Assembly: GCA_030272155.1 (NCBI GenBank)
Contig: CP126196.1
Coordinates: 3,472,001 to 3,536,000, forward strand
Origin: Tetradesmus obliquus
Taxonomy: Eukaryota > Chlorophyta > Chlorophyceae > Sphaeropleales > Scenedesmaceae
Reading direction: 5' to 3'
DNA: 64,000 nucleotides
Numbering within the stretch: the stretch's first letter is position 1; each line of letters begins with the position of its first letter. Below the pieces are notes generated by a model, which saw only the letters and a program-made list of their open reading frames with translations, was not told where the DNA came from and made no database searches. Of the stretch, positions 1 through 64,000 are shown piece after piece. Both the position numbers and the translations under genes were made by a program.

Positions 1-295
1 TCAACCTCATCACCATCGCCACACCACACCTCGGCTCATTTAAGTGAGGCACCCAGTAGCAGCAGCAGCAGCAGCAGCAGTGCCAGCAGTCAATGTAGCA
101 GTAACAGCAGCAGGGCAGGGCTGGAAGTGGGGCGTGCTGCAGTTGTTCATATGCAGTGCCCTGACCTGAGCAGGCTGGGCTTGCACGCAATGTGGCATGC
201 CCTGCATGACTGTTTCAGGCTGTTGCAATGCCTGTGTAGCATATGCACAACACAGTGAGTCTGCTTTTTCTTTCATTGTTGCTATTGCTTTGATG

Positions 296-460
296 TTGCC
301 TCAGGGAGCCCACCAGCTGGCTGGTGCCATTCCGCAACACCACTGCTCCCGTGCATATGATTTCAGCCGACCGTACATGATTGCCCCTGTTCTGTCACTT
401 GCCAACCTTTCCTGCAAACTTTTCCTGCAATGTGCAGGGAGCCCACCAGCTGGCTGGCGC
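296..460 (+). repeat. Duplicated exon 5' end of the DUF676 gene
   Basis: The acceptor plus the first 20 exon bases (starting ggagcccaccagctgg) occur at 305 after CTCAG and again at 438 after TGCAG, 133 bp apart. The upstream copy diverges after about 20 bases. Only the second joins the long conserved reading frame. Confidence 0.75.
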
Positions 461-848
461 GCTTCTTCAACAGCAACGTGCCCATAGTGGCCTCCCGCAC
501 TGGAGGGCAGCTGCTGCTGGCTGACGCAGACTACTCCGTCCCGTGGCTGGAGCACCAGCAGCAGCTGCACAACCAGGCACACCAGCAGTACGCGCAGCAG
601 CACGCACACCAGCAGCGTCATGCAGCAGAGGCGCCAGCCGACAGCAGCAGCCAGCAGCAGCAGCAGCAACAGCAGGAGGAGACAGCGACGGGTGCCAATG
701 CAGGTGGCAGCAGCATACTTTATCATCCTCATCAGCAGCAGCATGCAGCAGAAGCACCAGCCGACAGCAGGAGCCAGCAGCAGCAGCAGGAGGAGGCAGC
801 TGTGGGTGACGCTGCTGCTGCTGCTAACGCAGGCGGCGGCAGCACATC

Positions 849-884
<36 letters not shown>

Positions 885-2367
885 CATGCGGCAGCAGCGC
901 ATATCGCTGCCCCCAGGGCTGGATCCATCTCAGCCTGTGCCGCTGCTGCTGCTGATGGCCCACCTGGCCGGGCCCTTCCACAAGGCCCTAGCAGGTTTCA
1001 AAACACGCATCTGCTGCGCCAACATACGTTATGACACGACAGTACCGTACTGCACAGCAGCAATCTGTACTGCCAACCCCTACGAGCAGCGGCCGCCTGT
1101 ATCAATCAACCCACAGCTGTATCCTTCAGTGGTGATGCCGGCAGGGGAGGCAGAGCAGGGTGCTGCTTTCCCTGATGCCAAGGGGCGCAGTAGGCTGCTG
1201 CTGTTCCTGCTGTTCCTACCGCTGTTCCCTCTGTTCTATGGGTACAGTGTAGCTAAGGGGCTGCTGCATCACAGGGAGGCAAGAAAGAAGCCGCTGGATG
1301 TGGCGTGGTTGCAGCAGTACCGCGCAGCAGCCGAGGTTTTGGGGGCCGGCCTAAACCCCTTCAGCAGGCAGGCGAGCAGGCAGCTGCAAATGCGGCTAGA
1401 GCAGCAGCAGCAGCAGGATGCTCAAAGTACCGTGGAAGAAGGCAGCTCAGCTGCTGCAGAAGCAGAAGCAGTGGCGCCAGTACTGGCGAGCCCCTTGGAG
1501 CATAGCGCATTTGCGGCAACAGCAGCTGAAGGCAGCAGCAGCAGGAGCAGCAGGGGGCTGCAGCAGCTGCTGCCAGTGGGCAGCGGCAGCGCTGCAAGCC
1601 ATACGCATCACCCGCAGGCGTCGTCATTTCACACGCAATGCGGCAGTGATGCTGAAGCTGCCTTTGAAGCAGCAACAGGGGCAGCGCGTGTCAGCGCAGC
1701 AGGCCTTGCTGACGCTGACACACACGATGCAGCGCTCTACCCAGCAGCAGCAGCAGCAGCAGCAGCAGAGCAGACAGAGGAGCAGGTGCTGGCTGCAGCA
1801 TCCAGAAGCACTGCGCTGCTGCTGCTGTCCCCTCAGGCCAGCATCAGGCGGCTGACTGCCTCAGGTGCTCTGCATGAGCACGAGGGCATAGTGGAAGCAG
1901 ATGGTGAGAGGGATGGGCAGGCATGGCTGCTGCAGCAGCAGCAGCGCTGGATGGCGCAGCAGCTGTTTGATGTGCTGCCGCCGTGCAGTGTGTGTGAGCG
2001 GCAGTGGGGGTTTGCAGGGATAGATGCTGCGGGGACTGGTAGAGGCTGTGAGTGCAGTGGTGATGCTGGTGGAGTGCAGCAGCAGCAGCAGCAGCAGCAG
2101 CAGGTGAAAAGTGATGCAGAGCTGGATGCTGCTGCTGCTGCTGCTGACAAAGGCAGCACTGCTGATGGCCTTGTTGGAACCCAAGCAGCTGCTAGCAGCA
2201 GCAGCGGCAGCAGCAGCAGTGCAGGTGTCTCCAAGGGTGGCTGGCACCGTGTTGATGTTTGGACGGGCCATGTGCATGCGCATGCTACTATAATTGTGAG
2301 GGACAAGCGCTATGAGGCGCAGAGCAGGGACCTGTTTGCGTACCTGGTGAACCACATGAGCCTGTGA
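438..2367 (+). CDS. DUF676-type serine esterase/lipase-like protein, 3' terminal exon (5' part outside window)
   Basis: This exon encodes the C-terminal half of a putative serine esterase of the DUF676 (PF05057) alpha/beta-hydrolase family. Family landmarks appear in the expected order: GGQLLLADAD (the T-G-x-x-LFLTD element of plant members), then ALAGFKTR followed by CANIRYDTTVPYCTAA, then near the C-terminus HRVDVWTGHVHAHATIIV, which should carry the catalytic His. The nucleophile Ser (GxSxG) would lie in exons upstream of the window. Large Gln/Ala/Ser inserts encoded by CAG repeats separate the blocks, so the protein is far longer than usual family members. A hydrophobic stretch (LLLFLLFLPLFPLF) may be membrane-associated. 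The exon starts after TGTGCAG at 431-437; the TGA stop is at 2365-2367. Family membership is recalled from conserved motifs, not searched. Substrate unknown. Confidence 0.8.
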
Positions 2368-2512
2368 GGACAGGGTTTTAGGTGAGGACTCCACAAGGTT
2401 TATGGCAGTCCAGGGAGGTTGATGCCACCATTATTGTGAGGGACAGGCGCTGCGAGGCGCAGAGCAGGGACCTGTTTGCGTACCTGGTGAACCACATGAG
2501 CCTGTGAGGACT
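2281..2512 (+). repeat. Duplicated 3' end of the DUF676 coding region, including its stop codon
   Basis: Bases 2281-2372 are repeated at 2421-2512, exactly 140 bp downstream. The copy includes the same TGA (2505-2507) and GAGGA beyond it. About three silent and three replacement differences separate the copies in the last 28 codons. The second copy could be an alternative terminal exon or 3' UTR. Confidence 0.85.
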
Positions 2513-3875
2513 CTGCAGGGTGTATTGTGGTTTTTTGGTGTTGAGGGAGGGGTTTCGCGGTTGGACCTGAGTTGGCGCCATGGTGGCGTGTGGTGATACT
2601 GGCCGCCGGCCTGAGCCGTTCATGATTAGGTGATGTCGTGTCGTGTTGCTCGATGTAGAACACTGTTGTGATTACATTATAATCCTTTGTGGCTCATACC
2701 ACCATGATGCCAGGACCCACATGTAACATGTGTTAACTATCCTCTCTCTCGGTTTTTATTCATGGAGGGGGAGGACCCAGCATTGATTGTGGGCTGCATG
2801 TGCTTTCCCTTGCGCATGTTGCAGCATCAGCATCACTTACACACACTGCTCCTCCTGGGGATCTGGGACCATGGCATCCCTAGCAAAACACCAGCCTCTA
2901 CCGGGCGGCGCAGGAGGCTTATCTGCTAGCTGTCTTTCCTGCAATATACTAGCAAGTGGCCTGCTGGCTCCCTGTTTTGCGCCTGATGCCTGCACTACAG
3001 CTGCATGTGATCAGCTGCCAGGGCAATCAACATGTGAAGGTTTTACAGTTTATCACTGAGTGATGCATCACATATGTTTTGATGTCATACTGCCTTGAAC
3101 CCCATCACTTAAGTTGCTATCAGCGTTGACCACCGCAACTCTTGCTCTATCAATCCAGGTAGTTTTACTCGTACTCCAAATAGCAGCAGTATGATAGAGC
3201 ATTAACCTGGTGGGTTGAATTCGAACTGCTAGTACTGCTTAGTCTGCAAGGTCGACGCCAGCGTCAAGCCTTCAGAGCTGAGAGGGCTTACCGCACCGTA
3301 CCAGCTTTGTTGAAAGAGCTGGAAGACTTAGCTGAGGGCCCCAGTGAAGCACAAGGTGAGGAGGGATGTTCTGGTATGACTGGCTCTGACTTTGCAGCTG
3401 GTGTGAATCACGCTGGATCACTGGAATTTCAACAGCTTATTAACATGCTCTTGATGACTTGAATCCAGCACGTGGCGCCTAGCACAGCCTTAGTCGAATC
3501 GGAACTCACGACAGTGGGGCAGCACTGGCCAGTGCCAGCAGCGTCAGAGGGCTCCGCGACGTGTGTCTCACCTATGAATCTTGTGATTTTACGCCCTAAA
3601 AGCTGTTATCCGGTGATCTTTGCCTAGAACGTCGCTGCAAACTGCATCACGTGTAACACGCTTTGACCGCACCACAGCAAAACGCAACATCGGCGATAAG
3701 CAGTGAAGGGCGCTGAGGACGTGCGAAAGCACGTGTTCTGCAATCTTGGGCGGAAGGTACCTTCTGCTTGGTCTTCTCATGCACTCCCTTGGAAAGCTGG
3801 GCCCTCTCACAGAGTGATCACACTGTGCTCATGAGCAGCCTGCTGTGCTGCTTCTTTGCAGAGCTTCATGCCACA
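2513..3875. other. Spacer between DUF676 gene and RWP-RK gene
   Basis: I see no conserved coding region here. It should contain the 3' UTR of the esterase gene and the 5' region of the RWP-RK gene. Short open frames lack repeats in another frame or recognisable motifs. Confidence 0.5.
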
Positions 3876-6800
3876 ATGATCCAGGTTCCTGCGTTGGAAC
3901 ACGTTGTACAACTTGAACATCAGCCAGACGGCGTCTGTGGCAGCCCCAACCCCCTGCTGCGCTTTGTGGGGGCTGATGATGCAGCAGAAGATGTTGTGCA
4001 ACAAGCCCTGGAGGTGCTGGTGAGCAAGCCTTGTCAGCCAGCGAGCCCAGAAAGCCATCATGCTCAAATTGACCGCAGCATCACTGCTCTACAGCTTCAT
4101 GCCATGCTGTCAGCCCTCTGTTAAGAACAGCAGTTGCCACAACTGCTACACTGCTGCTCTGAACTGCTGCAACTGTGCAGGGTACGCGCCTATCGCTTCA
4201 GCGTCAGCAGGCGCCAGACGGCCATATCGTCTCAGCGTTTGCTTCAGTAGCAGCAGCTGCTGCACCAGCAGCTGCGCCTGCAGCTGCAGCCGCAGCAGCA
4301 AGGGGCTCCAGTGCGTCTGGCCTTCCAGCCTACCCCATCCCCAGGTTATCTGCTGCCGACAGCCTTCAGCAATTGGAAGCTGTCCTGCAAGATGGAGGCC
4401 TATGTGATGATGAGGGCCTTGAGCTGCTGGAGTTCAGCAGGGGACTGCTGGGGGAGCAGCAGCTTGCAGGACCCTTGCAGGATCCACAGCAGCAGCAGCA
4501 GCAGCAGCAGATGCCGCCTGTTGTGTCACTCTACAGGCCAGCCTGCAGTGTTCACGCAACTGCCAAGGATCTGCAGGATGGCAGCAGCAGCGTAGAGCAA
4601 GGATGGGGCAGCATTACCAATGGTCCTGCAAGGGAAACTGCACAACAGCAGCAGCAGCAGTGGCAACTGCAGGTGCACGCACCACATCAGCTCCAACTCC
4701 AGTCGGCAGCAGGACATGGCAGCTTTAGCAGCTCAACCGGGCTCATGCCTCTGCAGCAGCGGCAGCAAGCAGCAGTGCAAACCGTGCCGCGGCTCAGCAC
4801 ACAGCACGGCGCAAGCGATGCAGCTGGCAGCTTTGCAGGCGGGTCAGCACAGACCATCCTTAGCTGGCAGCAGGTCCAGTGCCCAAGAGGTGACACACCA
4901 GTAAGTGCAGGTCTTATAGATGCAGCTGGCAGCAGGGCAGGCAGCAGTGATGGGCACGGTAGCTATGCGCAGCACTCGCTACTGCCTGGTGCAGGAGCAG
5001 CAGCAGCAGCTGCTGCTGCTGCAGATGGATGGCCTACGCTGGAGAGCTGCTGGAGCAGCAACATCAGTCTTGCAGCTGCTGGCTGGCCGCAGCTGCTGCC
5101 GGCTGCAAGCCGGCTTCATTCTATGGACCTGCCGCACGTGGCCCAGGAGCAGCTGAGTGGTGTGTTTGACGGCAGGGCTGCAGCAGCTGCAGGAGATGGC
5201 CCGACAGCAGAGCTGCAGCTGGCATATGCAGGCAGCATCAGCCTCCTGCAGCAGCTGTCTCTGCCTGCTGCTGGCACAGCCACTGCTGCAGGTTTGGATC
5301 CTGCCAGCAGCATCTTGCAGCCTGCAGGATCGCTCAACCGGCAGCTTGCAGAAGCGTCTGCCCTGCCCTGCAGCAGCTCAGCTTCTGCAGTACTGGCGGC
5401 ACTGGGAATGCCGGGATCAGGAGCTGCAGCAGCCATCGACACAGGCGCACCAGCAGCGGCAGCAGCAGCAGCTAACACCAGCTGTGTAGCAGCAGCAGCA
5501 CGCAGCAGCAGCTTCCTGCTGTGCCCAGCAGGTGTTGTGCACATCCTCAGCCCTACTGCATCAGCAGGTCTAGAGGGGCTAGCAGACCTGCTGCCCCTGT
5601 GGAGCCTGCCATCAATAATTAGTCATAGGCTGTTGCAGGTGCGTTACAAACTGCAGGAAAATGGTTCCAGCAGCCAAGCATGCTGCAGTTCCGCGTTCTG
5701 GCAGTATGTTGGTGCAGGCGATTATGTCAGCTGAGCCCGCTGCCACTGATGTCCAGCACATGCACGCGTTATGTGTAACGCTGACATCACACCAGCCTCC
5801 TCAAACTTAATCGGTGTCTGCTGCTGTGCTTCCACGCTGTTGACTAGGAGGACAATGATGGCAGCTTGGCGCCTGCAGAGCAGCTGCAGATACAGCAGCA
5901 GCAGCAACAGGCACCAGGGCCGTACACCTTGCTGCTGCAGCAGGGGTGCGAAGCGCAGCAGCCGCCTGCAGCTCTGCAGCTGCCCCGTATCAGCAGCTTT
6001 GCCGCCCCTCAACAGCAGAACCAGGTCACACCGACATACAGCTTGCCTGCCAACACGGCTAGGCTCCAGCACACAGCAGCAGCAGCGGCAGCTGCAGCTG
6101 CAGGAGCAGTAGACGCCAGGGCAGGCTCCAGCCTGCAGTTTGCTTGCCTGAGCAACAGCCAGCAGCAGGCCCTCAGCCTTGCGCCAGTACTCACTGCGTC
6201 TGGCAGCACTGGGGCCAGCAGCAGCAGCCGAGTGGCATCGCCTGCAGGTGCTTCGCCAAGGCACAGAGGCCGTGTGAGCAGCAGATGCAGCAGCAGGCCT
6301 AAGCGCCTGCCAGCATCGTTTTGCGCCTTCCTGAACAGTGCGCCTCAGCAAGCCACTGCCACTGCCTGTGCCTCTCCCCAGCACAGGGCAGCAGTAATGC
6401 AAGCAGCTGCACAAACAGGAGCAGCAGCTGAGTGGCACAGTGATGCTGCTGATGACAGCCGCGGTTTCAGTGTTGCTGCCAGGGCAGCTGCGTGTGCTGC
6501 AGCACTGGCAGCTGCAGGCCATGGCCCCTGCCTAACAGAGCACGGTTGTGAGCTGCCAGTGCTGCTTGCAATCACTGCTGCAGCAGAAGCAGCAGCAGGC
6601 GCAGTGCATGCAGCACCAACAGCAGCCGCAGTGCATGCAGCACCAGCTGCAGCACCTGCAGAGGAGCGGTGCTGCACTCCTGCCAGCAGGTTGCGTGCAA
6701 CCAACAACAGCGGCAGTGCCAGCATGGGTGCTGGCAGCTTTGCAGCAGGCAGGTTCAAGAGGGCACGACGCATGCCTACTGTGTTTGCTGATCATGCCGT

Positions 6801-8977
6801 GCTGAGCGGGAGTGAGCATGGGCAGGAGGATGAGCAGGCAGTGCACACACAGCCCTACAATACAGAGCTACAGCAGCAGGGGTCTGCAGGCGCAGCAGCA
6901 GCCGCAACTGCTGCTGCTGCTGCTGCAGGGCAGAATTGTGGTGAGTAAAAGCACATGACCGCTGAGCAGGCAGCAGGTGGCAGGCATATGCCAACACCCT
7001 GCCTGCTTTGATGTTAGGAGTTGTTTGGATGTCAGTTCACGTATGAGGCTCTTGAACAAGGTTTAGTGCGCGATGCCACTCTGTCAACCTCACCACATCT
7101 CACGGAAACCAAGTCATGGTTGTGGGGAGATGTGCTCAGTCGTAGCTGCTGCTGCTGCTGCTGCTGCTGCTGCGTGGCCTGCAGATGACGAGCTGTTAGA
7201 TCCTGGCTACAGCAGCCATGAAGAGGAAGAGGCAGACAGTGACGATGCTGATGGCAGCCCCTTGAGCTACTGCGCCAAGGCCAAAAAGACCGTGAAACAG
7301 CCCAAGAAGCAGGGCTCACAGCCAGCGCACAACGGGTCAGCAGCGCAGGGCAGCAGCGCATCACCTGGCAGCAGCAAGCAGCAGCAGCAGCAACAGCAAG
7401 CAGGCAATGATGCAGCCAGGCTGCTGGGGGGCTGCACCAGCAGCAGCCCCTGCCAAAGTTCCCATGGCGTCACGCTTGAGATGCTGCGGAAGGTAGGCCG
7501 TAGTGCTGTGCTCGACTGCGTGCTGCAAGGTAGCATCATCATCTTGTGCGTGTGATAACGAGGATGATTGACTAAGCAGTACGAAGGGACATCCACCTGG
7601 AGCCTGTGGAGTTGTCAACAGGGGATGCCACGAGCACTCGTTCTGAGAAGCTTGCCTTGCTTTGTCTTGCTTCAGTGAAACCCCCTCAATGCACGCTTCC
7701 CTGCATACACACAGCACTTCAGCGCACCTTGCCGCTACGCTGAGTATGCGATACACCGCATATAATTTCGTCACTGCAGGTGTATGACCTGCCAATCAGC
7801 AAGGCGGCCAGCAGCCTGGGCGTGGGCGTGACTGTGCTGAAGCGCATCTGCAGGGACATGCACATCAGCCGCTGGTGAGCCCCATAGGGTTCAAGGTTTA
7901 GGGTTTACCCTAACCCCGCATATGCCCCAGTGGTGTCTGACATCCAACATGATGCACATGCCGACGGTTGTTTGGCAGCTTGCTTGATCAGCAGTATGGG
8001 CTTTACACACACCGAAATCAGCCACTGAGCTGTGTGCTGCGGGGCACTGCGTGCGCATGTTGCCTTCTGCCGGTCGCGCCTGTCTCATGTTCATGTTTAC
8101 ACTGGAACTGTGGCTCATGGTATGTGTGGCTGTGCATGCAGGCCGTACCGCAAGCGGCAGAGCCTGCACAAGCTGATGGCCACTGTGCAGGCATATGGCT
8201 GCAGCAGCGGCCAGCCTCAGGCAGCGCAGAGCGTGTGCCAGCAGCTGCAGTGAGTGGCATGTGCTGCCTGCTGCCCTGGCGTAACACGGGCAGATCCTTT
8301 ATTAACCCTACCATTTAGCGACTAGGCCAGGCCAGCGTGTTGCTTCTTTTCTCTGTCGGTCAAAGCATCGCTCAGTCAAGTCACCTGTCAAGCCCCTGTT
8401 GAAGCTGTTGACGCGTGCTGACTTATTGTGAAACCCGTGCTGTTGATGCAGGGCGTTTCTCGATGAGCTGCTGGAAGACCCAGACAGGGAGATGGAGGCG
8501 CGCATAAAAAAGCTGCGGCAGGTAGGATACAGCGTGGATGTCAGCAAGGGCGACATACACAGGTCGTGCAGGTTGGCGGAGACATAAATTGATCGTACAG
8601 ATCGGCTGGGACATACAAATGGCATACAGATCGATGGGGCCATCACAAACCAAGCGAACCATGCACATCAACGGGACTATGCACATAGCGCTGTTTGAGC
8701 CATGGGGAGTTTGAGTGGAAGCAGCTACAGTGCACTGCGATTAGACTGTGCCATGTGAGTGCTTGCTGTTGCCGGTTGGTGATGGCCAACCTTCCTTTAC
8801 TGGTGCAAGCGCCGCTGAAGCACTGGAAATGCTGCTGCTCCGCACCTGCAGGCAACTTTCAAACTTGAGTACAAAAGCCGCCACGGGAGGCATGCTGCTG
8901 CTGCGGCGGCAGCAGCGCGACAGAGCGCTGCAGATGATGCCGACACTGACAGCGTGGCTGACATGCTGGAAGATTAG
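3876..8977 (+). CDS. RWP-RK domain transcription factor
   Basis: Predicted nuclear transcription factor of the RWP-RK family (NIN-like/RKD), which in green plants controls nitrogen responses and gamete or sexual programmes. Proposed exons: 3876-4019, 4181-5638, 5848-6940, 7185-7492, 7780-7874, 8142-8249, 8452-8521, 8852-8977. Phases agree at every junction, giving about 1133 aa. The RWP-RK domain is split over exons 4-6: KVYDLPISKAASSLGVGVT, then LKRICRDMHISRWPYRKRQS. It is followed by a charged helix (FLDELLEDPDREMEARIKKL) and an acidic C-terminus. The roughly 800 N-terminal residues are Gln/Ala/Ser-rich low complexity, as in activation regions. An acidic patch (EEEEADSDDADG) and a Lys-rich, NLS-like stretch precede the domain. 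No PB1 domain is seen, so an RKD-like member is more likely than a NIN-like one. The start codon is uncertain: 3876 is the first ATG in exon 1, but an upstream exon is possible. Confidence 0.85.
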
Positions 8978-11900
8978 GGTGAATTTATGCAGCAACCTTC
9001 TGCATGCGCACAGTGTGCAGGTGCACCTGTGTTTAAACGGGGTGCTGACAGCACCAGGGCGCAGAGTTGTTGGCGGTTGGATCTGCAACGGGGGTTTTGC
9101 TTATGCGCAGGTTGATGTTGAGCATGCCGTACGCTGGTGTCCAACTTGCAGCAGGAGGGAAGAAGGAACACATCTGAAGTTATTGGTCGATACATCAGAA
9201 GTTGGCGGCAGCGAACATATCATGACAGGCGATACGGGGCGCATCTTAATGGCGGGTGTTGTGGGGTTTGGTTGTTTTTTGGTCTGATGGTCGGGTGTGG
9301 CAATCACGCTGATGCAAAAGTGCTGGTACCAATGCATGGCTATCAGCATCTGCATCAACACTGCTTGCCAGCCAGAGCCTATTCGTCGACATAATATTGC
9401 AGCTTGGCTGTTGTGCAGTCTGCACCTGCATCTGCTTTGTGGCCGACATGTGTCTGCCGGGCATGCCCTGCTGCTGCGCTACATGTCAACAGCGCAGCAT
9501 CATTCTTGTTGCTCGCATGGGTAGAACTCAGAGCTAGCAGGGTCAGCTGCAAGAACGTGTCACGCACTGCTGTGCACGTTCAGCGGACCTGTCACATCAT
9601 CCCTTGTCACACATGGCAGTGTGCATCACAGCACATGAACCAGCCACAACTTCATAAAGCGTTGCATTTCACTACATACATGCTCTAACCAACCAGGACG
9701 TGGAAACCCTCATCACGCTGAGTTGCAAGCTCTGGTGTGAGCTTGGGAACTCAGCCTGTACAGTACAGCTTGTATCACCCCAAAACTTTTACCGCCTCCC
9801 CCTGAATTGCACTGGTTGTGATATGCCTGTGCTGTTGGGTTGAACTTTTGCTGAGTTGTGTTCCATGCAACTTGTTTTGGCTGTCCCTGCATGTTGCAGC
9901 CATGGCACGTTTCTGCGTTGCCGTCTCAGAGCTGATCAACGTTTGTGTTGAGCGCATTGCTCATACAGCTGTTGAATCGGATGTCAAAAGGACGTGCTAT
10001 CCAAAGACATGTTCCCCATGGTATGCATGTGTGCGTGTGGGATCAGGTCAGGTGGGCATGTCGGCTTGCTGGCAGCAACACATGAAATCTGTTCAATGCT
10101 ATCATGCTGCTGGTTGTGTTTGTGCTGTTGGCACATAAGACAACAGCACCTCTGACGCTCTTGCATTCTTTGTGTGTTGTGTGACACAAGGTGCATCAAA
10201 ACATTATCTCCATGTTTGTGCTGTCCGCGTGGCCAGCCGCCGCCGCGCTCTGCGCAGATGCGTTATTTGGGGCATGATATATGTTATTGTTATTATGAAG
10301 CTGCAGGCCATGTGCGCAGTGTGCAACGTTTTGTTGCAATGCACTGCAGCTTGCACAAGTACATGCAGACAGGTGCAGTTTGTGAGGTGCGGTACCAAGC
10401 AGCTGTTGAGTGGCTATGGCCGCGACGCTGTTGCGTTTGCAGCTGCTGCTGTTGCTGTAGGTCCCGCTGCCTGCGAGTTTCCGCGTGCTCATACGTTTGA
10501 AATGGTTTGAACGCTGCCACCAACGGATCAACAACAGTCTTGTTGTATGCCGTGGCAGCAACTTGAATGACGTGTGTTGCTTTCAAAAGCAGTGCAGCAC
10601 ACCAGCATGGGGTGAACATGTCAACTCTGCAGGGGCGGAAGGGCTTCCATATGCTGTCGGCACCGGGCGCTGATCATGAGGAGATAGCTGTGCATGTTAT
10701 GAATTATGCTGTGTTCTGCTGTCTGCCATTCGAAATAGGCCAGCACCTGCTGTCCAAGCCCGGCATGCTGTTTCTGAGTGATGCACCGTTGCACTGTGGG
10801 ACACACGTTTCAATACAGCAGTTGTGGCTTTCAATACAGCGTTTGTGGCTGGTTGCAGTGTGCATGCAGAGTGCATTCAATTGACGGGCCGTGCAGGCCG
10901 TGTGCAGCACTGGGATGGGGACTGATTGAAGCGCACGCTGTGTGGTTGTTGTGTCAGCACAGTGCAGTTTTGACGATGCACCGGCCTAGAGCACCGTGCG
11001 CGTAGCTAAGCGTGGTGCCTAGTTAAAGTTGCAGGATATCAGAGCGGAGGCTTGCGTGACTGTCCATCCATTGACAGCAAGCCATCCCACATCTTGCAGC
11101 AACACACAGCATGATGAGCAGCTTCTTTGGGCTGCATTTACGTCTGCTGTGGCATCCACACTTCTAGTCTTTCTAACATAAGTGGGAGGCGGCACTTTAG
11201 TACATTGCACTGCAGCACTGACATTTTTCCGAACCATGAGCTGCCTGCTCCTAGCACGAAGCAGGCATGGAGGCTAGTTTTGGAAAGGCAACAGCGGCTA
11301 CAGCTGCTGATGCTCCTTTTCCTTGTGTGGTTGTAGTGCTCTGCTGCATTGCCACGTGTGCCGCGTGCCCAGCAGCATGTGCTTTGAGCGATGTGCAGGC
11401 GGTGAGTGCGGCCTGACAGGCTGCCTGCTGCAAGGATTTGCGTCTGTGTCTGGAGTGTGCATGGGCTGGCTGCATCTTGATCAGCGTAAGCGCCTGGTGC
11501 AGTTCTTGGTGCGCCTGGTGCAGTTTTGTGCGTCAACGTTTACAAGCATTTGGTGTGTTGGCTCAGAATGTCCAAGCATTTCGGCTGTGGCTGCAGCATG
11601 CGTGGTGCAGCATGCCGTGGTTGACTGTATGCCAATTTCCAGCACTGCTGTGTTTGTGCTGGCTTCTCAGTATGATATGTGATCTCACGTCCGATTGCGG
11701 CGGCAGTGTAGGTGGCAATGTCTGTGCTGCCGCGTTGTCAGCGGTGTTGTGCTGTTTCACTGACAGTGCTGTGCACAGCGTCTTAACTCTCAGTTTGGCT
11801 GCAGTCTTCATGATGTGGTTGTATCTCAGGGTTCAAGCAGCATCTTGATGTTGCTGTGGAGACTCTGGGGTGCTTGCATAACAGGGCGTAGCGTCTTGTT

Positions 11901-13604
11901 TTGGCAAAAAAAGTGTTGAGTGAACATTGCCAATGCACAAATTGCGCACTTGTGTCAGTTTTGTCTGGCGTGCAGTTGGTCTCATACACTCCTTGAGCGC
12001 ATTGCATAAGCAGGTTGCAGGACTTGCAAGGCACACATGCTGTGTATGTTGCATGTGCACACCTGTGCGCGCGCATGTATACGCATGTTGCCAGACCATC
12101 TGCGCCTGCGCAGATTACAGCATCAGCGCTTTGACGTCGTTGCCAGCCTCAGCCGCTACTAGCCTGGCTGGAGCTCTCTTGCAGGACAGGGTGCCCAGTG
12201 ATCAGCAACACTATGCCGGGACCGTGTCATCCAATATTCTTGTCGTTTGTGTTTGCGTCTGCTTGTGCACCATATGCATGTTGTTTTGAGTGGTCTAATG
12301 GGCCGTGCCCTGCCAGTCGCAGGTTTTGCAGGTGCAGATTGCTGCAGGTTCAGCTGCTTTGTAGCGCTGCGGCATTGCTACAAAGTGTTGGTGTTGCCTG
12401 GGCATGCGTGTTGCGCATTGTTGAGTGGTGTGGTGAGCAGCGCAGATGTGGGCCTGCCAACACAGTTAGGAGCTCAATCATTGCCTGGGCCATGCAGGCC
12501 GACAGTACTTGCAGCGAGAGTCGGCGATGGATCACCTGCCAGCTGTTTCAAAGCAGTGGAGGGATGCAGACCATTGCCCGTTCGGTTTAGCAACCAGAGG
12601 GATTCAGCAAGGGCAGCATGTGTATTGGCAATTGCAAGCATGCATGATTGTGACCAGGTACAAGCATATTACATGGATGCTGGGGTATGTTTGTGGTTGT
12701 CAAGGCATTGTTCTGCTGAGCTTTGAGTGCATTTGGCTTCTGGTGCATGGACCGCTCTGCTGTGATGCCTTGCATACTTGCAGGATGGCCCAGTCTGGGC
12801 AAAAGCTATTCATGCGTGGCTGTGCTGCCCACGTGCTGCATGCATGTGCGTCTACAGCAGTCGATCTGCCAGTGTCAAGCGACGCGAGCTGCTCAAGTGC
12901 ATTTTTTACAGGATGCCGCCAATCCTTTGCCACCCGTGCATGGCCGTGCATGCTTTCATGGGCTGTGTTGTTGGCGGCAGCATTGCTTCTGCAGCGGTGC
13001 ACTAGCCTAGTGCAGTAAGGTACTGCCTGGCAGGTAACTGTGTGTTCGCCTGTGCGGCAAGTTGTACAGGAGTACTGGTGCGGTTGCAATGGTGCTTGCT
13101 GCCGGTCATAAGATTAAGAGCTGGTGCTCCTGGCTGTTTGTCTTTCACAGAAGCTGTACCCGGGCAATGTTCCGTAGTGCAGTTAACATCCACCATGGCG
13201 TTGCGCAGATTACTGGGATGCGCATGACAGGTGGCTTAACACCTGCATCAGCTAGCTATAATGTGATGCTTCTTTTGTGGTTGACCACGGCAACACATAA
13301 CTCTAAACCACCCGCTTTTGGCTGTGCAAGAGCTTCCGGCATGTCACTGTCACCGAAGGAATGTCACCACACCGACCGTGACGCTCACACAGGCGTGTAC
13401 ATGATTAGGTCTTCGGTGTGTCATATACAGTTATATAGTGAAATCCCACAACCCACGTGACGACTTGACGGTTCTGCTTACCTCCAAAGTTCCGACACCG
13501 TTGTTGCTGAGCAGCGTCGCGCAGAATACCATCAGCTGATTTCTAAACCGTGTGTATTTTGATTACCTTTCCGACTAATTCGGTTGCTTCGTAGTTTTGC
13601 CTGC
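8978..13604. other. Gene-poor 4.6-kb stretch
   Basis: No frame here shows a conserved motif, exon chain or compositional coding signature. Texture changes: CAG arrays almost vanish and the DNA becomes rich in TGTGC/GCATG words, with many short Cys/His-rich frames on both strands that look like shadows of that composition. It may hold the 3' UTR of the RWP-RK gene, noncoding RNA, or decayed transposon sequence. I cannot distinguish these. Confidence 0.5.
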
Positions 13605-15549
13605 ATGGCTGCACGGAGGACCAACGCTGTGCTGTTGATGTTGATGTGCCTGGTGATGATCACCCCGGCGTGTCTTGCGGGATCGTGTGGAAAGGAAAAG
13701 GCACGCTGCGGCAAAGGTGAATAATGTTTCACCATTGATTGGAGGTGACCAGCTGTAGCAGCTCCGGAACAGTCACTGGGCTGCTGTGCCTAGCAGGCGC
13801 TTACTGCCTGCTGCTGTAACGTGTGCGTGATGTGAGGGTTACTGCACCCATCAGCTGGCACCTGAAGCCAGGGGTTACAACTTGCTTTGAAGCCACTGCA
13901 GCACATGCAAACATCCAACAATAGCGTGCAGATAGCAGTATCAGGCTGGCATCATGCCATGATGACTCATCATGATGATCATGCCATGATGGCATCAGTG
14001 CTCCATGCAGGTGTGACTCACACCACTGGTGATCTGTGGGCACCCATACTGGACGGATGCATACTTTCACATAAAAGAAGCCAATCACGCCTGCAGGATG
14101 CACACATATGAAGCCCTCACGTCAAACGCACGGCGCAGGGCAGATACCAGTAACCAGCATTGCACTTGCTGCGTGGCAATCTGCGCACACTCTCTTGAAA
14201 TTCACGCTGCAATTCACTCGTAAACAATTGCTCCTGCTGACCGCCCGCCAGGCTGCCATGGCTTCCCACCCCTGGTGCCTCATGCCCAGTGGCTAGGCAT
14301 TCAGCAGTGCTCCTCAGCTCTCCCAAATGACAGATGTGTAGCCATATGCGACACCACAGCAGGCTATAAAGGGGCACTCATTGCACGCTGCACATGGCGG
14401 GGCTGGGCCGCTGCGGAGGGCACCTGCACAGCAGTAATGTGCCCCGGCCTGCCTGCTGCTGCTGGGACGGGATCCAAACCTTGGCCCAGGAAATGCAAAG
14501 GCGCTGCTATCGGCGCGACGTGCACCGCGCAGTGCGCCACAGCAGCAGGATACACCGGGAATGCAACCGCGCGCTGCTTGGTGAATGCAGCAGGCGAGCC
14601 GCAATGGTCGGCACCTGGCAACCAGTGTGTGAAGAAGCCGGAATCTGCTGCATGTCTAGGCACGCCTCCGTTCGACCTGCGCAGAAAGGCGGTGTGGCCG
14701 CCGAATGATGGCTGCAATAGCACGGCATCCGGTCAAAAGTGTTATGCGGATTGCTGGGATCCGTACCAGGTGATTCCTATGGTTGCAAGAGTTGTGTAGG
14801 CCTGTTTTGGGTGCGTCTGCAACGTCACTGAAATAGCACGCCACCGCAACACGTGCTGGCACTCAGGCTGCAGCACAAAGTAATGTAGTGATGGCGTGGG
14901 CAGATGCCTTGCTCGGATCCCAGTACTTCCAGAACTGCTGCAGCAGCAGCAGCAGCAGCAGCAATGCTGCTGCTGCAGCTGCAGCTGGGCAGCTCTGCTG
15001 CACTGCTTAGTGAGATGAATTGTTCCAACCTTCTGCTGCAGGGTGGTGGATTCAGCTCCACCTGCGCCAATGGCACCTGGCTGCCTCCTGTTCCGGACCA
15101 CCAAGAGCTCGGCTGGTCCTGGGATGGCTGCTCACCCCACACGCCATCCTGCGGCACTGCCGCTGGCAGCAAGCCACCCCCTGAGAACGCATTGTCAGGA
15201 AGATACCCCTAAACTAATGCCTGCCTGCCTATGTGTGCTGCAGGGTGGTGGCTTTAGCTCCACCTGTGCCAATGGCACCTGGCTGCCACCCGTGCCAGAC
15301 CACCAAGAGCTTGGCTTTCCTTGGGACGGCTGCACACCCCACACACCATCATGTGGCAGCAAACCACCTCCTTATGATGTCCCGGGTGCTGCATGGGAGC
15401 CTGATTGTGAGGATTTGCCTGAGCCACTGAGCTGCGCTGCGCCGTGTGTGGCTCCATATGCGGGGGAGGGCTACTGGGTCAGATGCATGGCGAGCAGCGG
15501 AGGAGACCCCTGGGGGGAGCTGCAGGGAGCAGGGTGCAGCAAGCCCTGA
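13605..15549 (+). CDS. Secreted Cys-rich protein with sushi/CCP-like repeats
   Basis: Three exons (13605-13716, 14252-14769, 15244-15549) join in phase to about 311 aa. Exon 1 is a clean signal peptide: MAARRTNAVLLMLMCLVMIT followed by PACLAG. Exon 2 has repeated Cys modules with the sushi-like pattern C-x(n)-GAxCTAxCxxAAGYxGNAxARC-x(n)-W-x(n)-C (key block CTAQCATAAGYTGNATARC), preceded by a weaker related copy (DTTAGYKGALIARCTW). Exon 3 adds a Cys/Trp-rich module (GGGFSSTCANGTWLPPVPDH) and ends at TGA 15547-15549. There is no C-terminal membrane segment, so extracellular or cell-wall localisation is likely. The sushi assignment is by pattern only; spacing is not canonical. A near-copy of exon 3 lies in the preceding intron at 15042. 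Confidence 0.75.
15042..15370 (+). repeat. Tandem duplicate of the sushi gene's last exon (possible alternative terminal exon)
   Basis: Copies start after CTGCAG at 15042 and 15244 (period 202). Over the first 38 codons I count 12 codons with silent differences and 3 with replacements (W/F, S/P, S/T). The upstream copy stays open to its own TAA near 15210 and would give a shorter protein ending SGRYP. Preserved frame plus silent excess suggests it is or was translated. Confidence 0.85.
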
Positions 15550-15750
15550 GTGCTGGGGTTGCTACAGGGGCAGGGGTGCAGCAAGGCTTGACTTGTTGCC
15601 AGAGTGAGCTTTGGTGAATAGCTGGTGGCCTTTCACTTTTGGTGATGGCCGGGGAGACCTGCGGATCAGCTGCAGGGGGCCCAGTGCTGATGCAATTCCC
15701 AGTGAAATTTGATTGAGCCAGCAAGCGAGCTGGATGGGTGCTTCGGTACA

Positions 15751-16143
15751 CGTTTGTGTGCTTCCTGCAAGCCTGGGTTTGTGTGCTTCCTGCAAGCCTG
15801 GCTGTGTGTGCTTTCCTGCAAGCCTGGGTTAGTGTGCTTGCTGCAAGTCAGGCTTTGTGTGCTTCCTGCAAGCCTGGGTTTGTGCGCTTCCTGCAAGCCT
15901 GGGTTTGTGTGCTTCCTGCAAGCCTGGCTTTGTGTGCTTCCTGCAAGCCTGGGTCTGTGTGCTTCCTGCAAGCCTGTGGTTGTGTGCTTCCTGCAAGCCC
16001 GGCTTGGTGTCCTTCCTGCACGCTTGGGTTGGTGTGCTTCCTGCAAGCCTGGCTTTGTGTGCTTCCTGCACGCCTGGCTTTGTGTGCTTCCTGAAGTCAA
16101 ACCTACCCCTGCACAGGGTTTGTGTGCTTCCTGCAAGCTTGGG
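15751..16143. repeat. 25-bp minisatellite
   Basis: About 15 imperfect copies of a 25-bp unit (core gtgcttcctgcaagcctggg). Successive cores at 15761 and 15786 fix the period. One interruption lies near 16090-16125. Because 25 is not a multiple of three and the unit lacks stops in several frames, long repetitive frames appear on both strands; I do not call them genes. Confidence 0.9.
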
Positions 16144-16774
16144 TGGGGGCCGCCGCCGAGGCAGGGTGCACCCAGCCACGCTGCAGGCTTGAGCTGCTGC
16201 TGCTGGCTGCAGCAAGCGAGCAAACAAAACAACAGCTAGTGTGTAGCTGTTTCTGAGCAGGCATGTGTGCCGTCCAACACAGCAAAAGGGCAGCGGCACT
16301 ATCTGTGCCGCTGCTGCCGCTGACCAGGCCTGAGGCCTGAGGACAGCGCAGCATGCTGTGCTTACAAACAAGCGCATCAGCCGGCAATGGCATTACATGG
16401 TAGGCAGGCTGATGAAGCCTTGAGGCATTCGTTGCCAACACGGTGTTAATGGCATATGCACAAACTTAATGGGTGTGATTGATGTCTTAGACGCAGTTGC
16501 ACGATGCCCATCAACCATTTCTGGCAGATGTGCCAGCAGGGTTTGCCCTGGCATGAACCAGCAGACAGTTATATGACTACTGGCAGGGACCTGCTCAGCA
16601 TGAGCTTGTCCTGCAGCGAATGTGCAACGTTTAAGTGGCTGCACAGTCATACTGTTTGCCTGTTTCTGTACGAAAGGGCGTGCAGACCTCAGTTGACGAG
16701 AAAACTCTGCAGCATGGCCGGCCAGCAGCAGCTATGATCACCAGTTGTTTGAATATAGTATCGTGTACAGAATA

Positions 16775-19235
16775 ATGCTGCTGAGAGGTTCTCGTGCGCT
16801 CGGAGCTTTATCGTCTGCTCTTGGGGGCAGCCGGCCACCTGTGAATGTCAGCAGCAGCTGCCAAAGTAATCGACATAGGCGAAGACTTGTGGTGTTCGCT
16901 GCAGCAGGGACTGCTAGTGCACAGCAGTCTGCCACAAGCAACGCAGCTAGCGGACAGAGGAGTGGTAGCAGCAACAGCAACAAAGGAACAGCTGGTGCTC
17001 AAGCATTGCAGCCCAAGCCTAACCTGCCTCCTCAAGCTGGCCAGAAAACAAACAAGCAGAAAAGCTGGGAGAAGAGGCAAAGGCAGCAGAAAAAGGCTCA
17101 GATGCAGGCAAAGGCGCAGCAGCAAGGTCAGCAGCAGCAGCAGCTAGCGCCGCAGCAACAGCAGCAAGGAAAGCAGGCGCCGCAGCAAAGCAAGGCACAG
17201 CAGCAAGATGGACAGAAGCCAGGAAAGAAGCAGCAGTTCAAACAGAAGAACCCCAAATGGAAGCAGCAGCAGCAGCAGCAGCAGCGGAAGCCTGATGGCA
17301 GTAGCAAGGCAGCAGCAGCAGGCAACAAGCCTGCAGCAGGTAGCTCTGCAGCAGCAGCTGCAGCGGCGGCAGCAGCAGCTGCAGCTGAAAAGCTGCTGGC
17401 AGCCTCAGGCCTAGACAGCAGCAGCAGCAGCAGCAGCAGAGTATTGCTGAAGCCTCAACTGCCTGCAGGTTACACACTGTCTGTTGATTCTGGCCGCAGC
17501 GGCACTGGCAGCAGCGACCCTAGGGTGACACTGCAGGTGGCACAGCCCGCAAGCAAACACAGCAGCAGCAGCAGCAGCAGCAGCAGTAGCAGGCCGAAAC
17601 AGGTAGCTGGTGTGTCATATGAGCTGCCGCGGAGTGCCAGTTGGCAGTACAGGGCAGCAGGTGAGGACAGCAGCCTGTGCTATATTTGAATTGATTTTGT
17701 GTGTTTGACCTCGCATGGCTGGCTACCAACTGCATTAGTTGTGTGTATGGTGGGGCAGCAGGTGAGCACAGCAGGCTGTGCAGTGGCACTTCATGGGTGC
17801 AGGCTTGATCATGGCCTCAAGTTGACCTAGTAATCTGCAATGACGCCTGCAGTGCGTGTCTGTTCGTTGTGGTGCGGTACATGCCAGCTATAACACATGT
17901 GTTACACGTGTTAGACGTGGCAGCTTACAGTTGCAACAGCAGCCGCGCACACAGGATACGCAAACAAACAGCCGTAGCCCTGATTGCCACCAGCACGATC
18001 TTCCGCACACCGCGTCCTTAGCACGTCAGCACTCCTTCATCAGAACAAGGTGCAGCTTCGAGCAACGTGCCTGACTGCTGCTGCTGCTGCCAGGCGTTGT
18101 GGTCTACGACTTTGCCGAAGATGACCCAGACAGTACGCAGCTGCTGCTGGTGCATGCATGCAACTTGCCTCACTGCTGCTGCTGCTGCTGCCAGGCGTTG
18201 TGGTGTACGAATCTGCTGAAAATGATCCGGACAGCACCCAGCTGCTGCTGGTGCATGCATGCAACATGTCTGACTGCTGCTGCTGCTGCTGCCATCGCTG
18301 CTGCTGCCAGGCGTTGTGGTCTTCGACTTCAGCGACGATGGCGACCCGGACAGTACTCAGCTGCTGCTGGTGCGTGAGAAGCAGGGCCAATGGTCCCTCC
18401 CTGCAGGCAAAATCGACGGCGCGTTCGATGCCCGCAACTCTCCAGCAGCAACAGCAGCAAGGGAGTTAGAAGAGGAGACACACGGCCTCATTCCTGCTGC
18501 TGCTACAGCGGCGCTGCTGCAGCACTGCCCACAGCTGTACTGGTCGGCTGGAAAGATGGTGCTGTATTTTCTGCGCTACAGGGGAGGGGAGGAGCTGCCG
18601 CAGCTGATGGCGGCGCGGCTTGCAGGTGGGGGTTGACCGTTGACTGTTTGGCCGTTGAATGATTGACTGTTTGACTGCCTGGCAAATTGTGCTGTACATG
18701 CTGCTGTACATGCTGCTGTGCATAGGAAGGCAGCAGCCGCCGCAGCTGATGGCGGCGCGGCTTGCACGTGGGGTTTGACCGCTGACCGTTGACTGGTTGA
18801 CTGTTGTTTGACTGGCTGGCAAGATGGTGCTGTGTCTTTTGCTTTTAAGGGAGGGGAGGGGCTGCCGCAGCTGATGGCGGCACGGCTTGCAGGTGGGGTT
18901 TGACCGTTGACCGTTGACTGGTTGACTGTTGACCGTTGACTGGTTGACTGCTGACCGCCTGGCAAGATGGTGCTGTACTATCTGCACTATCGGCCTTGAT
19001 TGCGCCTGCTGCATGCCTGTTCACTGCTGTGTTGTGCGCCTGCTGTTTCACTGCTGTTGGCCTGTTGCCATCATATAATTCTGTATCTGCTGCTGTTTGT
19101 GCTACATCTGCTGCCATGCAGCTGGTGCTGGGCGGCCTGAGGCTCAAGGCATTGACAGCATGGCATGGCTGCCACTAGATCAGCTGCTGGCAGCAGCAGG
19201 CGCAGCCAGGCGGCAGGGCACACAAGCAGCAGGTG

Positions 19236-19269
<34 letters not shown>

Positions 19270-19707
19270 AGCACCAGATGCATCTAGCTTGCCAGCCCCG
19301 TCAGCTCGCCTGCTGGCAGCAAGCACACAAGTAGGGGAGCAGCAAGATGACAAGGAGCAGCAAGCTGAGCAGCAGCAGCAGCAGCAGCAGCAAGCTGCTG
19401 ACAGTACTGACGACATGGCTCAGACCATGCTGGCAGCGTTGCTGACGTATGCTGCTGCTGAGGATGAGGAGTCAGCAGCAGCAGCAGTGGTGGGTGCTGT
19501 GGCAGCAGCAGCAGCCGGCTCTGCAGTAATAGATCTGGATGACGATTCGAATGCCCTGCTGGCAGCAGCAGAGCAGCAGCAGCAGCAGCAGCAGGATGCT
19601 GCCAGTATGGTGCTGCGCAAGCCTCTGGCTTGGAACAAGCAGCTGATTGCAAAGTGGCTGCGGGTGCTAGCTGCTGGCCGCGCCCCTGCGCCTGGCCTGC
19701 GGGTGGT

Positions 19708-19749
<42 letters not shown>

Positions 19750-20038
19750 AGTGGTTGAGCAGCTGCCTGACGACTGGCAGAAGTTTGTGTCTCAGCCGCA
19801 ACCGCTGAATGCATATGGCCAGCCGTCAAACAACACAGCAGCAGCAGCAGCAGCAGCAGCGCAGCCTGCATCTGCTGGTGTCAGTACTGCTGACTCAGCA
19901 TTAGATGCTGGCAGTTGTGGCAGCGGTGCAGCTGGTGGGCAGCCTTGGGCCATTTCCATTTGGTCTGGACGGCATGCACGGGAGCTGCAGGAGCAGCAGC
20001 TAGAGCAGCAGCAGCAGCAGCAAGAGCTAGCTGTGTAG
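16775..20038 (+). CDS. Plastid-targeted Nudix-family hydrolase-like protein
   Basis: Exons 16775-17660, 18311-18625 and 19122-20038 join in phase (about 705 aa). The N-terminus (MLLRGSRALGALSSALGG then basic SNRHRRRLVVFAAA) looks like a chloroplast transit peptide. A long Gln/Ala/Lys-rich region follows. Exon 2 holds the Nudix fold: VVVFDFSDDGDPDSTQLLLV strand, QGQWSLPAGKIDG, and the helix AATAARELEEETHGL. The box deviates from G-x5-E-x7-REUxEExGU: the first Glu position is Asn and there is one extra residue (TH) before GL, so activity is uncertain although REL-EEE is intact. Exon 3 supplies GIDSMAWLPLDQLL, then polyQ/polyA and a conserved-looking tail (VLRKPLAWNKQLIAKWLRVL). Stop TAG 20036-20038. 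Such enzymes hydrolyse nucleoside diphosphates linked to X; the substrate is not predictable. Confidence 0.85.
18090..18390 (+). repeat. Three copies of the 5' end of Nudix exon 2
   Basis: Acceptor plus about 70 exon bases recur at 18094, 18195 and 18311, each after a CTG run ending CCAG (periods 101 and 116). All three encode PDSTQLLLV in the same phase. The first two diverge into GTGCATGCATGCAAC, and only the third continues into the Nudix box. Confidence 0.9.
18601..18960 (+). repeat. Three copies of the 3' end of Nudix exon 2 with TTGAC-rich intron units
   Basis: The exon end (ctgatggcggcgcggcttgc) and its GTGGGG donor occur at 18626, 18768 (donor boundary mutated to CACGTG) and 18893, periods 142 and 125. 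Each is followed by runs of GTTGACCGTTGACTG. TTGAC is the W-box core, but intronic tandem position makes a transcription-factor role speculative. Confidence 0.85.
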
Positions 20039-21400
20039 CTCAGCATAGCACCGAAGTTGCTGACTGGTGTCGGCACAGACAGCGTGTAAGGTCGTCTTCA
20101 GGTTGACATGTCACATGCTAGGGCCTACTGGCTAGTTGTTCAGGGACTCGTGCTTGTGCATGCTTGCAGACAAAACAGTCGTCTTGTGTTGAACATTGCA
20201 GACACGCTCAATGTTACAACAGCGCGGCCGACAACAATTGCTTAGCTAACACAATCAGCGGTGAGAGCAACCAGCACACTGCATCCCTAGGGCTCAAACC
20301 CCCATGTTCAAACTGCTGGATATTTTTGCGGTCGCGCTCTGCAGCATCTGCACTTGGCCGCCGCTGCCTTAGGACATGCCGCACGCTATGCACACAACAG
20401 ATATGACGCCAATTCCGAGGTGCAAAGCACCGCGAAATATGCATTGCCGTGTAACACATCAACCATGACGAGGATGCCGCACACCAGCAGACACATTCTA
20501 GCGACCTACTGGCTCGCTGTCCGAAGCTGCAGCTCATTGCGCTCGCGCTGGGAGCGCAGCTGCACAGCTGCTGCTGCTGCTGCTGCTTACAGCATCATCT
20601 GTGACATTGCCGCCGATCGAGCGATCAAGCAACTGAAAGCATCATGCTACCAACCATCGCTGGCCAGGCATGGCGACCAGCTGCTGCTGCTGCTGCTGCA
20701 TCCCTGAAGATTCAACAGTTGCCATCAGCCTGGCGTACAGGCATGACTTGCTGCACTGGCACCGGGCGCGAGACTGCTGCTGCTGCTGCTGCTGCTGCTG
20801 CTATTCTGACTAGCGACTGCTGCTCAGGAGCTGCAGTACTGAGAGCAGGCTGCCAGCCCTTGTTGCACGGCTGCTGCATTGAGCTGACACCCAGCTGTAG
20901 CTGTGCAGCGGCTATGTACTGCTAGGACTGCCTTGAGGGTGCTGGTGTTGCAGGTACGAAGGGATGCCTGCCGTGGACTGGATGAGTGCTGCTGCTGCTG
21001 CTGCTGCTGCTGGTGAGGTTTGATTCTTCAGCTGTAGATCACTGCTGCCCAGGCATGATGCTTGACCTCCTAGTAGGGTGTCAGGCACTGCAGTAGCGAG
21101 AGCAGCAGCAGCACCAAGAGAGCGAGGCTCGGCGAAGCAGCCCACAAGCAGCCGCATGGGATTGCGCTTGCTGGCTGTAGCGGCAGCCTTCCTTGGATGC
21201 GTTACAGCACCCAACTAGCTGCAGCAACCCTGGCCGCCCAATACACTGCTGCTATCTGTTGCAAGGCAAGCAAGGGAGGCCTGCAGTGGCTATGCCCACC
21301 TGGCTTGAAGGGCTGCACGTAGCTTCTAATGCGCTGCTTGTCGCCGGCGCCACTGCTGCTCCTATTGCTGCTGCTGCTAGTGCTGTGCTGCTACTGCTGC
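20039..21400. other. Spacer with CTG runs, no gene recognised
   Basis: Convergent spacer between the Nudix gene (+) and the MaoC gene (-). It contains short (CTG)n arrays near 20570, 20770 and 20990. Open frames are low-complexity Ala/Cys/Leu and show no motif. Confidence 0.5.
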
Positions 21401-21883
21401 TCAGCTGGCATCCTCCTCCTGCGCTTTGATCAACGCCAGGGCAGTCCCTTCGACAACAACACCTCCCGCTGCATCTCTGCAGGTGGTATCAAACGTAACT
21501 CGTTTTCCGGACTGGCTGGACACCCGAACTTCAGCTGTGATGCTGCTGCCTACGAGGGCGGGCTTTCTAAACTTCAACGTCTGCGTAAGGTACAACGCGC
21601 CAGGAAAGTTGCTGCCGATGATTGCAGGAAACATCGACGCCATTAGCATCCCAGGCAGGATGGGTGCTACGTGCCCTGCTGCGCTTGCTGCTGCTTTGTC
21701 GGTGTGAATGGGGTTGCTATCGCCTGTGAGGGCCACAAACTCGGAGGAGCTCTGCTGATCAAACACCTTTGTCAGTGTATACGTCGCACCGGTGTTCAGT
21801 GCACGCAGGCAGGCAGCAGCAAGGACAGCAGCGCTGCTGCTGCACCACCTGCCCGCCGACGCAGTGTGCAGCATCATACTCAT
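21401..21883 (-). CDS. MaoC-like (R)-hydratase / 3-hydroxyacyl-thioester dehydratase
   Basis: Intronless gene for a hot-dog-fold hydratase of about 160 aa. The diagnostic R-hydratase motif is intact: FVALTGDSNPIHTDKAAA, containing the catalytic Asp and His of the D-x-N-P-x-H-x-D type. It is followed by PILPGMLMASMFPAIIGSNF and the strand region LKFRKPALVGSSITAEVRV. The family hydrates trans-2-enoyl or dehydrates (R)-3-hydroxyacyl thioesters; the mitochondrial type-2 enzyme acts in mitochondrial fatty-acid synthesis. The N-terminus (MSMMLHTASAGRWCSSSAAV) resembles a mitochondrial presequence, fitting that role. I chose the Met at 21883; in-frame Mets exist at 21877 and 21874, and an upstream one at 21982 would add 33 residues without presequence character. 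Single-exon structure is unusual here and may reflect retroposition. Confidence 0.9.
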   Translation of the reverse strand: MSMMLHTASAGRWCSSSAAVLAAACLRALNTGATYTLTKVFDQQSSSEFVALTGDSNPIHTDKAAASAAGHVAPILPGMLMASMFPAIIGSNFPGALYLTQTLKFRKPALVGSSITAEVRVSSQSGKRVTFDTTCRDAAGGVVVEGTALALIKAQEEDAS

Positions 21884-22860
21884 TGAAAGATGCTGCACAT
21901 GGACCACTTTTCCCACTGAACGACACTCCAACTCTCTGTCAACAGCTGTCGCGCAGATGATGGAGGACAGCCACAGCGTCAAGACCTAAAGCCTGCATGT
22001 TAGCAACAAACCCTAATGACCTGTGTTGGAGGGCTGACATGTCCAACTGACGCCACATCAGTCAACAGCATACCCTGCAATCCCCAGAGCTATCAGGCCA
22101 CGGGTTCACCTGCTTGCACAACCAAAATGTTGTCTCACGCCAAGGCGCACAGTGGTTCTGCCAGCCTTGCATCTGCTTTGCACCCACTTCGACACATGGT
22201 GGTGCCCCGTGTGTGCTTGCATGTGCTGTGCTGCCAGCCGGCTGCCAGCTCTCTAGCAGCAGCAGGAGTGTCTGCATCAGCTCCGAGCTGATGGCAGAGT
22301 CTGCCAAGCTGCCTCATGCTGCTGCAGGAGCTACATCAGAGACATGAACATTGCAGCCCTCCACAACATACGCCCTCCAGGCAGCACAACATTCTTACAA
22401 ACAACACATGATTGCTAGCACTGAGGCCGCCACCACTTCACAACAAAAAACACCATGTTGACGCCAGCTTTGGTCTGCTATTTGCGTGTACTATGCAAAC
22501 TCCTGCAAACTCTCTGTCAACAGCTGTCTCACGAGATCAGCTGTGCTAGCCGGAAGCCGCGCCCATCCACGGCCCCTCACAAGCTGCCCAATTGCCACAC
22601 ATCCAATACAAAACAGCGCATTCAATACATGCAATGCATCAGCATCGCTGCCACACGCAGCCAGGCCGGGAAGCAACCTCAACAGGGGCGCAGCATTTAC
22701 TGTGTGGGTGCAACTGCGCAAGAAATGTGAGCTGCACAATCTGATGGAAGAGCAAACCAGCTGCTCTCGGTGCTGTCAGTGGCCCACCCAGCCCAGGGCT
22801 TTGTAAAGCCTAATTGGGCATGCAGCCTTTGCTTCAGCTCGTGCTTGGGATTTGAATCTG
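21884..22860. other. Spacer upstream of MaoC gene
   Basis: Contains the 5' region of the MaoC gene and the 3' region of the small-protein gene. No conserved coding sequence seen. Confidence 0.45.
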
Positions 22861-22876
22861 AGCCTGGGGGCGGTGG

Positions 22877-23125
22877 GCTCCAACTTGTAGCAAAACAGCC
22901 TCATCAGGTCCTGCTGCTGCTGCTGCCGCCGCCGCTGCCGCACACCACTTGGTGTACGCGAAGCAAATACAGCTTCACACATGTTGCATGTTGCTGCCCG
23001 AGGGCTCCAGCTCGTAGCCAGACAGCCTCATCAGCTGCTGCTGCTGCTGCTGCTGTTGCTGCTGCTGCACATCACAGCTCTAAACCTGCTTGGTGTTGCT
23101 GTCGCTGGGCTCCAGCTCGTAGCCG
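22877..23125 (-). repeat. Decayed copies of the small-protein terminal exon
   Basis: The motif gggctccagctcgtagcc (plus strand; encodes GYELEP on the minus) recurs near 22877, 23001 and 23107. The two outer copies share extra flanking sequence (agcctcatcag). They lie within or beyond the 3' end of the gene. Confidence 0.75.
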
Positions 23126-23930
23126 TAGCGCTCCGGCTCCTCCTTGGTCGCCGGCTTGCTGCAGCAGCAGAACATGAAGCCTAGCCCCTGGCCCTTGGTG
23201 TGCGCGGTGTCGTCCTGCAAGCAGCCAGGAGTCATGTGTTGAGTTTTGAAACATAGGTCATCATGATTGCTCTGTGCTAGGGGGCGGGCTGCGCAGGGCG
23301 TCGGTGGTGAAGGTGGCTGCTGCAGCTGCTGGCAGTTGAGCATGCATGCGGCTCCAACTGAACCGTCATCGCCTCTGCGTGTTACGCCGGTCAGGCGTGC
23401 AGCAGAACTCATCAGCTGCCTAAGCAACGAAGCAAACATTGCTGGTGCTATTGCTGGCAGCACGAACCAGTGCTACCAGGGCTGGCAGACTACCTTCCTG
23501 ACAGTCTGGACATGGCTGTTGACTGGCCTGACCCAGTGAGACAGTGAGGCACCTGCTCTTCTGCTCACCTTCCTGTGGTGCTCCAAAGGATCGTACTCGT
23601 TCGGCTGCAGTACAATTAAACACGATGAACGGTGATGCATGCCTGTATTAACCATGGCGCTTGCTGCCCGGGAGCTTTCCCGCTGTCGCCCGGCACAATT
23701 TCGAAGAAGCTCCCGGTGCTTGAGCTCGATTGCTGAAAGAAATGGACTGAAATTAATCTTACCTCAACATACATGTTGCCTGTGGGGCTCTTCACCAGCT
23801 TGTAGCTCTTTGAACTAGGCAAGCTGCCCTGCGCGTCTGCTGCGACACCCACTCCGCTTCCAGAAGCATCCTTTTCGTATGGTGTCTGTGCGGGCTCAGC
23901 GAATGCCGTGGTGGCCTGCTCTGCTGCCAT
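23080..23930 (-). CDS. Small conserved-looking protein of unknown function
   Basis: Four exons on the minus strand (23930-23763, 23732-23643, 23604-23569, 23214-23080) join in phase to 142 aa. Exon 1 ends SYKLVKSPTGNMYVE; exon 2 has STGSFFEIVPGDSGKAPG; exon 3 is PNEYDPLEHHRK; exon 4 contains GLGFMFCCCSKPATKEEPER and ends SDSNTKQV. The CCC cluster could be a palmitoylation site for membrane attachment. I do not recognise the family. Exon 2 requires a GC donor (CAG/GCATGC) to stay in phase, which lowers confidence in that junction. The gene is divergent from the P-loop kinase gene, with ATGs 309 bp apart. Confidence 0.65.
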
Positions 23931-24239
23931 CCTGCAAGCTGTTGGGCTGCCCTGCAACGACTGGTGAGACGTTTCGGGTGACACGGGTGGACGAAGGAAG
24001 CAGCACGCACAAAAAAATTTGTTACGTAAATGAAGTGAACCGCCTGCTTTTTGCGAGGCCTTGCAGTAGTCGCGGTGGTTCAGCTGGCCTGGCAATGACA
24101 ATGACGCTGGGGAGCAATGACACGGCACTGCAGGGCGTTGCGACACGAGTTGCCTTTACCCGCTGCATCTGTTTTGTATTGCACTGTGCAAAGAAGCTCC
24201 TCAACCACCTAATCTGCGCCTTTCGGCACTTTCAACTGC
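23931..24239. promoter_or_regulatory. Divergent spacer between small-protein gene and kinase gene
   Basis: This 309-bp interval separates two divergent start codons and must hold both 5' UTRs and any shared promoter. I see no unambiguous TATA box or motif. Inference from layout only. Confidence 0.4.
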
Positions 24240-25078
24240 ATGGCAGCACAGCAGCAGCAGCACCAGCAGCAGCCCATGCTGCTGCTCATGAAAGGTCACC
24301 CAGGAGTAGGGAAGTCCACACTAGCAAGGTAAAGCCTTACCCTTGTGCAGTGTCTTCCAGCAAGCACATCTAAAACTGGAGTGCATAGGAGAGAGAGTGC
24401 ATACCATGGCAGCTTAGTAAAGCTGGTGAAGTGCAAGCGACGTATGCCGTTGCTTCCATCCTGCTGCAGGCTTTGCTTGTGGTAATACCGCACTTGCTGG
24501 ATTTTTTAGGCAGAAAACACTTTCCTTAAAGCATAGCATCTCATGGTGTTCACTGCAACAGCAAAATTCAGTGCCGTGTAAACAGATCATTATATGCACG
24601 ATCATTCAATCGCTGTGCTGCTGGTCGCACCTGCTGCTGCAGCCAGGCTGCTGTGCCAGCAGCTGTCCTGGCCACTCATAGACAAAGATGACACACGAGA
24701 CTGCCTGCAGGCCCTGCCAGAGGCAGCACTGCAGCTGTTTGATGCCAACCGCCTGTCATATGACGTCATGTTCAGGTGCAGTATTGCAGGCTGCTTGGAG
24801 CTGCAGCACCAGCAGTGCGCTGCGCTCTGCTGCCCTTGCATGATGTACCTTACAGGGCTGTTCTCTGTGTGCAGACAGAATGCAGCTGCACTGAAAAAGC
24901 ACGCTCTGCCACGCAACAGCTTGTTACCCATGGCCGTTGCAGTGGCAGTGCCTGCTGGTAACAGTGTTTCCGGTCATGTCAGCATGGCAGCTCGCACACA
25001 GTAGACCAGCTCTTGGGCTGCCGGGTGTGAGTTATGGTATGACTTGTCGGATCTGCTGCTGCCTGCTGATTGCTGCTG

Positions 25079-25131
<53 letters not shown>

Positions 25132-25961
25132 CACGCCTGCAGCCAGCTGTCTCTGGGCCTGAGCACTGTGCTGGACTGCCCACTGGCCCGCGTTGAGCTG
25201 TATGACCAGGCAGCAGCCATAGCGCAGCAGGTGAGCAGCAACAGCACAGCATGTGCGCTGTCGTCTCTTTGTCAACAGCAGTCGGGAAGCCACAACGCAG
25301 CATGTGGGTGGTAGGGAGGGTGGACCTGTGCGGTCAGGCAGCAGCCATAGCGCAGCAGGTGAGCAGCAACATCACAGCTTTTTTGCTGGTATGTTGTCTC
25401 TTTATCAACAGCAGTCGGGAAGCCACAGCACAGCATGCGGGTGGTAGGGGGGGAGGAGCTTGATGACCAGGCTGCAGCCATAGCACAGCAGGTGAGCAGC
25501 AACAGCACAGCATGGTTGCTGTTATCTCTTTGTCAACAGCAGCCGGGCAGCCACAGCACAGCATGTGGGTGGTAGGGAGGGTGGGCCTGTACGACCAGGC
25601 TGCAGCCATAGCACAGCAGGTGAGCAGCCATAGCGCAGCATGTTTCAGCGGAGCGTGCGTCCTTATGCAGTTGATGCAGCATGGCTTGTGTGACTAGCAG
25701 GGCTTGTGCAGTTGGATCAGCAGAATGCAGTACTGTGTGCCATTGCCAAAGCTGCTGCGTTGTGTTAGGGGTGACCATGCAACCAGCTAAAGCACACATC
25801 AAACACGGCGAGTCCCCATACAAATGGCATGTTGACAAGCCAATCCTCCCCCCTGCTTGTTGCTGTGCTGCTGTTTTATGCAGTATGGTGCAATCATAGC
25901 AGTGGTGGACTGTGTTGCTGCGGATCAAGCAAGGTGGCAGCAGCAGGTGGAGGCACGAGCC

Positions 25962-26028
<67 letters not shown>

Positions 26029-26595
26029 ACACCAGGCACGACACTGCACACAAGCCGCAGACCTGGCAGCAGATACAGCAACTGCTACAGAGGTGAGCCC
26101 AGCTGCAGCACTGCACAAGACACACTACATCTTTGCAAGTGGAGTGTTGTGCTTGACTGATAGCAGCATTGCTCAATGTCTTCCAGAGGTTCCTGCGCGC
26201 TGTGCTGCTACTATGCTACATGTCTTGTAACTGTTCAAGCCTTTTTGGTGTCTGTATGGTCATACACCTGCCGGCAAATTGCCGGGGTAGGGCCTTTCTG
26301 TGCCTGCTTGTGCAAGAGCTGTTATACTTTTTGCCCTGTTGCAATGTGGGTGCTGATCAAGAGGATTTGCGGCGCCTGCACATCGGCCGTTCTTGCTGCT
26401 GCTGCTGCTGCTGCTGCCAGGTACGATGGCTGCTGGCGTTGGAGCACTGATGGCAGCAGGAGCCTGCAGCACCACCTGCTGCTGGACACCACAGCCAGCA
26501 GCTTGCAGGACAGCCTGCAGCGAGTACTGCAGTTTGTCGCTGAGGTGGCAGCAAGTAGGGCGCCAGTGCAGCAGAGCGCGCTGATGCCAGCCTGA
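24240..26595 (+). CDS. P-loop NTPase/kinase, AAA_33-like
   Basis: Five exons (24240-24328, 24647-24775, 25131-25230, 25884-26092, 26421-26595) join exactly in phase: 702 nt, 233 aa. Four of the junctions or exon starts follow a CTG run ending in CAG. The Walker A loop is GHPGVGKST in exon 1. Next come PLIDKDDTRD, the block LSYDVMFR, and LGLSTVLDCPLARVELY, all typical of AAA_33 predicted kinases found in plants and bacteria. Exon 4 has GAIIAVVDCVAADQARW then HKPQTWQQIQQLLQ, and exon 5 starts RYDGCWRW and has LLLDTT. The substrate is unknown; relatives are annotated only as P-loop kinases. A CAG array inside exon 4 inserts a polyalanine tract between EAR and the HKPQTW block. Intron 3 carries reiterated exon-3 ends. 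Confidence 0.88.
25200..25630 (+). repeat. Four copies of kinase exon-3 end plus donor, forming three 80-nt candidate cassette exons
   Basis: Donors GTGAGC follow QAAAIAQQ-coding sequence at 25231 (used exon), 25359, 25492 and 25620 (periods 128, 133, 128). Upstream of each extra copy is a pyrimidine-rich acceptor (TCTTTGTCAACAG type), giving potential exons 25279-25358, 25412-25491 and 25540-25619, each exactly 80 nt. Read in the gene's phase, the first meets TAG after 11 codons. Confidence 0.9.
25960..26026 (+). repeat. Exonic (CAG)n encoding polyalanine in the kinase
   Basis: About 21 uninterrupted GCA codons lie within exon 4 of the P-loop kinase. The conserved kinase motifs resume in frame on both sides, so the tract is an in-frame insertion into a loop. 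Confidence 0.9.
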
Positions 26596-27322
26596 ATTAG
26601 TCCGCTGCAGCCGCACTTATCACTCAGGAGCAACAACTCGGAGTTGTACTGGTAATGTATTTCAGACTGCCAGTGAGCATGTGAAAATTGTTGCCCATGT
26701 GCATTGGCACCCCCTGCAGGCTGCAGGAGGTTGCTTCTGAGGTTCTCAGCGATGCTCAGAGCAGTATCAGATTCCTGTTATGATGTGCAATCATGGAAAC
26801 TGTTTACGTTGTAACAAATGCCTAGTGCCTCACAACGCCATCACTTGCTTGGGGGGCAATGCGGCCTTTGAGACCAGCCACTGCGGCAGTTGTAAAAAGC
26901 TGCAATATTCAGCACGCAGTAGTGCCCACAAGCAACACACACACTTGTGCGGACTGCGCCATCATACTCACAGCAAGAGAGCCAGCGGCCTGCAAAACAC
27001 CGCTCATCCTCAGTTGTCGAACCATATCTGCCGCACAACATGAACCTTGGCATGCATCCCCGTGCTGGCCCCATACGGCATCCACTGCCAAGCTTGGCAT
27101 GCACCCCCATGCTGGCCCCATACGGCATCCACTGCAGAACTAGTGCAAGTTGCAGGCTGCAACTTTGGCAACAAAGTACAACTCCACCGTTTACCCCTCC
27201 GCTACAAGGAGTGTGACAGAAGTTAAGGGGAGTCAGCAACCCCTTCCACGCCATCAGATATGCATTACATTACTTTACATGCTCCACTATATATGCAATC
27301 ATCATGCTCATACTTTTAGAGA
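26596..27322. other. Convergent spacer with a two-copy 47-bp repeat
   Basis: Lies between the kinase gene and the F-box-like gene, both 3' ends. At about 27047-27138 a 47-bp unit (core ctggccccatacggcatcca) occurs twice. Near 27265 is gcattacattac followed by ttacatgctccact, which also occurs near 36670. No gene seen. Confidence 0.5.
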
Positions 27323-27865
27323 TCATGCCATAGCACTCATTGAATGACCCAGATATGCGAGCATCGTGCCTTGGAGCTGGAGCTGCAGCAGCTTTTCCAG
27401 CTGTTGCACAAGCATGGTGTCCCCACTGTGTTGCGCTGCCTCTAACACTGCTGCTGTGTCAGTGCTGCTCAGGTGTGCTGCTGCTGGTAGCCGCAGCAAG
27501 CAGCCAACCATGAGTTGCGGCATGTGCATCCCTTGCGCTCGTACTGCCGAATGCAGCAGCGGCAGGATTGCTGCTGCATCAGGTACTGCTGCACGCACGG
27601 CTAGCAACCGACACAGCGCATGCACGTGCTCAGGCAACTCAGCAGCAATGGCAGCTGACAAGAGCTGCAGCCATGCGTTGTTGCTGTCGCTGCTAGCTTC
27701 CTCCTCGTGCAGAGAAGGCAAACAGCACAGCTGCCAGAACCTGTTGAAAGTGAGCTGCTGCTGCACTGCAACCTGTAGCAGCTGCAAGGCTGTTGCGGCA
27801 TCCAGCTCGCGTACAACTGGCAGCTCCAGCAACACCATCACACGCTCACTGGCACTCATCTGCAG

Positions 27866-27913
<48 letters not shown>

Positions 27914-28354
27914 GGCAAAGTCAGCATGCATGTCAGCGTTCTGAACGGTGTGATGCCGCCGCCGCCGCAGCAGCAGCAGATGAAGCCCAATGCGCTGCCA
28001 TGCTCATCTAAACACAAAGACATAGCCAGGCATCGGCTGCCTCTAACAGCAGCCAACGCACGAAGCCGCACCTGCAGTGCTGCTCTAGGGTTCAGTATTA
28101 GGGCTGGGGTTTATATTTAGGGTGCCGAAACCGCACCTGCAGTGCTGCTGTCAACAGGCCAGCCACTGTGCTGCAGCCGATGTCACTCTCTGGCATCCAA
28201 CACAGCCCCTCCAGCGCTGCAGTAGCCCTGCCACTCCTTGGCAGGCACATCACCAGCTGCAGCAGCCCTGGCAGCAGCGCTGACCTGCGGCTGCTGAGGG
28301 CGTCTGCTGCTGTTCCTGCTGGCATGTCCCACTGCAGGGGGTTCTGTGCGAAAT

Positions 28355-28386
<32 letters not shown>

Positions 28387-29450
28387 GGCAGCAGCAGCAG
28401 CAAAACAGCACACATCAGCGTGCATGAGGCTAATACACATTGGCTTGGGGCAGCAGCGCTGACCTGCGGCTGGTGAGGGTGGCTGCTGCTGCATCTGACG
28501 GCAGGTCCCACTGCAGTGGGTTCTGTGCGCAAATGCAGTAGCAGCAGCAGCAGCACACATCAGCCTGCATTACAATTAGGCTACTACACAATGGTGGAGA
28601 GCAGCGTCAGTGGTCCTGGCTGAAGAGTGGGAGGCAAAGCAATTTGCTGCAGGCATGTCAAAGGTTGTGCATGCGTATGTGCATCTCAGCAATACGCTGA
28701 GCTGCTGTGTTGATGCATTGCTGTGCATGCAGTAGGGTGCTGCAAGCATACTGCAGGTGCAACGCAGCAACAGCTACCGCCACGCACTGAGTACGCCAGC
28801 ATGACTGCATGCATGCATGCACCATGCTAGCCATTACCTGGCACACTCCACTACCGGGCGAGTTACAATACAATACAAACATGCCTGGTATCATCATATA
28901 AACCATGAAGATAGCAGCAAAAGCCGCAGCAATGCATTACCTCAACGTCCAGGTCATCCCCGCAGCAGATTGCTGCAGCAATTTGCGGCACGGACGCATC
29001 CATCTGCAAGTCAAGCTTCCTGCTGATGACAGCCCACTGCTGCAGCCCTGGAACCAGGCTGCTTGCTGCGTCCTGTAGCTGCTGCCAGGTGAAGCGTGCA
29101 CCTGCCCTGACGAGTGCCTCTGCTGCTGCTCTCGGGACGTTGTGCACCTGCATGATGGCTGTCATGGTGCTGCTGTCTTGCAGGAGGACTGGTGCGTGCT
29201 GCAGCAGCCATGATAGCTGCTGCTGCCAGCGAGCAACTTTGCGTTGACTTTGAGCAGGCTGGTGGACTGCTGCTGCTGCTGCTGCTGCTGATACGCCTTG
29301 CACCAGCAGGTCCTGTGCTACAGTTCCTGCGGCAGCTCTTTGCCCGCACAGGTACCGCAGATGCTTGTTTACGCAGCTCAGCTTTATGAAGGAGCTCAAA
29401 GACAGCCGGCCGAATGAAAGCACTGGCTCCCAGGGGTCAGCATCTGCCAT
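27323..29450 (-). CDS. F-box-like protein with helical C-terminal region, unknown function
   Basis: Minus-strand exons: 29450-28941 (170 codons), an uncertain exon near 28835-28660, 28343-28137 (69 codons) and 27859-27323 (179 codons with stop). The three firm exons are all phase 0. The N-terminus (LSFGRLSLSSFIKLSCVNKH then LRYLC) resembles an F-box. It is followed by WQQQLSWLLQHAPVLLQDS, NVPRAAAEALVRAGARFTWQ and AAAICCGDDLDVE. Exon 4 is entirely helical and Leu/Ala-rich (ELPVVRELDAATALQLLQVA) and could form ARM/HEAT-like helices. I do not recognise an orthologue; a lineage-specific algal family is possible. Exon 2 may be VMASMVHACMQSCWRTQC onwards, but no phase-0 donor fits it well. Divergent from EMG1. 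Confidence 0.65.
28060..28525 (-). repeat. Duplicated ends of F-box-like exon 3
   Basis: The exon's donor end (ctgcag/gtgcgg on the minus strand) is at 28137 and again at 28072 (period 65). Its acceptor end (cgcacag/aacccnctgcagtggg) is at 28343 and again at 28522 (period 179, about 80 bp similar). Both ends of the same exon are therefore reiterated outward into the introns. Confidence 0.85.
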
Positions 29451-29843
29451 CGTACAGTCGTATTCCGGCAGCATGGATGTGAGTAACGACCTAATGGACT
29501 TTAATATCAGACGGAACAGCAACACAGCTTGCTGGAGCGCCTGCTGTGTATCAATGTGGATGTTTCGGTGCTTAGGGCTCTCTGACAGAACGCCCGGCAG
29601 CAGAAGAAGTGCCCAACTGGCCCACAACTTCGGCAATAAGGTGTGTAAACGCATCTATTGACTACAACTGCGTTAACGGCGTGAACACGTCTAGCAGTCG
29701 ACGGCACCGCCATCAGCATACACTTCTGCTGCGCTCGGAACTCGTGCTTCTGCAGTGAGCTGGCATCTCGGCGGATGCTGTGTTGATTACTTCTATATTA
29801 CAGCTTCAAATAGTTTAGTCACCCTCTGCAGCAGCTAGTTAGG
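29451..29843. promoter_or_regulatory. Divergent spacer between F-box-like gene and EMG1
   Basis: A 393-bp interval between two divergent ATGs; it should contain both transcription starts. No clear core element identified. Inference from gene layout. Confidence 0.4.
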
Positions 29844-30085
29844 ATGGTGGGTGGTCTGGCGCCACCTCCTGAAGAGGAGGAGCAGGAGCGAGAGCTTGAT
29901 GCGCAACGGCAGGTCATATTCGTACTAGAAAGCGCCCAACTAGAGACTGCACAAGTAGGCAAGGTGGGTGCATGCTGCAGCAGTCAGCTGGTAGCTATAG
30001 CAGCAGCAGCAGCAGCAGCAGCAACGGTGGCAGCAGCAGCAGCAGCAGCAGCAGCAACGGTGGCAGCAGCAGCAGCAGCAGCAGC

Positions 30086-30143
<58 letters not shown>

Positions 30144-30539
30144 GCAGCAACAGTGCGAGACAATCCCGCTAGTGCTGAACACATGCTGCAGAGAGTTAAG
30201 AACGGATGGGAGATGCTACTTCTATTTCAGCCCTGGCAGGATGCAGCACTTGCTGGATCCCAACGTCACCTGGAATGCATTCGCATTTGCGTGCTTGCTC
30301 AGTTTCTTGCTTGCTCTTTCTTTGCATCTCACCCTGCACCCGTCCCTCCCAGCATCCTAAGCATAAACTAACACTAAAAACACAACCCTGATTCCACTTG
30401 CATTAGACCCTCAGCTGCATTGTGGTATTGTTTGTGCTGCAGAGCTACCAGCTGCTCAACTGTGATGATCATGGCAGCTACCTCATGAAGCACAAGAAGG
30501 ACCCGGCACTGTACAGGCCTGACATCACACACCAGGTGT

Positions 30540-30574
<35 letters not shown>

Positions 30575-30732
30575 GCGTGGGGCGATTGTTGTGGTGGTGG
30601 TTGGCAGCTGCACACAGCAACACTGTCACAGTTCTGCGCTGCGACATATCATGCCACACCAACTGTGTGGCGCTCGGCAGCCAACCTGCTGAACCCACGC
30701 GCGTGGACACACATGCTTCATTCAATGACCTG

Positions 30733-30767
<35 letters not shown>

Positions 30768-30949
30768 CTGCTGCTGCAGGCGCTGCTGACAATCCTAGAC
30801 AGCCCACTCAACAAGGCTGGCAAGGTCAAGGTGGGCAGCAGCAGCAGCAGCAGCAACAGGCGTTGCAGGAGCAGCACTAGCAGCAGCAGCAGGCGCTGCA
30901 CAACCGCAACAAGCATGCAGCTGTACAGCTCCAGCCGGCTACCCGCCTC

Positions 30950-30980
<31 letters not shown>

Positions 30981-32572
30981 ATGCTGCCAGCAGCACTGGC
31001 AGTGGTGACAGCAGCAGTTGCCAGTGCAGCGGCATATGCGCGTCAGCCATACTTACAATGCTGCAGTCAGGTGCAGCTGCATGCAGGTACCACCCAGCTT
31101 CTGCTATACACAACAGCAGCGGCATGAAACGTGCAGTTGTCTTGTCTCTATGTGGGCCTGGCAGGATGCAGCACTGCTGACAGGCCTCGCCAGCGTTTGA
31201 TGGTGCCTCATGGTGTTGTTAGTTGGTTTTTCAGAACGAGTTTGAGGTTCACTTTGATGCTGCAATGCATAAGCACTGCATGCATGCTGTTGTTATGGTA
31301 CCTGATTGTGACACTGCTACTGCTGGTACTGTAACTGATTCTGGCAGTGCTGCTGCTGCTGGTGCTGCTGCAGGGCATATACATCCGCACAGTCAAGAAT
31401 GTGCTGATACAGGTGAGCTGCTGCTGCTGCCGTCACACAGCAACAGATGCTGCAACTTTAACTGCCTCAGCTAGCATCAGCTGTCTTGCTAGAATGAGAG
31501 ATAGCCCAGCAAGTTGCACAAGCCATGTTCAACAAGTTGCTGGCCATTCGACAGTTACTAACAGCATGGACGTCTTGTTCGTATCAGCCCATTCAACGCC
31601 CCTCTGACTCTTTCACCTGCTGCCGTCGCCGCCGCCGCTGCTGCTGCTGCTGCTGCTGCCGCTACTGCTGCTGCCGCCCTCAGGTCAACCCCAAGGTGCG
31701 CATCCCGCGCACCTTCAAGCGCTTCTCCGGGCTGATGGTGCAGCTGCTGCAGAAGCTGAGCATACGCGCCACCAACGGGCCCGACAAGCTGCTCAAGGTG
31801 CGGCATTTGCTGTGCAACTCTGTAGGGGCAGTGCGTGCAAGGCACCTTGGTGTTGGTGGTTCTGGCACTGAGTCGTAGCATTGTGCAGAGCTGCTACAGT
31901 AGCTCAGCATACGCGCCACCAACAGGCCTGACAAGCTGCTCAAGGTGAGGCTCGGTCTTGTTTTTGTTTTCTCCAGGGCCTGACACGCAGCTCCAGGGCC
32001 TGACAAGCAGCTTACCCCAGACATTGGTCTGACCGGCACAAGCTCATCAACCTTATAACCTGCTGCCTCGCTGACACTGCTGTTGCGCAGCGCATCACGG
32101 GTCGTGCCACAAACTACTTCCCGCCAACATCATGCACTGCTGCTGCGCTGCCCCTGCCGTTATATACACAATGCAAGAACGTGCAGGTCATCAAGGGCCC
32201 CGTCACCAAGTACCTGCCCGCCAACAAGTGCTTGCCCAACAATATAAACCCTCTTCCTCTGACCCTGCTGTTACAAATACACCTGAAACCTCTCTGCAGG
32301 TCATCAAGGGCCCTGTCACCAAGTACTTGCCCGCCAACGCGAAGCGTATCGGCTTCTGCGAGCGCTCCGACCTGCAGCCCATCCAGACCTTCGTGCAGCA
32401 GCAGCTCGACGATGCAGTGCCGGCCGTTTTCATCGTCGGGGCCTTTGCACACGGCGAGATCGACAGCAGCTACGCGGACGTGGAGATCGCGGTGTCGCAG
32501 TACTCGCTGAGCGCTGCGTATGCGCTGGCACGCATTACGAATGCGATGGAGATGAAGTGGGGCATCGTATGA
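29844..32572 (+). CDS. EMG1: EMG1/NEP1, SPOUT-class 18S rRNA pseudouridine N1-methyltransferase
   Basis: Essential ribosome-biogenesis factor that methylates a pseudouridine of 18S rRNA and assists 40S assembly in the nucleolus. Six exons (29844-29963, 30443-30535, 30780-30830, 31374-31412, 31684-31797, 32300-32572) join in phase to 229 aa, near the usual family length. Nearly every family block is present in order: [56 protein letters not shown] (spacing as in plant orthologues), [53 protein letters not shown] and [15 protein letters not shown]. The VGAFAHG loop and the SLSAAYAL region form the trefoil-knot cofactor site. Exons 3-5 have acceptors in CTG- or CTG/CCG-rich tracts. Introns carry extra copies of the exon 5 donor end and exon 6 acceptor end. 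Confidence 0.97.
29999..30153 (+). repeat. (CAG)n array in EMG1 intron 1
   Basis: About 155 bp of CAG units with interspersed CAACGGTGG and CGG variants. It stays open in the exon 1 frame, so intron retention would add a polyalanine stretch before a stop. Conserved EMG1 spacing shows it is normally removed. Confidence 0.9.
31755..31950 (+). repeat. Duplicated donor end of EMG1 exon 5
   Basis: The last 45 exon bases plus donor occur at the real junction (donor 31798) and again with donor at 31945 (period 147). The copy has a stop replacing Lys and Gly to Arg, so it looks like a relic. Fragments of the same sequence (gggcctgacaagcagct) also recur near 31977-32010. Confidence 0.9.
32085..32340 (+). 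repeat. Three copies of EMG1 exon 6 acceptor end
   Basis: Copies start at 32091, 32187 and 32300 (periods 96 and 113), each after a CAG. The middle copy encodes [13 protein letters not shown] with only silent differences from the true exon. The first copy is strongly diverged. Confidence 0.9.
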
Positions 32573-33798
32573 CAGCTCTGAATGTATTGTATCAGGGCTG
32601 CGGGCTGCGGCAGCGGCTGCTAGCTGCTGGCCGCGTGTAAACATCGGACAGCTGGCCGTGTCCGCATTTGCCGCACTTGGTTGCTGCAAGCCACTTGGCA
32701 GACGGTGTGGCTGGCAAGAGTCGGTGCTTGGCTGCTGTCGTCAACAGCACACGGCTGTGCTCGATGTATATGCGCTGCTCCTGCGAGCGGCTGCAGCAGC
32801 AGCAGCAGCAGTGCGGCTTTGGCAACGCGTGTTGCAGCGCCATCTGCTGCCGGCTGTACAGCCGGCAGCTGTCACTCACGAGAACTTTGCATGATGCTTT
32901 GGTGCCGGGCAGGCGTGCCTACATGAACAGCCCCACTTGGAGTGCCAGGAGGCTTTGGCGGGGGTCTTCTGGCTCAGCATTGCTTGAAGGTGCGCAGCTG
33001 TGCATGACCAGCGTACTTCGGTATCCTGGCTTTGTATAGACTTCGTCATTTTACTCTCACGAGAATGTCTCGTGTGTGACACAGTGTCTCGTCAGCACTG
33101 CTGTGGTGCCACCTTCACTATGAAGATTGATTGGCAGTCTGCCTGCAATGACGGTGGTGGTCGCACACGCAGTGGCCGTCAGCCTTGCAGTGTATGTGCA
33201 TGCGTTGTGCTTAAATGCTTGTAATGTAGGCAATCGGCAACTTTCTTTATATGCGTGCCTTGCTGAGCTGACCGTTGGACATTGGCGGGTGCACAGTTGG
33301 CGCTGCAGCCGTGCCAGCTGCAGCAGTTCAGGGGAGCCACCCTGAGTCAGCACCCCCTTTGGCGTGGGCCAGCGTTGGGCTTTGCCACGGTTTGGATTTC
33401 TTGAGCATCTGGGGTCCACAGCTGCAAGTGAGCTTGGCATGCTAGTGGCACGTGCAGTGTCCATGGAGGATGCCGATGTGCAAGCATGTCACATGCATCA
33501 GGTTGAACCAGCCAGCCTGATATCCCGGTAACGGGTACTTACACGTGCTTGCGAGCAATCAACGATTATGCTGGTGGCACGTGTGGAGCCACTGAAACGC
33601 CATCCTATTTCCGTGAAAGGGAGCCCTAGCTCAACTGCATGCAAAGCCCTAAACTGACGTGTCACTGCCTTCACCCACAGCTGTGGTGCTTGCGACTGCT
33701 ACACACGCATCCAGCGAATTGGTGGATGTAGTACGCGGCGGGCGACTGGTGTGAAAGCGTGATGCCTGTATGCTTGCAGCACTTGCGCGTGCGGCATC
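32573..33798. other. Spacer between EMG1 and basic-protein gene
   Basis: Holds the EMG1 3' UTR and the 5' region of the next gene. No conserved frame. A GC-rich block at about 33280-33420 has a distinct texture, but I could not tie it to an element. Confidence 0.45.
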
Positions 33799-35223
33799 AT
33801 GACGAAAGCCACATCCAGCAAAGCTAAAGCGACAGCTAACGCACTAAACGCAGTCAAGTTGCCTCTGAAGCAGCCAGGCAGCAGCAAGAAGTCAGATACA
33901 CGGCCAGTGGCAGACAGCAAGTCCACAGCAGCAGGCACTGCCAGGGCAACACCCAAGGCACCAGCAACACGAGCCAGCCCACGAGCCAACAAGTCAACGC
34001 AGCCTGATCCAGTCATAGAGAAGCCAGCTGCAGCGGCCAAACAGCAGAAGACCCCTAGGAGCCCTGCCCGCACACCCAGAAGCGCCAAGAAGCAGCAGCA
34101 GTGGACGCCACCCAGCAGCAATCAGCGGACAAAGCGTAAGCAGCAGCCGCAGGATGATGCAGGTGCAACTGCAGCATCAGCAGAAGCAGCTGCAGGAGCA
34201 GCAGCAGAGCAGGAGAAACATGTCAGCGCTGCAGCTGCTGCAGCACCCAGCCCCAAGAGGCCTAGCAATGTGAAGGGCAAGGTAAGTACAGCATCACCAG
34301 CAGCACGCAGGCAGCCATCCCGCACACCTCTCCGAGCAGCAGCAGCAGCAGCAGCAGCAGCAGGCAAACCAGCAGCAGCAGCTGAGTCAACACCTGCAGC
34401 AGCAAGCTCTGGCGGTGCCACAATCAAGACGCACCAGCGGCGCCGCAGCTCAACAGCAGCAGCAGCTGCTGCCACGCCTGCGGCAGCAGCGCCGCCGCAG
34501 CAGCAGCGCAACGGCGCCGCAGCAGCAGCTGGTGCACAGACGGCACCTGCTGCTTTGGGCGGCGCCAAACGCCGTGCTCGCACTGCTGCTGCTGCTGGTG
34601 ATGATGCTGATGGCACAGCAGCAGCAGCAGCAGCAGCAGCAGGAGTCAGCAGCCCATTGAAGTCTGAGCAGCAGCAGCAGCAGCCAGGCAGTGCAAGGAA
34701 GCGGCGTCGCCACACCATGCCAGCAGGTGAGCCTGGCCAGCTGGCAAGCAAGCACATTCTGCGGCTCTGCTGTTTTCTGTCCTGCTGCTGCTACCGCCCT
34801 GTGCAAATCCTCTACTGCAAAGCAGCGGCTTACGTCGTGCATGTCTCCGTCGTATGGCAGTGCTTTCGAATCTTTCTTTGGGCATGTTGCAGAGCAGCGC
34901 CTCGGCTTAATATCTCAAGCACCCAAGGGTTGCGCACTCGCGCAGGAAACAGTGCTGCAGTCCACCATGAACGGGTGGAAGTGCCTGTTGGTATACAATG
35001 TCAGGAGGAGTGTGCGCTGCTGCCGCTGCCGCTGCCGCTGCCGCTGCTGCTGCTGACTATTCTGCTGCTGCTGCTGCTGCTGCTGCAGGTGCCGTGGTGC
35101 ATGCAGATCCAGAGGAGGTGCGCTACTGGCAGGAGGTGGAGCAGGAGGAGCTGATCGTAGAAGAGGGAGGGGGAGACAGCAGCAGCGAGGAAGAGCAGCA
35201 GCAGGAGGATGAGGAGGAGCAGT

Positions 35224-35225
<2 letters not shown>
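33799..35225 (+). CDS. Basic Ala/Lys/Pro-rich nuclear-type protein with acidic C-terminus
   Basis: Two exons (33799-34726 and 35089-35225) join in phase to about 354 aa. The body is Lys/Ser/Thr/Pro/Ala-rich with short basic motifs (TPRSPARTPRSAKK, RTKRKQQ, RKRRRHTMPAG), resembling linker-histone tails or AT-hook-like chromatin proteins, with probable NLSs. Exon 2 encodes an acidic segment, AVVHADPEEVRYWQEVEQEE then LIVEE, ending in EDEEEQ. No domain is recognised. The stop TAG at 35223-35225 is immediately followed by a CAG array, so it differs from the repeat by one base. A consensus-like donor (CAAG/GTAAGT) at 34281 inside exon 1 could allow an alternative intron. Confidence 0.7.

Positions 35226-35271
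<46 letters not shown>
35226..35271 (+). repeat. (CAG)15 directly after a TAG stop codon
   Basis: An uninterrupted CAG run begins at the base after the TAG and is in frame with it. The frame then stays open for roughly 80 further codons. Readthrough or a T-to-C change would add polyglutamine. Confidence 0.9.
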
Positions 35272-35273
<2 letters not shown>

Positions 35274-36071
35274 GGGCTGCGACAGCAGTGGCAGCGCTGG
35301 TCACAGAAAAGGGAAAGGGAGAGCAACAAAAAAACAGCCGCAGGAAGGGGGAGCAGTGACAGCAGCAGTAGCTGCTGCTGCAGTATTTGCGGCTGCATAC
35401 GTGCTAGAAGTGACCGGTCAGTGACAGCTGCAGCTGTGGCATCGGCATCGGCATTGTCCAGTTCCGCACTTTCCAAGTGGCAGGTTCGTCACGAAGTTGT
35501 GGAATCGGGGCTTGGCCACCTGTCTACAGCCTGACGCACGTCAAGTCTGCTGCACTGGTATGAGCAGCCGGCTTTGTACTGCAAATCCAACCTTCTTCAT
35601 GTGTGTTTCGCATGGAAACCGTGCTTCCTGCAACCACTTACACATAAACCTGTACGAAGTACGCCGGTGTAATCTGCGGGATCCCGCTTTTGACACTGTG
35701 CTTCCTGCAGTTCTTTGCACGCTGCACTGCAGCGGCTGCAGTACTGCAGGCGCAGGTCCACCGTTTCTGCCCAAGGCGCTTTGCAGGTATTGAGGCACCT
35801 GGTATTTGCCTTCGAGCAGTCAGGTCCTTACGTTTGAGGCTATTGGCACTGTCACGGCGCTGACGTCGCAGAACGGACGCTCGTACTTTGTTTGCGTGAT
35901 CCCGGTGTTCCGACAAGCCGCTGACACACTCCGCAACGCCGCCAACACCATGCATCTTGTTTCACCGTCGAAAATTCATGGTTGGTGCAATGAAGCTCCC
36001 ACCACACACCCACAGCTGTCACCGCAGGCAACACCAAACAGCACCCATTGCAAACTCCCTGCTGCAGGCCC
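35272..36071. other. Convergent spacer
   Basis: Lies between the basic-protein gene (+) and the D27-like gene (-), both 3' ends. No conserved coding sequence apparent. Confidence 0.45.
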
Positions 36072-37385
36072 TTACGGCTTCAAGATGTTGGGGCAGTTCC
36101 CGCCGTCTGTCTGCTTGCTGCTGCTGCTGCTGCTGCAGTCTGCGTAGCGTGCTGCTCTGCTGGGGCACTGCTGGAAGCATGGCGTGCTGAAGGCTTCATC
36201 TAGTTGCTGCGGCAGGGGGGTCTTGCCAAAGCTGAACCTGCATACGCAGCGAAACATAACGTTATATATATGTTAACATTTGATGGCAGGTCAGCCACCG
36301 ACTATTGCCAGGGACCGCCACGCTGCACCCTGCGCAACACTTCGGCATTGCTTGCTAACTGCTCAGTCGTGCTGCATCAGTGCTTATGCATCAGCTGTAC
36401 TGCCAAGGCTCAGCAAATGTACATTGCACAAATTTGCATTGTAGATTGTCAATCTAGTTGCAACTCGGTGCTCACTGGCAGGAGAAGTCCTCATAGTTGG
36501 GGGTCATGGTAAGGGGCAGGCCCATGTCCTTCTCAAAAAACTCCTGCAAGCAGCCACAGGAGCAGCAGCAGCCGCAGCAGCAACGGCAGGTCAAGTCACA
36601 AAAGTACACCACAACCTCTTCTGCCATTGTTCCATCTGGAGAAGCCCCAGGTGACTTTAAGACGGCCTTTGCATTACATTACATTACATTACATGCTCCA
36701 CTCAACGAGGAGTGGGAACCCCAGTCAGGAGCCAACGAGAGGCTCATAGGCTCAATGTGCTGCAGTTGGGTTAGGTTTAGGGGCCTAAGCCCTAAAACTT
36801 TAACTTAATGGCACGCATTGCAGGCAGCAACCAAGCTTTGGCAAATGACACAGCGGGTGCTCCCTAGGGATGCTGGAGCCATAACCTAACACTTGCAGGT
36901 GCTCATACAAGAGCAACTGCATGCGAAAAGGCAGTTTTAGGCATGGTGAATGCACAACTGCGCACCTTCAAGCATGCAAGCGCCTGATGCTGGAATGCAA
37001 GCCCTGCATGTAGAACTGTACTACATAGCATGCTGCCACAGCACGCACCTGTGTGGGCACTTTGCAGCTGTTGATGCAGATGGATGCGCAGCCAGCCTGC
37101 TCCAGGTAGCGGCAGCGCTCCACTAGCACCCCCATGCCCTCGCCCACCTGCGCAGAACATGCAGTCACAAGCAGTCCACAGTGGACATAGTGCAGCACGG
37201 ACAGACACTGAAAAGCAGTCCAGCGGGGGCGGCAGTGCTCCACCAGCACTTCCATGCCCTCACCCACCTGCGCGGAACACACATCCAGTGCAGCAGTACA
37301 TGCTTTAGGGGCCATTCAGCAGGAGCGGTGCAATCTACCATGCTGGTTCAATGCTTGATAAGCTGCACAATTGCCAGCACGGCTC

Positions 37386-37427
<42 letters not shown>

Positions 37428-38048
37428 ATTGCTGCCGCCGCTGCTGCTGCCGCCGCCGCTGCTGCTCACCGAGCCGTCGTCCAGTTCCACGTCGTTGACC
37501 TTACAAGGGCCCATCAGCCACTGACACGTCAGCTGCTGCCTCCACTGCTGCTGCTGCAAATCGCTGCTATTGCTGCTGCTGCTGCTCACCGAGCCGTCGT
37601 CTAGCTCCACATCATTGACCTTGCAGGGGCCCATTAGCCACTGGCACGTCAGCGCAGTGGCCAGCGCATTCAGCTTGCAGGAAAACTCCGGAAGCGGTGT
37701 TGAAAACATGACCTGCAGGCCAGCAGCAGCAGCAGCAGCAGCAGCAGGGTTAGCGGCGACAGCAGCAGCAGCAACAACAACAACAGGGGCAGCACTCTCA
37801 AGAGTGTAAAATGCATGCAGTGGCAGCCAGAAAGGCACAGAGATACATGGCAGCAGGTTGCTGATTTTCTAAGCAGGCCTGCTGCTAATCTACTCAGCAG
37901 GTCAGCGCTGCTGCCAGCAACTGTTCTGCTGCAGGGCAGGCTCGCCGTCTGACCTCCTACCCTACCTGCCACATGTTCCTCTGCAGGACTGCTGGAGATC
38001 TGCACTTGCTGCACCTGTATCTGCTACCGATAACCTGACCAAGCTGCC

Positions 38049-38083
<35 letters not shown>

Positions 38084-38627
38084 CGCACCTTGAAGGCCCC
38101 AGGCAGCCAAGATGGGAAGAGTGAGTTCAGGATGCGTCGAGTAGTCAGCTGCACCTCCCGCGCTTCGCTGTAGCTGGCATTGAGCCTGCGGGTGAGGTCG
38201 ATGATGGCTTCGTACCTGGCAGTACATTGGCAGTACATTGAGGGTAATGCAAAGGGTAGCACAGCATCAAAGAACTGAGCTGGCACGCAGTGTACAAACG
38301 AATGCCTGCAGGTTCTAGACACAGCGTGTCAATATAAACGCTTGCTATGGCTGACTTCGCAGAAAAAAACATGTGGATAACCCGTGCTGCAAGGAAATGT
38401 ATGAGACACCTGTTGCATACATACCCCGATAGCTGCGAGTCGCTGCCGATGGCAGCCACCATTTTGCGCCTGAACAGAGCCATGACCACTTGGTTCAGTG
38501 GCTGGCTGTCGATTGCTGCATAGTCAGGCACAGGTTCCAGTGGCCCTGCTTGGCGCGTGGCTGCTGCTGCTTTACTATGGCTAAACCGCAGCTGCTGCAG
38601 CCGTTGCTGATTGTGTGGTCTGCACAC
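36072..38627 (-). CDS. D27-like (DUF4033) carotenoid isomerase
   Basis: Homologue of plant DWARF27, an iron-containing plastid all-trans/9-cis beta-carotene isomerase that starts strigolactone synthesis; algal members have uncertain roles. Six minus-strand exons (38627-38425, 38215-38089, 37712-37590, 37147-37049, 36543-36476, 36237-36072) join in phase to about 261 aa. Motifs in order: PLNQVVMALFRRKMVAAIGS; YEAIIDLTRRLN; LNSLFPSWLPGAF; MFSTPLPEFSCKLNALATAL then TCQWLMGPCKVNDVE; VLVERCRYLEQAGCASICIN then SCKVPTQ; EFFEKDMGLPLTMTPNYEDF then SCQFSFGK; and the C-terminal Cys region STPCFQQCPSR. The N-terminus is basic and Ser/Ala-rich, compatible with a transit peptide; an earlier first exon is possible. 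Exon 5 ends inside codon CAG, avoiding the TGA that follows. Introns contain copies of exons 3 and 4. Confidence 0.95.
37090..37270 (-). repeat. Duplicate of D27-like exon 4 acceptor end
   Basis: The exon 4 start (gcgcag/gtgggcgagggcatgg on the minus strand, 37147) is preceded by a similar copy starting at about 37269, period 122, which diverges after CGCTGCCGC-like sequence. Confidence 0.85.
37464..37665 (-). repeat. In-frame tandem duplicate of D27-like exon 3 end with donor
   Basis: The exon end coding LTCQWLMGPCKVNDVELDDG plus donor GTGAGC is repeated 120 bp downstream on the minus strand (donors at 37589 and 37469). The 21 codons LTC...DGS are identical in protein but differ at 8 silent sites. 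The sequence between the two donors is open and in frame. Confidence 0.95.
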
Positions 38628-38646
38628 GAGCGGCTGCCCTCTGCTG

Positions 38647-38680
<34 letters not shown>

Positions 38681-39256
38681 AGCGGAGATTCCTGCAAGCA
38701 GTGCAAGACCCAAAGTCACCCTGGCTCGGTCAATGCCAACCAACGTGGGAAACCCTTATGCAACTGTAACCATTCACATGTTCAGGGCAAGGCTGCTGCT
38801 TACAAGAGTGGCACATGTTGCTCATGTTGCCAACCCAATGATGCACCTTCAGGCAACAGAGCACTGTGCCAGCAGCACTCGCCTGTGTCTTGATCCTGCG
38901 GCAGGCCGGTGCTGACAGTTAAGCACATTGGGCATGATTACTGCCTGTGACATTGTGTACGCAATGTGCTGGCGGTTTGCTGCTGAGTACCAGGCTCAGG
39001 TGTCTTGAGGGCCAGTCACAGAAGTGCACAATTCGTGAGCTTTGATCAACCTTCGACATCTTTAAGGACACCAAAGTGATTTTAGATCATTTCAATCAAC
39101 AATCTGTGACCGTCCATGTACTTTTGGAGTTCAGTTCGACGGTCCACTTCCCGTAACCGAGTGGCGTACTTCACCCCGGGCGCCAGTCCCCTGTTGACTT
39201 GCGGCTAGATCGTTTGTCACATCTCCTTTATCACTTGCAAGACACGTAAGACCACC
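38628..39256. promoter_or_regulatory. Divergent spacer between D27-like and coiled-coil genes
   Basis: 629 bp between two divergent ATGs. It includes a CTG run near 38645, which may belong to an unrecognised first exon of the D27-like gene. No core promoter motif identified. Confidence 0.35.
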
Positions 39257-42200
39257 ATGGCTAGCACGCTGAACGCCTTCGAGCTGCTGCAGCAGGCCGG
39301 TGGGTTGCCGAGCGGCAACAAGACCAAGAAGAAGAAGAACAAGAAGCCAGCAGCAGCAAAGGAGGTGGATGAGGCCCCCGTGGTGCAGGAGGTGGCCAGC
39401 GGGGATGCCGAAATCGCCCCTGAGGCAACCGCTGTGCCCATTCTGGAGAAGAGCGCCCGCACGTTCAAGACGGGTGGTGACAGGATTAAGCTGTGGAAGG
39501 ACTGGATCCGACAGGTGCGTCAGCAGCTGGCAGGTGGCCCGTGCCCGCTGCAACCGACTGTACCCACCCTAACCCACCTGCCAACTTCCCTGGCCATTCT
39601 GTTCTGTATTGCAGGCCACTGACCGGGGCGCCAAGGCGCTCAAGTACAAGGCAGCTGATGGCAGCGTGATCGGCTTCAAGGAGGTGAGCAGCAGCTGAAT
39701 GGTGTGGCGCCTGGGTCCCACCACATACACAGGACAGCAGGACAGCAGCAGATTGGTTGCTGGTCCCCACCACTGAAGTTGCAGCAACGGTGCTGTAGGC
39801 ACGCTTGCTATGCCAAGTGCCATGCAGACGTGATTACAGATAGAAACGTTTGTGCAGCTGTCCTGCAAGCTGCCCTGCTCACCTTGAGCCTGCCTCATGC
39901 TGACTCACCTCGCCTGCACATGGCTGGTGTCCAGCAGCAGTACACATGTTGTCGGAGTGGCTCTCACCATTTGCAAGCGCTCCCAACACCCTTACCATCT
40001 GCAAATGCTCCCAGCACCCACATGTCACGACTGCTCCTATTGAGTCTCAAGCTGCCTATTGCTAATTTATCATCAACCCTGCCGTGACCGCCGCACTTGG
40101 TTGCTGCAGCGGGTGCTGCTTCGCAGCCGGGCTCTGGGATCACCATGGAGTCCTGCGTGACCTTCTCGCCATATAAAACACCCTAGCGCCCAACACTAAC
40201 ACATAAATTTTCCCGCCTTGACACTGCTGTCGTCCCTCCTCGCAGCTGCTGCTGCGCAGCCGGGCGCTGGAGATCACCGTGGAGTCCTGCGTGACCTCAC
40301 CACTCACCCCCGAGCAGTCCCACAGCCTGCAGCAGCTGCTGGGCGCTTTCATCCCCCGCGTGGATGCAGCAGCACTGGCCTCAGCCATCTCCCGCCTGGC
40401 TGAGCTGCTGGCAGAAGATGCGCAGAGCTTCGACACCACTGGGGCAGCGCAGCGCGCCGTGCACGTGGTGATTGGCACGCTGAAGAGCAGGGACGAGGCG
40501 GCGCCGGTGGCCAAGCCAGCCAGCCTGCAGGACCGCCTGGCAGGTGCGCTGCCTTGGGTTGATGTGCTGGCAGCACTGTGGTTGCATGTGCTGGGAGGTC
40601 GTGCAGCACTCTTTCGCGCAGCGCGCATCTCCTCTGCTACCTTGTGTTTCTGGGGCCTGCCACCTTATGTTTCTGGGGCCTGATGCCTTCTCCTCCTGCA
40701 AACAACAACAACAACAACTACCTGCTGCTGCTGCTTTCTTGACTTCTCCACACTTGTTCCAACCCCTCGCAGCCATCGCGAGGCTAGCAAGCAGCACGGC
40801 TTCCTGGCCAGTGTGGAGAAGCTGGTGTGTGTGAGAGACTGCTACATGTGGGCCTGGGTTTCGTGTCTCTTACCCCTTGCAATTGTTCTCTGGAAACAAA
40901 CATCCTCCTGCTGCTGCTGCTGCTGCAGCCATCGAGCGTGAGGCGTCCAAGCAGCACGGCTTCCTGGCCAGTGTGGAGAAGCTGGTGGCTGACCCCTCCA
41001 AGGCGCGCAGCGCAGGCCAGGGCTCCGGCATCTCCAAGTGAGTGAAGCTGGCAGCATCGCTGCACCTTGTTTGTATTGGTTGTAGCAGCAGCAGCCTGGA
41101 TTCCAGTGTGTGTGGCGGACCACAGCAAGGAGCGCAGCGCGGGCCAGGGCTCCGGCATCTCCAAGTGCGTAAAGCAGTGCAGCAGTGTAGTGTGTTTTGT
41201 CATAGTATGACTTCATTAGCTGCAGCACTAGCAGCAGCGGCAGTGTAGTGTGTTTGGTTGTAGTGTGGCTTCAGCAGCTGCAGCTGCAGCACTAGCAGCA
41301 GCAGAGGGGGCGAGAAGGGGTCTCACAGACAGTGCCAGCAGCAGCTGGCGTGGAGCCTTGTCATCTGAGGAGTGCAGGTGCTGGAGCACACAGCTGGTGC
41401 AACATGCGCCAGCCATACACGCAGCAGCAGCAGCAGCTCTGTGGCCCTCACATCAGCCCTGAAGAAGCTGCATTGGTAGAAGGCTGACCTGCGCTGCGCA
41501 TCATGTTCACCTCGGCTATATGTCGAACACGCGCACTTGTCCCTGCCCGCACAGACACCCACACCTTTCCCGCTACGTCTCTGCCTCTTTTTGCCGCTGC
41601 TGCAACTCCATTACCTTCCCTCACCGCCACACGCACCAACAGGCAGCACGTGGACAGCGCCAAGGAGCTGGTCAAACTGTACGGCCAGAAGTTTGACCTG
41701 CTGCAGCCTGACAGCGCGGGCGCGGCCAAGTCCAGCAGCGGCAGCGGCCCCAGCGCGGCCACCATTACTGCGCTGGAGGAGCTCAAGGCAGTCATCAGCA
41801 ACCACCTGCAGGTGCGTTTTTTTTATCCTATATTGTTTATATGATGTGTTATTAAACAACATTTTGTAAGGCGCTGGAGGAGCTCAAGGCAGTCATCAGC
41901 ACCCACCTGCAGGCGCGCTGATTCATAAAGTTGTTTAGCCAGTACTAATGTAGCTACTGGGCTGCCAGGTGAAGCAGGGGTGTTTGAAGGTATGGGAGGT
42001 GATGTAATTGTTGTGAATGTGCGCCTGCAGCGCCCCAGCGCCCTCGAAGAGCTGGAGGCAGTCATCAGCAACCACCTGCACATGCGCTTCATTCCAGTCA
42101 CCTGCACAGCTGCTGGGTTTGGGGCAGGATGTGCGTGGCATTCAGAGCCAGGACAGGCCCCAGTGCGCCAACACCCTGCACACCTTTGGATGTTGCTGAT

Positions 42201-43261
42201 GTCTTGTTGCTGATGTCGCTTGCTTGCAGGATGCGCGCGCCATCGAGAACAAGGAGAGCAGCGTGAAGGGCGGTGCAATGTCCAAGGAGGCGCAGCGCGC
42301 GCAGGCAGTGGCTGCACTGCGGCGTGAGGAGGCGGTGCTGGCGCAGCAGGCCTCAGACATTGCGTCACAGGTGCGGCGCAGCGCAGGCTGGTCTGCCTTG
42401 CTCATGTTGGCATGCTTGTGGTGATGTGTATGTTAAGGGGTTGGACAGGTGGTGGCGGTGTCGGTTGCGTGAGGAGGCAGTGCTGGCCCAGCAGGTCTCA
42501 GACATTGCGTCGCAGGTGCGGGGGGATTGCTGTGACGCTCGTCTATTCTAGGCTTGTGTGTGATTGTAGTGGTGGCAGTGGTGCAGGGAGCAGGTGGTGC
42601 TGGCCCAACAGGCCTCAGCAAACGATTCAAAGGTGCGCCAGTGTTCTATGCGTGTGGTGGTGTTGGTTGTGGAAGTGGCGCGAGGAGGCACTGCTGTTGT
42701 AGCAGGCCTCAGACATTGCCTCACAGGTGCGGAGCAGCGCAGGCTGGTTTGCCATGCACATCTTCGCTTGTGGTGCTGGTGCTGTGTACTGTGTTGACTG
42801 TGTTGATGACCGAAAACAAGGATGCGGTGCTGCGCGTGCTCTCCTGATGTCTTGTTTGTGTGTGCGGCCATGCTGGTGCGCGCGCTGGAGGCGCAGCGGT
42901 CTCAGCTGCGCGGCCAGGTCGTGGATGTGCCACATGTGCATTGGTCTAAACAGTGTTGCAACGTGTTGCCTTGTTGCTGCACACCCACTGCAGGTGCGGG
43001 CGCTGGAGGCGCAGCTGTCGCAGCTGCGGGGCCAGGCCGCCGAGGTGGAGGACAAGCGGCTGCGGCTGCAGCAGCGCCAGGCGGCGGCGCTGGAGGCGCT
43101 GTCCGCGACCACGGGCCGCAAGATGTCGGTGAGCTGGCTTGATGGATGAACTTTTGTCGCAAAAGGCTTGTCACGAATGGGTTTCAGCGAGACAAGACAG
43201 TTTTTTGGTTCAGGAGACCAGTTGACTGGTTGTAGTTTGGTCTCAGCTCTCATATCCTTGC

Positions 43262-43318
<57 letters not shown>

Positions 43319-46300
43319 GCAGCACGCGGTGTGCGCATACCCACTCCACATTGTACTGTGGTACGTTCCGCATACGTCCTGCTGCTTGGCCGCTGACTTT
43401 TGTTGCTTTCCTGCTGCAGGGCCTGAGCGCGCAGCACTACCACGAGGAGCTGGCAGCCACGCAGCAGCTGCTGGTGCTGGTTGACCCCTCGCGCGTGGCA
43501 GCACCCGCAAGCCAGCTGGCAGCAGCGCAGGGCGAGGCAGGCAACACCGCGGCCGCCTACATGGGGGCGGTGCGCGCGCTGCTGCAGATGAGCAGCAGCA
43601 GCCTGGCGGATGTGCCTGGCAAGGTGGTGTTCTGCAGGCAGCGCATCTCACAGGTGAGGCACTTGCTAAGCGGCGCTTGATTGGTGTGAAAACAGCAGGG
43701 AAGTAGTGTTGTGGCACTGTTTTTGTGGTTGACAGATGTGTGCGCGGCAAGTGTGTTCTGCAAGCAGCTCATCTCGCAGGTGAGGCCACGTACTCAACAC
43801 ATACTGCCTGGGCACTGTGGTGTGTTGCATTAGTGTTCTAGAAAGTTGGCATTCTTTGTTTCAGCTGTGTGCCCGGCAAGGTGGTGTTCTGCAGGCAGCG
43901 CATCTTGCAGGTGAAAATTTGACCTCCATGTATGCTTTCGTCTGATGTATGCGGCTTTTAAGAAGTGTGTTACTTTGGCAGCACCCCCATCTCAGCAACT
44001 GCTGACATTGCTGCTGCCGCTGCTGCAGGCTGAGAAGCTGGCCAGCCTTGGGGACCTGGGCAAGGAGAAGTCCCGCCGCCAAGATGCTTATGCAGCACTT
44101 TGTGTAACTGAACCACTGCTGCTGTTGCTGCTGCTGCTGCAGGCTGAGAAGCTGGCCAGCCTTGGGGGCCTGGGCAAGGAGAAGAGCGCCAAGACGCTGG
44201 CGGAGAGTGAGAAGCTACTGGCTGACACGGTGAAGCACTGCGAGGAGATGGTGGCGGGCGCGACCACGGCACTGGAGGGCATGCGCAGCAGGTGCGAGCT
44301 GATTGTTGTCATGTGGGTGCAGTTTGGGTGACAGGCCGTGAGTTAGAAGCTGGACAACAAAGATACGATCAGCCACATCAAAGGGCAGTACACTGACACA
44401 TCATACATCCACCGCGTGCGCGGGTTCCCCGCCTTCAGCGCTGAGCAGCATGCGGAGCTTTCGCAGGCAGCATACGGCATTAATAATTCAATGGGCCGTA
44501 TCAAACGATAGTACACTGACATATGTGTCCCATCTATTGCCGCAGGTTCCCCGCCTTCAGCCCTGAGCAGCAGGCGGAGCTGTCGCAGCTGGCGTACGAG
44601 ATCGAGGACATGATGAGCCACATCAAGGGCCAGTACGAGCTGGCCATGGGCGCAGTGCGTGGCCAAGCGCCCGGTGCAACGCCTGCAGGGCCCTACAACG
44701 CAGCAGCGCAGGGCGCACCCGTGGCTGGTGAGTGGCGCGAGGTGGCGTGCTGCTGTGGAGGAAACCATGGCTGCTGTGTGTTTGTGTGTGTCCTTGGGGT
44801 CTCAGCATCTAGTGTGCAGGGCGCACCTGTGGCTTGTGAGCAAATGCAGGCATAGTGCTGGATGCTTCGAAAGCCTGGATGCCTGCTATATGGTGTGCAG
44901 TGGAGCGGTTGCATGCCTCGTTGTGGCTGCTGCGGCAACTGTGCAAGGCAATGCAGTGGACCACGCAGGTGGCACCCACTTTCACAGCATCGGCTCCTGA
45001 AGCTCACCATTAACATCCCATGTGCATCCGGTGCTGCTGCTGCTGCGCAGGCCTGCCTGGCGGCGTGCCTGTGGGTGCGCCCGTGGGTGGCGCCTTTGTG
45101 CCTGCACCCGGCGGCCCTACTGGCGTGAGGCCTGTGGGCGGCCTGGGCCCCATCATGCCCCCGTCAAGGTGGGTGGCGCTGCAGTTACAGTACTGGATGC
45201 GTTTCTTTAATACATGTGTAGGCCGGCGGTGCTTCAGCTTGACTTGCGGTGTTGACCTACAGCGCAAACAATGATTTAGTGTAGTGGGGGCATGCGGCGC
45301 CACTGGCGTGAAGCCCGTGGGACGCCTGGGCCCTATCATGCCTCCTTTCAGGTGAGTCTGGGCCCTATCATGCCTCCTTTCAGGTGAGTCTGGGCCCTAT
45401 CATGCCTCCTTTCAGGTGAGTCTGGGCCCTATCATGCCTCCTTTCAGGTGAGTCTGGGCCCTATCATGCCTCCTTTCAGGTGAGTCTGGGCCCTATCATG
45501 CCTCCTTTCAGGTGAGTCTGGGCCCTATCATGCCTCCTTTCAGGTGAGTCTGGGCCCTATCATGCCTCCTTTCAGGTGAGTCTGGGCCCTATCATGCCTC
45601 CTTTCAGGTGAGTCTGGGCCTATCATGCCTCCTTTCAGGTGAGTCTGGGCCCTATCATGCCTCCTTTCAGGTGAGTCTGGGCCCTATCATGCCTCCTTTC
45701 AGGTGAGTCTGGGCCCTATCATGCCTCCTTTCAGGTGAGTCTGGGCCCTATCATGCCTCCTTTCAGGTGAGTCTGGGCCCTATCATGCCTCCTTTCAGGT
45801 GAGTCTGGGCCCTATCATGCCTCCTTTCAGGTGAGTCTGGGCCCTATCATGCCTCCTTTCAGGTGAGTCTGGGCCCTATCATGCCTCCTTTCAGGTGAGT
45901 CTGGGCCCTATCATGCCTCCTTTCAGGTGAGTCTGGGCCCTATCATGCCTCCTTTCAGGTGAGTCTGCTGCGTTTGCATCAATGTTGGATTGGTGTGAAC
46001 AGAGAGAGGCAGGTGATGCTTCTGTCATGTTTTGGCTTGCAGCTGACAGTATAGGTGGGTAACCCAAGGCTGAGTGTCTCGCCTTGCCTGCGCGCCGGGG
46101 ACCGTGTGCGCAGCACTCCACGTTGCCCTGTGGCCACCTGCAACGGCACTCCTGTGGCCACATCATATACCTGTGGTTTTGACGTCTGCATCTCCTCCTT
46201 GTTCCTGCACCTGCAGCGCTGCACCCGGCCCTGTGGCCACCTCAAACGGCAGCCACGCACCCAAGCCCGCACCAGCAGCCGCTGCTGCCCCGCGACCTGC

Positions 46301-46397
46301 GTCTGCAGCAGCAGCAGTAGCGGCTGCGCCGGCCCCCAAAGCAGCAGCAGACGGCTTCCAGCAGGTCGGCGGCAAGAAGAACAGGCGGAAAGCCTGA
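39257..46397 (+). CDS. Coiled-coil protein with Pro/Gly/Ala-rich tail, unknown function
   Basis: Twelve exons (39257-39514, 39615-39683, 40246-40543, 40929-41037, 41643-41811, 42230-42370, 42994-43128, 43420-43653, 44143-44291, 44546-44727, 45051-45168, 46217-46397) join in phase at every junction: 2043 nt, 680 aa. The N-terminus has a Lys block (KTKKKKNKKP), then KTGGDRIKLWKDWIRQ. The middle is mostly predicted coiled coil: ALRREEAVLAQQASDIASQ, VRALEAQLSQLRGQAAEVED and YEIEDMMSHIKGQYELAM. The tail is Pro/Gly/Ala-rich (GGVPVGAPVGGAFVPAPGG) and ends with GFQQVGGKKNRRKA. I do not recognise the family; the basic termini and coiled coil suggest a scaffold or RNA-associated protein, which is inference. 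Almost every intron holds reiterated exon ends, and intron 11 contains the 32-bp array. Confidence 0.82.
40104..40990 (+). repeat. Duplicated acceptor ends of coiled-coil exons 3 and 4
   Basis: An exon 3-like start at 40104-40163 precedes the true exon at 40246 (both contain ggagtcctgcgtgacct). An exon 4-like copy at about 40771-40832 precedes the true exon at 40929 and shares 38 identical bases (core gcttcctggccagtgtggag). The exon 4 donor end is likewise echoed at about 41118-41172. Confidence 0.85.
41800..42085 (+). repeat. Three copies of coiled-coil exon 5 end
   Basis: The block coding LEELKAVISNHLQ precedes the true donor at 41812. It recurs with changes at about 41872-41915 and 42030-42085 (LEELEAVISNHLH). 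The later copies have lost the consensus donor. Confidence 0.85.
42325..42735 (+). repeat. Four copies of coiled-coil exon 6 end plus donor
   Basis: The REEAVLAQQASDIASQ-coding end with GTGCGG donor occurs at 42371 (true), about 42515, 42634 and 42728. Copy 2 differs by three silent and one replacement change; copies 3 and 4 carry disruptions, including a TAG. Confidence 0.88.
42860..43045 (+). repeat. Duplicated acceptor end of coiled-coil exon 7
   Basis: A copy starting at about 42870 (gtgcgcgcgctggaggcgca) precedes the true exon at 42994, roughly 124 bp apart. It lacks a convincing acceptor. Confidence 0.85.
43264..43316. repeat. (CA)26 dinucleotide microsatellite
   Basis: Perfect CA run in intron 7 of the coiled-coil gene, about 100 bp upstream of the exon 8 acceptor. 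Confidence 0.97.
43620..44190 (+). repeat. Reiterated ends of coiled-coil exons 8 and 9
   Basis: The exon 8 donor end (gtgttctgcaggcagcgcat) is at 43654 (true donor), 43780 and 43912. The exon 9 acceptor end (gctgagaagctggccagcct) starts at 44028 and at the true 44143. Intron 8 is therefore built largely from copies of its own borders. Confidence 0.88.
44345..44600 (+). repeat. Duplicated segments of coiled-coil exon 10
   Basis: A copy of the exon start (ggttccccgccttcagcgct) lies at 44419, 127 bp before the true exon at 44546. A degraded copy of the exon's middle (atcagccacatcaaagggca) lies near 44368 and a further relic near 44490-44520. Confidence 0.85.
45326..45964 (+). repeat. 32-bp tandem array, 20 copies, each unit carrying adjoining 3' and 5' splice sites
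   Basis: The unit ctgggccctatcatgcctcc + tttcaggtgagt is repeated 20 times over 639 bp; one copy (near 45616) lacks one C, the rest appear identical. Its first 25 bases derive from the end of coiled-coil exon 11 (GLGPIMPP-coding) and its last 7 from the intron donor. An intermediate, longer duplicate (about 45297-45358) links it to the true exon end at 45168. It lies in intron 11. Confidence 0.97.
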
Positions 46398-47035
46398 GCA
46401 GCAGCAGCAGGCTGTCATGGCGGCATGGCAGCGTCTGCAGCTTGGCATGCAGGCGCAGTTGCGTCGACAGAACGGTCAATCGTGTAGGCAAGCATTGCCG
46501 TAGGCAGCAGTGTACATGCAGCATGGCTGTTTGTCTGGTGCGGTTTTGAGCTGGTGACGTCACCCTGCACACTCAGCATGCCAAGTCTTAGCTGCTGCTT
46601 TTGGACTTGCTTTGTTTGGGGGCAAGCATTGGGGATGAAAAACTTCGAGTTCGCCCAGCATCTGCAGTGCATTTTTGGCACAGGTGCCACCAGCAGAGGC
46701 TGATGCCAGCAGATAGCTCTTTTTGCCACCTTGGGGTGCTTTTTTACGTGATCCTTGTTGTCGTGGCATTGCATTGCAGCTTGAGGAGGCCTGGTGATGC
46801 GTATAATCCTTTTTATTGCTTTTGCAATGGTTCCTGCAACCCTTTCTTACTATGATGCAGTACTGTACAGCTGATACGGTCGGTACACTCCAAAAAACCT
46901 AACGGTGTCACCCATCAACTGTGGCAATGGACTGCTGTGTAGGTAATCGCAAACACCAAGCATTCGTAACCGGCTGCCAAAAGCGAGACACGAACTCCGC
47001 CCGAAGGATGCGAAAGTTGCAAGCAAACGAGACAC
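46398..47035. other. Spacer between coiled-coil and METTL26-like genes
   Basis: Tandem-gene spacer holding one 3' UTR and one 5' region. No conserved frame or repeat seen. Confidence 0.45.
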
Positions 47036-48634
47036 ATGCTGCCCGCCTTTTCTAGCTCTACCAGAGTGTATGCTGCCAGTAGATCAAGCACAACAGTGAA
47101 AACAATCGCAAGGCTACACGGAACAGCTGTATCGCAGCTCAGCACGACAGTCATGTCTGCTACAGGTGGGGAAGCAGTAGCACCAGGTACCAGCCCAATC
47201 AGCACCTTGGTGTCAAGGTGTATGCAGGTGCTTGAGTAACAATCCAATACTTTAATACCTGCACTGTGCGTCTCCTCCATCTCCTGCTGTCCTACTTGCA
47301 ATGGGGTGCTGGTGCTGCTGCTGCTGCTGCTGATGTGCTGCACTTTACAGGCTACAGCTGGGACAAGTATCAGGGGCAGGACAAGGTTGTTTCACCATCA
47401 GCAGGTGAGTCCACGGTAACTACTGACACAATTGTCAACAACGCAAGCACCTGCCTCACCTTGTACTTCTGTGCATTCACAGTGCGCCTGGTGTTGACAC
47501 CAAACAGCTGTACGTGCACCATGGCGCCAACTTGATCTGGAACTTTGCAGAAGCAAATTTCTGCTGGAGGGAATGCCCTGTCCGCACCCCACACTCCAAT
47601 ACCATGCCGCCCACAGCGCACTGCGTCTGCCTTCTTTTGTGTGTGTCACATGCTGTTGTTTGCGCTGCATGAAATCACAGAGCGGAACAAGCAGCCAATC
47701 CTCAAGGAGCTCCGAAAGCACTTGCCCACCTCTGGACTCATACTAGAAGTGGCCTCAGGCACAGGCCAGCACATAACACACTTCGCAGCAGCACTCAGCA
47801 GCAGCAGCAGCAGTGGGCTGCACTGGCAGCCGAGTGACGTCACAAGCGAGCTGTTTGGCAGTATCAGCGCATATGTAGCAGATGCACAGCTGAAGAATGT
47901 GCGGCCGCCGCTGCTACTGGATGCTTCGCTGCCGGTTGGGCAGTGGCCGGTGCGGGAGCCGTGCGCGGCAGTGATGGCGGCCAACGTGACACACATATCG
48001 CCATGGTGAGCCAGCAGCTGAGCTGCATGTTGGTGTAAGCATGTTGTTAAGAGAGTGATTGCATTGGGGTGTTAGCATGCGAGCGAAGAAGGCGACAAAT
48101 GAGGTGGCCGCGTAGGACAATGTTGTGTACGCTTGCAGTGCAGCAGCACGCAGGCATTGCTCGACCAGGCTGTGTGTTGGTGTGCAAGCAGTAGCTGTGC
48201 TGCCAGCACACCAGTGGTGCTGTCAGAGCGGCGACCACACTCTGAGACCACATTGTTTGTAATAGTGAAACTTGATCTGGCAACATAGCAGGGGATGCAC
48301 TTTGGACGCTGTACAGGCTGCCGCAGGTCTCAGCTCAAATGCACTCGCATTGCCGCTTGCCTGTAGGCGCGTCACGCAGGGGCTAGTGGCTGGCGCAGGC
48401 GCTCTGCTGCAACCGGGCGGCCTGCTGTTTATCTACGGCCCTTTCAAGATAGACGGTGCCTTCACCAGTGACAGCAACCGGCAGTTCCACGAGAGCCTGA
48501 CTGCCTCAAACCCCGAGTGGGGGTACAGGGATGCTGCTGACGTGTCAAAGGAGGCGGCAGCAGCGGGGCTGGCGCTGCAGCAGTGCGTGGCGATGCCTGC
48601 CAACAACTTTGCGCTGGTGTTCCGGAAGAGCTAG
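47036..48634 (+). CDS. METTL26/DUF938 (UPF0585) SAM-dependent methyltransferase-like protein
   Basis: Four exons (47036-47186, 47351-47404, 47681-48005, 48367-48634) join in phase: 798 nt, 265 aa. Diagnostic DUF938 motifs: SPSAERNKQPILKELRKHL (formed across the exon 2/3 junction), SAM-binding motif I LEVASGTGQHITHFA, LHWQPSDV, NVTHISPW, GALLQPGGLLFIYGPFKIDG, NRQFHESL, NPEWGYRD and the C-terminal AMPANNFALVFRKS. The Trp of HISPW is split across the exon 3/4 junction. The N-terminus (MLPAFSSSTRVYAASRSSTT) could be an organelle presequence. The family has bacterial and animal members; the methyl acceptor is unknown. The exon 1 assignment rests on phase and the ATG and is the weakest part. Confidence 0.88.
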
Positions 48635-48835
48635 GGCGGGTGTGCAGCTACAATGGTGTTGTACGGTTCGCTTTCCAGTTGTCGCAGACCATTCATTTGC
48701 CTTGTTGTGGCTCAGACTGGGGCTGGCGCTGCAACAGTTGCGTGGCAATGCCTGCCAAAGACTGTTGTTGCGCAAGTTGCGCTCGCCGAGTCCGGTACAG
48801 TGTACCAGAAGAGCTAGGGCCGGGCGTGGCAATAT
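48560..48835 (+). repeat. Duplicate of the METTL26-like coding end past its stop codon
   Basis: The sequence coding GLALQQCVAMPANN and the end (agagctaggg) at 48567-48643 recurs at about 48720-48822 with indels. The copy lies wholly in the 3' flank. Confidence 0.8.
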
Positions 48836-48892
48836 ACCTATATTGTCACGCGGCTACCGCGATTTTTGATCCGATAGTATGATAATGATCTC

Positions 48893-49016
48893 CCCTCGTA
48901 GGGGGATGGCAGGAGTCCCGGTGCATGACCGAGGTTTTGTGTGTCGGCCCTGCTTTCTTCCCTCCGTTAATTCCGCCCTCTGAGAAGACGGCGTAGACAC
49001 TTTCAACTTTCAACTT
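48893..49016 (+). mobile_element. 5'-truncated non-LTR retroelement 3' end (or short retroposon)
   Basis: A 124-bp insert is flanked by perfect 13-bp direct repeats TGATAATGATCTC (48880-48892 and 49017-49029), as expected of a target-site duplication. It ends in a short tandem tail of TTTCAAC units, typical of LINE 3' ends that terminate in simple repeats. No coding capacity. Orientation is inferred from the tail. Confidence 0.8.
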
Positions 49017-49029
49017 TGATAATGATCTC

Positions 49030-49719
49030 TTGATGCATGGACTGTGCTGCTGATGGCTGATTGACATTTCACAATCCACTGCCGCCGGATATCGCCATCG
49101 TGTGCTGCAGCAGCTTGTGTTGACAGAACGCGTTACAATTTGTAACACAGACCACCAGTGAGGCTAGACCTGGCTGAGCCGAATTGCTCAACAGCTGGCT
49201 TGCCAGCCATCATCATCACATTTTTTCACATTTTGGAAGTTACAAGAGTAACCTTGCCCGTTGGGGAGCCAATGACAGGCTCATTGGGCAGAGAAAAAAG
49301 CAACCTTGACCGGTCCTTTGAAAGGAAAGACACTACCAAATCTCATCCTGAAAATCGTCGCACATAAAATCATCATAGGGACGCAATGTCTGCAGACAGC
49401 TGCCTGCAGAACCGAAGTAACTGCACAGCTTATTGTGCCGCTTGAAGCACAGCAATGCATCCATGCCCAGTCCTCACACGAAACTCAATGGGAGGTGCTA
49501 AGCGGCAACTGCCGCTGACTTACAACAGCGCGAGTAAGACGTGCGTCAGCACCTTGCGTCATCCAGCATGCATTACCCACACAGTTCACATACACGCTGA
49601 TACCACGGCAACTCAGCTTGCTGCAACTCACAACCTTCAACTAGGAAGTGCACCACGAACACCAGGCTCATGCATGTGTAGAGTAACCACCAACATCCCC
49701 CCACCCAATGACAGCCCCC
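49030..49719. other. Spacer between retroelement fragment and phosphatase 3' copies
   Basis: No conserved coding sequence. Contains gacaggctcattgggca near 49273, a word partly shared with 63840. Confidence 0.4.
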
Positions 49720-50097
49720 TCACAGCTTGCCTTGCAGCTGCTGCTGCTGCTGCTGCTGCAGCGGCTGCTGCTGCTGTGGCGGCTGCGCCTGGCTCAGCGC
49801 CTGCGTGCCTGGGGGCGGCTGCAGCTCACCCTGCTGCTGCTGCTGCTTCTGCTGTTGCTGGCCTGCCCCTCCAGACGCCATGCTGAACTCCTCTTGCTGC
49901 TTGCCATTTGCTGCTTTGTCTGCTTCAGGTTGTGGCAGTGATGAGTCGTGGCTGACGGGCATGCTGCAGGCCTGTGCATGCTGCACCTCTGATATGTCTC
50001 AAGCCCTCTTACAGCTTGCCTTGCGGCTGCCGCTGCTGCTGCTGCTGCCGTTGCGCCTGGCTCAGCACCTGCGTGCCCGGCAGCGGCTGCAGCTCAC

Positions 50098-50132
<35 letters not shown>

Positions 50133-50301
50133 CCTGCGCCACCGGACGCCATGCTGAATTCTTCTTGCTGTTTTCCATCTGCTGCGTCATCTTCCTCAGG
50201 GTGTGGCAGCGATGAATCGTGGCTGATGGGCATGCTGCTGGCCTGTGCATGCTGCTCCGCTGATATGCCTCAAGCCCTCTCATAGCTTGCCTTGCGGCTG
50301 C

Positions 50302-50361
<60 letters not shown>

Positions 50362-50773
50362 CCTGCGCCGCCAGACGCCATGCTGAACTCCTCCTGCTGC
50401 TTTCCATTTGCTGCTTCACCTCCCTCAGGGTGTGGCAGCGATGAGTCGTGGCTGATAGGCATGCTGCAGGCCTGTGCATGCTGCTCCTCATATACGCCTC
50501 ACAGCTTGCCTTGCGGCTGTCACTGCTGCTGCTGCTGCTACTGCCGCTGCGACTGACTCAGCGCCTGCGTGCCCGGCGGCGGCTGCAGCTCACCCTGCTG
50601 CTGCTGCTGCTGCTGCTGGCCTGCCCCTCCAGATGCCATGCTGAACTCCTCTTGCGGTTTGCCATTTGCTGCTTCGTCTCCTTCAGGGTGTGGCAGCGAT
50701 GAGTCGTGGCTGATAGGCATGCTGCAGGCCTGTGCATGCTGCTCCTCATATACGCCTCACAGCTTGCCTTGCG

Positions 50774-50805
<32 letters not shown>

Positions 50806-50854
50806 CGCTGCCACTGACTCAGCGCCTGCGTGCCCGGCGGCGGCTGCAGCTCAC

Positions 50855-50886
<32 letters not shown>

Positions 50887-51038
50887 CCTGCCCCTCCAGA
50901 TGCCATGCTGAACTCCTCTTGCGGTTTGCCATTTGCTGCTTCGTCTCTTTCAGGGTGTGGCAGCGATGAGTCATGGCTGATGGGCATGCTGCAGGCCTGT
51001 GCGTGCTGCTCCTCTGATAAGATGAAGGGAGCAAGCAC
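49720..51038 (-). repeat. Five tandem copies of the phosphatase gene's terminal coding segment
   Basis: The segment coding EEQHAQACSMP-SHDSSLP through a Gln-rich tail ending GKL-stop occurs in the true last exon (ends 50757) and in copies ending near 50511, 50280, 50009 and 49720 (units of about 220-290 bp). Copies at 50280, 50009 and 49720 keep the frame to GKL-stop; the next-to-true copy has TAG within its CAG run at 50538. Two junctions continue in frame past the stop as GVYEEQHAQ. Confidence 0.9.
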
Positions 51039-54000
51039 TTCATGCTTAAAGGTGCCTAGCTCTAGCAGGGTGGGGTTGGCTGCACAGCAGGGGAGAAGCA
51101 GCAGCAGATGCGGCAGCAGAAATCAACGGCATGCACAGCTGGCAGCGATGCAGCAGCATGTCACAGACTGCTGCTTACAGCAGACACATGCAGGCACGCA
51201 AAACACAGATCGCAGCGCAGGCACAACTCAATAGCACGCATCGCTATGCACCACACACATCCACCCATTAACGAGGCATCCAAAACCCAAGCAACTTAGG
51301 ATGCTCACCTTCTGCCGCCCCTGGCAGCTGCAGCGGCTGCTTGTTGTAGAGCACCTGCACCACAAACGGCCCTGGCGCCTCACTGCTGCTGCTGCTGCAG
51401 CTGCTGCTGGCTGCTGCTGCATTGCCTGCTGCCATGTTAATTTGCAGCTGGTGTGTGGGTGGCTTCAGCTCCCTCAGCTTAAACACCAGGTTGCTTATGC
51501 ATGACAAACCAACAGCAGGCATGATGCGCCACAAGCAATCACGCACAGTCCAAGCCAATGCACCCGCATACTGCTCACCTTCTGCTGCCCCCGGCAGCTG
51601 CAGCGGCTGCTTGTTGTACAGCACCCGCACCACAAACGGCCCCGGCGCCTCACTGCTGCTGCTGCTGCTGGCTGCTGCTGCATTGCCTGCTGCCATGTTA
51701 TTTTGCAGCTGGTGTGTGGGTGGCTTCAGCTCCCACAGCTCAAACACCAGGTTGCTGATGTAGGGGGGCCAGCGCTGCAAGTCACAGCCCAGCGCTGCGT
51801 GCACAACAAGCAGGATTGTACGTTGTGTTTAGTTAGGGATAAGATATGTCATGTCAACAAACATTTGGGGCCCAGCGCTGCAGGTCACAGCCCAGTGCTG
51901 CGTGAGGAAAACAAGTGCACAAGAACACGCGTTGCTTATGAGTTGTTTGGGACAGAGACTTTATCAAGGGATGCATCACACATGTCTTGGAACTGGACTA
52001 CCGCATGAAACAGCAGCTGCAACGGACAATCACATCCTGATGCACAACAGGACGCATGACGGGGAGCAAGCGAGTTTTGCAGTACGGCGCGTGCATTCAT
52101 GCCAAGTTCATACTCCCAACAAAGATCACGCGAACACCACCCTGCAGAAGCTTGCTGGCACACAACAGCAAGCCTGGCAGTCTCTTCAGTCTTGAAAGCA
52201 CAACAAAGCACATGTCAAACATGCATACTAGATAATAAAATGGCTCACCTGTGAGCAGCGGCATGATGGTGGAGTCATGCCCACTGAACATCATCAGCTT
52301 GGCATGGCTGCTGCTGCTGCTGCTGCCAGCCTGGCCTGCTGCTGCTGCTGCTGCTGTCTCCATGTTTGCCAGCAGGATGTCCAGCAGCCGCCCCATGCTC
52401 AGCCGCAGCACTGCGTGGCCGTGCTCATCAACGAGCGCGGGGCAGATGAACGCAGAAATCTCCTCTGTTGCCTGCAAGTGTTGGCACATACAGCATTTTA
52501 GACATCTGCTCAGCCGCAGCACTGCGTGGCCGTGCTCATCAACGAGCGCAGGGCAGATAAAGGCGGAAATCTCCTCCGTGGCCTGCAAATAATGGCAGCA
52601 TTGCATATTGCCAGCATTATTTGCTCATCAACCAGGGCGGGGCATTTGAATGCAGAAATCTCCTCCGCTGCCTGCAAGTGTTGGCACATACAGGATCAGT
52701 TGTCAAAGCAATACGTTGCATCAACTGGGTTGCCTGCATAGCAAGCAAGCGGGCGGATAAACGCAGAGATCTCCTCTGTTGCCTGCACACAATGGCACGT
52801 GCAGCATAATGTTTGCCAGCAGGATGTCCAGCAGCCGCCCCATGCTCAGCCGCAGCACTGCATGGCCGTGCTCATCAACCAGGGCGGGGCAGATGAACGC
52901 AGAAATCTCCTCCGTCGCCTGCAGGACACATGCAGCAATGAACGTTGCAGATGAGCATGATATCATGTTTGTTGCCCGCATGGCTATGGTTATCCACCAG
53001 GGCCAGGCAGATGAACGCAGTAAATTTCTCCGTTGCCTGCAAACAACAGCACATGCAGCACTGCACATGGCAGGTGAGAGCTGACATGTCCAGCAGCCGC
53101 CCCATGCTCAGCCGCAGCACTGCGTGGCCGTGCTCATCAACCAGTGCCGGACAGATAAAAGCAGAGATCTCCTCAGTCGCCTGCAAGTGTTGGTACATAC
53201 AGCGTTTCAGACATCTGCTCAGCCGCAGCACTGCGTGGCCGTGCTCATCAACGAGCGCAGGGCAGATGAAGGCGGAAATCTCCTCCGTGGCCTGCAAGTG
53301 TTGGCACATACAGCATTTTAGACCTCTGCTCAGCCGCAGCACTGCGTGCCCGTGGCTGTCCACCAGACCCGGGCAGACGGAGGCAGATATCTCCTCAGTC
53401 ACCTGCAGGACACATGCAGCAGCGCAAATTGCAGAACCGCCAGCACGCACCGCACACACAAAGAGACGACAACTCGGGGAACTGCACAAGCATGAATTCA
53501 CAGAACCAGCATCCAGGAAACAGCCATGCACAAACAACAACCAGATTCACAGTGAGTGTGTTGTTGTGCTCACCAGCCTGTCCACTGCCTCCTTCATCTC
53601 CTCGGTCAGGCCGTGAGGCAGCGCCTTGCCGTGGGCGGCTAGCGAGGTGAAGGCGTCATGCACGTCACTCATCATCCACCTGCAGGTAGCAGAACAAGCC
53701 AGAGGCAGAAACAATCAAATGCCTCTTTCTTCATAGCCCTGCATGCTGCTGGTTGTCCACACCGTGCAAGTGCATGCACCCAACACATATCCCTAGTCAC
53801 GTGTGGGAAATCTACACGCTGCTGCTGCTGCTGCTGCTGCTGGCTCTCTGCAGCCATTCAAAAAGGCACATTGCCCCCGTGCACCTGAAAGGACAGTGCT
53901 GTCTCCTTACCTCTTATCCCATGCTCCCTCTGGCAGGTTGAGCAGCTGTGTGAGCTGCTGCTGCAGCTGCTTGATGCCCTGCGCTCTGCTGGGGCTCTCC

Positions 54001-55985
54001 CAGCTCGCTGCAGCAGCACAGTGCAGCACAGTGCAGCACAATGAAGTACAGCAGGCAGATATGTTGCATTCAGATTCACGTCTGGCACGCTGTGGGTGAC
54101 TTGCACTTGCAGCCCTGCTGGGCTCCCCCAGCTTGCTGCAGCAGCACATAAACCAGACATCGCAGATGCTAGCAACACATTGGGCAGCGCTGCCTACCCA
54201 GCACCCTACACCTCCTTAGTACTGCTGCTCAGTTGTAGTCCAGGCAAACCTGCCCTACCCCAGTTTGGAACTCAATTATTGCTGTTTTAGCAGTCACTGC
54301 CTGCTCAACTCACCTTTGAGCATTGCCTCTGAGTCCTGCGTCAGCACCTTGAGGTGTGGGCAGCCCTACCCGCCCAACACACAAACAAAAATACTGCTGT
54401 CTGTGCTGTTGTTTGTGTGTGCTAGCTGCTTGATCCACTCACCTTTCAGCATCGCCTCTGATGCCTGCGTCAGCACCTTGAGGTGTGGGCAGCGCTGGCC
54501 TGCCCAACACCCTGAACCAATGTATGTGCTGTGAACTGTTGGTACGCGCTGCAATTCTCATTCACCCTTGAGCATTGCCTGTGAGGCTTGCATTAGCACC
54601 TTGAGGTGGGGGCAGCGCTGCCCTACCCAACACCCCAAACCCTTCTTTCTCTGTACCACAATTCATACCTAGACTGTACTAGCGCTGCCACTCACCCTTG
54701 AGCATGGCTTTTGAGGTTTGCATCAGCACCTTGAGGGCAGCAGCTCTACCCACCCAACACATAAACAAATCACCATTGTCTGTGCTGTTGTTTGCGTGTA
54801 CTAGCTGCTTAATCGACTCACCTTTGACCATCGCTTCCGAGGCCTGCATGAGAACCTTGAGGTGTGGGCAGCGCTGGCCTGCCCAACACCCTGAACCAAT
54901 GTATGTGCTGTGAACTGTTTGTACGCACTGAGATCTCTCACTCACCCTTGAGCATTGCCTCTGAGGCTTGCATTAGCACCTTGAGTGAGGGGCAGCGCTG
55001 GCCTACACAGCGTTATAAACCTACTTTCTCTGTACCCAAACGTACATCTGCTCTGTACTGATCGTGCTACTCACCCTTGAGCATGGCTTCTGAGGCTTGC
55101 ATGAGCACTTTGAGGTGGGGGCAGCGCTTGGTGTCTGCATACAGAATCTCATCTAGATCACCCGAGGTGGTCACGGGGATGGGCTGCATGACGCCTGTGC
55201 ATTGTGAGCGGCAGAAACAAAGATGTTTGAGCGAGATGTGCACACATGATCTCATCTAGGTCGGCTGAGGTGGTCACAGGAATGGGCTGGCTGACACCTG
55301 CGCATTGTGTGCAGCCCGAAAAAAAAGCACGAGTCAGTGGGATGCGCATACAAAATCTCACCCTGATCACCAGAGGTGGCCACGTGATGTACCGGCTGAC
55401 GCCTGCGCCCATGCCAAACGCCTAATGCGCAAGCGTCTACTGCTGAAGCATCTACTAGCTGTGGATGCTGCTGCATTGTAGTATTGTTCTACTGGTCACT
55501 GGGATGGCGGTTGTAGATTGTTCGGTATGCTATGCTGCACTAGCACTCCTGCAGCTGTCGCAATGCCTCCCTGTTGCACTCCCTCATGCACACCTGGGTA
55601 TAATCCTGTCAGCACGCCCGCCAGGGTGGCACGCGTGCGGCTGAAGTTGGTGGTACGTGCAGCCACCACGCCTGGTGCAACAGCAGCAGCACAAAAAGCA
55701 AAAAGAAAGCACAGCAAGGCGCCGCAGCACGTCACCAACAGTCAGAAGCAAGCACAAGCAAGAGGCATCATGCCGGGCGTTGAACAACAGCTGCAACAGC
55801 AGCATATCTTGCAAGCACCAGTGCATACCATTTAAGCATTGGCAAACCTGGTCAAAGTTGATCAAACACAGTCAAACATGGTCAAACATGGTCAACGGCT
55901 CACCTGGCTTGAGGCTGGCAGGCAGGAAGCCGTAGGTGTCTATGTACTGCTGCCGCAGCCAGTAGCCCAACTCCAGCGCCTTGTT

Positions 55986-56031
<46 letters not shown>

Positions 56032-57883
56032 GCACAGCGAGTGATTTGCCTAAGTGCAATGCGCGCATACAGCACAGCAGCATAGCAGCAGATGCAGGAA
56101 CACCGCATGTGTCTGCCCAGACGAGCATTGCACACAGCTAGCCGTCCCCAAGCCGGCTGCGGTAGACTTGCCGCCAGCATAACATAACACACAGAGCCCA
56201 CACAGATTTTGAGCAATAACACCCATTGACTCCCCTGCGGCGCATTGTGCTACTGCCTCAGGCATGGTAGAACAGCATCAAACATATGCACGCCACAGCA
56301 CGTGCTGGTGCATCTGTTGCCTCTTCAACTGCCTGTACTTCATTGTGCAAACTCATCACATGTGGCCACTGCCGAAGCACGCCCAGACGCAGCTCAGACG
56401 CAAGGAAGCACATGCAATTACATGTTGAAAATAATACATGCTACCACATGCAAGTACATGCAGGTACATGCGAATACACGCAATGCAGCTACATGGTGAG
56501 TTCCCACTGCATAGCTGTTCATGTCCCTCAGCCCCTGCAGGTCCCACCTGCAGCCCACCATCAGCAATTCCAGCAGCAGCACAGAACCAACATAACACAT
56601 ACACATGCATGAACATTGCCCACTGCGAAGCTGTTCATGTCCCTCAACCCTACCTGCAGCTGGCCCAGCTTTGTGAGCTCTCCTTTGCTGGTGCCACCAG
56701 CAAGCTTGGTGAAGACCTGCAGCAGCAGCAGCAGCAGCAGCAACAGGGGCTCAAGCTACCAGCAACTAATAGCAGCAGGGGCTGGTGGGGTTAACACCAT
56801 ACGGCTGCAGCAGCCCTTGCGGCACATGCGCTGCAGCACTGCCTGCCTCATGATCTGCACGCCTTAATGCTGCTGCTGCTGTTGCTGCTGCTGCTGCCAG
56901 TATCTCTCCGGTGTTTGCATGCTATCACTTGTAGTGCAAGTGATATCACAATGCAAGAGGCGCTCACCTGCTTTTGGTCGTGCTCGTTTGGTCCTGCCGG
57001 GCCGCCATTGACGTCAAAGAGCTGCAGGGGCACCGCCTGTGCAGGAAAACAAACAGGAAACAAAGCCCACAGTGTGGTTGGCACAAGCAATGACTTTGCT
57101 TGCTGTAACACGGTGCCGGCGGTGTTGCTGCTGCATCATGGCAATAGCCAGGCTTTCCACAGCAGCTGTTGCTGCTGTTCAAGCGCAGCACTGTGTTTGC
57201 TGCAGGCTGCCCTGACACCTGCTGCCATGTTCATGCTGCATGCATATGTCTTGTGGGCTTATTTGCTGCAGCAGGTGCAGGCGCATGCTGATTCCGCTGA
57301 TGGGATAGCCAGCTTCTGTTGCAGCGCCTGTGCAACACGCCAGCACAAGGCAGTGCTCAGCAAGCACCTGCTGCACTTGCCTTGTATGCTGGGCCACCAA
57401 CATTCCACTCCTGGCCCTCCCACAGATACGATGCATCTGTAAGCGGTGTCCTAGCCCCGTGCCTGCAAGCCAGCATGCATGCAATGCTTTTCAGTGCAGG
57501 CGGGTGCTGTACTGCTGCTGCAGTGCAGAGTTGTGGCACGTACGCGGGAATTCACGTCGATCGCAGCAGCAAAACACCCAGAGCCGTCAAACGTATTACC
57601 TAAAAACTACTTGCACTAGACGTAGCTGTGCGTTGCGTCGATCCAGCTTGATTTGGCCGCTCAGGCTCTGCTGCGAAGCAGGAGCCTGAGACCCTTCTGC
57701 TGTTGCATGCCCACGAGCGCCTACTGTTGCTGCAGAGAACGCGGCAGCCGCGCCAATCATAAGACGCCTCTGCATTGCGCTGCTGCCGAGTGCGTGCGTG
57801 GCAGATCCAGGGACACTTTTGCTGTGATGCTGTGTGATTCCTTTGGATGAGAATAGCATCTCAGCGCTGCTTTTTGCATCCAC
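50757..57883 (-). CDS. ACP6-like histidine acid phosphatase (lysophosphatidic acid phosphatase type 6 family)
   Basis: Twelve minus-strand exons: 57883-57600, 57462-57381, 57036-56968, 56716-56654, 55979-55904, 55671-55594, 55194-55075, 54007-53911, 53679-53574, 52471-52249, 51794-51579, 51061-50757. They join in phase at every junction: 1719 nt, 572 aa. The catalytic signature spans exons 1/2: VQVVFR + HGARTPLTD, giving RHGARTP. Further family elements: KGELTKLGQLQALELGYWLR, RTTNFSRTRATLAGVLTGLY, proton-donor motif FSGHDSTIMPLLT, CDLQRWPPYISNLVFELWEL and FVVRVLYNKQPLQLPG, then LGTFKHEVLAPFILSEEQHA. A Gln-rich tail follows. ACP6 removes phosphate from lysophosphatidic acid in mitochondria; the algal substrate is inferred. 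The N-terminus has a hydrophobic Ala-rich stretch (LMIGAAAAFSAATVGA). Exon 2 uses a GC donor (AAG/GCAAGT). Confidence 0.92.
51309..51794 (-). repeat. Duplicated phosphatase exon 11 end with donor
   Basis: The segment from SNLVFELWELKPPTHQLQ to LPGAAE plus donor GTGAGC recurs 270 bp downstream (donors at 51578 and 51308). 270 is a multiple of three. Differences are few and mostly replacements (E/K, W/R, N/I), so this copy looks recent and unconstrained. Confidence 0.88.
52471..53402 (-). repeat. Nine-copy array of phosphatase exon 10 acceptor end
   Basis: Copies of (V/A)TEEISAFICPALVDEHGHA-coding sequence start, on the minus strand, at 53402, 53291, 53180, 53036, 52918, 52782, 52671, 52582 and 52471, each after TGCAG. 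Four intervals are exactly 111 bp. Only the last continues to the SGHDSTIMPLLT block. Copy 3 differs from the last by 9 silent and no replacement changes over the first 14 codons; copies 4 and 6 are degraded. The first three units form one continuous frame. Confidence 0.95.
54314..55075 (-). repeat. Seven-copy array of phosphatase exon 7 end; four copies are 57-nt candidate microexons
   Basis: Donor GTGAGT follows HLKVLMQASEAMLK-like sequence at exon ends 55075 (true), 54946, 54822, 54696, 54566, 54443 and 54314; spacings 129, 124, 126, 130, 123, 129. Copies 55002-54946, 54878-54822, 54622-54566 and 54499-54443 have an AG acceptor exactly 57 nt upstream and are symmetric phase 1-1, each adding 19 residues. 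The copies at 54696 and 54314 would be 50 and 52 nt. Confidence 0.93.
55135..55415 (-). repeat. Copies of phosphatase exon 7 acceptor end
   Basis: The GVMQPIPVTTSGDLDEI-coding start is at 55194 (true), with a related copy from about 55305 (GVSQPIPVTTSADLDEI) and a weaker one from about 55405. The second copy shows about five silent and four replacement differences. Confidence 0.85.
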
Positions 57884-58731
57884 AATGTACAGCTCTCTGT
57901 GAGCTCTCAGCCATATTCATCAGCACCACTTGAACAGCAGGTGTGCTGCTGAGCAAGCTTGACACTAACACTGACACACGTGTGACGATGACGGTTGATG
58001 ACGCAACTGCTGTGTACAAGTCTTCTTCTTGTACCTCAGCTGTAAACTCTTTAGTTTTAGTGCTTTCAATGTCTGAACCAGTGCGAGTTAATTCCTCTTT
58101 GGATTAGCTGGTAGATGACTTGCACCCAGCAGAGTGGAGCTGCTTCCGGAGTTGTGGATCCACAACAAACAACTGTTGTTTGTTGCTAGGTCGAGGGGGA
58201 GCAAAACAACTGAGTCAGCTATGTAACGGCAGCTGTCACGTCATGACGGCACCCGCATATGTGCCAGGCAACCGATCATATGATGAGATGCATGATATGA
58301 TGAGATGCATCTCCTTACCCCAGCTTGGCAAGTGATTGATTGGTACACCCCATAATACCGCTGACGATGTGTGGCATATGATGTCAAATGTTGACATCTG
58401 GCTACCCATCGTGGTTCAGCTGGCTGCTAGCTAACAGGTGTTGGCAACAGCCATACTAGTGCCACTAGCGTGCATCACGCGCGGCACATGCATTGCAATC
58501 AACGTTGCATGTGTGTGCAGTGCTGCCATAGGCGGTCGCAGCCTGAGGCCACGTACCCTCTAGGACAGGTATTGCGGGCCCAATACCTGCTACGCACATC
58601 CAAAACTACCCTCTCTCAAACAAAGCAGCCCTCATGCACAAACCTCAATCCAGACGAAGCAACCATGTGATCCTTTGTAATGCATCAATTGCCTCTCAGA
58701 AGCTTTGGGCTGACGCGCCACCAAAGTTCGA
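57884..58731. other. Spacer between phosphatase and LRR genes
   Basis: Should hold the phosphatase promoter and the LRR gene 3' UTR. Contains an inverted motif around acaacaaacaactgttgttt (58164-58183), potentially a small hairpin. No gene seen. Confidence 0.5.
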
Positions 58732-61700
58732 TCACGGCTGACACACTCCACTAACGCGCGTGTTGGCAAGAGCTGCACACCGAACCCCGGAGCATGCTTC
58801 TCCAGCCGAGCATGCACATGTGCTGTTGGGCCAGGCGGACCAACTGTCGCAAAGTTGTGTGTCATGCTGCAATGCCATGCCATTTATGTAAAGCGGTTCA
58901 TCAGCTTGGCTGCAGTCAAAACGCAGCAATATGTCACCGTAGCTGAAAGCATACGCAAGCCTATCAAGCTGGCCCTCTTTGAAGCATGAGTAGCACAATG
59001 GGCGGCGCCGCACTAGCGAGAGTGTGCTGCAATATACTTGTGATATTTGCATATTCATGTCGCAGCTCTCTTGATTCGCCGCGTTGTTGCTCGTGGCTTG
59101 TGGCAGGCAGCCCTCCAAGTCGGGGTTGTCATGTATGGCAAGCGCGTGCCCTTCTATGAGGAGGTGGCTCAACCAACTCGAGGGCAACGTGCCATGTAGG
59201 GAGCAGTTGTTCAGGTACACTTGGCGGATGGCGCCATGCATCTCATACTCACGCCCGTCACCAAACCCCTTAAAGGGGTATGTGCCCAGGAAAGTTGGTG
59301 GAATAGTAGTGTTGAGAGGGTTGGAGGCAAGGTCGAGCGCAACCAACCTACTCCAGTTGCTGTAGATGGCGGGCAACGGGCCATGCAACTTGTTGTGCTC
59401 CAAATACAGTCCATGCAGGGACTCCCAACGATGCCATCGCTCAGGGCATGAGCCACTCAGCATGTTGTGGCTCAAGTCAACCACGCCACTAAACCAATGC
59501 ATGAGATTGGGGGGTAGCGTACCGCTGAGGTTGTTGTGAACTGCAATTAGATACCCATGACGGCTTGTGCCCGCCTTCCGTACACTGGCACTGATGCTGC
59601 CACTGAGTTCGTTGAACGAGAGGTCAACAGACAACCGGAAGGTCCCGTTGGCCCCTTCTGTTGAAGCTAGCGGTGGGAGCGAGCCCGATATCTTGTTGTG
59701 CGACGCCACAACCATCAAAAAAACTTGGTTGCGATACCAAGGTCGTGGTTTGTTGGTGGGCATGTTGTGCCACCACACATCCGGCAGCGCTGTTAAGGAG
59801 TTGTAGCTCAGGTCAATCCGGTTCAGGCGCTTCAACATCATGACATTTGGCATTTTGCCTGACACCCGGTTGTGTGGCATCTGCAAGTAACTAAGACCTG
59901 GAAAGCTGTCTGGCCCAATGATCAGCGTGTCAAGCATGTTGTGGTCAAGCGCGAAAAACCGAAGGTCTTTGAGGGTTGCGCCAAATGAAAGCGGCACGCT
60001 GCCGGTCATCACGTTGTGACTGAGATCAAGATCTTGCAAGTGAGGAAACGTCCCATCTTGCAAGTCAGGCAAGTGCGCGCCCAACGTGTTGTTGCACACA
60101 ACTAGCCGACGCAACCCCTTAAACTGCCCAATCGGTGGTGTAGGCAGACTTGCTAACTTGTTGTGAGCCAAATCAAGTGACCACAGACGAGGCATTTTGG
60201 CGAAGATGTGTAATGGTACCGTGCCCTGCAATCCAAGGTTAGAAAGCCTCACGCTGCGCACTTGGGTGAAGTTTGTCCATGTGTCTGGTACATATGGACT
60301 CGCAAGTTGGCATGACGCGTTGGATACTGCGCCTGAGCACCCCGGGTAATTGCGCTGCAGTGCTGAGTAACCAAACTCCATGGAAATGGACACCAAATGG
60401 TGGCCAAGTGCACCCCAAGCACTCGGCAACCTACCCTTCAATGGAATGTTGAATGAGAGGGTGATGGCGATTCCTTGACTGCTGTTGGTGTGACCGTTGC
60501 AGTCCACGCCTCTCCACATCTTAAAATACGGCACAGCCCCTGTGCACAGGTCCGCTTGCGGGAGCCAATCGTCAAAGGTCCCCTCACCTGGGTCAGCCCC
60601 AAGCTCCTTGATACCACGCAACAAAGCATCCTTGATGTAAGCATCGGTGACTGGGACACGGCAGTCCTTCAAGCTTGTGGATGCATTGCCAAGTGTCGTC
60701 CAAGTTCCTGGGCATGAAGTACACGGCTTCGGCAACGTTGACCCACCTGTAGCAGTTGCGACACACAAGTGCACACATGCACACACGACACAAGATGCGG
60801 GTGCATGCAGCAGCACCATTGATACTACTGTTGGTAGTAGCAGCAGCTATAGCCTGCATTGATGACTCGAATCTGGAGCATAGTGCACGCGCATAATGGC
60901 AGTGTGTATCATTTTCTTTGTGGCCGGCAAGTGTCAAATGCATTTTACTGCAACTCTGGCTGGCGTTAGTTCATATGACTCACAGCAACTGCTCTGCTGG
61001 TTCTCATACAAACTTCATGTTCAGCACGCTGTCATGCGCACCGCAAGTGTGGAGGCGGGCCGCAATAGCATATTGTCAACGTCCACCTTCACGGCACGCA
61101 CCTGAATATGTGCCTTGCAAGCACGGCCCACACACACAACCCGGGCTGTCCACCCTGCTCCCGTAGCCAGGTGCGCAACCTGTACATGCATCTGCAGATG
61201 TTGCCCCAGCGTTTGCTGTTGTGTAGTTTGGGTGGCACTTCTTGCAGCTGGCGGATCCGCCAACACTGTAACTGCCTTTGGCACACATTACACATCCCAG
61301 TGGCACGCTTGCATAGTATTGCCCAGGGGAGCAAGCGCCGGCAGCATGCACTGCACCGCTCTCGCTAGGCGCGGATGTGCCGTCTCCAGCCTTGCTGGCG
61401 GATGACGGATGTGCGCCTACACCTTCGCCCGGTTGGGTAACGCCCACATAATCACCGCTTGCTGCTGGAGGTTGCTGTTTTTCCGAGCATGCGGTGATGT
61501 TGGTGAAGCTGCTGCCAATGGGTGTAGTCAACCCTGTCGGGCAGGGTGTGCATGGCAGTGGTGTAGGCCCACCAGCTGCACAACACAAAAGGATCAGGAT
61601 GCAGCAGCATGGTCAACAACGGCCATGGAGCCAAGTCGACATTGACTCCATGTTAGTGGTGTAACAATTGTTGTGTTTCTTTGCTATCATCAGTAGCGCA

Positions 61701-62890
61701 AGCCAGGCGGCCGCTATTGCAAGCACTGCTGTTGGAGACGGCGAGGCGTTGTCACTCAACCGGAAACCTGTTTGTGCTAGCAGCAATGCTAAAAGCGCTG
61801 ACCATCAATGACTGTATGAGAACGAATCAAGACACCCACCGGGTCCTGAAGACTACGGTGAACTGTACCATCTTCAGGATACAGTGTTTGCGGGCACAAG
61901 CTTTTGATCTGAAAGCCTATCCAAAGACTTGCCTGAGTAAGTGCCAGTGGGGCAGGGTAGGCAGACACATGACGGCACTCCACCGTCTTGATCGTGGCGC
62001 CCATAGCCAGGCATGCACACGCTGCATGCCTCCCTTGATGCACTGGCAATGGATGCAGTGGTGTAGCCATCAGCGTTGCACTTGCAGCATGGGCCACAGT
62101 TATAATACCCAAAGTAGTACCAAAACGTTGCCCCTGATGCGACCTCGTACAATTCACCCCAATCTGTGTCACCAGTTTTGAAGGAACCTTTCTCGCACTC
62201 TTGGCACCAGCACCCACATGAGTCAATCCATCCCTGATTAAAGTAGCGTCCGGCGCCACAGCGCTTGGGTATGCACCTACAGGGATCTTCCTGTGCAGGC
62301 AACGCCTGCAGAGATTGTGATGCATTGGTATCAGACGGACAAGAGGTCAGTTACGGCGCGGGCGTGCCTTGTTGAGAGCAGTTCCGATTTTGCTGTAACG
62401 TTCTTGAGACTAAGAGAAAGGGATTACTCAAAATTTTCAGCAGAAGCGCGAGTGAGCACACACAGCATTGCTTCCCTCAACAACAGGCCGGCAGCAAGGC
62501 ACACATCAATCAACAGAAGCATGAACCCTGCCGCGCATGCTGCACAAGGCGCAAATATTACACATACAACATACTGCGCATGATACACAAACAAAATTAG
62601 CAATTCTAGCATTGCTGGCACATTCAACACAGGCACAGCCGACAAGCGCACGCTCATATTGTGCATGTGCAGCCACTGCATTTGCATGCAGCCTACAGAC
62701 GTTGAGTGTGCTGCCACGCGCCTTGGGCGCTGCTTGGCTGCTCCAAGAGCCTGAGCTCAGGCCTGCACCTAGGCCTGATGGGAGCCCAGCACGCGCATCT
62801 TTGTGGGCGATGCTGCTGCTGTAGATGGAGGAAGGGAGGTCGTGCCAGTTTGATAACCTGGTGGGCATTGCTGCCTGTGCTGGTTTTTCA

Positions 62891-62934
<44 letters not shown>

Positions 62935-63009
62935 TGACGCTGCAACTCCCCACAGCAACCACAGCGCCCCCGCGAGGGCCAGATGACGTCCTCTATACAA
63001 GTCCCTCAT
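58732..63009 (-). CDS. Secreted Cys-rich plus leucine-rich-repeat protein
   Basis: Minus-strand gene for a large extracellular protein of roughly 1000 aa. Exon 1 (from 63009) encodes a signal peptide, MRDLYRGRHLALAGALWLLW, with an Ala tract; its 3' boundary is uncertain. Exon 2 (62305-61933) and exon 3 (61575-61102) are Cys-rich modules of the GCC/ephrin-receptor-like type, with motifs such as CVMCAKGSYSVGGSASCKKC and CVCGPCLQGTYSG. Exon 4 (60746-58732) holds an N-terminal cap and about a dozen plant-type LRRs (LDLSHNVMTGSVP, IDLSYNSLTALPD, VDLSHNMLSGSCP), then a Cys-rich end ending VSGVCQP. There is no kinase or membrane segment, so it is probably apoplastic or cell-wall bound. Exons 2-4 meet in phase 1 inside TYS-(G/A), consistent with exon-shuffled modules. 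Exon 2 uses a GC donor (CAG/GCAAGT). N-glycosylation sequons are frequent. Confidence 0.85.
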
Positions 63010-64000
63010 CGCTCAGAAGGTGTCAATCGGCCAATGGGCAGCGGAGCACCTCTGTTCTGCACGGCAAAACAGAGCCTCTTCGACGCTTATTCGGAGCCCT
63101 GTAGGCCAGAAGCTGCTGTAAACTTGAGCTGGAACTTTGATAAGGATTTAAGAAGTATTGTGTGACTTGATGTACCCGATGCTGCCCCACTGGACAGTTC
63201 TCGGACCACTTTGAAGCCGAGGGAAGAGCATGCACAGTAGGGCCTGAAGCTGCTGCAAGGCAAAGTGAAAAAGTGAACGGTGTGTCAAACTTCGATGAGA
63301 TGCCTTTGGTGGGCTCGGAAGTATGGCCCGCAACACCTATTGAGGGGCTAACTAACGCAATTATGGGGGGGCGTAATTAGGGGGCGTAAGCATGTGTCGA
63401 CGTCAGCAGCAGCACGTGCATTCAATTGCAGGGCCTTTTAACTGACATGCCTAATGCGTTTGCGAAAAAGTACAAATTAAAGCAGAGTACTTGTCCTCAC
63501 TGAGGATCATGAGTCAGGCAGCCCCAGGCCCACACTGTCAACTGACCCCCCCTGTTTCAGCAGACATTAGGCAAAATTCAGCGCCTGCACCACTGAATTC
63601 TGCTGACTGCAGTGGATTTTCAGCTGGCCTCTGAAGTTGGCTGAAAACAATTTATTTTTTGGGTGCACACTTTCAGCATTCCTCACTGCTGAGTATCCCT
63701 GAAATTGTCATCATCTTTAAGCCACTGGCCATAGTGGCACTATGGCTGTGCCATACCCCACACTGAAACATGGTTCACTGCTGGTCCACAGGTTGGCCGT
63801 TACACGATAACAGGAAGAACGTTCGTTTGTTAGCATATGTTAGGCTCATTGGGCAACCACCAAATGCATCACACTCTGTTGAACCTTTCACAGCAAAGTG
63901 ACTGAAGTTCAAGTGCGCATGTGCCACACACGCACATCTGCTCTAGTGCTTGCCTGCCCGCTGCCCATGTGAATGCAACAGAGTCCCTCGCACAATGCAC
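63010..64000. other. Upstream region of LRR gene, no gene recognised
   Basis: Should contain the LRR gene's promoter and 5' UTR. From 63350 onward the DNA is less GC-rich, with no conserved frame. Confidence 0.45.

Follow-up and report, generated by a model that had tools for sequence, protein, structure and literature searches.

Copies of exon edges, with the splice signals beside them, lie in the introns of an ACP6-like histidine phosphatase gene and of several other genes of Tetradesmus obliquus. The duplications span exon-intron borders, the copies differ from their exons with a bias towards silent changes, the same bias marks copies that are unusable as ordinary exons, and one copy is significantly mosaic. 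Our best reading, to which we assign a probability of roughly 0.48, is that the copies are skipped intronic relics of tandem duplication across such borders, and that their silent differences would have arisen in other functional versions of the exons.

The exon-7 array and its host gene

The array lies in a minus-strand gene at about 57.7 to 51 kb of the window, the 64,000-nucleotide stretch of DNA analyzed here, which is part of contig C6 of a 104.66-Mb genome in 17 contigs and is rich in CAG/CTG repeats. The single-copy exons of this gene, joined by hand, matched His_Phos_2 (PF00328) at 4.1e-23 and, without the copies, lysophosphatidic acid phosphatase type 6 (ACP6; 4job) at 3.1e-21 over residues 1-328 of 330. 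The RHGARTP and GHDST of the host protein align with 4job, and RHGxRxP and HD motifs are characteristic of His_Phos_2. Having both the domain and the motifs, the predicted product is an ACP6-like histidine phosphatase. The ACP6 alignment is weak, with a gap nearby, at the point where the 57-nt copies described below would be inserted. The best phosphatase match outside the locus is 40% identical over 162 residues; a family search also gave a further weak match on contig C2.

Exon 7 (VMQPIPVTTSGDLDEILYADTKRCPHLKVLMQASEAMLK; 55075..55194, minus strand, as are all features of this gene) is followed by a GTGAGT donor. The exon end and its donor, at 55075, recur at 54946, 54822, 54696, 54566, 54443 and 54314, at successive spacings of 129, 124, 126, 130, 123 and 129 nt, and GTGAGT is kept in five of the six copies, the exception being C4, in which it has changed to GTGAAT. 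In four copies, C1 (54946..55002; QRCPSLKVLMQASEAMLK), C2 (54822..54878), C4 (54566..54622) and C5 (54443..54499), an AG encloses exactly 57 nt with phase 1 at both ends. The six recurrences at 123-130 nt and the four 57-nt pieces had been noticed in a preliminary description of this DNA, and all of their coordinates were confirmed. The other two copies, C3 (54696..54745) and C6 (54314..54365), are broken: read by eye, they are 50 and 52 nt long from the nearest AG and are not frame-neutral. A donor, an acceptor and a frame-neutral length, which a cassette array would have in every unit, thus occur together in four of the six units. What the array does have throughout is head-to-tail copies in which exon sequence is joined to intron sequence from one and the same border, as expected of a border-spanning tandem duplication.

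The repeat is far from chance, with Tandem Repeats Finder (TRF) scores of 481 for a 123-nt period and 1141 for a 379-nt period. Judged by the likeness of their intron parts, the exon goes with C3, C1 with C4 and C2 with C5. Together with the 379-nt period, this pairing indicates that a block of three units was itself duplicated (54308..55117; duplication families D7 and D12), exon+C1+C2 giving C3+C4+C5, so that the six copies do not represent as many independent lineages. A seventh, exon-less piece of the repeat, recognized by eye at 54182..54204 (GTGCTGGGTAGGCAGCGCTGCCC), is probably an intron remnant where the first duplication ended. The sequence AGCGCTGCCC is common to exon 7 and to this remnant (by eye) and could plausibly mark where the first unequal exchange took place, in which case the copies' acceptors would derive from the TAG before it. 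The four intact copies are each one base longer than the remnant at that point. Since AGCGCTGCCC is shared by exon and remnant, the acceptor probably arrived with the first duplication, and frame-neutrality would then amount to about one 1-in-3 event rather than four.

Silent bias and splice signals of the exon-7 copies

Over the 17 codons after the first, C5 differs from exon 7 by nine silent codons and one replacement codon and C2 by seven and one, which reproduces the counts given previously; the first codon, AAG versus CAG, adds one replacement to each. The same 17-codon count gave four silent and one replacement for C1, and three and one for C4. A codon model of these 17 codons in seven sequences returned an omega of 0.12 (2dlnL 23.2 against omega=1), with five codons of C3 and one of C6 masked as broken, a masking by which the test favours constraint. 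Omega was about 0 on the deep branches and 0.26 on those that postdate the block duplication (2dlnL 6.0; P about 0.014 for a value below 1), the latter value being a hint of continuing constraint.

To set these counts against decay, we simulated dead copies that exchange symmetrically with a selected exon, starting from identical copies, in 26 settings of 60 arrays with six copies each. At least seven silent differences were reached by 39 of the 9360 simulated copies, and at most one replacement accompanied them in one of these 39, compared with two of the six copies observed. Decay with or without symmetric gene conversion therefore fails to reproduce the bias, and another cause is needed. 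Symmetric gene conversion with a selective filter, in which the exon rejects amino-acid changes, was discarded as a candidate, as the 26 simulated settings yielded no silent bias.

Between positions -20 and -4, the acceptors of C1, C2, C4 and C5 contain 35-47% pyrimidines, compared with 53-76% in the 11 modelled acceptors of the gene. In C2 and C5, an extra AG lies 12 bases before the exon start that the acceptor AG gives, and it defines an in-frame 69-nt piece.

Among the intact recent pairs, the exon parts differ at 4 of 54 bases in C1-C4 and 8 of 54 in C2-C5 (12/108 together, ungapped), and the intron parts at 5 of 66 (one gap column) and 8 of 68 (five gap columns), or 13/134 and six gap columns together. 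In both pairs, exon and intron parts have diverged about equally, with no clear sign of stronger conservation in the exon parts. The broken pair of exon 7 and C3 has 6 differences in 49 bases (four gap columns) in the exon part versus 15 in 69 (seven gap columns) in the intron part. When likeness was measured in 12-column windows across six sequences, with C6 left out, it was 0.68-0.90 in the exon and donor, 0.34-0.70 in the intron interior and 0.67-0.80 in the acceptor stretch.

Exon-edge copies elsewhere in the gene and the genome

Border-spanning intronic copies occur at both ends of exon 7, at the starts of exons 8 and 10 and at both ends of exon 11. Each adjoins the edge that it repeats, copies of starts lying upstream and copies of ends downstream, and the same holds in the HSP70, mtHSP70-like, CCT-like and IF2/EF-Tu-like loci described below. 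A copy of the exon-7 start with its acceptor lies upstream of exon 7 (55239..55324; family D13, 78% to 55136-55221), and one of the exon-8 start with its acceptor lies upstream of exon 8, whose modelled acceptor is at 54007 (54120..54148; family D17, 93%). Exon 11 has a copy of its start upstream (51867..51904; family D16, 92%) and a copy of its end and donor downstream (51302..51499; families D10 and D11, 95%), the differences in the latter being about half silent and half replacement by eye.

The exon-10 array consists of the pieces D1-D9 (52362..53407), with an acceptor and ATEEISAFICPALVDEHGHAVLRLS-like sequence and many of them at 111-nt spacing, and no consensus donor was seen there. D2, D3, D5, D8 and D9 code for the same 25 residues, with up to 10 silent differences among the seven pairs counted. 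By eye, the GTs in reach after D1-D3 (GTCTAA, GTCTGA and GTCAGC) are none of them like the usual donor, and no GT was seen in reach of D5. Reading frames entered from D1-D5 end ahead of the catalytic HD region, so D2, D3 and D5 are apparently unusable by ordinary splicing. The array can be read open in frame from D8 into D9 and through D1-D4, and D8 could be usable in frame with D9. D5 and D8 differ at eight sites. D9 agrees with neither of them at the first of these, with D5 at the four that follow and with D8 at the remaining three, a pattern like a mosaic, and exon 10 as it now stands resembles a mosaic of its copies. PHI-style recombination tests were not significant (P 0.63 for the exon-10 array and 0.44), with only 7 and 8 informative sites.

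Several other repeats were observed in the window. At 15034-15360, an acceptor and about 40 codons occur twice, 202 nt apart, with 12 silent and 3 replacement codons; an early stop closes the first copy, which leaves room for two alternative C-terminal exons. At 37467-37651, an exon end and its donor are duplicated in frame (120 nt) with eight silent and no replacement differences, and the putative intron between them, read by eye, is open in frame and may therefore all be exon. An array of 3.5 copies of 128 nt at 25198-25645, with an apparent exon end and GTGAGC, is perhaps another donor-side array. Twenty near-perfect 32-nt repeats at 45326-45967 each carry CAG|GTGAGT, where an acceptor and a donor may coincide, as in a dual-specific or recursive splice-site motif.

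Beyond the window, we sampled 290 kb (pieces L003-L031), giving 354 kb in 30 pieces with the window included, and counted matches such that one array may contribute several. Local tandem duplications cover part of 22 of the 30 pieces, with a peak at 100-160-nt spacing and a second at 220-280 nt, and border-spanning local duplications are common in this genome. Phase tests on the local duplications outside the window gave 5 of 240 at P<=0.01 and 16 of 240 at P<=0.05; inside the window, the corresponding numbers were 21 and 33 of 91. The small number of biased cases in the 240 outside tests indicates that silent bias is not general to local duplications. Two further arrays look silently biased, in L011 (7:1) and L024 (6:1 and 4:0), and were kept out of the pooled count given below because they are the top hits of the 240-test scan; other copies in both are visibly decayed by eye. 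One sampled piece (L022:1-10000) is filled by an exact tandem repeat of 3682 nt.

We then searched four conserved families and counted, by eye and among the best candidates listed, the loci at which overlapping exon matches indicate copies. Among the matches listed, these were at least two of nine HSP70 loci, at least one of 11 Cpn60/TCP1 loci (contigs C15, C12 and C4 hold further candidates) and one of 23 GTP_EFTU loci, and there were no obvious exon copies in about nine tubulin loci. Four loci were read: HSP70 on contig C17, mtHSP70-like on contig C13, and CCT-like and IF2/EF-Tu-like on contig C16. The names mtHSP70, CCT and IF2 are our reading of the sequence, as the family searches say only HSP70, Cpn60_TCP1 and GTP_EFTU.

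The HSP70, mtHSP70-like and CCT-like copies repeat the exon start and acceptor. In the four copies followed downstream (HSP70 c2, mtHSP70-like c2, CCT-like c1 and c2), there is no GT within 28 nt after the homology ends, and reading on from the acceptors meets stops in c1 and c2 of all three loci. Copy and exon nonetheless differ by 5:0 silent to replacement changes in HSP70, 7:1 and 7:0 in mtHSP70-like and 8:2 and 6:0 in CCT-like, a pooled 33 silent to 3 replacement over five comparisons (P 1e-7 even with half of the changes expected to be replacements). HSP70 c1 and mtHSP70-like c1, near-identical or identical to c2, were not pooled, and mtHSP70-like c0 was counted over the 21 codons ahead of a frame-breaking change. 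The HSP70, CCT and IF2 cases came to light through protein similarity, a route biased towards copies that have few replacements; selection of that kind would lead one to expect few silent changes too. The mtHSP70-like copies also have silent changes of their own (AGC where the others have TCN), which rules out the idea that the copies are frozen and only the true exon changes.

The IF2/EF-Tu-like copy repeats an exon end and donor and, much like the intact exon-7 copies, gives a frame-neutral piece, here of 114 nt and separated from the exon by a 78-nt gap; it was left unpooled because it has a donor. Its inclusion would duplicate 38 residues of the GTPase domain and should wreck the GTPase. 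It differs from its exon by 12 silent and one replacement changes and is mosaic, its first half holding 13 of the 14 differences (P 0.0009). Because both this copy and the unusable ones are biased, silent bias is no proof of use in this genome, even when combined with a frame-neutral length.

This result bears on the central proposal of the preliminary description, that a bias of this size is not expected of dead intron and that the copies resemble a small combinatorial exon array. The first half of the proposal is supported by the overall omega and by the single comparable copy in 9360 simulated ones. As to the second, four copies are formally spliceable in frame and the recent omega is 0.26, but the bias does not by itself show use when HSP70, mtHSP70-like and CCT-like copies and the exon-10 array have it as well. 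The acceptors of C1, C2, C4 and C5, poorer in pyrimidines than any of the 11 modelled ones, the two broken copies and the similar divergence of exon and intron parts also speak against a working array.

The intron beside a copy is in several cases near-identical to that beside the true exon (0/40, 1/66, 1/68 and 1/36 differences; L032, L033 and L043), while the exon parts have diverged silently. Other pairs are without near-identical introns, for example CCT-like c2 (9/42), D5 (5/28) and L024 (9/49). DNA searches with one HSP70 and one mtHSP70-like copy found matches in the arrays only. A donor paralog was sought in seven HSP70-family pieces (L034-L040), against which the copies scored lower than the true exons, the same in L038; L037 was the sole piece to score higher against the copies, by a borderline two points.

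Origin of the copies and comparison with known systems

We propose that successive rounds of local tandem duplication spanning the exon-intron border would have placed copies of the exon-7 end and donor in the intron, and that the 379-nt block duplication followed the single-unit ones. Donor 55075 is most likely spliced directly to 54007, the copies being removed with the intron, and border-spanning duplications would be tolerated because splicing can ignore them. The copies would inherit silent differences from versions that evolved as functional exons, with little decay since. Candidate sources are diverged alleles, a hybridising lineage or lost paralogs, presumably joined by unequal exchange; searches for such a source through copy DNA, HSP70-family pieces and phosphatase paralogs found none. 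Near-identical introns beside diverged exon copies are not what simple allelic exchange predicts and count against it, since exon and intron parts would have had to be exchanged separately. The recent omega and the better conservation of donor and exon columns than of the intron interior are hints against this relic reading. A broader conjecture, which we consider unlikely, is that exon edges evolve by shuffling functional silent variants, with a genome-wide intronic reservoir of recently functional, near protein-identical edge copies still exchanging with the adjoining exon.

If C1, C2, C4 and C5 were instead working cassette microexons, present in some mRNAs, each would add 19 residues, or 23 for C2 and C5 through their earlier AG. 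GT and AG are rightly placed with phase 1/1 in all four, the extra 12 bases of C2 and C5 keep the frame too, the insertion point falls in a weak, near-gap part of the ACP6 alignment, and both the omega values (0.12 overall, about 0 deep, 0.26 recent) and the excess likeness of exon and donor windows over the intron interior are as such exons would have them. We nevertheless think this improbable, given equal bias in copies unable to be ordinary exons, pyrimidine-poor acceptors, two broken copies in six, and three junctions that would need introns of 66-72 nt. The exon-less piece ending at 54182 is, moreover, about as conserved at the acceptor as the others (by eye).

It is similarly doubtful that some copies are former exons, once constitutive or alternative coding repeats and lately dropped from the mRNA. 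Deep constraint followed by recent decay would fit the rise of omega from about 0 to 0.26, the broken C3 and C6, the changed donor of C4 and the open frames of the exon-10 array (D8 into D9, and D1-D4); the donor-less, stop-bearing silent copies in HSP70, mtHSP70-like and CCT-like would stay unexplained, so that a second cause is needed anyway. Far less credible than either is that the copies are plainly dead and decay neutrally, whether or not the functional exon converts them, and that the bias is an accident of small numbers. Most local duplications tested outside the window have no phase bias, silent and replacement changes both occur on recent branches, and the exon-11 end copy and the decayed copies in L011 and L024 look as dead copies should. 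Against this stand the rejection of omega=1 and the simulation, which covers symmetric exchange from identical starts only, and at face value the dead-copy explanation is rejected.

A silent-over-replacement bias is a standard sign of a used exon. Here, it also marks fragments that are not ordinarily spliceable, which could mislead gene finders and readers alike. If, as the relic reading has it, the copies come from diverged functional versions, they are a record of recombination between lineages; if they do not, some process must be holding unusable exon fragments to the same protein sequence. Both answers matter for intron growth and for splice-site choice among near-identical decoys.

In tandem exon duplications and mutually exclusive arrays of the Dscam type, each copy is a complete exon of shown use. 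The exon-7 array resembles these in having several similar exon-like copies with a conserved reading frame in one gene, and differs in that its units are exon fragments, two of six broken, for which use would be a prediction from the DNA. We found no report of such exon-edge arrays in open-licence PMC papers, and none there on exon duplication in Scenedesmus. The abstracts on the two closest systems, potato RdRp (PMC4974935) and polyubiquitin UBC (PMC10809524), do not mention silently diverged, unusable copies of exon edges. In the potato RdRp gene, the abstract reports the detection of a tandem genomic duplication across an intron-exon boundary, one duplication giving one new intron (PMC4974935). 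Common to that case and ours is a short intragenic tandem duplication over an exon-intron border in which splice signals are copied; the algal copies, read from genomic sequence, form arrays of 100-160-nt units at many borders and have diverged silently. UBC carries an array of dual-specific AGGT splice sites, its unit being a whole ubiquitin monomer with AGGT borders, and isoforms of variable unit number are reported from RNA in the abstract (PMC10809524). The units described here are instead an exon end and donor with a separate, pyrimidine-poor AG, as read from the DNA; like those of UBC, they are repeated in tandem and each brings its own splice sites, which could yield isoforms of variable unit number.
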